Source of the DNA: Candidatus Cottocaccamicrobium excrementipullorum
GTDB taxonomy: Bacteria > Bacillota > Clostridia > Lachnospirales > Lachnospiraceae
Reading direction: 5' to 3'
DNA length: 40,476 nucleotides
NCBI GenBank assembly: GCA_018713255.1
Contig: DVFL01000026.1
Coordinates: 1 to 40,476 of the forward strand
Position 1 is the stretch's first letter, and each line of letters opens with the position of its first letter. A model generated the notes under the pieces. The model was not told the DNA's origin. It ran no database searches and saw only the letters and a program-made list of their open reading frames with translations. Position numbers and translations under genes: made by a program. Of the stretch, positions 1 to 40,476 are shown in pieces.

Positions 1-160
1 GCTAATTGTTTTAAACCGTTTTACTTTAGGTTTTGTTCTGAATTCTTTCTCAAATTCAAGGCTATCCTCTAGCCCTGTCTTTCAGAATTTTCAGGGTCTG
101 TGTATGATTCAATCTTCAATTCTCAAGGTTCTTTTTCGGCATCGTAAATCAATGCCTAAC
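1..160 (-). other. Region 3' of the tRNA-Ser pair, possible stable-RNA leader
   Basis: No open frame of note. On the minus strand, just after the tRNA-Ser(GGA) gene, there is a short stretch around 116-137 reading GAACCTTGAGAATTGAA. It resembles the conserved leader or spacer box found next to 16S and 23S genes in Clostridia. A small hairpin (GGCTA/TAGCC) lies near 60-74. An rRNA operon or more tRNAs may follow beyond the left edge, but nothing inside the window proves it. Confidence 0.25.
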
Positions 161-248
161 GCAGAAGGAGGGATTTGAACCCTCGCGCCGCTACTAACGA
201 CCTACTCCCTTTCCAGGGGAGCCCCTTCAACCACTTGGGTACTTCTGC
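161..248 (-). tRNA. tRNA-Ser (anticodon GGA)
   Basis: An 88-base cloverleaf on the minus strand. The acceptor arms GCAGAAG/CTTCTGC pair, the anticodon stem CTCCC/GGGAG encloses loop CTGGAAA (anticodon GGA, reading UCC and UCU), a long class II variable arm is present as expected for tRNA-Ser, and the T arm carries GGTTCAAATCC. CCA is not encoded. It lies 39 bases downstream of the other tRNA-Ser and is probably cotranscribed with it. Confidence 0.96.
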
Positions 249-287
249 ATGGTTGACTCATCTCTTCCTTATACGATTGTCCCAAAC

Positions 288-372
288 GGAGAGAGTGGGA
301 TTCGAACCCACGCGCCCTTGCGGACAAACGGTTTTCAAGACCGCCTCGTTATGACCACTTCGATATCTCTCC
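288..372 (-). tRNA. tRNA-Ser (anticodon TGA)
   Basis: An 85-base class II cloverleaf on the minus strand. The acceptor arms GGAGAGA/TCTCTCC pair, the anticodon loop is CTTGAAA (anticodon TGA), the variable arm is long (around GTCCGCAAGGGC), and the T arm carries GGTTCGAATCC. CCA is not encoded. It is the first gene of a two-tRNA transcript, and a consensus promoter ends about 15 bases upstream. Confidence 0.96.
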
Positions 373-386
373 AAACGCGCTTAAGT

Positions 387-415
387 ATTTTACCAAATAA
401 GTTTTTGTTTGTCAA
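387..415 (-). promoter_or_regulatory. Proximal promoter of the tRNA-Ser pair
   Basis: Minus strand TTGACA (410-415), 17 bases, then TAAAAT (387-392). The predicted start is only a few bases before the mature 5' end of tRNA-Ser(UGA). Confidence 0.75.
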
Positions 416-492
416 GCAGTTTTTTTATTTTTTTGAAACTTTTTCAAAGTGTTGAGGAAGTTTTTACTTCCTTGTCTCAACGCGACCTAGAT

Positions 493-521
493 ATATTATC
501 ACGTATATCAAAATATGTCAA
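493..521 (-). promoter_or_regulatory. Distal promoter upstream of the tRNA-Ser pair
   Basis: Minus strand TTGACA (516-521), 17 bases, then TAATAT (493-498). The transcript would begin near 487 with a leader that can form a hairpin (GGAAGT/ACTTCC, flanked by GTTGA/TCAAC, about 440-482) before the proximal promoter. The two promoters may act in tandem on the tRNA genes. A short separate leader RNA is possible, but no clear terminator is seen. Confidence 0.65.
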
Positions 522-556
522 CAACTTTTTTATCTTTTTTTGTTTTTTCTTTTCCA

Positions 557-1279
557 TTATGATTTTGCCCCTCCAGCGGCCAAAAATGCTTCCGCTATCA
601 GAATATCTTCTGGGGTGGTTACTTTTATATTGCGGTAATCGCCCTGGATCAGCTTTACTCTGCAGTCTGTTTCAGCTTCCACCACCATTGCATCATCTGT
701 GATTTTATCCTGTCCCTCTGGACGGGATAAAATCCTGCGGTAAGCTTCTTCTATTAGAGGCAACGCAAAAGCCTGGGGAGTCTGAATCTGCCAAAGGCGG
801 CTCCTGTCTGGAGTTCCCGCCCCATATCCTTCTTCATCGCAAAATTTAATGGTATCTTTTACCGGCATTCCTACTACACAAGCCTTAAAGGTTTTGGCTC
901 CAGCTGCTACACGGGCAATCACAGCTTCTGTCACCAGAGGCCTGGCTCCATCATGGATTAAAACGTATTCGATCTGCCCAGATCGTTTCAATTCTTTTAA
1001 TCCTTCATATACAGAATGGTATCTTTCCTTTCCCCCAGGGATCACCGCTTTTACTTTCGAAAATCCGAACGCTTCCACAATCTCTCTGCGGCAGTATTCT
1101 ATTTGATCTTCTCCAGTCACCAGAACAATCTCATCAACTGCATCACTATGTTCAAAGGCGCGAAGGGAATGAACAATCATGGGACATCCTCCCAGTTCCA
1201 TAAACTGCTTAGCTACGTTTGCATGCATTCTTTTTCCCTGACCTGCCGCCAGAATGACTGCTCCCGTTCTCTCCTTCAT
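557..1279 (-). CDS. ispD: 2-C-methyl-D-erythritol 4-phosphate cytidylyltransferase
   Basis: Transfers CMP from CTP to MEP to form CDP-methylerythritol, the third step of the non-mevalonate isoprenoid pathway in the cytoplasm. The 240-residue length is normal. Visible signatures are the CTP-binding loop AAGQGKRM (11-18) with K24-Q25-F26, the GGKERYHSV segment (82-90), HDGARP (109-114), and the C-terminal TPDRSRLWQIQTPQAF and TDDAMVVE segments. The start follows a GGAGAAAGGGA ribosome binding site. It is the last protein gene of the leftward cluster, 39 bases after tsaD, with no clear terminator before the tRNA promoters. The usual partner ispF is not adjacent. Confidence 0.96.
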   Translation of the reverse strand: MKERTGAVILAAGQGKRMHANVAKQFMELGGCPMIVHSLRAFEHSDAVDEIVLVTGEDQIEYCRREIVEAFGFSKVKAVIPGGKERYHSVYEGLKELKRSGQIEYVLIHDGARPLVTEAVIARVAAGAKTFKACVVGMPVKDTIKFCDEEGYGAGTPDRSRLWQIQTPQAFALPLIEEAYRRILSRPEGQDKITDDAMVVEAETDCRVKLIQGDYRNIKVTTPEDILIAEAFLAAGGAKS

Positions 1280-1318
1280 TCCCTTTCTCCTCCTTGCTTC
1301 ACCTTATAATTCCTGCGC

Positions 1319-2344
1319 TTATCGTTCCCCAAGTTTTAAATTCGGTACTGCGTTTAAATCCCAGCCGCTTAGATTGCCTTTTTTGTACTCGTAATATCCC
1401 GCTGTTCCAATCATCGCTGCATTATCCGTACAGAAAATCGGAGATGGATAATATAGAGTCAATCCAGCCTTCTCACATGCTTCTTTCATGGCAGATCGAA
1501 GCGCCGTATTGGAAGCTACGCCGCCTGCAATGGCGACTTTGCGATATCCAAATTCCTGTGCTGCCGCCACCGTCCTTGACACCAGCGAATCGACTACAGA
1601 ATGTTGGAAGGAAGCTGCCAAATCCGCTACATTGATCTTTTCCCCTGTCATATTTGCATGATTAATGTAGTTTAACACACAGGACTTTAAACCGCTGAAA
1701 CTGAAATCATAAGGAGAACCCTCGATCTTTCCTCTGGGAAAATCAATCGCGTTGGGGTTTCCCTCTTTTGCCGCCTTATCAATTTTCGGCCCGCCAGGAT
1801 ATCCCAGCCCCACTGCTCTTGCCACTTTATCAAAGGCCTCCCCAGCCGCATCGTCTCTGGTTCTGCCCAAAATTTCAAATTCGCCGTAATCTTTAACAAT
1901 CACCAGATGAGTATGACCTCCAGATACAATCAGACACACAAAAGGCGGTTCAAGATCTGGATGCTCAATAAAATTAGCTGACACATGACCTTCTATATGA
2001 TGCACGCCGATTAACGGCTTTTTTGCCGCATAAGCAATCGCTTTTGCCTCAGCAACACCTACCAGAAGCGCTCCTACCAAACCAGGTCCATATGTCACGG
2101 CAACAGCTGTCATTTCTTCCAAGGTCATTCCCGCTTGAGTTAACGCTTCCTCGATTACCTGGTTAATCTTTTCAATATGCTTTCTCGATGCAATTTCAGG
2201 CACCACCCCGCCATATAAGGTATGAAGGGCAATTTGGGATGAGATTACGTTGGACAGCACCGTTCGTCCATTTTTTACCACAGATGCTGCCGTTTCATCA
2301 CAGGAACTCTCGATTGCCAATATATAAATATCTTCTTTCATCAT
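1319..2344 (-). CDS. tsaD: tRNA N6-adenosine threonylcarbamoyltransferase TsaD
   Basis: Catalytic subunit of the t6A synthase. It transfers threonylcarbamoyl from threonylcarbamoyl-AMP to A37 of ANN-decoding tRNAs, working with TsaB and TsaE, which are both encoded upstream in this cluster. The protein has 341 residues in the ASKHA fold. The N-terminal phosphate loop [11 protein letters not shown], the metal-binding HIEGH (H116, H120), SGGHTHLV, and the C-terminal CTDNAAMIG with the third metal ligand are all present. The start overlaps the rnz stop (ATGA). A second ATG codon follows immediately, at 2341, and may be preferred because its spacing to AGGAGG is better. Confidence 0.97.
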
Positions 2345-3255
2345 TCGTCCTCCTCAAACCCAAGTTCCCGGCTCCAGCCATCTCTGGCCGCCTTTGCCGC
2401 CGGGAAAATCGCCCGCACTTCTTCCATGTATTCTTCCGGTCTAGTCAAAGAAGGGCTGTAATGCGTCAGCCACATTTCCTTCGGTCCAGCCTCTTTTGCC
2501 AGTCGAGCCGCCTCATAAAAGGTCATATGCTTATATTCCCGGGCCTTGGCCGCCTTATCCTTTTCCCCGTACATGCCTTCACAGATCATTAAATCCGCCC
2601 CCTTGGCGTACTCTCCAATCGCCGGTACTGGGCGGGTATCTGTACAATAAGTTACTTTAATCCCTTTTCTGTCCGGCCCCAGTACCATGTCAGGAGTGAG
2701 AATCCGGCCTTCCGCTTCCACCCTTTCTCCTTTTTGCAGGCGGCTCCAGAACTTCTGCGGAATCTCCTGGGCTCTTGCCCGCTCCACATCAAACCTCCCG
2801 GTCCGAGGTATGGTAATGGCATATCCGTAGCAGATAACGTTATGATTTACCCGATAAGCATCCAGCACATACGGTCCCAGCTTGAACTGATGAGCATTCT
2901 CTGTCAGCTCGATAAATTTCAGGGAAAAAGGGAGCTCCGGGGCAATCATCCGCAAAGCTCCCACCACCTTCTCCAGTCCCTTGGGACCAATCAGTGTTAA
3001 AGGCTCCGTCCTCTCCGCATTTCCCATCGTCAGAAGAAGCCCAGGCAAACCACTGATATGGTCCGCATGATAATGAGTAAAGCAAATATAATTGATAGGC
3101 TTAGGGCTCCAGCCCTTTTCTTTTAACGCAATCTGCGTTCCTTCCCCGCAGTCAATCAAAAGATTGCTTCCTTCGCAGCGGGTCATCAAAGCAGTGAGCC
3201 ACCGGTACGGCAGCGGCATCATTCCTCCTGTTCCCAACAGGCAGACATCTAACAT
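2341..3255 (-). CDS. rnz: Ribonuclease Z
   Basis: Zinc-dependent endonuclease that removes 3' trailers from tRNA precursors. It matters here because the nearby tRNA-Ser genes do not encode CCA. The 304-residue length fits the short-form bacterial enzyme. The metallo-beta-lactamase motif [14 protein letters not shown] (H61, H63, D65, H66) is clear, as are the later CTDTRP and WLTHYSPS segments that carry further metal ligands. It is preceded by GAGAGGAAAAGG and overlaps tsaD by four bases, which suggests translational coupling of tRNA end processing with tRNA modification genes. Confidence 0.94.
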
Positions 3256-3320
3256 CCTTTTCCTCTCCTTAGGCCGCAGTCAAGCAGCGCAGAAAGAAGC
3301 AGCCATAAGAGGGAACCCCT

Positions 3321-3563
3321 TTAGATCAGCTCTGTCCGCTCCTCTATCTCTGCGGCAATTCTAAACTGATTGATCAAATCATCATAACAGTCTTCACATA
3401 AATCAAAATGATGGACCTCTCCATCTTTCTCAGAGAAATAATCCCAGCAGTGATCAAACATCACTGCGCCTTCCCGCAGAATCCCCTGCTCCACTGCCAG
3501 TTTCTTTCCACATTTGTTGCAGACAACTGTCTCCAGCTGCCCATTGGTACTGTATCGTCTCAT
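3321..3563 (-). CDS. Small conserved zinc-ribbon-like protein, function unknown
   Basis: An 80-residue protein beginning MRRYSTNGQ. The open frame extends to 3698, but the start at 3563 is chosen because it has a good ribosome binding site (AAGGTGAGG, five bases before ATG) and because the upstream part runs through a large inverted repeat. C15-x2-C18 and C56-x2-C59 could bind one zinc, with H38, C39 and paired histidines H51-H52 between them. The C-terminal half is acidic (CEDCYDDL, EIEERTELI). I do not recognise a named family. It sits between rimI and rnz and may have its own promoter inside the inverted repeat. Confidence 0.8.
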   Translation of the reverse strand: MRRYSTNGQLETVVCNKCGKKLAVEQGILREGAVMFDHCWDYFSEKDGEVHHFDLCEDCYDDLINQFRIAAEIEERTELI

Positions 3564-3578
3564 AACATCCTCACCTTT

Positions 3579-3657
3579 CTTAAAATCAGCATCTGCCGGA
3601 AGGAAATTCATCAATTTCCTATGCCCCAAGTATAGCGCAGATTTCTCTGATTTTAAG
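3579..3657 (-). repeat. Nested inverted repeat in front of the zinc-ribbon gene
   Basis: A perfect 11-bp inverted repeat, CTTAAAATCAG (3579-3589) and CTGATTTTAAG (3647-3657), encloses a second 6-bp arm pair ATCTGC/GCAGAT (3591-3596, 3637-3642) and a perfect 8-bp hairpin AGGAAATT/AATTTCCT with a four-base loop (3601-3620). A promoter-like TATACT on the minus strand lies inside, at about 3629-3634, with a weak CTTAAA 17 bases upstream. The right arm abuts the ribosome binding site of the gene at 3563. Confidence 0.75.
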
Positions 3658-3679
3658 TGGTAAATGTTGTATGGCCGCT

Positions 3680-4117
3680 TTACAGAGACCGTTTCCACAT
3701 AATCAATGCATCTTCCTGAGGATTCCGATAATATCCAGCCCGTCTGGCCTCGGTTTTAAATCCCGCAGAAATGTAGAGTTTTATGGCCGGAGCGTTGGAT
3801 TCCCTAACTTCCAGAGTCATGGCGCCGGCCCCTTTTTGTCTGGCAGCATTTACCATTGCCCCCAGCAGTTTCCTTCCCAGCCCCTGCCTGCGGAAAGCCG
3901 GCAGAACGGCAATCCTCTGGATTTCTCCCTCTCCGGCAATCACACTGACAGCGCCGTAAGCAGCTAACCTGCCATCTTCTTCTGCTGCCAGGAAAAAATT
4001 CCAGGACTTCTCCATGCTGGAAGTCAAAAGCTCCTTAGACCAGTTCTCATGGAAGCAGGCCGCTTCAATGGCAGCCGCCTGAGGCAGATCCGCCTCTCTC
4101 ATATATCGAATTATCAC
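3680..4117 (-). CDS. rimI: GNAT N-acetyltransferase, RimI family
   Basis: A 145-residue GNAT-fold acetyltransferase. The family is named for N-terminal acetylation of ribosomal protein S18, although substrates in Firmicutes are less certain. The acetyl-CoA binding signature RRQGLGRKLL in motif A and the C-terminal NAPAIKLYISAGF segment typical of RimI are visible. It begins four bases before the end of tsaB, an arrangement (tsaE-tsaB-rimI-tsaD) common across Firmicutes. The assignment rests on family sequence and on this context. Confidence 0.93.
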   Translation of the reverse strand: MIIRYMREADLPQAAAIEAACFHENWSKELLTSSMEKSWNFFLAAEEDGRLAAYGAVSVIAGEGEIQRIAVLPAFRRQGLGRKLLGAMVNAARQKGAGAMTLEVRESNAPAIKLYISAGFKTEARRAGYYRNPQEDALIMWKRSL

Positions 4118-4812
4118 AGCTGGATCCCTTCTCTCTCACGTTCAGCCTGAGGTTTCCGCAGATACTCCGGCTTATGGTCAGCCGCAGTTTCTATCTGCCC
4201 TCTTTCCATATAAATCCGTCCCAAAGCCGCAACGCTGGCCGCTCGCTGCCGGTTGCTTTGCGCCGGTGCAAAGGCATAGGGAACCTTCATCTCTTTCTGA
4301 ATCAAAGAAACATATGCCGGAACCCCATCTCCCAAAAAGATTACTTTTTCTCCACGTTGGTTCAGCTGCTGAATCAGCGTTTCCATGGACATAGCGCATT
4401 GTGCCATTTCCACCTGAAGATCATCCATTACATAATAAAGGCCTGTATACACCTGGCTTCGTCTTGCGTCCATAATGGGGCAGACAAGCGCCTCTGCTCC
4501 CCAGAGATTATAAGCCATGGCGTCAACCGTAGGCACATGAATCAGCGGCTTTTTCAAGGCCAGCCCCAGTCCTTTTGCTGTGGCTGATCCAATGCGCAGC
4601 CCGGTAAAAGAGCCTGGTCCACCTGATACTGCAATGCCGTCTATGGTGTGCAGATCCAGCTCCAGCATCCGGCTGATTTCATCCAGCATGGGAAGCAGAG
4701 TCTGAGAATGGGTTTTCTTATAATTAATGGTATACTCCGCCGTCAAAATTTCATCTGTCACCAGCGCTACGCTAGCTACCAGAGAAGAACTTTCAATTCC
4801 TAATATTTTCAT
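4114..4812 (-). CDS. tsaB: t6A biosynthesis scaffold protein TsaB
   Basis: A non-catalytic partner of TsaD needed for t6A37 formation. It forms the TsaB-TsaD heterodimer to which TsaE binds. The chosen start at 4812 gives MKILGIESSS, the standard TsaB N-terminus, with AGGGG nine bases upstream. A longer in-frame start at 4920 would overlap tsaE and add a non-homologous, basic N-terminus, so it is rejected. The protein has 232 residues. SGGPGSFTGLRIG and GLALKKPLIHVPTVDAMA are typical. Catalytic metal ligands of TsaD are absent, as expected. Confidence 0.94.
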   Translation of the reverse strand: MKILGIESSSLVASVALVTDEILTAEYTINYKKTHSQTLLPMLDEISRMLELDLHTIDGIAVSGGPGSFTGLRIGSATAKGLGLALKKPLIHVPTVDAMAYNLWGAEALVCPIMDARRSQVYTGLYYVMDDLQVEMAQCAMSMETLIQQLNQRGEKVIFLGDGVPAYVSLIQKEMKVPYAFAPAQSNRQRAASVAALGRIYMERGQIETAADHKPEYLRKPQAEREREGIQL

Positions 4813-4840
4813 CACATTATCCCCTGTTCTGCAAGCAGCC

Positions 4841-5293
4841 TTAATCCTTGAGCTGTTGTTCTTCAGGACGGCTGACCGTAATTCGGCGGTATTCCGTCCC
4901 CCGTTCAAGATCCTTTTCAATTCCTATCCGGCATGCATCTTCTGGAATAATTTCTGCTATCAGCTGGGGCCATTCCACCAGGCTTACCCCTTCGCCGTAA
5001 AAGCAGTCTTCGTATCCAATTTCTTCCATTTCTTCCACATCGCCGATGCGATATGCATCGAAATGGTAAAAAGGCAGTCTTCCCCCTTCATAGGACTGAA
5101 GAATGGTAAATGTTGGACTGTTCACCGCCTCATCAATCCCCAGACCCTGGGCAAATCCCTGGGCGAACACAGTTTTCCCTGCTCCCAGATCTCCTTCCAG
5201 ACAGTAAACCTCACCAGCCTTAGCCGCCTGGCCCAGCCGAACGCCAAGAGCAAAGGTTTCCTCCGCCTTGTTTGTCTCAATTATTTCTTTCAT
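4841..5293 (-). CDS. tsaE: tRNA threonylcarbamoyladenosine biosynthesis ATPase TsaE
   Basis: A small P-loop ATPase that binds the TsaB-TsaD complex and is needed for turnover in t6A synthesis. The start at 5293 (MKEIIETNKAEE) is chosen over an upstream ATG because AAAGGTG is well spaced and because it forms a TAATG stop-start overlap with the upstream gene. The length is 150 residues. Walker A GDLGAGKT, the NSPTFT segment, and FYHFDAYRI with Walker B-like acidic residues are present. Genes tsaE, tsaB, rimI and tsaD are all in this cluster. TsaC/Sua5, which makes the activated intermediate, is not in the window. Confidence 0.95.
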   Translation of the reverse strand: MKEIIETNKAEETFALGVRLGQAAKAGEVYCLEGDLGAGKTVFAQGFAQGLGIDEAVNSPTFTILQSYEGGRLPFYHFDAYRIGDVEEMEEIGYEDCFYGEGVSLVEWPQLIAEIIPEDACRIGIEKDLERGTEYRRITVSRPEEQQLKD

Positions 5294-5805
5294 TAAACAC
5301 CTTTCCTTTTCCAACGGGGAAGCTTTTGCCGGAGCATTTCCAAGAAATCTTTCTCCTGATTTCCCATTGCCGTTCTGGGAATCAGCGAGGCATGCACCCG
5401 GTCTTCATAAATAATCACCATGCTGCCCAGCGCCTCAACCCGCTGAATTTCCTGCCAGGAAATCCGCCCTTCTTCTTCTCCGCGAAACAGCACAACCCCT
5501 TCTTCTGTAAAACACAGCACCAATGGAGGCTGTTTTTCCATCTCTCTGACTTTCGTCAGCGCCTTAAGATACAGCATTACCGGCTGCCACACGAGGAAAA
5601 GAACGACTACAAAAAGCAGAAGGAGCGTTTGCTGTACCGTAAGCTCCCTCCGCCCCACCAAAAGAATAAGGAGAGAACCGCCGACCAGAATCACATTGAC
5701 GGCCTTTCGAACGCCATCATTGGCGTAATGAACGAAAAAACGCCAAAGCTGCATTGTCGTAGGCTGTATGGTAAACGAAAAAATACTTTCTTTGTCTGCC
5801 TCCAT
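5293..5805 (-). CDS. YcxB-like membrane protein
   Basis: A 170-residue protein with two closely spaced hydrophobic helices (about residues 36-52 and 60-80), followed by a C-terminal domain with the pattern FTEEGVVLFRGEEEGRISW, then VIIYEDRVHASLIPRTAM. This matches the YcxB-like C-terminal domain of Firmicutes, whose biochemical role is unknown. The topology predicts both ends in the cytoplasm. It is coupled to tsaE by the TAATG overlap and sits 35 bases after tex, so it is probably a cotranscribed passenger. No function is proposed. Confidence 0.8.
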   Translation of the reverse strand: MEADKESIFSFTIQPTTMQLWRFFVHYANDGVRKAVNVILVGGSLLILLVGRRELTVQQTLLLLFVVVLFLVWQPVMLYLKALTKVREMEKQPPLVLCFTEEGVVLFRGEEEGRISWQEIQRVEALGSMVIIYEDRVHASLIPRTAMGNQEKDFLEMLRQKLPRWKRKGV

Positions 5806-5840
5806 CCTTTATCGTTCCTTTCTTCCTCGCAGATCAGCTG

Positions 5841-8126
5841 TCAGCTCATATGCTTCCCTGCAAAAATTCCACGATTAGGAATTTTCACTCCGCCGTCCCG
5901 CCGTCCTTCTTTTCTGGGGCGCCTGTCTCCGCCATTTCCACTCTTTTTCTTGTCCTTTGCCTGTGCCTTCCTGCTCTCTCCAGAGGGACTTTCTTCCAGC
6001 TTCATGGAAAGGCTGATTCTCTGCTTGGCCAGATCTACCCCCAGCACTCTCACCTCTACAATATCTCCCACGCTCACCGCCTCCAGGGGATGGCGGATAT
6101 AGCGGTCGGTCATCTCGGAAATATGCACTAATCCATCTTGATGAACCCCAATATCCACAAAAGCGCCGAAGTCGATTACATTGCGCACTGTCCCTTTTAG
6201 AATCATTCCCGGTTTTAAATCTTTAAGCTCCATAACATCCGTGCGCAGAATTGGCTTAGGCATTTCCTCTCTGGGATCCCTGCCTGGGCTGGATAATTCC
6301 TTTACAATATCCCTCAGCGTAGGCTCTCCGATCCCCAGCTCTTCTGCCATTGCGTTATAATCTCCCACCTGGATCTTTTCGCTTCCTTTCAGCATATCCT
6401 CAGGAGTTTTGCCCACCTTTTCCAGCAGCTTTTCTGCGGCGCCATAGCTCTCAGGATGAACGCCGGTACAGTCTAAAGGATTATCCCCATGCTGAATCCG
6501 CAGAAAGCCTGCGCACTGCTCAAAGGCCTTAGGCCCCAGCTTCGCCACCTTAAGAAGCTGCCTGCGATTGGAAAAAGCGCCGTTTTCCTCCCGGTAAGCT
6601 ACAATATTCTTCGCCAGGGCCTTGCTGATTCCAGAAACATATTCTAAAAGAGAGGGGGAGGCAGTATTTAAATCTACGCCAACTCGGTTTACACAATCTT
6701 CCACCACACCGCTTAATGTTTCGCTTAAATGCTTCTGATTCATGTCATGCTGGTACTGTCCTACGCCGATGGAACGAGGTTCTATTTTCACCAGCTCCGC
6801 CAGAGGATCTTGGAGGCGGCGTGCAATCGAGGCGGCGCTTCTCTGCCCCACATCAAATTCCGGGAACTCTTCAGTAGCCAGTTTGCTGGCAGAATAAACG
6901 GAAGCCCCTGCCTCATTAACAATCACATACTGTACCTTCTGAGGGATTTCCTTCAGCAGCTCAACGATTACCTGCTCAGATTCCCGGGATGCCGTTCCAT
7001 TTCCCAGAGAAATCAAGGTAATATGATACTGCTCAATCAGCTGCTTCAAAACCTTTTTGGCCTCTTCTACCTTGTTCTGGGGAGCGGTAGGATAAATCAC
7101 CACCGTATCCAAAACCTTTCCCGTAGGATCCACCACTGCCAGCTTGCAGCCGGTACGGAAAGCAGGATCCCAGCCCAGTACCACCTGTCCCTGGATCGGC
7201 GGCTGCATCAACAGCTGCTCTAAATTTTTTCCAAACACTTTAATGGCGCCGTTCTCCGCCTGTTCCGTCAGCTCATTGCGGATTTCCCGTTCAATCGCCG
7301 GCCCGATTAAACGGCTGTAGGAATCTGCTGCCGCAGCCTTTAAAATCGGCTGGGTATAGGGATTGTCTTCGCTGATTACCTGTTTTTCCAAATACCGCAG
7401 AATCCGCTCTTCTGGCGCGATGATCTTGACCGTCAGAATCTTTTCTGCTTCACCCCGATTTAATGCCAGCACCCGGTGGCCAGCGGCCTTCGAAACCGGT
7501 TCCTCATAGTGATAATACATCTCATAAACCGTCTGGGCCTGATCATCCTTCGCCTCTGACCGAAGAATTCCTTCTTCCATGGTAAGTCTGCGGATGAAAG
7601 TACGGTATTCTGCCTGATCAGAAATCCGTTCTGCCAGAATATCTTTCGCCCCTGCAATCGCCTCTTCTATAGAAGAAACTCCTTTGTCCGGATCAACATA
7701 AGCAGCCGCCTCTTCTTCAACAGGCTTCTGTTCATTCTGAGACATTATCCAGTCCGCCAGCGGCTCCAGTCCCTTCTCTTTGGCCACCGTAGCTCTGGTT
7801 CTTCGCTTTGGACGGTAAGGACGATATAAATCCTCCACAGCAACCAGCGTCTTTGCCTCCAGAATCTGCTTCTCTAATTCCGGGGTCAGCTTCTCCTGCT
7901 CTTTTATGGTTGCAATCACCTGATTCTTCTTCTCTTCAAGGTTCCGCAAATATTTAAGTCTCTCGTCCAGATTTCTCAGCACTTCATCATTAAGAGAGCC
8001 TGTAGCCTCCTTCCGGTAGCGGGCAATAAAAGGAATGGTATTTCCTTCATCAATCAGCTTTACCGCAGCCTCCACCTGATTTCTTCCAATCTGCAGCTCT
8101 TCCTGCAGTGCCTTTATAATATCCAT
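5841..8126 (-). CDS. tex: RNA-binding transcriptional accessory protein Tex
   Basis: A 761-residue Tex family protein with the usual order: helical N-terminal region (1-190), the YqgF/RNase H-like domain around VVLGWDPAFRTGCKLAVVD (near 315-335), helix-hairpin-helix repeats (YVSGISKALAKNIV and GVHPESY regions), and an S1 RNA-binding domain (about 640-710, GTVRNVIDFGAFVDIGV). The tail after the S1 domain is strongly basic, with many K, R and G residues, and may add nucleic-acid affinity. Tex is conserved and binds RNA. Its precise role in Firmicutes is debated. It leads the leftward cluster from a strong promoter at 8161-8189. Confidence 0.96.
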   Translation of the reverse strand: MDIIKALQEELQIGRNQVEAAVKLIDEGNTIPFIARYRKEATGSLNDEVLRNLDERLKYLRNLEEKKNQVIATIKEQEKLTPELEKQILEAKTLVAVEDLYRPYRPKRRTRATVAKEKGLEPLADWIMSQNEQKPVEEEAAAYVDPDKGVSSIEEAIAGAKDILAERISDQAEYRTFIRRLTMEEGILRSEAKDDQAQTVYEMYYHYEEPVSKAAGHRVLALNRGEAEKILTVKIIAPEERILRYLEKQVISEDNPYTQPILKAAAADSYSRLIGPAIEREIRNELTEQAENGAIKVFGKNLEQLLMQPPIQGQVVLGWDPAFRTGCKLAVVDPTGKVLDTVVIYPTAPQNKVEEAKKVLKQLIEQYHITLISLGNGTASRESEQVIVELLKEIPQKVQYVIVNEAGASVYSASKLATEEFPEFDVGQRSAASIARRLQDPLAELVKIEPRSIGVGQYQHDMNQKHLSETLSGVVEDCVNRVGVDLNTASPSLLEYVSGISKALAKNIVAYREENGAFSNRRQLLKVAKLGPKAFEQCAGFLRIQHGDNPLDCTGVHPESYGAAEKLLEKVGKTPEDMLKGSEKIQVGDYNAMAEELGIGEPTLRDIVKELSSPGRDPREEMPKPILRTDVMELKDLKPGMILKGTVRNVIDFGAFVDIGVHQDGLVHISEMTDRYIRHPLEAVSVGDIVEVRVLGVDLAKQRISLSMKLEESPSGESRKAQAKDKKKSGNGGDRRPRKEGRRDGGVKIPNRGIFAGKHMS

Positions 8127-8160
8127 ATATTACCTCTCATTTTCTTCGGTCGATTGTCTT

Positions 8161-8189
8161 ATTATAATTCATCTGCCTTGCTTTGGCAA
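8161..8189 (-). promoter_or_regulatory. Promoter of the tex-ycxB-tsaEB-rimI cluster
   Basis: Minus strand TTGCCA (8184-8189), 17 bases, TATAAT (8161-8166). The predicted transcript starts about 30 bases before the tex ATG. It is back to back with the rightward promoter at 8202-8230. Confidence 0.75.
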
Positions 8190-8201
8190 GCCTGTTGCGT
8201 C

Positions 8202-8230
8202 TGGACAGCCGTATGTTTTCGTGTTACAAT
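8202..8230 (+). promoter_or_regulatory. Promoter of the Q/W-repeat membrane protein gene
   Basis: TGGACA (8202-8207), 17 bases, TACAAT (8225-8230). Five of six positions match consensus in both hexamers. The leader is about 70 bases. Confidence 0.7.
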
Positions 8231-8307
8231 ATTCCTCGTGACTTGCGGGATTTTCCCCGGCACAACACAGCAAATGACTAATGTACCAGATACAATGGAG
8301 GAAATCT

Positions 8308-9000
8308 ATGAGTGAACAAAACTGGACAACTGATCCAGACCATATAGGCAACCAGGAACCCGATCCTTCCGCCGGAGCCGACACTTCTCAGCCTGTTCCC
8401 CAAGGAGACAACTGGCAGCAAGCTCCACAGCAAAACGATTGGCAGCAGGCTCCGCAGCAAAATCCGCAGCAAAACAATTGGCAGCAGGCTCCGCAGCAGG
8501 ATGGCTGGCAGAATCAACAGCCCAATGACTGGCAGGGTTATCCCCAGCAGCCCGGCAGCGGCTACGGTCAGATTCCTCCTGATTCATCATGGAACGGCCG
8601 GCCCCATGCAGGCTTTGGGCAGCAGTCCCCAAATCCCTATTCCCCAGAAAACGGACAGACCTCCTCTGGAAGCATTTATTCGCAAAAGAAGCCAGCTGAC
8701 CGAAAAACTACCGGAGCTATCGCTCTGGGAGTCTTCTCTCTCCTGGTAAGCTGCTGCTGTTTTCCCCTGGGAGTATGCGTAGGTTTTGCCGCAGCCATGG
8801 CAGGACTTGCTCTGATCATTATCTCCCGCACAGAAAACCAGAATCAGCTGTCCGGATACGGAGCTGCAGGTCTTGCTCTGTGTGTAATCGGCCTGCTGGA
8901 AAGCCTGTTTATCTTCGGCTGCTACGCTTATGTAGTCAGCGATCCGCAGCTTTCTGCTATTTTAAATGAAATGCTTCGCTCTCTAGGATATGGCTATTAA
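8308..9000 (+). CDS. DUF4190-like membrane protein with Q/N/W-rich repeat N-terminus
   Basis: A 230-residue protein. The start at 8308 (MSEQNWTTD) follows TGGAGG with good spacing, and the upstream in-frame ATG at 8281 lacks one. The first half is low complexity: tandem units close to NWQQAPQQN recur about four times, then G/P/Q/Y-rich sequence, so it is probably disordered and cytoplasmic. The second half has two hydrophobic hairpin segments, GAIALGVFSLLVSCCCFPLG with its extension and YGAAGLALCVIGLLESLFIF, as in DUF4190 proteins. The function is unknown. The convergent neighbour encodes another small membrane protein (DUF2752), and such small membrane proteins often lie near each other in Clostridia. 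Confidence 0.8.
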   Translation: MSEQNWTTDPDHIGNQEPDPSAGADTSQPVPQGDNWQQAPQQNDWQQAPQQNPQQNNWQQAPQQDGWQNQQPNDWQGYPQQPGSGYGQIPPDSSWNGRPHAGFGQQSPNPYSPENGQTSSGSIYSQKKPADRKTTGAIALGVFSLLVSCCCFPLGVCVGFAAAMAGLALIIISRTENQNQLSGYGAAGLALCVIGLLESLFIFGCYAYVVSDPQLSAILNEMLRSLGYGY

Positions 9001-9026
9001 TTCCCGCCGATCCGCAAAAAGAAACA

Positions 9027-9074
9027 AAAAGCTGAAAAGCAAAGGAAAAAACTTGTCCCTGCTTTTCAGCTTTT
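9027..9074. terminator. Bidirectional intrinsic terminator
   Basis: Perfect 14-bp arms AAAAGCTGAAAAGC (9027-9040) and GCTTTTCAGCTTTT (9061-9074) with a 20-base loop. The rightward transcript ends in TTTTCTTTT and the leftward one in TTTTTGTTT. It separates the two convergent membrane-protein genes. Confidence 0.85.
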
Positions 9075-9087
9075 CTTTTGTCTCTCC

Positions 9088-9468
9088 TCAAATTGGCGGC
9101 AAAAGATCAACCCCCGCCAAAAGGAACAGATTTTTAATCACCCAGTTGATGATTACCACCGCCGCCCCGGCTCTGACCCAAAAGTGGTACCGTCTCTCCA
9201 TGCCAGGAAGATACCGGTGCGTTTTATTTCCCCTTATTCTCCCCGCTGCTGTATAAAGCCAGAAAAAAAGCTCCAGCAAAACAACCAGGCAGGCATAAAG
9301 AACAAAGGGATGATATTGAAGACTCCCAGCAATATCTCCCTGAAGCAGCAGGCGCACCGCCCGGGTACCCCCGCAGCCTGGGCAGTAAAAACCAGTAATA
9401 AAATGGAACAGGCAGGGAAATCCCTGCCTTCTTCCAAATAGCTCAGTCACCCATGTCAAACGCGTCAT
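9088..9468 (-). CDS. DUF2752 membrane protein
   Basis: A 126-residue protein with the DUF2752 signature CPGCGGTRA (near 29-37), preceded by a hydrophobic stretch and followed by two more predicted transmembrane segments (around residues 55-75 and 100-118). The cysteine pair faces a conserved membrane loop in this family, whose function is unknown. The ATG at 9468 lies inside the end of lysC (26-base overlap). Later in-frame TTG and GTG codons at 9459 and 9450 would shorten the overlap, so the exact start is uncertain. Likely the last gene of the pheB-hom-lysC transcript. Confidence 0.82.
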   Translation of the reverse strand: MTRLTWVTELFGRRQGFPCLFHFITGFYCPGCGGTRAVRLLLQGDIAGSLQYHPFVLYACLVVLLELFFWLYTAAGRIRGNKTHRYLPGMERRYHFWVRAGAAVVIINWVIKNLFLLAGVDLLPPI

Positions 9469-10651
9469 GCACCGTCCTTACCGCCCGATTGGCATCCGCC
9501 TCATCAATCAGCACCGTAATACGGATCTCTGAAGTGGCGATCATCTTAATGTTAATATTGGCACTGTAAAGAGCCTCAAACATCTTTGCTGCTACGCCAG
9601 GATTGCTCAGCATTCCCGCGCCAATAATCGATACTTTCGCCACTCCTACTTCACAGGTAATCTCCCTGGCTGTAATGGCGTCTTTATTTTCATTCAGCAG
9701 AGTCATGGCCTCCTGGAGATCATTCCTGGCCACAGTAAAGGAGATGTCCTTTCTGTCCTCACGCCCCACCGACTGAATAATAATATCTACATTAATATTA
9801 TTTCTGGCCAGCAGGTTAAAAATCTTAAAGGCGATTCCCGGCTCATTTTTTACGCCCATCACCGAAATTCTAGCTGTATTTTTATCGGCTGCCACACCGC
9901 TTACCAACATGCGCTCCACCTTCGCGTCCTCCTTCACCACAGTGCCTTCCGCCCTGGTCAAACTGGAAAGCACCACCAGCTGCACGCCATATTTCTTGGC
10001 CATTTCCACTGAACGATTATGAAGCACCTTCGCCCCCAGAGAGGCGAACTCCAGCATCTCGTCATAGGAAACCTCCGGCAGCTTTCTGGCATTTGGCACA
10101 ATCCTTGGGTCCGCCGTATATACGCCGTCCACGTCTGTATAAATCTCGCAGGCATCTGCATGAAGCACTGCCGCAAGAGCTACCGCTGTGGTATCAGAAC
10201 CGCCGCGGCCCAGAGTCGTCATATCATCATATTTATTGATTCCCTGAAATCCGGTGACAATTACAATTCTTCCGCCGTCCAGCTCGTGACGGATTCTTTC
10301 TGTATCGATACGCTTAAGTTTTGCCGTTCCATAAGCTGAAGTGGTGCGCATAGCCACCTGAGCTGCATTCAAGGAAATGGCCGGAACTCCCAGAGAATGA
10401 AAAGCCATAGCCATGAGAGCCACCGACACCTGTTCTCCGGTCACTAAAAGCATATCCAGTTCACGTTTCGGCGGATTAGGATCAATGTCCCTGGCCTTCT
10501 CAATCAGCTGATCTGTGGTCTTTCCCATGGCGGAAAGCACCACCACCACCTGATGTCCTTTCTCATAATCCTCCATGCAGCGCCTGGCCACATTAAAGAT
10601 CCGTTCTTTATCGGCCACGGAGCTTCCGCCAAATTTTTTTACAATTAACAT
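9443..10651 (-). CDS. lysC: Aspartate kinase with two ACT domains
   Basis: Phosphorylates aspartate, the committed step to lysine, threonine, methionine and diaminopimelate. The 402-residue length fits the monofunctional class. The N-terminal kinase domain has VKKFGGSSV and GRGGSDTTAVALA. The final 140 residues hold two ACT domains (near NEPGIAFKIFNLLARNNINVD and NPGVAAKMFEALYSANINIK), which in the family bind lysine and/or threonine for feedback control. The gene follows hom by 25 bases in an operon that starts with pheB. No lysine riboswitch is seen upstream, as the only leader lies before pheB. Confidence 0.96.
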   Translation of the reverse strand: MLIVKKFGGSSVADKERIFNVARRCMEDYEKGHQVVVVLSAMGKTTDQLIEKARDIDPNPPKRELDMLLVTGEQVSVALMAMAFHSLGVPAISLNAAQVAMRTTSAYGTAKLKRIDTERIRHELDGGRIVIVTGFQGINKYDDMTTLGRGGSDTTAVALAAVLHADACEIYTDVDGVYTADPRIVPNARKLPEVSYDEMLEFASLGAKVLHNRSVEMAKKYGVQLVVLSSLTRAEGTVVKEDAKVERMLVSGVAADKNTARISVMGVKNEPGIAFKIFNLLARNNINVDIIIQSVGREDRKDISFTVARNDLQEAMTLLNENKDAITAREITCEVGVAKVSIIGAGMLSNPGVAAKMFEALYSANINIKMIATSEIRITVLIDEADANRAVRTVHDAFDMGD

Positions 10652-10676
10652 CTCTTCCTCCTGAAACAGGAAAATT

Positions 10677-11891
10677 TTACGGCTCCACCCGAATAAATTT
10701 AATCAGGCCTTTTGCCGATGCGGCTGCTTCTTTAAAATCCGCCTCCAACATAGGTTTAGAAATGATGGCGAATTCGTCTTTTCCCTCCAGGGTAATCGCC
10801 TCTTCCGGTCCGAAGTTCATCAAACCATCAATCTGCTCCTCCGGAAGTCCTGCCACACGGATAAAATACCGGAAGGTATTGGTTTCCATAGGAGCCATCT
10901 CCTGCTTCTGGCTGCTCCAGCCCATTACCACATTCCGATTGGCGTGCTTCGCTGCATCAATAATATCTGCCACCACTGCACTGGCAGTAGGAAGCTTCCC
11001 TGCGCCGCTTCCATAATACATGGTTTCCCCCAGCATATTGCTCTTCACTAAAATGCCGTTGTTTACATCGCTCACCATATACAACGGATGGCTCTTATTA
11101 ATCATCACCGGCGCCACAAAAGCATTTACCCGCCCCTCAGGAAGGATACGGCTGGAACCGAAAAGCTTGATGGACATGCCCAGCCTGTCGGCATACTGGA
11201 AATCTGTATCAGAAATTTTTGTAATTCCTTCCGTGTAAATCTCCTCGTAGTCCACTTCTTTCCCCGTGGCCATCGCCGTGAGAATAGCGATCTTGCGGCA
11301 GGTATCATGCCCCTCCACATCCGCCTCCGGATTCCGTTCTGCATAACCCAAACGCTGGGCTTCTTTCAGCGCTGAATCAAAAGTCCAGCCCTCGTTATCC
11401 ATCTTGGTTAAAATAAAATTAGTGGTGCCGTTTAAGATTCCTGTAATCTCCTGAATCCGTTCTCCCATCAGGCAGCGATAAAGAGGACGAATAATGGGAA
11501 TTCCTCCGCCTACGCTGGCCTCAAAGAAGAAATTCACCTGCTTATCTCGAGCAATCTGCAAAAGCTCCGTACCGTAAGCCGCAACCAACGCCTTGTTGGA
11601 GGTGGCCACATGCTTTCCTGCCAGAAGACATGCCTTCACATATGGATAAGAAGGATTTAATCCTCCCATGGTCTCCACCACAATCTGAACATCCGGATCT
11701 TTTTCAATCACGGAAAAATCATGAATGATTTTATCCTCCACCGGACTTCCTGGAAATTCCCGAAGGTCCAGCACATACTTCAAGGCCACTTCCTGGCCTA
11801 CTGCTCCTGCAATAATCTCTTTGTTCTTTTCCAGGATCTCGGCCACACCAGAACCGATGGTGCCGTATCCCATAATCGCTACGTTCATCAT
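10677..11891 (-). CDS. hom: Homoserine dehydrogenase
   Basis: Reduces aspartate semialdehyde to homoserine with NAD(P)H, at the branch to threonine and methionine. 404 residues. The Rossmann motif IMGYGTIGSGV at the N-terminus, the GGLNPSYPYVKACLLAGKHVATSNKALVA segment in the dinucleotide domain, and the substrate-domain motif GGGIPIIRPL followed by ILNGTTNFIL are clear. The C-terminus after about residue 330 is shorter than in ACT-bearing homologues, and only a rudimentary regulatory tail is evident. Located between pheB and lysC, six bases after pheB. Confidence 0.96.
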   Translation of the reverse strand: MMNVAIMGYGTIGSGVAEILEKNKEIIAGAVGQEVALKYVLDLREFPGSPVEDKIIHDFSVIEKDPDVQIVVETMGGLNPSYPYVKACLLAGKHVATSNKALVAAYGTELLQIARDKQVNFFFEASVGGGIPIIRPLYRCLMGERIQEITGILNGTTNFILTKMDNEGWTFDSALKEAQRLGYAERNPEADVEGHDTCRKIAILTAMATGKEVDYEEIYTEGITKISDTDFQYADRLGMSIKLFGSSRILPEGRVNAFVAPVMINKSHPLYMVSDVNNGILVKSNMLGETMYYGSGAGKLPTASAVVADIIDAAKHANRNVVMGWSSQKQEMAPMETNTFRYFIRVAGLPEEQIDGLMNFGPEEAITLEGKDEFAIISKPMLEADFKEAAASAKGLIKFIRVEP

Positions 11892-11897
11892 AATTCC

Positions 11898-12341
11898 CTA
11901 CTCCCTGGCTAATATTTTCACATAGTGGATTCCTTTCATCTCTTCCATGTCCTCCACCATTTTGGAGACATTCCCCGTATTGGACCTGACCTCTACGCTT
12001 AAGGTCAAGGTGGCCACTCCGTTAACCGGAATACTCTGGTGGATGGTCAAAATGTTGGCCTTATACACTGCCACCACATGAAGCAGATCAGACAAAAGCC
12101 CCTGCTCATCATCCATCTGGACTACCAGGGTTATGGTCTTCCCTTTTGTATTGTCATAAAAAGGAAAAATATCGTCTTTGTACTTGTAAAATGAGCTGCG
12201 GCTGATTCCCACTTTATCCGTAGCTTCCTGAATCGTAATGGCCCGCTCTGATTCCAGCAGCCGTTTAGCCTCTACTACTTTCAGCAGAACCTCCGGCACC
12301 GCCTTCTGTTTTACAACAAAATACTTGCTTTTTTCTTCCAT
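11898..12341 (-). CDS. pheB: ACT domain protein, PheB family
   Basis: A 147-residue protein. The start at 12341 (MEEKSKYFVV) follows ACGGAGG, and the longer open frame to 12428 would run through the promoter -10. The N-terminal part contains a short helix-turn-helix-like stretch, ITIQEATDKVGISRSSFYKY (about 33-52), and the C-terminal part an ACT domain (TLVVQMDDEQGLLSDLLHVV onwards). This is the PheB/UPF0735 family, commonly cotranscribed with hom in Firmicutes. It was named after a phenylalanine locus in Bacillus but has no proven activity. By context it may sense an amino acid and regulate the aspartate pathway. Confidence 0.9.
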   Translation of the reverse strand: MEEKSKYFVVKQKAVPEVLLKVVEAKRLLESERAITIQEATDKVGISRSSFYKYKDDIFPFYDNTKGKTITLVVQMDDEQGLLSDLLHVVAVYKANILTIHQSIPVNGVATLTLSVEVRSNTGNVSKMVEDMEEMKGIHYVKILARE

Positions 12342-12412
12342 GGTTTCCTCCGTCTGTGTTATCGGAGCTTTATTTTGTCCGCTTCCGGAAAACATCTGTG
12401 TTCGTAAGGAAG

Positions 12413-12441
12413 ATATTAGCATAATCATCCCGCAAATGCAA
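12413..12441 (-). promoter_or_regulatory. Promoter of the pheB-hom-lysC operon
   Basis: Minus strand TTGCAT (12436-12441), 17 bases, TAATAT (12413-12418), with an extended -10 TG. The predicted leader is about 65 bases and shows no terminator or recognisable riboswitch. Confidence 0.72.
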
Positions 12442-12460
12442 CTATTTTTTCCCAGCCGGC

Positions 12461-13592
12461 TTAATCCTGAGCATGCTTATCCGGGCATCCCAGACTCAGC
12501 CAGCGCAGATATGCGCTGATAAAGGGATCAATATCTCCATCCAGAACACTGTTTACATTGCCGCTTTCTTCTCCGGTTCGGTGATCTTTCACCATGGTAT
12601 AAGGCTGAAGAACATAAGAGCGAATTTGATTGCCCCAGCCGATTTCTTTTACATCGCCTCGGATATCCGAAATTTTTTCTGCATTTTCCTGCTGCTTAAG
12701 CATCATCAGCTTAGTCTTCAGCATCTGCATCGCCTTATCCTTGTTCTGGAACTGAGACCGTTCATTCTGACAGGTAACTACAATTCCTGTGGGAATATGG
12801 GTAATTCGGATTGCAGAGGAAGTTTTGTTAATGTGCTGTCCTCCGGCGCCGCTGGAACGGTAAGTATCAATCCGCAGGTCATCCATATTGATCTCCACAT
12901 CCAGATCTTCCTCAATGTCGGGCATTACATCGCAGGACACAAAGGAGGTCTGCCGCTTTCCTGCTGCGTTAAAAGGCGAAATCCGCACCAGACGGTGAAC
13001 ACCTCGTTCAGATTTCAGATAGCCAAAGGCATTGCTTCCATTAATCTGAATGGCGACCGACTTAATGCCGGCTTCTTCACCGTCAAGATAATCCAGCACC
13101 TCTGTGGTAAAACCATGCTTATCCGCCCATCTGCAGTACATGCGGTAAAGCATGCTGCACCAGTCGCAGGACTCCGTTCCTCCAGCTCCTGCATTCAGGC
13201 GAAGAATAGCATTACAGTTGTCATACTCGCCTGTAAGAAGAGTGGCAAGCCGCAGCTCCTCCAGCTTACTAGAGAAATCCTCCAGCATCTGCTTAACCTC
13301 GGGAACCACCGAAGCATCGTTTTCCTCATTTCCCATTTCGATAAGGAGGCCGATTTCTTCATAGGCTGTTTCCAGCTTTTTAAATTCCTCTACAGTGTCT
13401 TTTAAGTTCTTGGCTTCCTTTACCAGACGGGCAGATTTCTCCGCATCATCCCAGAAGCCAGGTTCTTCCATGTTCTTATCTAATTCCTCGATTCGCTTTA
13501 CCTTGTTATCCAGGTCAAAGTGAATCCCTCACTTCCACTAATGGTTTTTCATACGTTGACAACGTATATTTGTACTGATCTAATTCAACCAC
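12461..13592 (-). CDS. prfB: Peptide chain release factor 2 (programmed +1 frameshift)
   Basis: RF2 reads UGA and UAA stops and triggers release of the finished protein. The gene is in two frames. A GTG start at 13592 (after GGTGA) gives 25 codons ending VEVRDSL, then an in-frame TGA at 13515-13517. Skipping one T at CTTTGAC restores the reading frame and continues DLDNKVKRIEELDKNMEEPG to the stop at 12461, for 376 residues in all. The anticodon-mimic SPF (in VRISPFNAAG) identifies RF2, and GGQ (in GAGGQHINK) is the catalytic loop. Autoregulation by termination versus shift is established for this family. The exact start (13592 or 13601) is the main uncertainty. Confidence 0.95.
13514..13530 (-). 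promoter_or_regulatory. prfB: prfB programmed frameshift site
   Basis: Minus strand GAGGGATTCACTTTGAC. It has the slippery CTT followed by TGA C, with a Shine-Dalgarno-like GAGGG five bases before CTT. In the known system, low RF2 leads to a pause at TGA and slippage to GAC. The SD-like element is two bases farther from CTT than the classic E. coli spacing. Confidence 0.9.
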
Positions 13593-13719
13593 AAGCTTCA
13601 CCCGCTTTCTTTATATTATTTTTCCGCAGCCGTTCAGTACCGCAAAAACAGGCAAAAAACTCCCTGTCCTGAACAATTGCATGTTCTCTATCATCATACA
13701 TGAAAACCAGATAATTGGC

Positions 13720-13770
13720 AAGGCTGCTGCAAAAAGGAAAGCTTGTCGCCTTCCGTCCTGCAGCAGCCTT
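13720..13770. repeat. Inverted repeat between secA and prfB
   Basis: Perfect 12-bp arms AAGGCTGCTGCA (13720-13731) and TGCAGCAGCCTT (13759-13770), with a 27-base loop. It lies 86 bases beyond the secA stop. No T run follows on the minus strand, so it is not a standard terminator, though it may protect the secA mRNA 3' end or weaken readthrough. The rest of 13593-13855 holds no gene I can support. Confidence 0.6.
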
Positions 13771-13855
13771 TCTGCCCCATGATGGTATCACATGATTATC
13801 TCAACTGTAGGTAAACCAACCGTCAGTTTTCCATTCCCCTCTGACTGCAGCCAGA

Positions 13856-16435
13856 TTATGCGCCTAAAGGCTTCCGTCCGCAGCACTGCTTATACTTCTT
13901 TCCGCTTCCGCAGGGGCAGGGATCATTGGGATAAATCTTCTGCACATCGCGTTTCTTTGGCGCCTTGACAGAAGTATCATCCTTATTGGTTCCTGTTACC
14001 TTAGCAGCCGGCTCGCGCTCTACCTTCTGTTCTACCCGAATGTGGAACAGAATCCGTACTGTATCCTCTCGAATAGCGGCAGTCATGCCTTCAAACATCT
14101 CATAGGCGCTCATCTTATATTCCACTACCGGATCTCTCTGGCCATAAGCCTGAAGACCGATCCCTTCACGAAGCTGATCCATATCATCGATATGAGCCAT
14201 CCACTTATTATCAATTACCTTTAAGAGGATTACCCGCTCGATTTCACGCATCTGCTCAGCCTCGGGGAATTCCGCTTCTTTCGCCTCGTAAAGTTTAATC
14301 GCCTGTTCCTTTAACGTATGAATCAGCTCTTTTTTCTTCATCTTTTTGAGGTCATCCGTCAGCGTCACCGGCTTTAAGGGAATCACCGGAAGAAGAAGAG
14401 AATTAAGCTCTTTCAGATCCCATTTATCAGAAGGCTGATCATCGGGGATGGACATGTCCACAGCATTTTCCACAATATCTGTTACCATCTTAAGGACCAC
14501 ATCCCGCATGTTGTCCCCATCCAGTACCTTCCGGCGCTCGGCGTAGATAATCTCCCGCTGTTCATTGTTTACTTCATCATACTTCAGCAGGTTCTCACGA
14601 ATACCAAAGTTGTTGGTCTCGATCTTCATCTGAGCCTTTTCAATGGCATTAGAAAGCATCTTATGCTCGATCTGCTCGCCTTCAGGAACGCCCAGAGCCT
14701 CGAACATCTTCATCAGACGCTCAGAGCCGAAAAGACGCATCAGGTCATCCTCCAGAGACAGATAGAAACGGGATTCGCCTGGATCTCCCTGACGACCGGA
14801 ACGTCCTCTTAACTGATTGTCAATTCGTCTGGACTCATGACGTTCCGTTCCAATTACCTTCAAGCCGCCCAGCTTTCTGGCTTCCTCATCCAGCTTAATA
14901 TCCGTACCACGGCCTGCCATGTTGGTGGCAATGGTCACCGCTCCGTGGATGCCGGCATCTGCTACAATCTCCGCCTCCAGTTCATGGAACTTCGCATTCA
15001 ATACCTTATGAGGAATCCCCCGCTTGCGCAGCATATTGCTCAGCATCTCAGAAGTCTCAATCGTAATGGTGCCTACCAGAACCGGCTGGCCTTTCTTATG
15101 TGCCCGCTCGATCTCATCCACTACGGCATTAAACTTTTCTCGCTTCGTTTTATAAACTGCATCCTCCAGATCCACACGAGCCACAGGCTTGTTGGTGGGG
15201 ATGGCGATAACGTCCATACCGTAAATATTCCGGAACTCCTTTTCTTCGGTAAGGGCGGTACCAGTCATACCGGCCTTTTTCGTAAATTTATTGAAGAAGT
15301 TCTGGAAGGTAATGGTTGCCAGTGTCCGGCTCTCCCGGCGCACATTCACATGCTCCTTCGCCTCAATGGCCTGATGGAGACCATCAGAATACCGTCTTCC
15401 CGGCATGATACGTCCTGTAAACTCATCAACAATCAGGACTTCATCATCCTTAACTACATAATCCTTATCCCGATGCATCAGGTTATTTGCCCGCAGAGCC
15501 AGAATAATATTATGCTGAATCTCCAGGTTCTCCGGATCAGCCAGGTTGTCAATATGGAAGAACTCCTCCACCTTCTTAACGCCCTGCTCAGTAAGATTTA
15601 CAACCTTATCCTTCTCATTAACGATGAAATCTCCCGTCTCCGTGATCTCCTCGCCCAAAATAGCATTCATCTTGGAGAACTCGCCGGAAGCCTCTCCTCG
15701 CTCCAGCTGACGGGCAAGAATATCGCAAACCTCGTACAGCTTTGTGGACTTTCCGCTCTGGCCGGAAATAATCAAAGGCGTTCTCGCCTCATCAATCAGC
15801 ACAGAGTCCACCTCATCAATGATGGCGTATTCCAGGCCTCTCAGCACCATCTGCTCTTTATAAATGGCCATGTTATCCCGCAGATAATCAAAGCCCAGCT
15901 CATTGTTGGTCACATAAGTAATATCACAGGCATACTGCTCTTTTCTCTGCTCAGTGGTCATGTCGTTTAATACCACGCCTACTGTCAGTCCCAGGAAACG
16001 GTGAACCTGCCCCATCCACTCCGCGTCACGCTTGGCCAGGTAATCGTTAACCGTTACAATGTGAACGCCTTTCCCTGTAAGAGCATTCAAATAAGCCGGT
16101 GCGGTAGATACCAGCGTCTTTCCTTCACCGGTACGCATCTCGGCAATTCGGCCCTGATGAAGCACAATGCCGCCAATTAACTGCACCCGGAAATGTTCCA
16201 TATTTAAAGTTCTTCTGGCGGCCTCCCGAACCACGGCAAAGGCTTCCGGAAGGATATCATCCAACGTCTCTCCCTTAGCCAGGCGCTCTTTGAAGATACG
16301 GGTTTTATCCCGCAGCTCTTCGTCAGTCAGCTTCAGCATCTCGGGGCGCAAACTTTCAATCTTGTCTACAATCGGGTAGATCAGCTTTAATTCCCGTTCA
16401 CTGTGGGTGCCAAAGACTTTTTCAATAATGTTCAT
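13856..16435 (-). CDS. secA: Protein translocase ATPase SecA
   Basis: Motor ATPase that drives preproteins through SecYEG at the membrane. 859 residues, the usual size. Walker A appears in [11 protein letters not shown], the DEAD-type motif in [18 protein letters not shown], and motif VI in [14 protein letters not shown]. The C-terminus ends with the SEC-C zinc motif [15 protein letters not shown]. The start is supported by AGGAG seven bases upstream. It is transcribed away from hpf, from a promoter at 16589-16617 with a leader of about 150 bases that holds two hairpins. Confidence 0.98.
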
Positions 16436-16471
16436 TGATTTCTCCTAACTTCTTTCCTGCATTCTATGAAG

Positions 16472-16529
16472 CATAAGGGAAAAGCTTATCTCCCTTATGA
16501 CTCTCCGGTCCTGTTCTGATCCGACCGGA
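16472..16529 (-). promoter_or_regulatory. Structured leader of secA
   Basis: Two hairpins in the secA 5' leader: TCCGGTC/GACCGGA (16504-16510 with 16523-16529) and CATAAGGGA/TCCCTTATG (16472-16480 with 16491-16499). The second ends about 30 bases before the secA ribosome binding site. Neither is followed by a T run. A role in controlling secA expression is possible but not shown. Confidence 0.5.
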
Positions 16530-16588
16530 ATTTAAAACTGCATCCCTGATTCACCGGCAAAAAAGTGCACGATGAACCAATCTTACTT

Positions 16589-16617
16589 ATTGTATCACTA
16601 TCTTTTACTTTATTCAA
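16589..16617 (-). promoter_or_regulatory. Promoter of secA
   Basis: Minus strand TTGAAT (16612-16617), 17 bases, TACAAT (16589-16594). Predicted start near 16582. Confidence 0.7.
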
Positions 16618-16754
16618 CGTGTTCATAAAAAATTAACAAACCAGGATTTTCTCCATTCTTCCTCAGCCCAGTCACGTGTCCTTTAAGTTTACCATAAAAT
16701 TGTCGATTATGGTCAACTGGTCAGATTGCACAAAATCTATGTTCGATCCACAAG

Positions 16755-16869
16755 TTATCCACATTATCCACATTTTTTTGTACACATGATTCCTGCTTTT
16801 TCTCCACACAAAGAAGCCTGATTTGCGAGAAAATCCGACTTATGCACCGACTTATCCACATTATCCACA
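16755..16869 (+). promoter_or_regulatory. DnaA-box cluster between secA and hpf
   Basis: Four perfect TTATCCACA boxes in two directly abutting pairs (16755-16763 and 16764-16772; 16852-16860 and 16861-16869), all in the same orientation, plus a near match TTATGCACC at 16840-16848. The flanks are AT-rich. The rest of the 16436-17142 gene-free region holds the secA leader and promoter and the hpf promoter. dnaA and dnaN are not nearby, so this looks like a DnaA-binding locus rather than the standard origin context, though an origin function cannot be excluded. Confidence 0.75.
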
Positions 16870-17083
16870 TTTTTCAGTGCTTTTTATTCCTTTTTCTTAT
16901 CCCCCAAAAGACAAGATGAATTTTTGTGTAGAACGCATAAATTTACAAACTCCGACAGGTTTTCGCTCTTTTCACCAGATTTTTCATGAATCCTCCTGCG
17001 TTCAGGCAATGGAACTTCCCTTATCTATAATAGGAAATTCATAAAAAAATAACTAAAATTGTCTTTCAATTTTTTTGAGTTTC

Positions 17084-17112
17084 TTGTCTTTTTCTAATAA
17101 ATATGCTATACT
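17084..17112 (+). promoter_or_regulatory. hpf: Promoter of hpf
   Basis: TTGTCT (17084-17089), 17 bases, TATACT (17107-17112) with an extended -10 TGC. The predicted leader is short, about 25 bases, ending in AAAGGAG. Confidence 0.75.
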
Positions 17113-17142
17113 GTAACCATCTCAAATAAAGGAGTTGATTTT

Positions 17143-17673
17143 ATGCGTTATACGATCATTGGAAGAAACATCGAAGTAACCCCTGGATTAAGACAGGCAG
17201 TTGAGGAAAAAATCGGAAAATTGGATCGTTATTTTACTCCCGATACCGAAGTGAACGTAACCTTAAGCGTTCAGCGTGAACGCCAGAATATCGAAGTAAC
17301 TATCCCGATTAAGGGAACGATTATTCGTGCAGAAGAATCCAGCAATGATATGTATGTTTCCATTGACCTTGTGGAGGAGATCATTGAACGTCAGATTTTA
17401 AAATATAAGAAAAAACTGGTAGATCGGAAGCAGTCTGCCGCTTCTTTCTCAGATGCCTTTATCCAGGAAGATACTCCGGCATCTGAAGATGAAATCAAGA
17501 TTGTTAAGACGAAGAAATTTGCAGTTAAACCCATGGATCCGGAAGAGGCCTGCCTGCAGATGGAAATGCTGGGACATAACTTCTATGTATTCCTGAATGC
17601 AGAAAGCGAACAAGTATGCGTGGTATACAAGAGAAAAGGCGGAACCTACGGTCTGATTGAGCCGGAATTCTAA
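17143..17673 (+). CDS. hpf: Long-form ribosome hibernation promoting factor
   Basis: Binds the 30S subunit at the decoding region and pairs ribosomes into inactive 100S dimers during slow growth. 176 residues, typical of the long form found in Firmicutes. The N-terminal S30AE domain (about 1-100, beginning MRYTIIGRNIEVTPGLRQAV) is followed by a charged linker and a C-terminal dimerisation domain (from about 118, VKTKKFAVKPMDPEEACLQMEMLGHNFYVF). AAAGGAG lies ten bases before the ATG. A possible DnaA-box cluster sits about 270 bases upstream. Confidence 0.96.
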   Translation: MRYTIIGRNIEVTPGLRQAVEEKIGKLDRYFTPDTEVNVTLSVQRERQNIEVTIPIKGTIIRAEESSNDMYVSIDLVEEIIERQILKYKKKLVDRKQSAASFSDAFIQEDTPASEDEIKIVKTKKFAVKPMDPEEACLQMEMLGHNFYVFLNAESEQVCVVYKRKGGTYGLIEPEF

Positions 17674-17696
17674 ACGTAAACCCCAGGAGACAGACA

Positions 17697-18242
17697 ATGA
17701 AAAAAACACGATTAATTCTGGCCGCCGCCATGATTGCCGCCCTTTGGGCCGGCAGTGCCATGGCGGACGAGACGGCAGCCGCGTCTCAGCCTGCTGCTCA
17801 GCCCTTAACCGTCACTGCGGCAGACTCCGCTCCGCCGCTGCAGACTGGATGGGTTCTTGATGGCGGACAATGGAAATATTATTATGAAGATGGAACCATG
17901 GCCCGCTCTGCCTGGGTCGAAGATGGCGATGGAATCTGGTATTTTTTAAACGATGACGGCACCATGCGCACCGGTTGGCTGCAGAACGGAGATGATTGGT
18001 ATTTCTTTGATTCCTCCGGAGTGATGCAGACAGGCGCTGTCCGCGTGGAAGACCGGGTATATTATCTGCAGAACGATGGCTCCCTTCTGGTAGGAAGGCG
18101 AAGCGTAAACGGCATCCGATACAGCTTTAACGAAAATGGCTGCAGCGGTCAAATGCCCTACACCAGCAAAATGTTTCATTCTGACGGAACACCGTTTACC
18201 GATGCTGAACGCCAGGATTTAAGCTGGAATTCTCCATCCTGA
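17697..18242 (+). CDS. Secreted cell wall-binding repeat protein
   Basis: 181 residues. A signal peptide (about 1-23; lysine start, hydrophobic core, AMA-DE cleavage region) is followed by an A/P/T-rich stretch and four to five tandem repeats of about 20 residues of the choline/glucan-binding type (GWVLDGGQWKYYYEDGTMA, WYFLNDDGTMRTGW, WYFFDSSGVMQTG, YYLQNDGSLLVG). These repeats bind polymers of the cell envelope. No catalytic domain is present, so its role is unclear. It begins 23 bases after hpf with CAGGAGA, is probably cotranscribed with it, and ends at a strong terminator. Confidence 0.88.
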   Translation: MKKTRLILAAAMIAALWAGSAMADETAAASQPAAQPLTVTAADSAPPLQTGWVLDGGQWKYYYEDGTMARSAWVEDGDGIWYFLNDDGTMRTGWLQNGDDWYFFDSSGVMQTGAVRVEDRVYYLQNDGSLLVGRRSVNGIRYSFNENGCSGQMPYTSKMFHSDGTPFTDAERQDLSWNSPS

Positions 18243-18272
18243 CGTTTTAATTCGTCAATAATCAGAACAGCA

Positions 18273-18313
18273 AACGCCCTGAAGAAAGCAAATCACACTT
18301 TCTTCAGGGCGTT
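18273..18313 (+). terminator. Intrinsic terminator after the wall-binding protein gene
   Basis: Perfect 16-bp arms from AACGCCCTGAAGAAAG (18273-18288) and its complement (18298-18313), a nine-base loop, then TTATTCTTTTC. The leftward tail (TTTGCTGTT) is weaker, but it could also stop the convergent NlpC/P60 gene. Confidence 0.88.
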
Positions 18314-18375
18314 TTATTCTTTTCGCTTCGCCTTAGCCTCGGCGTATCGGCGCGCAGTCCCTGCGCCCTTCTTGA

Positions 18376-19704
18376 TTAATCCAGGAAGGTAGCCGCTTTA
18401 TAGGGGGTACGATAGTTCGCCGGGCTGATCACAATTCCAGTACGTGAACTGGCTGCATGAATTACCTGACCGCCGCCGATATAAATCGCCACATGATTAA
18501 TATAATCACCGCTGGCATAAAACAGCAAGTCTCCTGGCTGCACAGCATCAATGGCAATCTCCCGTCCCTTAGCCGCCTGATCTCTGGAACTTCTTCCTGT
18601 GCTAATGCCGAAATGTTCAAAAATCCGCATTACAAATCCAGAACAGTCCGTTCCTTCTGTCAAACTGGTTCCTCCATAAACATAAGGATTCCCTAAAAAC
18701 TGCCGGGCATAAGCTACAATCGCCGTTCTGGTAGCAGAAACCACTGCCGTGGATGCATTCCCGCCAGGGCCGTAGGAAATTCCAGAAGAGACTGACGCCC
18801 CGGAAGTTGCCGCCGCAGTAGTCTGCTGAATTCCAGGAGCATCTACGTTGTAATTTTTGCCTTCTCCCAGAGGATGAGCAGCAATGGTCCCATTGCCCGC
18901 CGCTGTCTGATGGGTTTCCCCAGTTCCGCTTTGACCGCCAGAGGGAGCTGACTGAGAAACCTCTTCTCTGGCTTCCACCAGCTTGATTTCCTCCAGTTTG
19001 GCCATCGCTTCTTGCGCTTCCTGAACTCTCCGCTCTTCTTCCACCTTCTGCGCAGCTTCTTCCTCTAAGGATACCGCCTGTTTAAATTCCACTCGCGTTT
19101 TTATGTAATCCATGGACACATAGCCTACCATATCCTCGTCAACAGAGAGCTTGGCAAAGTTGTCCACCTCTTCCATCACCACATATTCTGCGCCTTGGGT
19201 AAGCATGGTCAGAGTATCGCTGGAAAGATTAGGCTCAGCCCTCAGCCGCAGAGCAGCCGTATTGATGGTGGCGTATTCAATGCCGATCTCCTTGGCGATG
19301 GCATCTGCCTGAGCGCCGGTAATGAAGTACTGAGCCTTAATATATCCGCTGACCGTTCCAGACTGAATCCGGTACCACTGCCCGCCTTCTCCCTCTACCG
19401 TCTCCAGAATATTGGCAGCGCAGTTGTTATAAATCTTTCCCACAATTGCGCTGGACGTGTTCGGCTCCTGGCGGATATTTACATAGTCCGATACTTGGGA
19501 GATGGCAATGTTGGCATAATCTTCCGGCGCCATGGCCGTCTGAGGCTGCTGCCGGCTGGTGCTGATAACCGCCGAAGCATAGGCTTCCTTTTCTCCCTGC
19601 CGGGTCATATGAGATATTCCCGCTCCTTTCGGGATGAGAACCGCTCCCAAAACCACTGCCGCACAGGCCGCCGGCACTATCCTCTTCATGTATTTTTCCC
19701 TCAT
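18376..19704 (-). CDS. SH3-domain NlpC/P60 peptidoglycan endopeptidase
   Basis: 442 residues from the start at 19704, which is five bases after the trxB stop and has GGGAGG nine bases upstream. An ATG at 19689 with GAGGG is an alternative. The order is: signal peptide; two bacterial SH3 domains (SDYVNIRQEPNTSSAIVGK and AALRLRAEPNLSSDTLT segments); an E/A/K/Q-rich coiled coil; a G/S/T-rich linker; and a C-terminal NlpC/P60 domain. The catalytic Cys is in TDCSGFV, the catalytic His in INHVAIYIGGG, with a further His in VIHAASS. Such enzymes cut D-glutamyl-meso-diaminopimelate bonds in wall peptides. Confidence 0.93.
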   Translation of the reverse strand: MREKYMKRIVPAACAAVVLGAVLIPKGAGISHMTRQGEKEAYASAVISTSRQQPQTAMAPEDYANIAISQVSDYVNIRQEPNTSSAIVGKIYNNCAANILETVEGEGGQWYRIQSGTVSGYIKAQYFITGAQADAIAKEIGIEYATINTAALRLRAEPNLSSDTLTMLTQGAEYVVMEEVDNFAKLSVDEDMVGYVSMDYIKTRVEFKQAVSLEEEAAQKVEEERRVQEAQEAMAKLEEIKLVEAREEVSQSAPSGGQSGTGETHQTAAGNGTIAAHPLGEGKNYNVDAPGIQQTTAAATSGASVSSGISYGPGGNASTAVVSATRTAIVAYARQFLGNPYVYGGTSLTEGTDCSGFVMRIFEHFGISTGRSSRDQAAKGREIAIDAVQPGDLLFYASGDYINHVAIYIGGGQVIHAASSRTGIVISPANYRTPYKAATFLD

Positions 19705-19708
19705 TCCC

Positions 19709-20635
19709 TCAGGCCTCCCTGTGTTCTGAAAGGTATCGTTCAGCACTGGTTACTGCATTGGCTCCGTCCGCTGCGGCGGTAACAATCTGGCGCAGCTGCT
19801 TGGTGCGCACATCTCCTGCGGCAAAAATCCCCGGAACAGAGGAAGCGCAGTCCTCTCCGGCTTTAATATAGCCGTGATCCATCTCCAAAAGCCCCTGGAA
19901 AGGCTGGCTGGAAGGGGTAATGCCCACAGCAATAAACAGGCCTTGTATCTCCAAAACGGATGTCTGGCCGGTTTTCACATTCTTCAGCGACACACCTTCC
20001 ACCTTGGCCTCACCCTGAATCTCTTCTACCACCGTATCCCAAATCACTTCTACATTCTCCAGGGAAAATAATGTTTCCTGAAGGCTTTTCGCTCCTCTGA
20101 ACTCATCTCTCCGGTGAATCACATAAACTTTCTCACAGATCCTGGATAAGAAAATGGCGTCTTCCAGCGCCACATCCCCGCCGCCAACCACAGCAGTTAC
20201 TTTATTTCTGAAGAAAGCCCCGTCGCAGGTGGCACAGTAGGACACCCCTGCTCCCGCCAGCCGGTCTTCTCCCGGCACATCCAAATGACGGTGCACCGCG
20301 CCGGTGGCTATAATCACCGTCCTGCCTTCATAAACGCCTCCCTGACAGATCACTTCCTTGCTGCTTCCCAGATCCCGGATTTCCTTCACCTCATCTTCGA
20401 TAAATTCAGCCCCCAGTCCGTCTGCATGCTCTCTGAACTTTGTTCCAAGCTCAAAGCCTCCCATGCCTGGAAGTCCCGGATAATTATCTACCTCATAAGT
20501 GGTCAGAACCTGACCTCCGCTTACCATCTCTTTTTCAATCACCGCCGCCTTAAGCCTTGCCCGACGGGCATAAATAGCAGCTGCCAGGCCTGCCGGTCCG
20601 GAGCCGATAATCAGCAAATCATATTTATCTTTCAT
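19709..20635 (-). CDS. trxB: Thioredoxin reductase
   Basis: A flavoprotein that passes electrons from NADPH to thioredoxin. 308 residues from the ATG at 20635 (MKDKYDLLIIGSGPAG), preceded by TGTGGAG; a GTG 15 bases earlier is less likely. The FAD-binding GSGPAGLAAAIYARRA, the redox-active YCATCDGAFF, the NADPH-binding VGGGDVALEDA, and the C-terminal FAAGDVRTKQLRQIVTAAADGA are all present. It could supply reductant to the Bcp peroxiredoxin encoded later in the window. It is followed directly by the NlpC/P60 gene. Confidence 0.96.
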   Translation of the reverse strand: MKDKYDLLIIGSGPAGLAAAIYARRARLKAAVIEKEMVSGGQVLTTYEVDNYPGLPGMGGFELGTKFREHADGLGAEFIEDEVKEIRDLGSSKEVICQGGVYEGRTVIIATGAVHRHLDVPGEDRLAGAGVSYCATCDGAFFRNKVTAVVGGGDVALEDAIFLSRICEKVYVIHRRDEFRGAKSLQETLFSLENVEVIWDTVVEEIQGEAKVEGVSLKNVKTGQTSVLEIQGLFIAVGITPSSQPFQGLLEMDHGYIKAGEDCASSVPGIFAAGDVRTKQLRQIVTAAADGANAVTSAERYLSEHREA

Positions 20636-20672
20636 TGACTTTATCTCCACATCTTGTTTTTTCGCTTTTTTT

Positions 20673-20681
20673 AGTATATCA
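20673..20681 (-). promoter_or_regulatory. Extended -10 element upstream of trxB
   Basis: Minus strand TGATATACT, with an extended -10 TG and hexamer TATACT (20673-20678), about 40 bases before the trxB start. No good -35 hexamer is visible. Confidence 0.35.
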
Positions 20682-20754
20682 TAATTTTCTGAATTAATCC
20701 TGATTTATTTCTTACGATTCTGTGAAAGGAAACAGGATCAGAAAGGGGCTTATC

Positions 20755-21492
20755 ATGGGAAACGGCAGAAAAACTGTACTGATTACAGGAGGTTCCAGGG
20801 GGATTGGGCGGGCTGCTGCCCTGCACTTTGCCAAGGAAGGATGGCAGGTGGTTATTACCGCCCACAAAAGCCAGAATCTGCTTTGGGAAACAAAAAAGGA
20901 AATTCAAGCTATGGGAGCTTCCTGTCTGGCTTTTCTTGGAGATGTGGGATCAATGGCAGACTGCCGGCGGCTTTTTTCTCAGATCAAAGAAACATTTGGA
21001 GATTTGGATGTGCTGGTCAACAATGCTGGAATTTCCTACATCGGACTGTTCCAGGACATGACAGAGGAAGAATGGGACCGAATGATCCGAACAGATTTAA
21101 CTTCTGTTTTTTACTGCTGCAAACTGGCGGTACCTGGAATGATCCACCGCAGACAAGGAAAAATCATCAACGTCTCCTCCGTGTGGGGAGTATGCGGCGC
21201 CTCCTGCGAAGCAGCTTATTCCGCCGCCAAAGGCGGGGTCAATGCCTTTAGCCGGGCGCTGGCCAAGGAGCTGGCTCCCAGCAATATCCAGGTAAATGCC
21301 CTGGCTCTCGGGGCGATGGATACAGAAATGAACCAATGGATGGAAGAAGAGGAACGAAACGCCCTCCAGGCAGAAATTCCTGCAGGGCGCATGGGAAAAC
21401 CGGAAGAAGCGGCAGAAATGATTTTTTCTCTGGCTACATCGCCGGATTATCTTACCGGACAGATTATTCAGTTTGACGGAGGATGGATTTAA
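20755..21492 (+). CDS. Short-chain dehydrogenase/reductase, FabG-like
   Basis: 245 residues from the ATG at 20755 (MGNGRKTVLITGG) after AAAGGGG. The classical SDR elements are present in order: cofactor loop TGGSRGIG (about 11-18), NNAG (near 88), catalytic serine in NVSSVWG, YSAAKGG with the Tyr and Lys, and a C-terminal GQIIQFDGGWI close to FabG-type reductases. The position away from fatty acid genes makes 3-oxoacyl-ACP reductase uncertain, so the substrate is not assigned. It overlaps the convergent HAD phosphatase gene by four bases, with no terminator between them. Confidence 0.88.
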   Translation: MGNGRKTVLITGGSRGIGRAAALHFAKEGWQVVITAHKSQNLLWETKKEIQAMGASCLAFLGDVGSMADCRRLFSQIKETFGDLDVLVNNAGISYIGLFQDMTEEEWDRMIRTDLTSVFYCCKLAVPGMIHRRQGKIINVSSVWGVCGASCEAAYSAAKGGVNAFSRALAKELAPSNIQVNALALGAMDTEMNQWMEEEERNALQAEIPAGRMGKPEEAAEMIFSLATSPDYLTGQIIQFDGGWI

Positions 21493-22277
21493 TCCCTTCC
21501 CAGCAGATAAACAATGGCCTGATGTATTCCATCTTCCATGACGCTTCCAGTAATATAATCTGCCCACCGGCGGGTTTCTTCTTTCCCATTTTTCATGGCA
21601 ATGCCTGTTCCCGCCCAGCGAATCATGGAGATGTCATTGTATCCGTCTCCGATCGCTGCACATTCCTCCCTGGCGATGCCGTAAGAGGACAGCACATGGC
21701 TGATTCCTCTTTCCTTGGCTCCATTTTTCGGAAGGACATCAACAGCAAGACCATCATGCCATTTCACTCCCCGGCATCCAGGAAGGGCGCTTAGGATTTT
21801 CTCCGCTTTTTCTTCCCTGCAGCAAGGAACCATCTGATAAACCGGGTTTTCCAGTCCCCGGGAAAGAGAGAGCACAGGAGGAATCCTGGTATTAATCCCC
21901 GCCTGAACCTGACGCACCAGGTCATTGACAAAATTAATATACATTGCCTCTGCTTCCATGAACATGCAGGGAAACGGCTCTTCCTCAATCAGCTGCAGCA
22001 TTGTTCTCACCTGATCTTGAGGGACCGGATTGGCATACAGCACACGTCCTTCCCGGTCTAAACAGTACTGGCCGTTTAAGGTTACATAGCCGTCCAGAAC
22101 AAGATCCTCCAGAAGGTTTTCCTGCTGAATCTCCAGAATATGACGTCCTGTGGCCGCAAAGCAGAGAATTCCTTTTTTTCTGGCCTGATTTACTGCTTCT
22201 TTGGCGCTTTCCGGAATCTTTCCCGATTCATAATCCCGAAGGGTTCCGTCAATATCAAAAAAAACGGCTTTGATCAT
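21489..22277 (-). CDS. Cof-type HAD-superfamily phosphatase
   Basis: A 262-residue haloacid dehalogenase-fold hydrolase of the Cof subfamily. The nucleophile motif FFDIDGTLRD is at the N-terminus, FAATGRHI is motif II, a lysine-bearing segment lies near LPKNGAKERGI, and IGDGYNDISMI is motif IV with the metal-binding aspartates. A type C2 cap domain lies between motifs II and III. Such enzymes act on small phosphorylated metabolites such as sugar or vitamin phosphates, but the substrate cannot be read from sequence. It follows the MATE gene by 45 bases and probably shares its transcript. Confidence 0.9.
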   Translation of the reverse strand: MIKAVFFDIDGTLRDYESGKIPESAKEAVNQARKKGILCFAATGRHILEIQQENLLEDLVLDGYVTLNGQYCLDREGRVLYANPVPQDQVRTMLQLIEEEPFPCMFMEAEAMYINFVNDLVRQVQAGINTRIPPVLSLSRGLENPVYQMVPCCREEKAEKILSALPGCRGVKWHDGLAVDVLPKNGAKERGISHVLSSYGIAREECAAIGDGYNDISMIRWAGTGIAMKNGKEETRRWADYITGSVMEDGIHQAIVYLLGRD

Positions 22278-22322
22278 CGGTCTTCTCCTTATTTTCTTTT
22301 CGCCGGTCTCTTTTTTCTATGC

Positions 22323-23669
22323 TCAGGCAATGAGCTTCTTCCGCTTCCAGCGGCCGGTTAAATACCAGCTGAACGAAATCAGGAAATTTACAGCCCAGCC
22401 CATGGGAACGGCGTACCACACAGCCTCTATCCCCCATATCGGAGCACAAAGATTAGCCACAATTACCCGAATCGCCAGATTAGCCAGATTAGCCGCCATA
22501 TACACTCCCACATCTCCAGCTCCTCTTAACACTCCGTCTGTCGATGCCTTCAGCCCGATCAGCACAAAAAACCATCCGATAAAGGTAACGTAAGCATTGC
22601 CTGTCCGGAATGCCTCAAGGCCGCTTTGACTGTCCATAAAAGCGCCCACGATTCCATCGTGGAAGAAGAAAATCAGCAGCGCAATGATCACAGCAAAGGC
22701 TCCCACCATTAAATATCCGCTGTACAAGCCTTTTTTCACCCGTTCTCTCTGCCCTGCTCCAAGATTCTGCGCGGTAAAGGTAGAAACCGCATTTCCGGTA
22801 GCAATCATCGGTACAATGCAGACAGATTCTACCCTGGTTCCTGCAGAATACCCTGCCAGTACAGAGGAACCGAAACTGTTGACCACCGACTGTACCAGAA
22901 GCATTCCTATGCTGACAATCGACTGCTGGACAATGGAGGGAACTGCAATTTTTGTCCCCCGAACAAGCATGCTGCAGTTAAAAAGACCACTGCCTTCCCC
23001 TCCTTTCGGATAGCTCCTCAGCACCTTCATCAAGATCAAAAACGAAATCACCGCAGAAAGTCCCTGGGCAATCACCGTGGCAATGGCCACTCCTGCCACG
23101 CCAAGCTTCCACTGAATCACCATCCACAAATCCAAGAAAACATTCAGCAGAGAAGAAAAAATTAAAAGTCCCAGAGGAATCCTGGATTTTCCCAGCGCAT
23201 TAAATACCGAAGATAAAATATTATACATAAATAAAAAGGGCAGACCCGCAAAATAAATCTGAAGATACAGCATAGCATCATCATAAATGTTTTCCGGAGT
23301 GTTCAAAGCCTGCATAATGGCAGGATTCATGGCAAAGCCAAATAGAGTCAACGCCAGGCTCAATCCCATGAAGGCAAAAAGAGCTGTATAAATAGAAGTT
23401 CTCATGTTTCCATAAGCCCCTGCCCCTAAATACTGGCTGGTCAGCACGGAAGCTCCCATTCCTCCGCCGATAGCAATCATAATGAACACATTGGTGTAAG
23501 AATATGAAGCGCCAACTGCCGCCAGGGCATTTTCCCCCACAAAACGTCCGACAATAATGGTATCTGCCATATTATAAAACTGCTGAAACAGATTTCCCAA
23601 AATGATGGGAAGGGCAAAGAAAAACAAGGTTTTCCCCGGTCTGCCCGTTATCATAGGATTCCCGGCCAT
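22323..23669 (-). CDS. MATE family efflux transporter
   Basis: A 448-residue inner-membrane exporter with twelve predicted helices in two halves. Typical sequences are seen at the N-terminus, PLIILGNLFQQFYN-like (FALPIILGNLFQQFYN), then MADTIIVGRFVGENALAAVG, and in the second half VSTFTAQNLGAGQRERVKKG. MATE proteins export cationic drugs or metabolites using sodium or proton gradients; the substrate here is unknown. The ATG shares a base with the stop codon of the upstream HicB-like gene (TGATG), which suggests translational coupling. No linked regulator of the MarR or TetR type is present. Confidence 0.94.
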   Translation of the reverse strand: MAGNPMITGRPGKTLFFFALPIILGNLFQQFYNMADTIIVGRFVGENALAAVGASYSYTNVFIMIAIGGGMGASVLTSQYLGAGAYGNMRTSIYTALFAFMGLSLALTLFGFAMNPAIMQALNTPENIYDDAMLYLQIYFAGLPFLFMYNILSSVFNALGKSRIPLGLLIFSSLLNVFLDLWMVIQWKLGVAGVAIATVIAQGLSAVISFLILMKVLRSYPKGGEGSGLFNCSMLVRGTKIAVPSIVQQSIVSIGMLLVQSVVNSFGSSVLAGYSAGTRVESVCIVPMIATGNAVSTFTAQNLGAGQRERVKKGLYSGYLMVGAFAVIIALLIFFFHDGIVGAFMDSQSGLEAFRTGNAYVTFIGWFFVLIGLKASTDGVLRGAGDVGVYMAANLANLAIRVIVANLCAPIWGIEAVWYAVPMGWAVNFLISFSWYLTGRWKRKKLIA

Positions 23670-23944
23670 CAGTCATACCCCGGGACCAGCTGAATGGTCA
23701 TGGTTAAATACTTTACAATACTTCCTTCCTCCAGAACCAGATCCTCCTTATGGCTTACCTCCGGCAGATCATTTCCTTCATCCATTTCCACCAGAATCCA
23801 ATCTGTCGCTGCGTCTCTGGCCTGGTCCGCCGCATCTTCCAGATCGGGACCCTGGGCAAAACAGCCTTCCAGATCGGGAAAATATGCTTCGTAGCCGCTC
23901 CCGTCTTTCTTTTTCGTAAATACTGCAGGATATACGATCTTCAT
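23669..23944 (-). CDS. Lone HicB-like antitoxin-family protein
   Basis: A 91-residue protein with the HicB fold: N-terminal KIVYPAVFTKKKDGSGYEAYFPDLEGCFAQGPDLEDAADQARDAA in the HicB_lk_antitox pattern, then a C-terminal tail. There is no DNA-binding helix-turn-helix or ribbon-helix-helix domain and no hicA toxin gene nearby (its open neighbours are the MATE exporter and the GTPase fusion). It may be an orphan antitoxin or a HicB-fold protein with another job. It starts after AAGGGAGG and overlaps the MATE start by one base. Confidence 0.85.
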   Translation of the reverse strand: MKIVYPAVFTKKKDGSGYEAYFPDLEGCFAQGPDLEDAADQARDAATDWILVEMDEGNDLPEVSHKEDLVLEEGSIVKYLTMTIQLVPGYD

Positions 23945-23986
23945 AAAAACCTCCCTTTATCCTTTTGTTCATGTTTAATCGTTCTC

Positions 23987-24015
23987 ATCATAGCACAGTT
24001 TTCTTTCTGAAGAAA
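23987..24015 (-). promoter_or_regulatory. Possible promoter of the hicB-like/MATE/HAD operon
   Basis: Minus strand TATGAT (23987-23992) with extended -10 TGC, and a weak TTTCTT 17 bases upstream (24010-24015). Predicted start about 40 bases before the hicB-like ATG. Confidence 0.4.
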
Positions 24016-24020
24016 GGGGG

Positions 24021-26786
24021 TCACTTCCCCTCCTCCTCATTTTGGCGAAGCTGTTCGATCCAAGCTGCCGTTTCCTGATCCAAATCCTGAAACAGAAGAC
24101 TTCGTTTTTTCGGGAACCGCTCCAGATAATCCCGGCGGATCACTTCCATGGTTCGTTCGATCTCTTCCTTAAGGTCTCTGGCCGACATTCTAAGCCCTCC
24201 CTGGCCCAGAATAATCACCTGCTCCAACCCATCGGAAGTCGCCACCGTCACCCGATATTTTTTTCCAAGCTGGTGAACCGTTTTTTCAATATACTGATCG
24301 GCCGTCTCCGCCTCTTTCGTGTAAACGACATAAATATTGTGATACTTCTGCACCTCCTGGCTGCGCCGGCCTTCGACTTTATAAGCGTCAAATACCAAAA
24401 TCACATGATTCTGCTTAAATCCTTGGTAATTGCAAAGTATGTCCATGAGCCGGTGCCTGGCTCCTTCCATGCTGGTTTTGGAAAGGTCTTTCAGCTCATC
24501 CCATGAGAAAATAATATTGTATCCATCCACTAAAAGATACTCTTCCACCGGCTCTCGTTTCTCCCACACCCGCTGGCGAATTACCTGATTTCTGCCGGAT
24601 TCGATCAGCGCTCCTGGCTGACGGCTGCGTTTACTTTCTCCATAAGTCCGTTTAAAAATCGCTTCCAGTTCTTTATCCTCTTCCAAGGAATACCCTCTTC
24701 CTCCTACGGTCAAAGAGGAAGATCTCTCCGGGAAGACTGGCGCCGGAAAGGGCTGTTCTTGTTTTTCTTTCTCCTCTGCTGCCGCATCATCTGTTCCCAG
24801 CCCGGCAGAAAGATGCATATAATCATCTGCCTGATCCCAGGGAACCACAAAGCCGGCGCCATGAGAGCAGAAAACAGAATCCCCTGTATTTTCCAGATCT
24901 AAATCTGGATCGTAGCCTGCCCGCTGAATCACTTCTTCCTCATTATGACAGGGCTCGTATCCTTTCATGGTGCACAATAGCTGCCCCATTCCTCTGGTGT
25001 AGGCCGCCACCTGCGTCTGATATCCCATCATCTCCGACACCGGAGCGCTTCCTGTTAACAGGGCCTTCTCCCCTTCCTGAAGAGGAGGAGCAAAGGTGCC
25101 GCTCATTTTCTGGATATCAGACATGGCTCGTCCCAAATTCTGGGCCGGAATCTCCAGGCGAAACTCGTAATAAGGCTCCAGCACCATGCTTTTGGCTTTC
25201 CGCAGCCCCTGGCGCACGGCCCGGTAAGTGGCCTGGCGGAAATCCCCTCCTTCTGTATGTTTAAGATGGGCCCTTCCCGTAAGCAAAGTAATCCGCATAT
25301 CGGTAATCGGCGCCCCCAGCAGAACGCCTTTGTGCTCCCGTTCTTCTAAATGAGTAAGGATCAGGCGCTGCCAGTTTCTGTCCAGCACATCCTCACTGCA
25401 CTGGGTGACAAAAGAAAGTCCGCTCCCTCTCTCTCCAGGCTCCAAAAGAAGATGGACTTCTGCATAATGGCGGAGAGGTTCAAAGTGTCCCGCCCCCTCC
25501 ACCGGCTCAGTAATGGTTTCCTTGTAAACAATGTTTCCCGTTCCCAGCTCCACCTCTACCTTAAACCGTTCCCGGATCAAAGCTTTCAGCACATCAATCT
25601 GTACCTCCCCCATTAACTGCGCCTGGATTTCTCCCAGCTGCTCGTCCCAAACAATATGAAGAAGAGGCTCTTCTTCCTCAAGCTGCCTTAAATTCGTCAG
25701 CATTTTATGAACGTCGCATCCTTCCGGCAATTCAATGCGATACGAAAGCACCGGTCCAAGAACCGGCTCCATCTCTCCAGTCTCTCCCCCCAGTCCCTGG
25801 CCTGCCCAAGTTTTCGTGAGCCCCACAACAGCGCATACTGTTCCTGCTTCCACCTGGGATACAGTCTGAAATTTCGCTCCTGAATAAACGCGGATCTGAC
25901 TGACCTTTTCCTGCCAGCTCTCCTCTTCTTTGCTCTCCTTTTCCTTTCCCTCCAGGATGTCCCTCACTTTTAAGCTTCCGCCGGTAATCTTCATGAAGGT
26001 AAGACGATTTCCCTGGCCGTCCCGAGTGATCTTAAAAACCCGTGCCCCGAATTCGGCAGGATACTGCGGACAAACTGCCAATCGTCTGATCCCTTCCAGG
26101 AATTCATCAATTCCCCAAACCTTCAGGGCAGAACCAAAATAGCACGGAAAGATCTGCCGGTCTGCAATCATTCCGGCAATCCGCTGGTCACTGATTACGC
26201 CCTCTTCCAAATAAGCATTCAGCGCCTCTTCTCCGCAAAGGGCCGCCTCCTCATAAAAGGCCTGAGGATCTTCTTTTTCCAGAGAAAAATCTGTACATCG
26301 TTCATCCAGCTTCTCTTTCAGCTGTCTAAGAAGCCTCTCTCTGTCCACGCCTTCCTGATCCATTTTGTTTACGAACAAAAAAACAGGAATATGATACCGT
26401 TTTAACAGCTTCCATAAGGTAATGGTATGTCCCTGGACTCCATCTGCACCGTTAATTACTAAAATTCCATAATCCAGCACCTGGAGAGTCCTCTCCATCT
26501 CTGCCGAAAAATCCACATGTCCCGGGGTATCCAGAAGGGTCACCTGAAGATCCCCCAGAGAAAGTACCGCCTCCTTGGAAAAAATAGTAATTCCCCGGTT
26601 TCTTTCCATTTCATATGTATCTAAAAATGCATCTCCTGCATCTACCCGTCCCAGCTTTCTGATCACTCCGCTCCGGTAAAGGAGAGCCTCGGAAAGGGTT
26701 GTTTTTCCTGCATCCACATGGGCCAGCAGGCCGATGGTAATGTTGTTGGACAGCCCCTTCTCTTGATTTACAGACGTATTTTCCAT
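24021..26786 (-). CDS. TetM/EF-G-type translational GTPase fused to a YacP/Rae1 NYN nuclease domain
   Basis: 921 residues. Residues 1-655 form an EF-G/TetM-like factor: G1 AHVDAGKTT (22-30), G2 RGITI (64-68), G3 DTPGH (86-90), G4 NKMD (140-143), then domains II-V, ending with SVFCSHGAGFVVPW (about 637-650). A linker (660-748) leads to a YacP-type NYN domain (749-921) with candidate acidic metal ligands D754 (LVDGYNII), D800 (LVFDAYK), D830 (ETADQYIE) and D852 (TSDGLEQ). The domain IV loop equivalent to the tetracycline-displacing SPVS region of TetM reads HLKHTEGGDF (507-516), so drug protection is doubtful. B. subtilis Rae1/YacP is a ribosome-dependent A-site endoribonuclease. The combined role is inferred: ribosome binding plus RNA cleavage. 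Confidence 0.93.
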   Translation of the reverse strand: MENTSVNQEKGLSNNITIGLLAHVDAGKTTLSEALLYRSGVIRKLGRVDAGDAFLDTYEMERNRGITIFSKEAVLSLGDLQVTLLDTPGHVDFSAEMERTLQVLDYGILVINGADGVQGHTITLWKLLKRYHIPVFLFVNKMDQEGVDRERLLRQLKEKLDERCTDFSLEKEDPQAFYEEAALCGEEALNAYLEEGVISDQRIAGMIADRQIFPCYFGSALKVWGIDEFLEGIRRLAVCPQYPAEFGARVFKITRDGQGNRLTFMKITGGSLKVRDILEGKEKESKEEESWQEKVSQIRVYSGAKFQTVSQVEAGTVCAVVGLTKTWAGQGLGGETGEMEPVLGPVLSYRIELPEGCDVHKMLTNLRQLEEEEPLLHIVWDEQLGEIQAQLMGEVQIDVLKALIRERFKVEVELGTGNIVYKETITEPVEGAGHFEPLRHYAEVHLLLEPGERGSGLSFVTQCSEDVLDRNWQRLILTHLEEREHKGVLLGAPITDMRITLLTGRAHLKHTEGGDFRQATYRAVRQGLRKAKSMVLEPYYEFRLEIPAQNLGRAMSDIQKMSGTFAPPLQEGEKALLTGSAPVSEMMGYQTQVAAYTRGMGQLLCTMKGYEPCHNEEEVIQRAGYDPDLDLENTGDSVFCSHGAGFVVPWDQADDYMHLSAGLGTDDAAAEEKEKQEQPFPAPVFPERSSSLTVGGRGYSLEEDKELEAIFKRTYGESKRSRQPGALIESGRNQVIRQRVWEKREPVEEYLLVDGYNIIFSWDELKDLSKTSMEGARHRLMDILCNYQGFKQNHVILVFDAYKVEGRRSQEVQKYHNIYVVYTKEAETADQYIEKTVHQLGKKYRVTVATSDGLEQVIILGQGGLRMSARDLKEEIERTMEVIRRDYLERFPKKRSLLFQDLDQETAAWIEQLRQNEEEGK

Positions 26787-26822
26787 GAAAATACCCCTTT
26801 CTCTACTAAATATATCTTTTTC

Positions 26823-26851
26823 ATCATAACACAGAAAGTCCGATAAGTCGA
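26823..26851 (-). promoter_or_regulatory. Promoter of the GTPase-NYN fusion gene
   Basis: Minus strand TCGACT (26846-26851), 17 bases, TATGAT (26823-26828) with extended -10 TG. The predicted leader is about 30 bases, ending in AGAAAGGGG before the ATG. Confidence 0.6.
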
Positions 26852-26888
26852 TAAAGCATTATAGCGACGGAACAAAAGTCCGGCGGAA

Positions 26889-26917
26889 TTGACAAGTTCC
26901 GGCAAAGGCCCTATAAT
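26889..26917 (+). promoter_or_regulatory. Consensus promoter of the HD-domain/TtcA-like operon
   Basis: Perfect TTGACA (26889-26894), 17 bases, perfect TATAAT (26912-26917). An imperfect dyad, GGCGGAA (26882-26888) with TTCCGGC (26897-26903), overlaps the -35 and could be an operator. A promoter this strong often needs repression or is constitutive. The leader is about 90 bases. Confidence 0.82.
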
Positions 26918-27012
26918 TCCATAAAGAATAAAACATACCAAACCGTTCAGGCCAAACCAGAAGATATTCTGCCCTGAGCCGTTGCAGCAAGTGACAAAGG
27001 AGGCCATTTTTT

Positions 27013-27558
27013 ATGACAAGAGAAGAAGCTTGGGACCTGTTAACCCAGTACAACAAAGAGCCCTTTCATTTAGAGCATGCGCAGACTGTGGAAAATACCA
27101 TGAAATATTTTGCCTGGAAGTTAGGGTATGGAGATGAGGAAGAACTCTGGGGAATCGCAGGCCTGCTCCACGACCTGGATTTCGAGCAGTTTCCCCAGGA
27201 GCACTGCATCAAGGAACAGGAAATAATGCGAGAAAATGGAGTGGATGAACGGATTATCCACGCTGCCGCCAGCCACGGCTACGGCCTCACGGTAGACATT
27301 AAGCCGGAACATGAAATGGAAAAAGTACTCTATGCCGTGGATGAGCTTACCGGTCTCATCGGCGCCGTCGTGCTGATGCGTCCCTCCAAAAGCGTACAGG
27401 ATCTGGAACTGAAATCTGTGAAAAAGAAATTCAAGACCAAAAGTTTCGCCGCCGGCTGTTCCAGAGATGTGATTGAGAAAGGCGCCGAAATGCTGGGATG
27501 GTCCCTAGATGATCTGATTCAGCAGACTCTGGACGCCTTAAAAACTTTCCAGGATTAA
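27013..27558 (+). CDS. HD-domain phosphohydrolase-like protein
   Basis: 181 residues with the HD superfamily metal pattern: H22 (HLEHAQTVE), H53-D54 (LLHDLDF), H88 (AASHGYG) and D110 (YAVDELTG). This is the small HDIG-type group whose members hydrolyse phosphate esters of nucleotides or are uncharacterised; the substrate is unknown. The start follows AAAGGAGG with nine bases spacing. It is the first gene of a two-gene operon with the TtcA-like gene 32 bases downstream. It is divergent from the GTPase-NYN fusion. Confidence 0.88.
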   Translation: MTREEAWDLLTQYNKEPFHLEHAQTVENTMKYFAWKLGYGDEEELWGIAGLLHDLDFEQFPQEHCIKEQEIMRENGVDERIIHAAASHGYGLTVDIKPEHEMEKVLYAVDELTGLIGAVVLMRPSKSVQDLELKSVKKKFKTKSFAAGCSRDVIEKGAEMLGWSLDDLIQQTLDALKTFQD

Positions 27559-27590
27559 CTCCCACTTCCCCAATTAGAAAGGATATTGCC

Positions 27591-28421
27591 ATGCCACAGG
27601 AAAATCTTGAAATCGAAAAAAGCATCCGGAAAAAGTTTCATAAAAGCCTGTTTTCTCCCTTTGCCAAAGCCATAAACCAATATCAGCTCCTTCAGGAAAA
27701 TGATCACGTGGCCGTCTGCATTTCCGGCGGCAAGGATTCCATGCTGATGGCCAAGCTGTTTCAGGAATTAAAGCGGCATAACAAATTTTCCTTCCAGCTC
27801 ACCTTCCTGGTAATGGACCCAGGATATCAGCCGGCCAACCGCCGGCTGATTGAGGAGAATGCCAACTGGATGGAAGTCCCCATCACCATTTTTGAATCAG
27901 ATATTTTTAACGCCGTTTACGACATTGAAAAATCTCCCTGCTATCTCTGTGCCAGAATGCGCAGAGGACATCTTTACAGCAAAGCGCGGGAGTTAGGCTG
28001 CAACAAAATCGCCCTTGGCCATCATTTTGATGATGTGATTGAAACCATTCTCATGGGAATGCTCTACGGCGGTCAGATTCAAACCATGATGCCTAAACTC
28101 CACAGCACCAACTTTCCCGGAATGGAATTGATCCGCCCCATGTATTTGATCCGCGAGGAAGAGATTCAGCACTGGCGGGATTACAACGGCCTTCAGTTTC
28201 TTCAGTGTGCCTGCCGCTTTACGGAAAGCTGCGCTGCCGCCAAAGAAAACCAGGAAAGCGCTTCTAAGCGAAAGGAGACGAAAGCCCTTATCGCTCAGTT
28301 AAAGAAAACGAATCCTTTCGTGGAGAGCAACATTTTCCGAAGCGTGGAAAATGTAAACCTTCAGACCATTATTGCCTACAAGGAAAATGGCGTCCGCCAT
28401 CATTTCCTGGAAAATTATTGA
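27591..28421 (+). CDS. TtcA-like PP-loop tRNA thiolase
   Basis: 276 residues. The PP-loop SGGKDS (45-50) binds ATP, and paired cysteines C117-x2-C120 (SPCYLCARMRRG) with C206/C208 (LQCACRF) match the Fe-S ligand arrangement of TtcA, which forms 2-thiocytidine at position 32 of some tRNAs. HHFDDVIETILMGMLYGGQIQTMMPKL is a characteristic core. The degree of match to true TtcA versus related ATP-pyrophosphatases of Clostridia cannot be settled here. The AGAAAGGA site lies 8 to 12 bases before the ATG. It ends at the convergent yaaA terminator. Confidence 0.88.
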   Translation: MPQENLEIEKSIRKKFHKSLFSPFAKAINQYQLLQENDHVAVCISGGKDSMLMAKLFQELKRHNKFSFQLTFLVMDPGYQPANRRLIEENANWMEVPITIFESDIFNAVYDIEKSPCYLCARMRRGHLYSKARELGCNKIALGHHFDDVIETILMGMLYGGQIQTMMPKLHSTNFPGMELIRPMYLIREEEIQHWRDYNGLQFLQCACRFTESCAAAKENQESASKRKETKALIAQLKKTNPFVESNIFRSVENVNLQTIIAYKENGVRHHFLENY

Positions 28422-28431
28422 AGGTAAAAAA

Positions 28432-28464
28432 GCTCCGGCAGTCATAAGACTGACTCCGGAGCTA
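28432..28464 (-). terminator. Intrinsic terminator overlapping the end of yaaA
   Basis: Arms AGCTCCGG/CCGGAGCT (28432-28439 and 28457-28464) with inner CAGTC/GACTG pairs, followed on the minus strand by TTTTTT. The yaaA stop codon (28442-28444) lies inside the hairpin. Confidence 0.85.
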
Positions 28465-29197
28465 AAAACACCATGTTTTCTTTTGTGGAAAATTCTTCTG
28501 CATAGCGGAAATTAAGGGCCGAAAATGCTTTCATTTCCTCGGGATCTTCCACCTGGTTTTCTGCCATAAACCGCACCATTTCTCCTCTGGCCATCTTTGC
28601 CAGAGTTGCCTTCTGCTTTACCTTTCCCTTGTTCAGCTGGCCAAAGGTACAGGTAATCCATGTATCTTCCGGTCCCAGAAACGGCGCTACCGCCATCCAA
28701 TATTCCTTGGAAGCCAGATTAATGATGACTCCATCTTCCCCTCTCACTTCTTGATAAAGGCTTTTTCCCCAGAAATCATACAAATTAGAAGCCTCATTTA
28801 CAGAAAGTCTGGCCTGCATTTCCAAACGGTAAGGCGTCACCCCGTCAAAAGGAGACAGCACTCCATAAAACCCTGATAAAATCCGCAGATGCTTCTCCAG
28901 ATAAGAAAGAGCCTGCCAGGTAAATACCCTGGGCGCCATATGCTGATACTGAAGCCCTTCATATGCCAGTACTGCCGGGGTCAAGTTCTTCTCCAGATCC
29001 ATCTGACGAAAACGCTGGCAGTTTAACTGGGCCAGCTTGTCATTGCAGCCCCAGAGTTCCTTCGCCTCTTCATAAGACAGGGCCTGAACCGCCCTTAAAA
29101 GCTCTCTGGTCTCCTTCAGGAAATGAGGAAGACCGTTAACCGGAAGGGAATCCCGATCCTCCTTCATGGTTTTTGCCGGTGAAATAATAATCTGCAT
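28442..29197 (-). CDS. yaaA: Peroxide stress protein YaaA
   Basis: 251 residues of the YaaA/DUF328 (UPF0246) family. The N-terminus MQIIISPAKTM is the hallmark, followed by FGQLNKGKVKQKATLAKMARGEMVRFM with the conserved KG..K..AT.AK pattern near the C-terminus. In E. coli YaaA limits free iron and DNA damage during peroxide stress. Here it starts three bases after bcp, so a peroxidase and a peroxide-protection gene share a transcript. The last codons form part of the terminator hairpin. Confidence 0.94.
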   Translation of the reverse strand: MQIIISPAKTMKEDRDSLPVNGLPHFLKETRELLRAVQALSYEEAKELWGCNDKLAQLNCQRFRQMDLEKNLTPAVLAYEGLQYQHMAPRVFTWQALSYLEKHLRILSGFYGVLSPFDGVTPYRLEMQARLSVNEASNLYDFWGKSLYQEVRGEDGVIINLASKEYWMAVAPFLGPEDTWITCTFGQLNKGKVKQKATLAKMARGEMVRFMAENQVEDPEEMKAFSALNFRYAEEFSTKENMVFLAPESVL

Positions 29198-29200
29198 GTT

Positions 29201-29653
29201 CTATACCATTTCCAGCATCTGCGCTGGATTTTCTGCTGCTTTCACTTTGTCCATGGCCTTGATGATGATTCCCTCTTCATCAATTAAATAAGTGGTGCGC
29301 ACCACTCCCATGGTCTTCTTGCCATACATATTCTTTTCCTTCCACACATCGTAGGCCTGAATCGCCTGAAGCTCAGGGTCGGAAAGCAAGGTAAAGGGGA
29401 GACTGTATTTCTCCTCAAAACGTTTATGAGACGCCACGCTGTCTTTACTGATCCCGATAATCACCGCACCTTTCTCTGTAAACTGCGGATATCTTTCCCC
29501 GAAGCCGCAGGCCTGTTTCGTGCATCCTGGAGTATTGTCCTTGGGATAAAAATAAAGAACTACTTTCTTCCCTCTGTACTCCTCCAAGGTATGGATCTGA
29601 CCGTTCTGGTCCGGCAGGGAGAAGGACGGCGCTTTAATTCCTGTTTCCAACAT
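29201..29653 (-). CDS. bcp: Thioredoxin-dependent thiol peroxidase (Bcp family)
   Basis: A 150-residue peroxiredoxin. The start at 29653 (MLETGIKAPSF) has GGAGG eight bases upstream; an ATG two bases after GGAGG is rejected. The peroxidatic Cys is C44 in NTPGCTKQACGF and the resolving Cys is C49, the atypical two-cysteine arrangement of Bcp. KDSVASHKRF and the C-terminal VVRTTYLIDEEGII are standard. It reduces hydroperoxides with thioredoxin as donor; trxB lies about 9 kb away in this window. Cotranscribed with yaaA. Confidence 0.95.
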   Translation of the reverse strand: MLETGIKAPSFSLPDQNGQIHTLEEYRGKKVVLYFYPKDNTPGCTKQACGFGERYPQFTEKGAVIIGISKDSVASHKRFEEKYSLPFTLLSDPELQAIQAYDVWKEKNMYGKKTMGVVRTTYLIDEEGIIIKAMDKVKAAENPAQMLEMV

Positions 29654-29771
29654 ATGCATTTCCTCCAATCTTCTTCTCATCATCCGCCGCCAAGCTTATG
29701 AGGGCGCTTCAGGATTTCTGAAGCAGAACGGCAGCAGATTTGTCCTTATTCTGCGTTGATTCTAACACAAA

Positions 29772-29803
29772 AACGCTCTCCGGGAAAGTCCCCGAAAAGC
29801 GTT
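29772..29803 (-). terminator. Intrinsic terminator of the serine hydrolase gene
   Basis: Stem AACGCT/AGCGTT extended by TTTTCGGGGA/TCCCGGAGA (29772-29803) with TTTTTGTGTT after it on the minus strand. It lies about 50 bases past the gene's stop and isolates the bcp promoter region from it. Confidence 0.85.
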
Positions 29804-29853
29804 AAATCAAATCCATAGGGAAGCTGCATGATCCCCTCTGCTTCCAGCAGCCA

Positions 29854-31302
29854 TCAGCTGTTTAATATTCCCTGGAATTCATTAAATTTTGTCTCCTCAG
29901 TCTTCTTCATGAGAACCGTAAGCGTACCATCTTCTCCGAAAGCCAGCTTCCAGTGTACCGCTGCCACAGATTCATCTGCAAGCCAGGTACGGATATATAA
30001 GATGTTTCGGGCGCACCAGGCAGCGGAGGTAAAGGATCTCTGATCATATTCGGGAAATCTGCACTCTTCAAGCCTTCCCATTCCAAAAGGAATCTGATGA
30101 GTTCCTCTTTCATTTTCGTACTCCAGATATCCCTGACTCTCCCCAGTAAATCCAACTTTGATCCGCTTAAAGCCTGACGGATTAGCCCGCAGGAAGAAAT
30201 CCTTCCCATCGATCTGCTTTTGAAGAGATTCTTCTTTCTCAATCCCAGAAAGCACCGGAAGAGTAAGGTTGTCCGCCAAAGCACTAAGCTCCCTCTGGCT
30301 TTCCTCTTCTTCTTTCAATGGCTCATCTGAAAGATTCTCCAAAATTTCGGAAGTGATCAAATCCAGAATCATATCGCTTCCATTGGGAATTCCCTGAGTG
30401 TCTGCAGTTACTGCAATCACCATATCCTGTTTAGGGAAACACCAAAGATTCTGACTTCCCATTCCCAGCATGGCAAAGCCGTCCTGAGGAAGGAGCCAAA
30501 ACTGATAACCGTACCCTTTTTCCCTGTCTGAATTCATGTCGGTGGAAGCCTGGAATGCAAGGGCTCTTTTTAAGTAGTCTGCAGGATAAACCTGTCTTCC
30601 TGATCCCTTCCCATAATCTTCAGGATGCTTTCCCTGATTCATCAGCATCATCCCCACCAGAATCATATCCACAGGCTTTGCCATCAGGCCGGTTCCTCCC
30701 ATGGACACTCCGAAGGGATCCGGCAACACATAGCTTTCCTCAGAGAAACCAATCTGCCCCAGCACTTTCTCCTTTAAATAGTCCAGCATTTTCTGTCCTG
30801 TAAGCTTCTCCACCAGAGCGCACAACGTGTGGGAGGCAGAGGTGTCATACTGAAAAAGTGTACCTGGCCTGTGAGTGGGCTGTTTCTGGAAAAAGCTTCT
30901 CACCCAGTTTTCTGTTTTGCTGGTTTTCTGATAAGTGGTTTTATCATGGCAGGTTTCCATCATCAAAAGATGCTCAATAGTCATTTCCTCCATCCAGGGA
31001 TCCACTTTCCCGGGAAGATACTCCGGAAAATAACTGCAGATTTTATCCTGCAGATTGATCCTTCCTTCCGCCTCCAAAAGTCCGATGGCTAAGGAAGTAA
31101 AACTTTTGGTCTGAGAAAACATGCGGTGCAGCACATCTCTTCCATAAGGCTTCCAGTACAGCTCCACCGCCAGAACACCATGTCTGGCAATCAGCATGCT
31201 GTGCATCGGAATCCCCTGGTTCTGAAGTCTATTTACCAGACGGACCACCGCCTTTGACGGAATTCCCTGTACTTCCGGTGTACTGCTTCTTTGTCTCTCC
31301 AT
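29854..31302 (-). CDS. Beta-lactamase-fold serine hydrolase (class C/esterase type)
   Basis: 482 residues. The N-terminal 320 or so residues match the serine beta-lactamase/D-alanyl-D-alanine carboxypeptidase family: nucleophile S63-x2-K66 in SQTKSFTS, then Y152 in QYDTSASH as the second motif, and GYGYQFWLLPQDGFAMLGMG in the region of motif three. No signal peptide or membrane helix is evident, so a cytoplasmic esterase-like or peptidase role is likelier than a wall enzyme or secreted beta-lactamase. The C-terminal 150 residues are a separate beta-rich domain with no name I recognise. It follows a strong promoter. Confidence 0.88.
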   Translation of the reverse strand: MERQRSSTPEVQGIPSKAVVRLVNRLQNQGIPMHSMLIARHGVLAVELYWKPYGRDVLHRMFSQTKSFTSLAIGLLEAEGRINLQDKICSYFPEYLPGKVDPWMEEMTIEHLLMMETCHDKTTYQKTSKTENWVRSFFQKQPTHRPGTLFQYDTSASHTLCALVEKLTGQKMLDYLKEKVLGQIGFSEESYVLPDPFGVSMGGTGLMAKPVDMILVGMMLMNQGKHPEDYGKGSGRQVYPADYLKRALAFQASTDMNSDREKGYGYQFWLLPQDGFAMLGMGSQNLWCFPKQDMVIAVTADTQGIPNGSDMILDLITSEILENLSDEPLKEEEESQRELSALADNLTLPVLSGIEKEESLQKQIDGKDFFLRANPSGFKRIKVGFTGESQGYLEYENERGTHQIPFGMGRLEECRFPEYDQRSFTSAAWCARNILYIRTWLADESVAAVHWKLAFGEDGTLTVLMKKTEETKFNEFQGILNS

Positions 31303-31364
31303 TGTTCATGCCCTCTTTCTTACAGTATCGTTCACGCCCCGGCGCGCAGCAGCGTTTTTCTATC

Positions 31365-31393
31365 ATTATACTTTGCTTTGGGGCAAATGTCCA
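31365..31393 (-). promoter_or_regulatory. Promoter of the serine hydrolase gene
   Basis: Minus strand TGGACA (31388-31393), 17 bases, TATAAT (31365-31370). The leader is about 55 bases. Confidence 0.78.
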
Positions 31394-31421
31394 CGGAGAC
31401 CATTGCTTTTTCTGTTCCGGC

Positions 31422-33065
31422 TCATTCTTCAATAATCTCATACCGGAACCAGTCAAAATCTGCATAATTGCGGGATTCTTTTCCTCCCGATGAAGCGTAC
31501 ATTCCCAGATAAGTTCCTATATAGCCGTCTGCTACCAGAGTGCTCAAAATAGAGCCATCCTCCGCTACTGCCAAAGGAAGCATCTCCCGTTCAGTAAACC
31601 CGTAATAGAAACTGTATTTTCCCAGGCTTCCTTCTATATGGAGATATACTCTTCCTGATTTGGCCTGTGCCGATCCCATCCGTTCCCGCTTTCCGTTAAT
31701 TACCCGGTAGCCGGTAATATAATCGCCTCCCTCTCTTCTCTCCTTCAGAATCAGAAAGGAAAACCGCTCATTCTGCGTAATAATCAGCCCAGCTTCCTCG
31801 CCTTCCCTTCCTGGGATAAATTCCATCGCCGCCGCTCCATGAAAATCATTGTGCTGCTGCCTTCGCACCAGCATAGACGGCGTTCCCTTTTCTTCCGCCT
31901 GTACCGGCAGAAGTTTTAACCGCAGAAATCCCGGACGCTCTCTCAACGAGTAGAAGGGTTCTTTTACTTGGCGCCGCATGCACCAGATCATGTCCAGTTC
32001 CTCACACTCAAAATTATCCACCCGGCTCTGGAGTGGCGGCCTGTTCCACGGAAGATCTGGGCGCCGCTCTGTGAGATTTACATAACCGTTCTCATTGTCT
32101 ACTAAAGGCCAGCCGTCATAATCCCAGGCAATGGGTACAAGAAATACCTCTCTTCCCAGATTAAACTGAGCCTTTTTGTTCCGGTCCGGCTGACGAATCC
32201 ACATTCTGGGCTGAAAGCAATTGTAATCTTCAATCGTATGCTCATAAGGACGAATCCCCAAAAGAGCCATATACCACTGTCCCTTCTGCGTCTGAACCAG
32301 ATCTCCGTGTCCAGTTACCGCCACCCCAAGATTGTTTAAAATCCGAAGATTTCGATTGGATACCACCGGATTCCTTGGGCAGGGTTCATAAGGGCCAAAC
32401 AAGGTGGCACTGCGGTAAAGATTTACGCAGTGATTGGTCTGCGTTCCTCCGCAAGCTGCCATCAAATAATAAATTCCGTCAATATGATACAGATGAGGAC
32501 CTTCCATGTATAAGCTCCAGTCCCAGGCACCATCAAATAAAATTCTGCGTTCTCCCTTGAACTGAAAAGTATTGGGATCTAACTCGCAAAGGTAAATCTG
32601 CTTTTGTTCCGGATACTTTAATTCTGCCGGAACCGTATTTCCACAGAACCACATCCGGCCATTCTCGTCAAAATACAACGATGGATCAATACCATCGGCG
32701 CCTTCAATGATCACTGCATCCGACCAAGGTCCCGCTGGATCCTCTGCCGTAAGGATAAAATTATAGCGGTGGGTCCTTCCCTTTACATCAAGCATTCCCG
32801 ATATGTAGAACCTTCCATTGTGATAACGGATGGTTGCCGCCCAAAGCCCTTCTGAGCTTTCGCAGCCGCGGTAATCCAGCTGCTCTGGCCGAGAGATGGC
32901 GTTGCCGATCTGTTCCCAGTGAACCAGATCCCGGCTGCGAAATATGGGGAGACCGGGAAAGTAATAGAAGGAAGACGTTACCATATAGTAAGTATCTCCT
33001 GCTCTGCACAGCGAAGGGTCTGGATATCCGCCTTTAATAATCGGATTGTGAAATCTGTTGTTCAT
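31422..33065 (-). CDS. GH43 glycoside hydrolase, beta-xylosidase/arabinofuranosidase type
   Basis: 547 residues. The five-blade propeller has the GH43 triad: D16 as base (YPDPSL), D127 (GIDPSL) and E188 as acid (YMEGPHLY). A C-terminal beta-sandwich (about 330-547) fits GH43 subfamily 11-type beta-xylosidases such as those acting on xylo-oligosaccharides, though arabinosidase activity is possible. No signal peptide is present, so it acts in the cytoplasm on imported oligomers. It is the last gene of the binding protein-permease operon, about 125 bases after the second permease, a gap with hairpin-forming sequence (TGCGCC/GGCGCA-type) around 33090-33185. Confidence 0.93.
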   Translation of the reverse strand: MNNRFHNPIIKGGYPDPSLCRAGDTYYMVTSSFYYFPGLPIFRSRDLVHWEQIGNAISRPEQLDYRGCESSEGLWAATIRYHNGRFYISGMLDVKGRTHRYNFILTAEDPAGPWSDAVIIEGADGIDPSLYFDENGRMWFCGNTVPAELKYPEQKQIYLCELDPNTFQFKGERRILFDGAWDWSLYMEGPHLYHIDGIYYLMAACGGTQTNHCVNLYRSATLFGPYEPCPRNPVVSNRNLRILNNLGVAVTGHGDLVQTQKGQWYMALLGIRPYEHTIEDYNCFQPRMWIRQPDRNKKAQFNLGREVFLVPIAWDYDGWPLVDNENGYVNLTERRPDLPWNRPPLQSRVDNFECEELDMIWCMRRQVKEPFYSLRERPGFLRLKLLPVQAEEKGTPSMLVRRQQHNDFHGAAAMEFIPGREGEEAGLIITQNERFSFLILKERREGGDYITGYRVINGKRERMGSAQAKSGRVYLHIEGSLGKYSFYYGFTEREMLPLAVAEDGSILSTLVADGYIGTYLGMYASSGGKESRNYADFDWFRYEIIEE

Positions 33066-33189
33066 ACGTATAACCTCTGGTTGCTTTAAAAGTTCTTCCG
33101 CCCATTAGGCGGCATAAATTCAGGGATGCCAAATGCGCCGCCAGACTTTTATGGGACGGCTGGTGCGTCAGCTGCCGGCGCATGATGGG

Positions 33190-34032
33190 TTATTCTTTTA
33201 CTGCCCCGGCAGTCATACCGGCAATTAAGTATTTTTGCATTGCCACGAACACGGCAAGGGTGGGCACGCTGGAAATCATAGCGGCGCACATCAGATAATT
33301 CCATTGAATCCGGTAAGCATCTGCCATGGTGCTGATGGCGTAAGTAATGGTTTTTTTCGTATCGTCCGACATCAGCACTGAAGCAAACATATACTCATTC
33401 CAGTTCTGCAGGAAGGCATAGATTACCGTCGCCACCAGGCCAGGTACAGCCAGGGGAAGCACAATATGAAGGAAGGTGTGGAAAGCACTGCTTCCATCCA
33501 CCCTGGCGGCCTCATCCAGCCCGGTGGGAATACTCTTAAAGTATCCGTACATCATCCAGGTACAGAAGGGGATGCTGAAGGATGCATATACAATCAGCAG
33601 CCCTACTCTGGTGTTGTTTAAGTGAAGCGAAACCAGAATCTTGTAATAAGGAATAATCTTCATTACCGCCGGAAACATTTGGGTTACCAGAAGGAAGGAC
33701 AAAATAAATGCCTTGCCTTTGAAACTGTAGCGGGACAATCCATATCCGCAAAGGGCAGCGCAGACCACACCGAATACCGTAGAGCCGCCTACCGCGATAA
33801 TACTGTTCTTGATGTAGGTGGCAATGGGATAGTCCTTCCAGATATTGACAAAGTTCTCCAAGGTTGGACCGGAAGGGAATAACTCAATTCCCTTAGTCAG
33901 AGTGATGTCCGCCATGGATTTTAAGGAGGTAATTACCATCCAGGAAAGGGGCAGCAGCACGCAGAGACAGCCTACTGCTAAAATCAAATAACCGATTCCC
34001 CTCATAATATTATTTCTTGTCTTTTTAGTCAT
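33190..34032 (-). CDS. Sugar ABC transporter permease, MalG type
   Basis: 280 residues from the ATG at 34032 (MTKKTRNNIM), which has AGGAGG ten bases upstream and overlaps the previous permease by eight bases. Six predicted helices. The EAA loop that contacts the ATPase reads IPTGLDEAARVDGSSAFHTFLHIVLPLAVPG. C-terminal ...YLIAGMTAGAVKE is typical of the CUT1 group. It pairs with the MalF-type permease and the lipoprotein; no ATPase gene is in the operon, so a shared MsiK-type ATPase elsewhere is likely. Confidence 0.94.
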   Translation of the reverse strand: MTKKTRNNIMRGIGYLILAVGCLCVLLPLSWMVITSLKSMADITLTKGIELFPSGPTLENFVNIWKDYPIATYIKNSIIAVGGSTVFGVVCAALCGYGLSRYSFKGKAFILSFLLVTQMFPAVMKIIPYYKILVSLHLNNTRVGLLIVYASFSIPFCTWMMYGYFKSIPTGLDEAARVDGSSAFHTFLHIVLPLAVPGLVATVIYAFLQNWNEYMFASVLMSDDTKKTITYAISTMADAYRIQWNYLMCAAMISSVPTLAVFVAMQKYLIAGMTAGAVKE

Positions 34033-34912
34033 CACGCAGCAACCTCCTGAACACAACTCCAATGAGATAGCAAATCAGCAGAATATACACTGACTGTGCC
34101 GATGCAAGTCCATACTTGAAGTAGGAGAACGCATTTTTGTAAATTTCAATGGCAGATACCATGGTAGAACTTCCCGGACCACCTGATGTCATCAGCCAGA
34201 TCAAGGTGAACTGCTTGAACACCCATACCGTATCCAGAATCAGAATTGTGGTTAAAATCGGCTTCAATGCTGGAATGGTCACATAACGGAACCGCTGCCA
34301 CATATTGGCGCCGTCGATTTCCGCCGCCTCATACATATCCGTAGAAATCGTTTGGATTCCTGCCAAAATCTGCACCATTACCAGCGGGTAGCCTTTCCAG
34401 ATGCTCACCAGAATCACACAGGGAAAAGCGGTAGCTGATGTACTGAGCCAGCCAATAGGATCTGAAATCAGCCCGAAATGGATCAAAAGCTCGTTTACAA
34501 TACCACCCTGGGTATTTAAAATCCATTTAAACAGATAAGCGATTACCACGTCCGGAAAAAGCCAGGGCAAAATCAAGATTCCTCGAAGAACAGTCCGGAA
34601 GCGGATATCCATATTTAAAATCGAAGCAAAAATAAATCCTATGACAAAATGTCCCACTACTACAGATACGGTAAAAATCACAGTCATCCACAAGCTGTGC
34701 AAAAATGATGTATCGGTCAAGGCTTGAAGATAATAGCGCAAGCCTACAAATTCCCATTTATTCACCAGATTCGTGTTAAAAAAGCTGATGTAAATGCCAT
34801 ATAAAATGGGATACACTACCAAAATCAAAATTGTAAGACATGCCGGCAGAATAAACCCATAGGGTGTGAGCTTCGTCTTCAGCCGTCCTCTATTTCGTAT
34901 GATCTCGTTCAA
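34025..34912 (-). CDS. Sugar ABC transporter permease, MalF type
   Basis: 295 residues, six predicted helices. The N-terminal LTPYGFILPACLTILILVVYPILYGIYISF and the EAA loop TISTDMYEAAEIDGANMWQRFRYVTIPALKP are characteristic of the CUT1 permease that faces the binding protein. It follows the lipoprotein gene by 53 bases and overlaps the MalG-type gene. The likely cargo is an oligosaccharide that the GH43 enzyme then cleaves. Confidence 0.94.
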   Translation of the reverse strand: MNEIIRNRGRLKTKLTPYGFILPACLTILILVVYPILYGIYISFFNTNLVNKWEFVGLRYYLQALTDTSFLHSLWMTVIFTVSVVVGHFVIGFIFASILNMDIRFRTVLRGILILPWLFPDVVIAYLFKWILNTQGGIVNELLIHFGLISDPIGWLSTSATAFPCVILVSIWKGYPLVMVQILAGIQTISTDMYEAAEIDGANMWQRFRYVTIPALKPILTTILILDTVWVFKQFTLIWLMTSGGPGSSTMVSAIEIYKNAFSYFKYGLASAQSVYILLICYLIGVVFRRLLRDD

Positions 34913-34965
34913 GTTAAACCTCCTCCAGTCCCACAGGCCGAAATTCTTTCGGCAGTCTCTTTCGA

Positions 34966-36402
34966 TTAGTTGCTGTAGGACGCTGCAACCTCTTCAGCAG
35001 TCTGCGCCGCACGTTCCACCGCCTCATCCAGGGAAACGCCTTCTGAAACAACGGACTGCCAGCATTCTGCACAGGCATCTCTCATCTCAGCCAGACCAGC
35101 AAATGGAGGATAAATCACCGCCGTATCGGAAGCCTCCGCAAAGCCAGAATAAGACTCATCCTTTTCACAGATGGCATTCAGCGCTTCTTCCACTACAGGA
35201 AGGCGGCAGGTCGCTTCATTCCACTCCACGCTGATATCCACACTAGTCATATATTTTAAGAAATCTGCAGCAACTTCCGGATTCTCACAGGTATTGCTGA
35301 TGGTCATTCCCACACTGGAGAAGGAAGTTACAGGATCAACCCCTTCTGCCACCGGCATGGGGAAGCTTCCCATCTTTCCTCTCATCTCTGGATTAGCCGT
35401 GTAAATTCCGCCCAGTACGTTGGAAGGGCTGAAGAACATACAAGCTTCTCCGGAAGCAATCATCGTATAGGCTTCTGAATATCCGGTTTCCACAAATCCT
35501 GCCGGAGCCACGCCTTCATTAACCGCCAGATCAATAAAGGATTCCATGGCATTCTTAAATTCCTCTGTGCCAAACCCGGAGGTATAAGTGCCGTCGCCGT
35601 TGTCTGTTACCAGATCACATCCATAGGTCAGGGCAAAGGTCTGGAATCTGGACTCTGCTGAGTCATTTCTTTGACCGGCAAACACACAGCCATAACGGTC
35701 AATGGTTCCATCTCCATCTGTATCTTCCGTCAACGCCTTGGCTGCTTCCAGGAATTCATCCCAGGTGGTGGGAATTTCAATTCCCTTCTCCTCAAATAAA
35801 TCCTTCCGGTATACCATGGCGGTGATATTATTCTGCCATGGCATGTAAACTAACGTTCCATCTATTGTGGCGTTTTCCACCGCCGCAGGCATCAAACTGT
35901 TCATGTAATCCTCTCCCAAGAGTTCTGGAAGATTATCCACAGCCATTCCCATCTCAAGACAATTAGCTGAATATGCCTCTGACATGGTGAAGATATCCGG
36001 CAGCGTCCCTGCTGTAGCCTGAGTAATCAAGGTCGTATAAAGATCATTCATAGAGCATTCCACCGGATTCAGAGTAACGTTGGGGTACAGAGCCATATAA
36101 TCTTCCATTACGCTCCGAAGATACGGCCCGCCGTCCGAATCTCCCAGGGACGTAATCATGACATCCAGGGTAACCTCTCCCGCACCGGCCACATCGAAGG
36201 TGCTGCCGTAATCCTGCCCTGAAGCTGCCGCCTGGCTTCCTCCTTCCGCACTCCCTCCTGCTTCTGTGCTGGCGTCAGCTGCTGAAGTATCTGCTGCAGT
36301 CGTATCTGCGGCAGTCTCTGTACTGCCGGAACCGCCGCATGCGCTAAGCATAGATGCCATAAGCACGGCCGCCGCTGCTGTCATCAGGTGTTTCTTCCTC
36401 AT
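34966..36402 (-). CDS. Sugar-binding lipoprotein of an ABC transporter
   Basis: 478 residues of the extracellular solute-binding family 1. A lipoprotein signal peptide ends in LSAC (C22), followed by a long A/S/T/E/G-rich linker typical of surface-exposed clostridial binding proteins. The fold region includes the family-1 signature around TTLITQATAGTLPDIFTM and later VYMPWQNNITAMVYRKDLFEEKGIEIPTTWDEF. It captures sugars and delivers them to the two permeases. Preceded by AAGGAGG and a strong promoter, it leads the operon. The exact ligand is unknown. Confidence 0.94.
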   Translation of the reverse strand: MRKKHLMTAAAAVLMASMLSACGGSGSTETAADTTAADTSAADASTEAGGSAEGGSQAAASGQDYGSTFDVAGAGEVTLDVMITSLGDSDGGPYLRSVMEDYMALYPNVTLNPVECSMNDLYTTLITQATAGTLPDIFTMSEAYSANCLEMGMAVDNLPELLGEDYMNSLMPAAVENATIDGTLVYMPWQNNITAMVYRKDLFEEKGIEIPTTWDEFLEAAKALTEDTDGDGTIDRYGCVFAGQRNDSAESRFQTFALTYGCDLVTDNGDGTYTSGFGTEEFKNAMESFIDLAVNEGVAPAGFVETGYSEAYTMIASGEACMFFSPSNVLGGIYTANPEMRGKMGSFPMPVAEGVDPVTSFSSVGMTISNTCENPEVAADFLKYMTSVDISVEWNEATCRLPVVEEALNAICEKDESYSGFAEASDTAVIYPPFAGLAEMRDACAECWQSVVSEGVSLDEAVERAAQTAEEVAASYSN

Positions 36403-36468
36403 AATAAAATCCTCCTTATCGTTTTGCTTTATTTTTTTTATTTTTTTCCTTGTTTTTTGGATATTTTT

Positions 36469-36497
36469 ATTATATAAATAATTATAATCAAATACAA
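36469..36497 (-). promoter_or_regulatory. Promoter of the sugar uptake operon
   Basis: Minus strand TTGTAT (36492-36497), 17 bases, TATAAT (36469-36474), in a very AT-rich region shared with the divergent LysR gene. Short inverted AT-rich words around 36480-36530 could be regulator sites, but I cannot define an operator. No clear catabolite-repression site was found. Confidence 0.75.
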
Positions 36498-36586
36498 CTT
36501 CATTAAAATTAAATCATATTTAGCAAAACTTAATTTGAGGAATATTATGTCCTATAAATCACTATTTTACGATAGGAGTTTTGTCT

Positions 36587-37504
36587 ATGGATACAAAGAT
36601 TATTGAATACATCCTGACCATTGCAGAACATAAAAGCATTGCCCGAGCTGCCGATGAACTCTACCTTACTCAGTCAGCGCTGAACCAGCAGCTGCTAAAA
36701 CTAGAAAAGGAGCTGGGAGCTCCATTATTTATTCGGACCAGAAATCACTGGGAACTGACGGATATCGGGAAGCTGTATGTGGAAAATTCCCGGCAGATTC
36801 TGAAAATCAAAAAACAAACTTATACCCAGATCGAAGATATGGCCAAGCATTGGAACGGCACCATCACCATCGGCCTCACTCCAGAACGCGGAATCCAAAT
36901 GTTTACTTCCATTTATCCCTCCATTCACGCAAAATATCCAGAAGCGATTTTTCAGCCCATTGAATCCGATGTGGAATCTCAGGTAAAAATGCTCGATGCC
37001 AACCAATTAGACATCAGTTTCCAGACCATCTCCGAACGCAAATATAAACACCTGATTTACAGCTGCATTCTCTATGAGCCCTTTTATCTCTGTGTGCCGA
37101 AAAGCCACCCCTTAGCTTATTCGGAAGTCCTGAACCCGGCAGATTATCCTTATATCTCCCTCAGTGAATTTAAAAATGACCTGTTTACTCTAGTAAAAAA
37201 GACTTCCACGATGCGGGCGGTAATTGACCGTCTCTTTGAGGCTGCCGGTTTTAAGCCAAAGCTTCTGTTTGAATCTACCAGTATGCGGACCATGCAGCGC
37301 CTGGCCGCTAATAGTCAATGCTGTTCCATCATTCCCCGCTGCTATGCTGTAGCCAATGAAAACGTGGCCTATTTCACCCTTGGCCCGGAAGCCAGCTGGG
37401 AACTGGCTGCAGTGTATGCTCAGAATCATTATTTAAATCGGGCGGCTCGGGATTTTATCCGTATGGCTTCTGAGTACTGGCGAGAGCATTTATATATTGA
37501 TTGA
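36587..37504 (+). CDS. LysR-type transcriptional regulator
   Basis: 305 residues from the ATG at 36587, with AGGAG eight bases upstream (the TTG at 36581 is less likely). The N-terminal winged helix includes HKSIARAADELYLTQSALNQQLLKLEKELGAPLF, the LysR signature, followed by a linker helix and a two-lobed effector domain with the usual IGLTPERG and FYLCVPKSHPLA segments. It is divergent from the sugar uptake operon, so that operon is the likely target. LysR-type control of a CUT1 oligosaccharide operon is not the common arrangement. The effector is unknown. Confidence 0.93.
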   Translation: MDTKIIEYILTIAEHKSIARAADELYLTQSALNQQLLKLEKELGAPLFIRTRNHWELTDIGKLYVENSRQILKIKKQTYTQIEDMAKHWNGTITIGLTPERGIQMFTSIYPSIHAKYPEAIFQPIESDVESQVKMLDANQLDISFQTISERKYKHLIYSCILYEPFYLCVPKSHPLAYSEVLNPADYPYISLSEFKNDLFTLVKKTSTMRAVIDRLFEAAGFKPKLLFESTSMRTMQRLAANSQCCSIIPRCYAVANENVAYFTLGPEASWELAAVYAQNHYLNRAARDFIRMASEYWREHLYID

Positions 37505-37536
37505 CAACTTTTCCAAGCTATTTTTGTCCTCAAAAA

Positions 37537-37563
37537 ATCCCGAAAGCACAATACTTTCGGGAT
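37537..37563 (-). terminator. Intrinsic terminator of the diguanylate cyclase gene
   Basis: Perfect 10-bp arms ATCCCGAAAG/CTTTCGGGAT (37537-37546 and 37554-37563), seven-base loop, followed by TTTTTT on the minus strand, 44 bases past the stop. Confidence 0.88.
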
Positions 37564-37606
37564 AACATGTGTAAATCCTTGCAATGATTTTGGGCAGCAA
37601 ATCAAA

Positions 37607-39529
37607 CTATAGGCGCATCTTTTTTCTTCTGTCATGGACTTCCTGATCATAGTACGCCTTTTTCGCTGCGTACATTTTCTTTTCCGCAGCCTTGATCAGC
37701 GAAGCGATTGAGGAAATCTCCTCCTCCCACTGAACGCCGGCAGAAATATGGTAATCCTCTTTTTCCAGCGTCTCGGCAAGCTTTCGGAGCTTTCGGTCTG
37801 TTTCTGCTTCTGGGGCATCCGGTACAAAGACAAGGAACTCATCTCCGCCAATTCGATAAGTGAGATCCGCTCCAAATTGTTTCCTGATCTCCATCGCTAC
37901 AGTTTTCAGCATAGTATCCCCGGCGCTGTGGCCCTTCGCATTATTCAGCTCATGGAGACCGTTTACATCAAGATAAACGCAGGCCAGGGATTTTCTATAT
38001 CGTGTCTTGATCCTGGGAAGATCCGCCTCATACCGGTTGCGGTTATACAATCCGGTAAGCCTATCCTTTTCTCCCTGCTCCTTCGCCTCAGTAAAAGAGG
38101 TGAGATTATGACAGAACATACCGAAGCTGAATTTTACGCTTTCCAGCAAAGAGGCGTCAGCTTTCTTTCCTTTCATATTGCAGCTTGCAAGGATGCCGCA
38201 GATTCCGCCATCCAAAGTTTCAATGGGAACAGCCGCAATGTTATGAATCATGTGGTGTTCTTGATCAGGCAGTATTTTTCTCAGCATCTCTGCATCGTCT
38301 GCCTCAAACGCCCGGTTCCCCATCTCAAAGTATTCCAGCAATGCATAGATATTGTCTTTCTGAACAGCTTTTTCCTGATCTTTCGCGTTTTCCTCTCTCT
38401 TCCAAAGAAAAACTGTATCATCCTGTGATTTTCCCACAATCCACAAGCCAACCCGCTCCGCCTGCAAAATCTGGGCGATCTTACTCAGGGCCGCCGTCAC
38501 GTTTTCTTTTTTTTCATGAGCGTTGAACAGCAGCTTTTCCACATCGTACATATAATTGATGGTATCCAGCTTATGCTGCTTCTCACTTGTCTCCGTTCGA
38601 ACATAGCGGAGCATCCATAAAAAATAGAGAATAAAGGCTATACTCTCGAAAACCAGAATGATATTGAGAACATTTTTCACCTCATTCGCTTTTTCAAATG
38701 TCACGCTTTCCGGTACGGATAGAGCGATCCTCCAGTTATTGATCTGAATCGGTTCATAGTAAAAATACAGATATTCTCCAACTGTTTGAGAAACAAATAC
38801 GACATATCCATTCTTTCCATCAATCAATCCCTGTTTTAATTGTTCATGATCATATCCCGGCGCCATCTTTCGTTCTCCCAGCGCCCAGATATTGCCGCCT
38901 TCAGCAGAATGCCATGTGTCTAACAAAAAGTCGCCTGATTCTCCGTCTATGATATAAATCGCCGCTTTTCCGCCAAAAGGAGACTCTGCCAGTTCTTTCG
39001 GCAGATTTCCCAGCTGAATGACTCCGTACAGCATAGCCACGGTTTCTCCGTTTCTGCATACGGGCACATAATTCCGCACGATATAACTGCCGTCCGTCAG
39101 ATCTGTTTCACGGTTCGTAATATGGGCGCCTAAAGCAGCCTCTTTTTCAAAAGACAATACTCCTTCTGCATTCACACGTTTTCCGCCTTCCGTAAGGACG
39201 ATGTCCCCTGGAAGAAGCAGTTCCAGCTTGGACATCATATCGGTGCCGGCATATGCATCCAAAAAAGACCAAAGACTTTGTGAAGACAAATCATCATATT
39301 GTGATGCCACCCTGGCAATCAGCTCAAGTTTTTCTCTGTTGCGCTCCGCACGCTCTTCCATATAGCTGGCAATTTCCCCAGCTTCCTCATCAAGCCGTTC
39401 AAAACTGTTTTCCTCTTCCCGATGATTGATCCACATGATCACACTATAGGAAACAGAGATAATCCGCAGGATCATCGCAGCGGTTACGGCCATTGCTTTT
39501 ACCCAATGTATTTCATTGCTCTTTCTCAT
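37607..39529 (-). CDS. Membrane diguanylate cyclase with Cache-like, GAF-like and GGDEF domains
   Basis: 640 residues. Helix one (about 10-33), an extracellular dCache-like sensor region (35-280), helix two (about 285-307), a GAF-like region (about 320-460), then a GGDEF domain with the intact active site RIGGDEFLVF and YLDVNGLHELNNAKGHSAGD. It should make cyclic di-GMP. The inhibitory RxxD site before GGDEF is not conserved (FGAD), so product feedback at that site is unlikely. The start follows GAGGGAAG. No EAL or PilZ gene lies nearby. It stands alone with its own promoter and terminator. Confidence 0.94.
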   Translation of the reverse strand: MRKSNEIHWVKAMAVTAAMILRIISVSYSVIMWINHREEENSFERLDEEAGEIASYMEERAERNREKLELIARVASQYDDLSSQSLWSFLDAYAGTDMMSKLELLLPGDIVLTEGGKRVNAEGVLSFEKEAALGAHITNRETDLTDGSYIVRNYVPVCRNGETVAMLYGVIQLGNLPKELAESPFGGKAAIYIIDGESGDFLLDTWHSAEGGNIWALGERKMAPGYDHEQLKQGLIDGKNGYVVFVSQTVGEYLYFYYEPIQINNWRIALSVPESVTFEKANEVKNVLNIILVFESIAFILYFLWMLRYVRTETSEKQHKLDTINYMYDVEKLLFNAHEKKENVTAALSKIAQILQAERVGLWIVGKSQDDTVFLWKREENAKDQEKAVQKDNIYALLEYFEMGNRAFEADDAEMLRKILPDQEHHMIHNIAAVPIETLDGGICGILASCNMKGKKADASLLESVKFSFGMFCHNLTSFTEAKEQGEKDRLTGLYNRNRYEADLPRIKTRYRKSLACVYLDVNGLHELNNAKGHSAGDTMLKTVAMEIRKQFGADLTYRIGGDEFLVFVPDAPEAETDRKLRKLAETLEKEDYHISAGVQWEEEISSIASLIKAAEKKMYAAKKAYYDQEVHDRRKKMRL

Positions 39530-39632
39530 CTATTAATCTTCCCTCGAAAACTCCCGAAGCGCCTTTCCCCATCTCAGGAATGCACAGAACAGGTGTTTTT
39601 TACGCTTTCAATATATTCCAATACACGCCATC

Positions 39633-39661
39633 ATTATACTACTCCGTTACAAAATTGGAAA
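39633..39661 (-). promoter_or_regulatory. Possible promoter of the diguanylate cyclase gene
   Basis: Minus strand TATAAT (39633-39638) with TTTCCA 17 bases upstream (39656-39661). The leader would be about 100 bases. Confidence 0.55.
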
Positions 39662-39706
39662 TACTAAATTTTATATGCCATAATTATAACACTTTTGGCA
39701 AAATAC

Positions 39707-39979
39707 TCAGCATAAATACTTGTATACCAACTTTTCTATCTTTTTGGTATTTAAAACCATTTTCTCTGTCTCGAAGGTCAGAATCGGACGTTCTCCAGGA
39801 TAAAGATTATTTTCTTCATAAGCTTGTATTTTTCTCACTGCTTTTTGAGCATACACAGGGTCATCCATTCTGCCGTTATGTTCCCAGTATATTTCTTTTT
39901 TGAGTTTTTTCGGGAAAAAGGTAAAATCAGGGTAAACGATGCCGAAATGCTTCAGATACAGGGGACATTCGTGAACGAT
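39707..39979 (-). pseudogene. 3' remnant of a mobile-element-associated gene
   Basis: A minus-strand frame of about 90 codons ends at TGA (39707-39709) and has no start codon. It reads ECPLYLKHFGIVYPDF, then EIYWEHNGRMDDPVYAQKAV, then YPGERPILTFETE. This pattern (YPDF...EIYWEH...MDDP.YA.KA...PGE..ILT.ET) matches the C-terminal part of hypothetical proteins I recall from clostridial mobile regions, and the PDF/ExxxE spacing resembles PD-(D/E)XK-type nucleases, but I cannot name the family. An in-frame stop upstream and loss of the front part suggest a decayed gene. Confidence 0.65.
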
Positions 39980-40040
39980 TCAGGCAGCTGTTTCTTTTCT
40001 CTTTAGAAATGTAAAAATTTGGAAATCATACTTTTAAAGA

Positions 40041-40066
40041 ATCCCGGAAGACCTTGCTTCCGGGAT
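40041..40066. repeat. Hairpin near the mobile-element edge
   Basis: Perfect 10-bp arms ATCCCGGAAG/CTTCCGGGAT with a six-base loop. On the minus strand it is followed by TTCTTTAAAAG, so it is terminator-like but weak. It resembles the diguanylate cyclase terminator stem. The rest of 39980-40388 has no gene I can support and is probably the leader of the TnpV gene. Confidence 0.55.
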
Positions 40067-40388
40067 AAAATATCTTTGGATAAATGAAATTATCTCTTGG
40101 GTAAGTGAGATTAGCGCTTGCTGAACTTCAAGGGTCTGGTGCTGACCCTGCCAAACACCCGGTGATTTCTTCGCTTTCCACCTGATTTATGGCTCTATAC
40201 TGCGGTTTTTCCGCACATCATGTTCTAATTTTCATTCCCGTGTATAGTGCACGAAAAGCAGGTTTTGCTCCTTATATGTGCCTTGCGTATCGCTGCCCAG
40301 GGCGACGCAGGACAACAGTAGGGAAAGAAACCTGGTTGCTGTTCTCGTCATCACCTCAAAATTAAATTTCCACACGGAGGACAGCATA

Positions 40389-40476
40389 ATGGAAAAATAC
40401 ATCTTCGATCAGTGCAATGGCCTTTGGTATGAATTCCAAGGCAACTACTATGTCCCCTGCTTAGTGCTGGATGAAG
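40389..40476 (+). CDS. tnpV: TnpV-family transposon protein (5' part, cut by the window edge)
   Basis: ATG at 40389 after CGGAGG. The 29 visible residues, MEKYIFDQCNGLWYE and onward to CLVLDE, match the N-terminus of TnpV, a small protein of unknown function carried by Tn4451-like and other clostridial mobile elements. Its full length is usually about 120 residues. The 240 bases upstream include several short dyads and no gene. It shows that the window ends inside a transposon or integrative element whose left boundary lies between about 39980 and 40388. Confidence 0.8.
   Translation, partial: MEKYIFDQCNGLWYEFQGNYYVPCLVLDE

Follow-up and report, generated by a model that had tools for sequence, protein, structure and literature searches.

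A fusion of a translational GTPase with a Rae1/YacP-type nuclease is the usual form of YacP in a family of Clostridia

The fusion gene and its product

The window, i.e., the whole stretch of 40,476 nucleotides that we analysed, encodes on its minus strand a protein of 921 residues in which an EF-G/Tet-like translational GTPase is followed by a linker and by a nuclease domain of the Rae1/YacP NYN type (Table 1). An earlier note, made from the sequence alone, gave the coordinates and the length of this frame correctly and read it as a full translational GTPase joined to an NYN nuclease. Pfam matches running from GTP_EFTU to EFG_C, together with NYN_YacP, all over their cut-offs, bear out this reading. 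The G motifs and domains II to V that mark the EF2 family of translational GTPases are present, and the GTPase residues D25, K28, and H90 (the histidine of DTPGH) are kept in 72/72 aligned fusions, namely those of 71 named loci and the one in the window. Chance or a frame artefact as the source of the fusion is ruled out by the open reading frame, by the domain matches, and by the conservation of residues across these 72 aligned fusions. The fusion in this genome is confirmed as genuine, well past chance.

Table 1. Positions of the fusion gene, its domains, and its candidate catalytic residues in the window
Feature	Residues	Position	Strand	Basis
Fusion ORF (921 aa): EF-G/Tet-like translational GTPase, linker, Rae1/YacP NYN nuclease		24021..26786	minus	
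Shine-Dalgarno-like AAAGGGG, 7 bases upstream of the ATG of the fusion ORF		26794..26800	minus	read from sequence
GTP-binding domain (GTP_EFTU)	15-235	26082..26744	minus	Pfam match over cut-off
EF-G domain II (EF-G_D2)	246-326	25809..26051	minus	Pfam, 27.1 vs 27.0 bits cut-off (barely over)
EF-G domain III (EFG_III)	345-415	25542..25754	minus	Pfam over cut-off
EF-G domain IV (EFG_IV)	418-532	25191..25535	minus	Pfam over cut-off
Domain-IV tip, loop 3, KHTEGGDFR	509-517	25236..25262	minus	alignment of fused, unfused, Tet, and EF-G proteins
EF-G domain V (EFG_C)	535-616	24939..25184	minus	Pfam over cut-off
GTPase C-terminal extension, SVFCxHGAGFxVPW type	617-661	24804..24938	minus	alignment
Flexible linker with one short helix (703-715)	about 668-747	24546..24785	minus	structure model
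NYN_YacP (Rae1) nuclease domain	751-914	24045..24536	minus	Pfam, E 5.8e-52, 176.5 vs 24.6 bits cut-off; sequence and fold matches
Candidate active-site acid	D754	24525-24527	minus	alignment
Candidate active-site acid	D800	24387-24389	minus	alignment
Candidate active-site acid	D830	24297-24299	minus	alignment
Candidate active-site acid	D852	24231-24233	minus	alignment

The model of the full-length fusion has a mean pLDDT of 84.3 and a pTM of 0.64, and all 50 matches listed in a PDB fold search with it are of the EF-G or EF-2 type, at 20-27% identity. The long linker proposed earlier, at about residues 660-748, is found in the model with slightly different borders. Its roughly 80 residues are mostly disordered, with pLDDT below 50 at 674-685, 687-707, and 715-744, and across the aligned fusions it holds one short conserved motif, ELxxIFxRTYG. 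Compared with Rfam, the whole window gives two tRNAs and no other match, and a promoter and terminator scan of the window stays at about the level of its shuffles. The sole perfect sigma-70 match of that scan, at 26889-26917, sits on the strand opposite the fusion gene.

The Rae1-like domain and the place of stand-alone yacP

Elsewhere in Firmicutes, Rae1/YacP is a separate ribosome-associated mRNA endonuclease of about 170 residues. The C-terminal part of the fusion matches it. By sequence, residues 749-921 match Rae1 of Bacillus subtilis (PDB 5mq9) with an E value of 6.4e-30. The fold search called for by the earlier note agrees: the model of residues 748-921 (mean pLDDT 87.9) has 5mq9 as its top match (E 3.5e-12, TM 0.73/0.79, 41% identity), the runner-up being the D15 nuclease of phage T5 (E 3.5e-3). 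The four acids put forward as candidate ligands, D754, D800, D830, and D852, align with Rae1 D7, D53, D81, and D104 and are aspartate in 72/72 aligned fusions. In a first family set of 29 fusions the first three were invariant and D852 was present in 28, the remaining row ending there at a contig end.

The fused domain has the fold and the four acids in common with B. subtilis Rae1/YacP (PDB 5mq8, 5mq9), but the latter is a stand-alone protein, and the fused domains differ from stand-alone ones in relaxed positions and in some shorter C termini. In an alignment that is less sure in the C-terminal part of the NYN domain, Rae1 R118 is kept in 29/29 stand-alone YacP and 27/58 fused domains, R165 in 28/29 and 18/58, E107 in 27/29 and 37/58, and E123 in 28/29 and 37/58, respectively. 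The fusion in the window retains R866, E855, and R914; among the relaxed positions only E123 is altered, to D871. The domain ends less than 55 residues past D852 in 10/58 fused copies vs 0/29 stand-alone ones, and the same short end occurs among the named loci in 4/70 fused vs 0/8 stand-alone copies.

How often are the two domains fused rather than separate? The genome that the window comes from, 96.1% complete in 42 contigs, gives no YacP match other than the fusion. A second detectable yacP in this genome, whose presence the earlier note had named as an argument against its reading, was therefore rejected. The best-matching named relatives listed are in genomes of Lachnospiraceae, and the best 80 named loci listed comprise 71 fusions and 9 short YacP frames. 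Our survey of the family, with counts made by hand, found YacP in 135 of 150 genomes. Among these 135, 121 have it in frames of at least 690 residues, 9 have it alone, and 5 have shorter, split, or contig-end frames (G042, G095, G098, G128, and G140, several of them at contig ends). The fusions were called by frame length, and the GTPase part was confirmed in the 28 family loci that were read. One genome (G039) has, in addition to a long frame, another match that passes the cut-off; it lies in a piece truncated by the contig start and can be assigned neither as fused nor as alone. The fusion is the usual form of YacP in its family. A YacP match is absent from 15/150 family genomes, and from 12/126 of those of good quality, so that the function looks dispensable.

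The survey of the class, which the earlier note had also proposed, covered 196 genomes, and YacP was found in 128 of them: 67 have long frames (21 families), all with a GTPase match when checked by hand, 58 have the stand-alone form (23 families), and 3 have broken frames. Three families contain both forms, never in one genome, and both forms over the cut-off occur together in 0 of the 128 YacP-positive genomes. One genome that is 61% complete (G282) has two long frames, and another (G285) has a second match below the cut-off. Of 119 phylum genomes, 72 match and 71 do so above the cut-off; 7 matches are in fusion-length frames, judged by length alone, of which two come from the class (the window's genome and G184) and five from outside it.

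Further indications come from loci with the genes to which, after the gene order of B. subtilis, we give the putative names cysS, mrnC, rlmB, and ispF. In the family, stand-alone yacP directly follows rlmB in 7/9 loci, the order not being seen in L050 and L054. In twelve hand-chosen fusion genomes, rlmB was present without yacP after it in 12/12, while the search found mrnC in 10/12, all but L236 and L243. In some of these genomes cysS was missing or displaced. The same shortened order occurs in two loci of genomes with no YacP match (L244 and L245). The window's genome conforms, since its rlmB locus (L232) has no yacP and the neighbours of the fusion gene in the window do not include rlmB, the usual although non-defining companion of Rae1/YacP. 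By gene content, the fusion stands in place of stand-alone yacP, not beside it. As it is the usual form in the family, never accompanies the other form over the cut-off in the class survey, and goes with an rlmB locus devoid of yacP in the 12 genomes examined, the fusion is probably the Rae1 of its lineage.

The place of stand-alone yacP beside mrnC and rlmB in seven of the nine family loci (gene names after the B. subtilis order) could instead point to a factor for ribosome assembly or for rRNA or tRNA maturation, whose GTPase would dock on subunits while the NYN domain trims RNA. A part in rRNA and tRNA maturation has been proposed for the YacP-like NYN domain, as cited in the accessible part of PMC4342817. 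We consider such a role highly unlikely: the fused copies examined lie outside the mrnC-rlmB operon, and the accessible parts of PMC12320835 and PMC6613710 describe B. subtilis Rae1 as an mRNA nuclease acting in the ribosomal A site. The same two sources and PMC10100781, again in their accessible parts, report that loss of Rae1 suppresses an EF-P defect in B. subtilis. The surroundings of the genes are of little further help. No conserved neighbour of the fused gene was found in the loci read, and the 11 class-survey loci of the unfused relatives of the GTPase described below have no common neighbour beyond three close relatives. Operon logic as a clue to function was rejected on these grounds.

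The GTPase part and its relation to Tet(M) and EF-G

Fusions of a Tet protein with a YacP-NYN domain were reported in ten clostridial species, with a suggested role in resistance (Atkinson 2015, PMC4342817, accessible part). They have the same two domains, in Clostridiales, and are the same kind of protein as the one described here. The fusion itself is thus not new, having been in print since 2015. The earlier interpretation is partly borne out, namely for the fusion, the Rae1-like nuclease, the GTPase residues, the linker, and the lack of a stand-alone yacP in the genome. Literature searches, which covered titles and the starts of abstracts, with most subscription papers beyond reach, found no later work on the fusion. 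In the accessible part of the 2015 report, these are Tet proteins with an acquired domain; here, the fusion is widespread, substitutes for stand-alone yacP, and has a tip of domain IV that is not of the Tet(M) type.

That the fusion is a Tet-type ribosome-protection protein that gained an RNase, as printed, deserves attention, since its best NCBIfam model is tet_protect (NF012153). Yet its score of 424.1 bits does not reach the equivalog cut-off of 775, nor does it reach that of the EF-G equivalog (TIGR00484; 316.8 vs 659.4 bits). A fused relative (L046, 415) and three unfused ones (L133, 450; L132, 468; L074, 406) also score far under the tet_protect cut-off, which is passed by the controls L146 (880), L147 (883), and L144 (1001), the first two of which also pass the Tet(M) model. 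This contrast should be taken with caution, because the Tet-like L143 (606) and L078 (453) stay under the cut-off too and likewise lack the Tet(M)-type tip.

The tip itself was compared in 27 chosen rows, leaving out L077, L151, and L063. It reads KHTEGGDFR, or a close variant, in each of the 7 fused proteins and of their 9 unfused relatives displayed, L150 being the most altered. By contrast, it is SPVSTPADFR in L146 and L147, SPVSTPSDFR in L144, DSSEMAF or similar in EF-Gs, and different again in L143, L078, and L145. According to the accessible part of PMC7456112, Pro509, a residue of this tip in TetM, overlaps the tetracycline site. Tet(M) nevertheless remains active when its tip carries a triple alanine change (PMC4750697, accessible part), so the difference weakens a protective role for the fusion without excluding it. 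The SVFCxHGAGFxVPW-type extension is likewise found in the fused and unfused relatives displayed, and none of the Tet-like or EF-G-like proteins displayed has it. Tet(M)-type protection proteins are, like the fusion, EF-G-like five-domain GTPases and belong to the nearest named NCBIfam model; the fusion differs from them in loops 1 and 3 of domain IV, in the C-terminal extension, and in the added nuclease. From EF-G, with which it has the domain order in common, it differs at the domain-IV tip. The earlier description as "TetM/EF-G-like" is therefore apt at the level of the superfamily only, and the distinct tip together with the low tet_protect score make the label "TetM" misleading.

Other proteins in the same genomes point the same way. 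Four class genomes (G175, G184, G197, and G301) have a separate 644-residue Tet-like frame in addition to the fusion, which is about 30-33% identical to the 644-residue Tet-like frames of the class survey, and the window's genome has two further EFG_IV-bearing frames of 715 and 718 residues. The fusion is closer to unfused sister GTPases of about 655 residues, being 43-49% identical to those from genomes of the class and the family and about 51% identical to those on plasmids of Ligilactobacillus salivarius. The 9 members of this clade displayed have the KHTE/SGGDFR loop and the C-terminal extension, and they stop directly past it, without a nuclease domain, where the fusion continues to the linker and the NYN domain. 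The names given to features in the 20 plasmid records listed (TetM/TetW/TetO/TetS family in 18, translation factor GTPase family in 2) would favour protection, but just 2 of 72,556 plasmid records contain a single place that matches 80% or more of the fusion query. With the sub-cut-off tet_protect score, the tip, and the distribution in the class, this led us to reject a mobile resistance gene as the main reading. By its features the fusion does not look like a tetracycline-protection protein, and a resistance role, weakened rather than excluded, seems quite improbable.

The trees suggest how the fusion arose. Across the 58 fused and 29 stand-alone domains of the NYN tree (87 rows), there is a single switch between fused and alone, with a weak support of 73. 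This tree left out L151, L063, L060, L061, and domains shorter than 120 residues, and it counts L059 as fused, because its two frames are adjacent. The GTPase tree, which has 86 rows, unites the fused sequences with a support of 97, and 16 unfused GTPases make up the sister clade (support 99). Left out here were L151, whose gene is already present as L107, L063, which lies at a contig end, and sequences with fewer than 500 aligned residues, e.g., L111. Two rows that the script labelled unfused, L059 with its split frames and L072 at a contig end, fall inside the fused clade. The GTPase of the fusion falls in a clade separate from those of Tet(M)-type proteins and of EF-G. The single change of label and the fused clade suggest one fusion event, followed by spread through descent or transfer. 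Not seen in print, and apparently additions to the record, are how widely the fusion occurs, the missing stand-alone yacP with the shortened order at rlmB, the probably single origin of the fusion, and the domain-IV tip that sets it apart.

A probable tethered nuclease at the ribosome

Most likely, the fusion is a tethered, ribosome-directed endoribonuclease, for which ribosome binding, cleavage, and gating by GTP are inferred. EF-G-like GTPases occupy the same A site as Rae1, and the GTPase and the nuclease should not both fit one A site. Hence, their action would be sequential, or the linker would let the nuclease reach a neighbouring site. In the sequential scheme, the GTPase part would bind ribosomes, which would probably be stalled, at the factor site and the A site, and GTP hydrolysis would release it from the ribosome. 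The tethered nuclease, at high local concentration, would then move into the vacated A site and cleave the mRNA, leaving the ribosome open to rescue. The relaxation in the fusions of positions that are nearly invariant in stand-alone YacP counts in favour of a hand-over. We think it reasonably probable that the fusion is the Rae1/YacP of its lineage working in this sequential way. A more specific version is a tentative possibility: a GTP-clocked A-site nuclease, in which a tip of its own class would recognise one stalled state and hydrolysis would hand the site to the Rae1 domain, some of whose docking residues would have been given up in this lineage.

The two parts could also be independent housekeeping activities on one chain with no gating, the link fixing only their stoichiometry. 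Rae1 would then serve ordinary translation-dependent mRNA decay and the GTPase a separate job, e.g., clearing a non-canonical A site. A long and mostly disordered linker with a single short conserved motif would suit this arrangement, and so would the distribution of the separate proteins. Ten genomes of the class survey have an unfused sister GTPase, which is accompanied by stand-alone yacP in 5 and lacks it in the other 5 (Fisher p 1.0); this count leaves out G280, with its contig-end piece of fused type (58% identity, no YacP match). Stand-alone yacP lacks a sister-clade GTPase in 53/58 class genomes. In the family, an unfused sister GTPase is present in 5/9 stand-alone genomes vs 0/15 of those lacking YacP (p 0.003), the genomes being related to each other. 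Co-occurrence as a sign of partnership failed in the class survey, and since they are as often without stand-alone yacP as with it, the unfused GTPases are not obligate partners of Rae1. However, if stoichiometry alone mattered, the fusion should often have split again, and no such case appears in the loci read or in the trees save broken frames (L059 and L111) and contig ends. The positions R118, R165, E107, and E123 are, moreover, relaxed in the fusions as if their contact had been taken over. We therefore regard two ungated activities as rather unlikely and favour the tethered, ribosome-directed nuclease.

The fusion is real, intact, widespread, and under-studied, while being ordinary within its family. 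If our interpretation is right, one enzyme combines the inspection of ribosomes with the cutting of mRNA throughout much of a large bacterial family. How Rae1 selects ribosomes would become directly testable, with one protein, and so would the purpose of the chromosomal "TetM-like" GTPases of Clostridia. Should the GTP-clocked version be true, a translational GTPase would trigger mRNA cleavage and commit the ribosome to rescue, a step otherwise taken by free nucleases. Our interpretation would also imply that genes now annotated as encoding tetracycline-resistance proteins may partly have housekeeping roles, a point of relevance to surveys of resistance.

Linker and upstream region of the fusion gene

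The linker between the GTPase and the nuclease is predicted to be disordered outside a short conserved motif, ELxxIFxRTYG (residues 704-719). Upstream of the gene lies a perfect match (12/12) to the sigma-70 promoter on the plus strand. Judging by its position, this putative promoter would serve the HD-domain gene that starts divergently at 27013 rather than the fusion gene.

Other genes of the window

The window also encodes several other features (see table). In release factor 2, the shift site reads CTT TGA C, which we take to be the prfB frameshift motif. Counted from a GTG start at 13592, the TGA is the 26th codon, and the listed 336-aa ORF is thus only the +1 part; this is ordinary prfB frameshifting. 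The second TsaD-family gene, which we presume is perhaps tsaB, adjoins an acetyltransferase gene, with ispD close by. The choline-binding-repeat gene lies just downstream of that for the hibernation-promoting factor. For the 239-aa ORF, a Pfam search at E 1e-5 returned zero matches.

Features of the window
Feature	Position	Strand	Remark
tRNA-Ser genes (two)	159-373	-	adjacent; anticodons GGA and TGA
tsaD	1319-2344	-	
second TsaD-family gene	4114-4920	-	weaker
239-aa ORF	8281-9000	+	divergent from tex-type gene
prfB (release factor 2)	about 12461-13592	-	shift site at 13514-13520
hibernation-promoting factor	17143-17673	+	long form (S30AE and C-terminal domain)
choline-binding-repeat protein	17697-18242		
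ELxxIFxRTYG motif	~24630-24677	-	fusion linker
sigma-70 promoter match	26889-26917	+	

Unfused and divergent relatives

Among the plasmid matches listed, an unfused relative recurs on Ligilactobacillus salivarius plasmids (rows H3-H20), with about 51% identity to the GTPase part of the fusion. Seventeen of these 18 listed matches are annotated as tetracycline ribosomal protection proteins, a naming that is possibly an over-annotation.

Some fusion genes of the surveyed genomes are themselves atypical. Those of two loci (L059 and L111) have split frames and may be either pseudogenes or assembly errors. In two others (L048 and L150) the fused NYN domains are very divergent, forming long branches in the NYN tree, and in L150 the GTPase and domain-IV motifs are altered too. 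These two fusions may be decaying or specialised.
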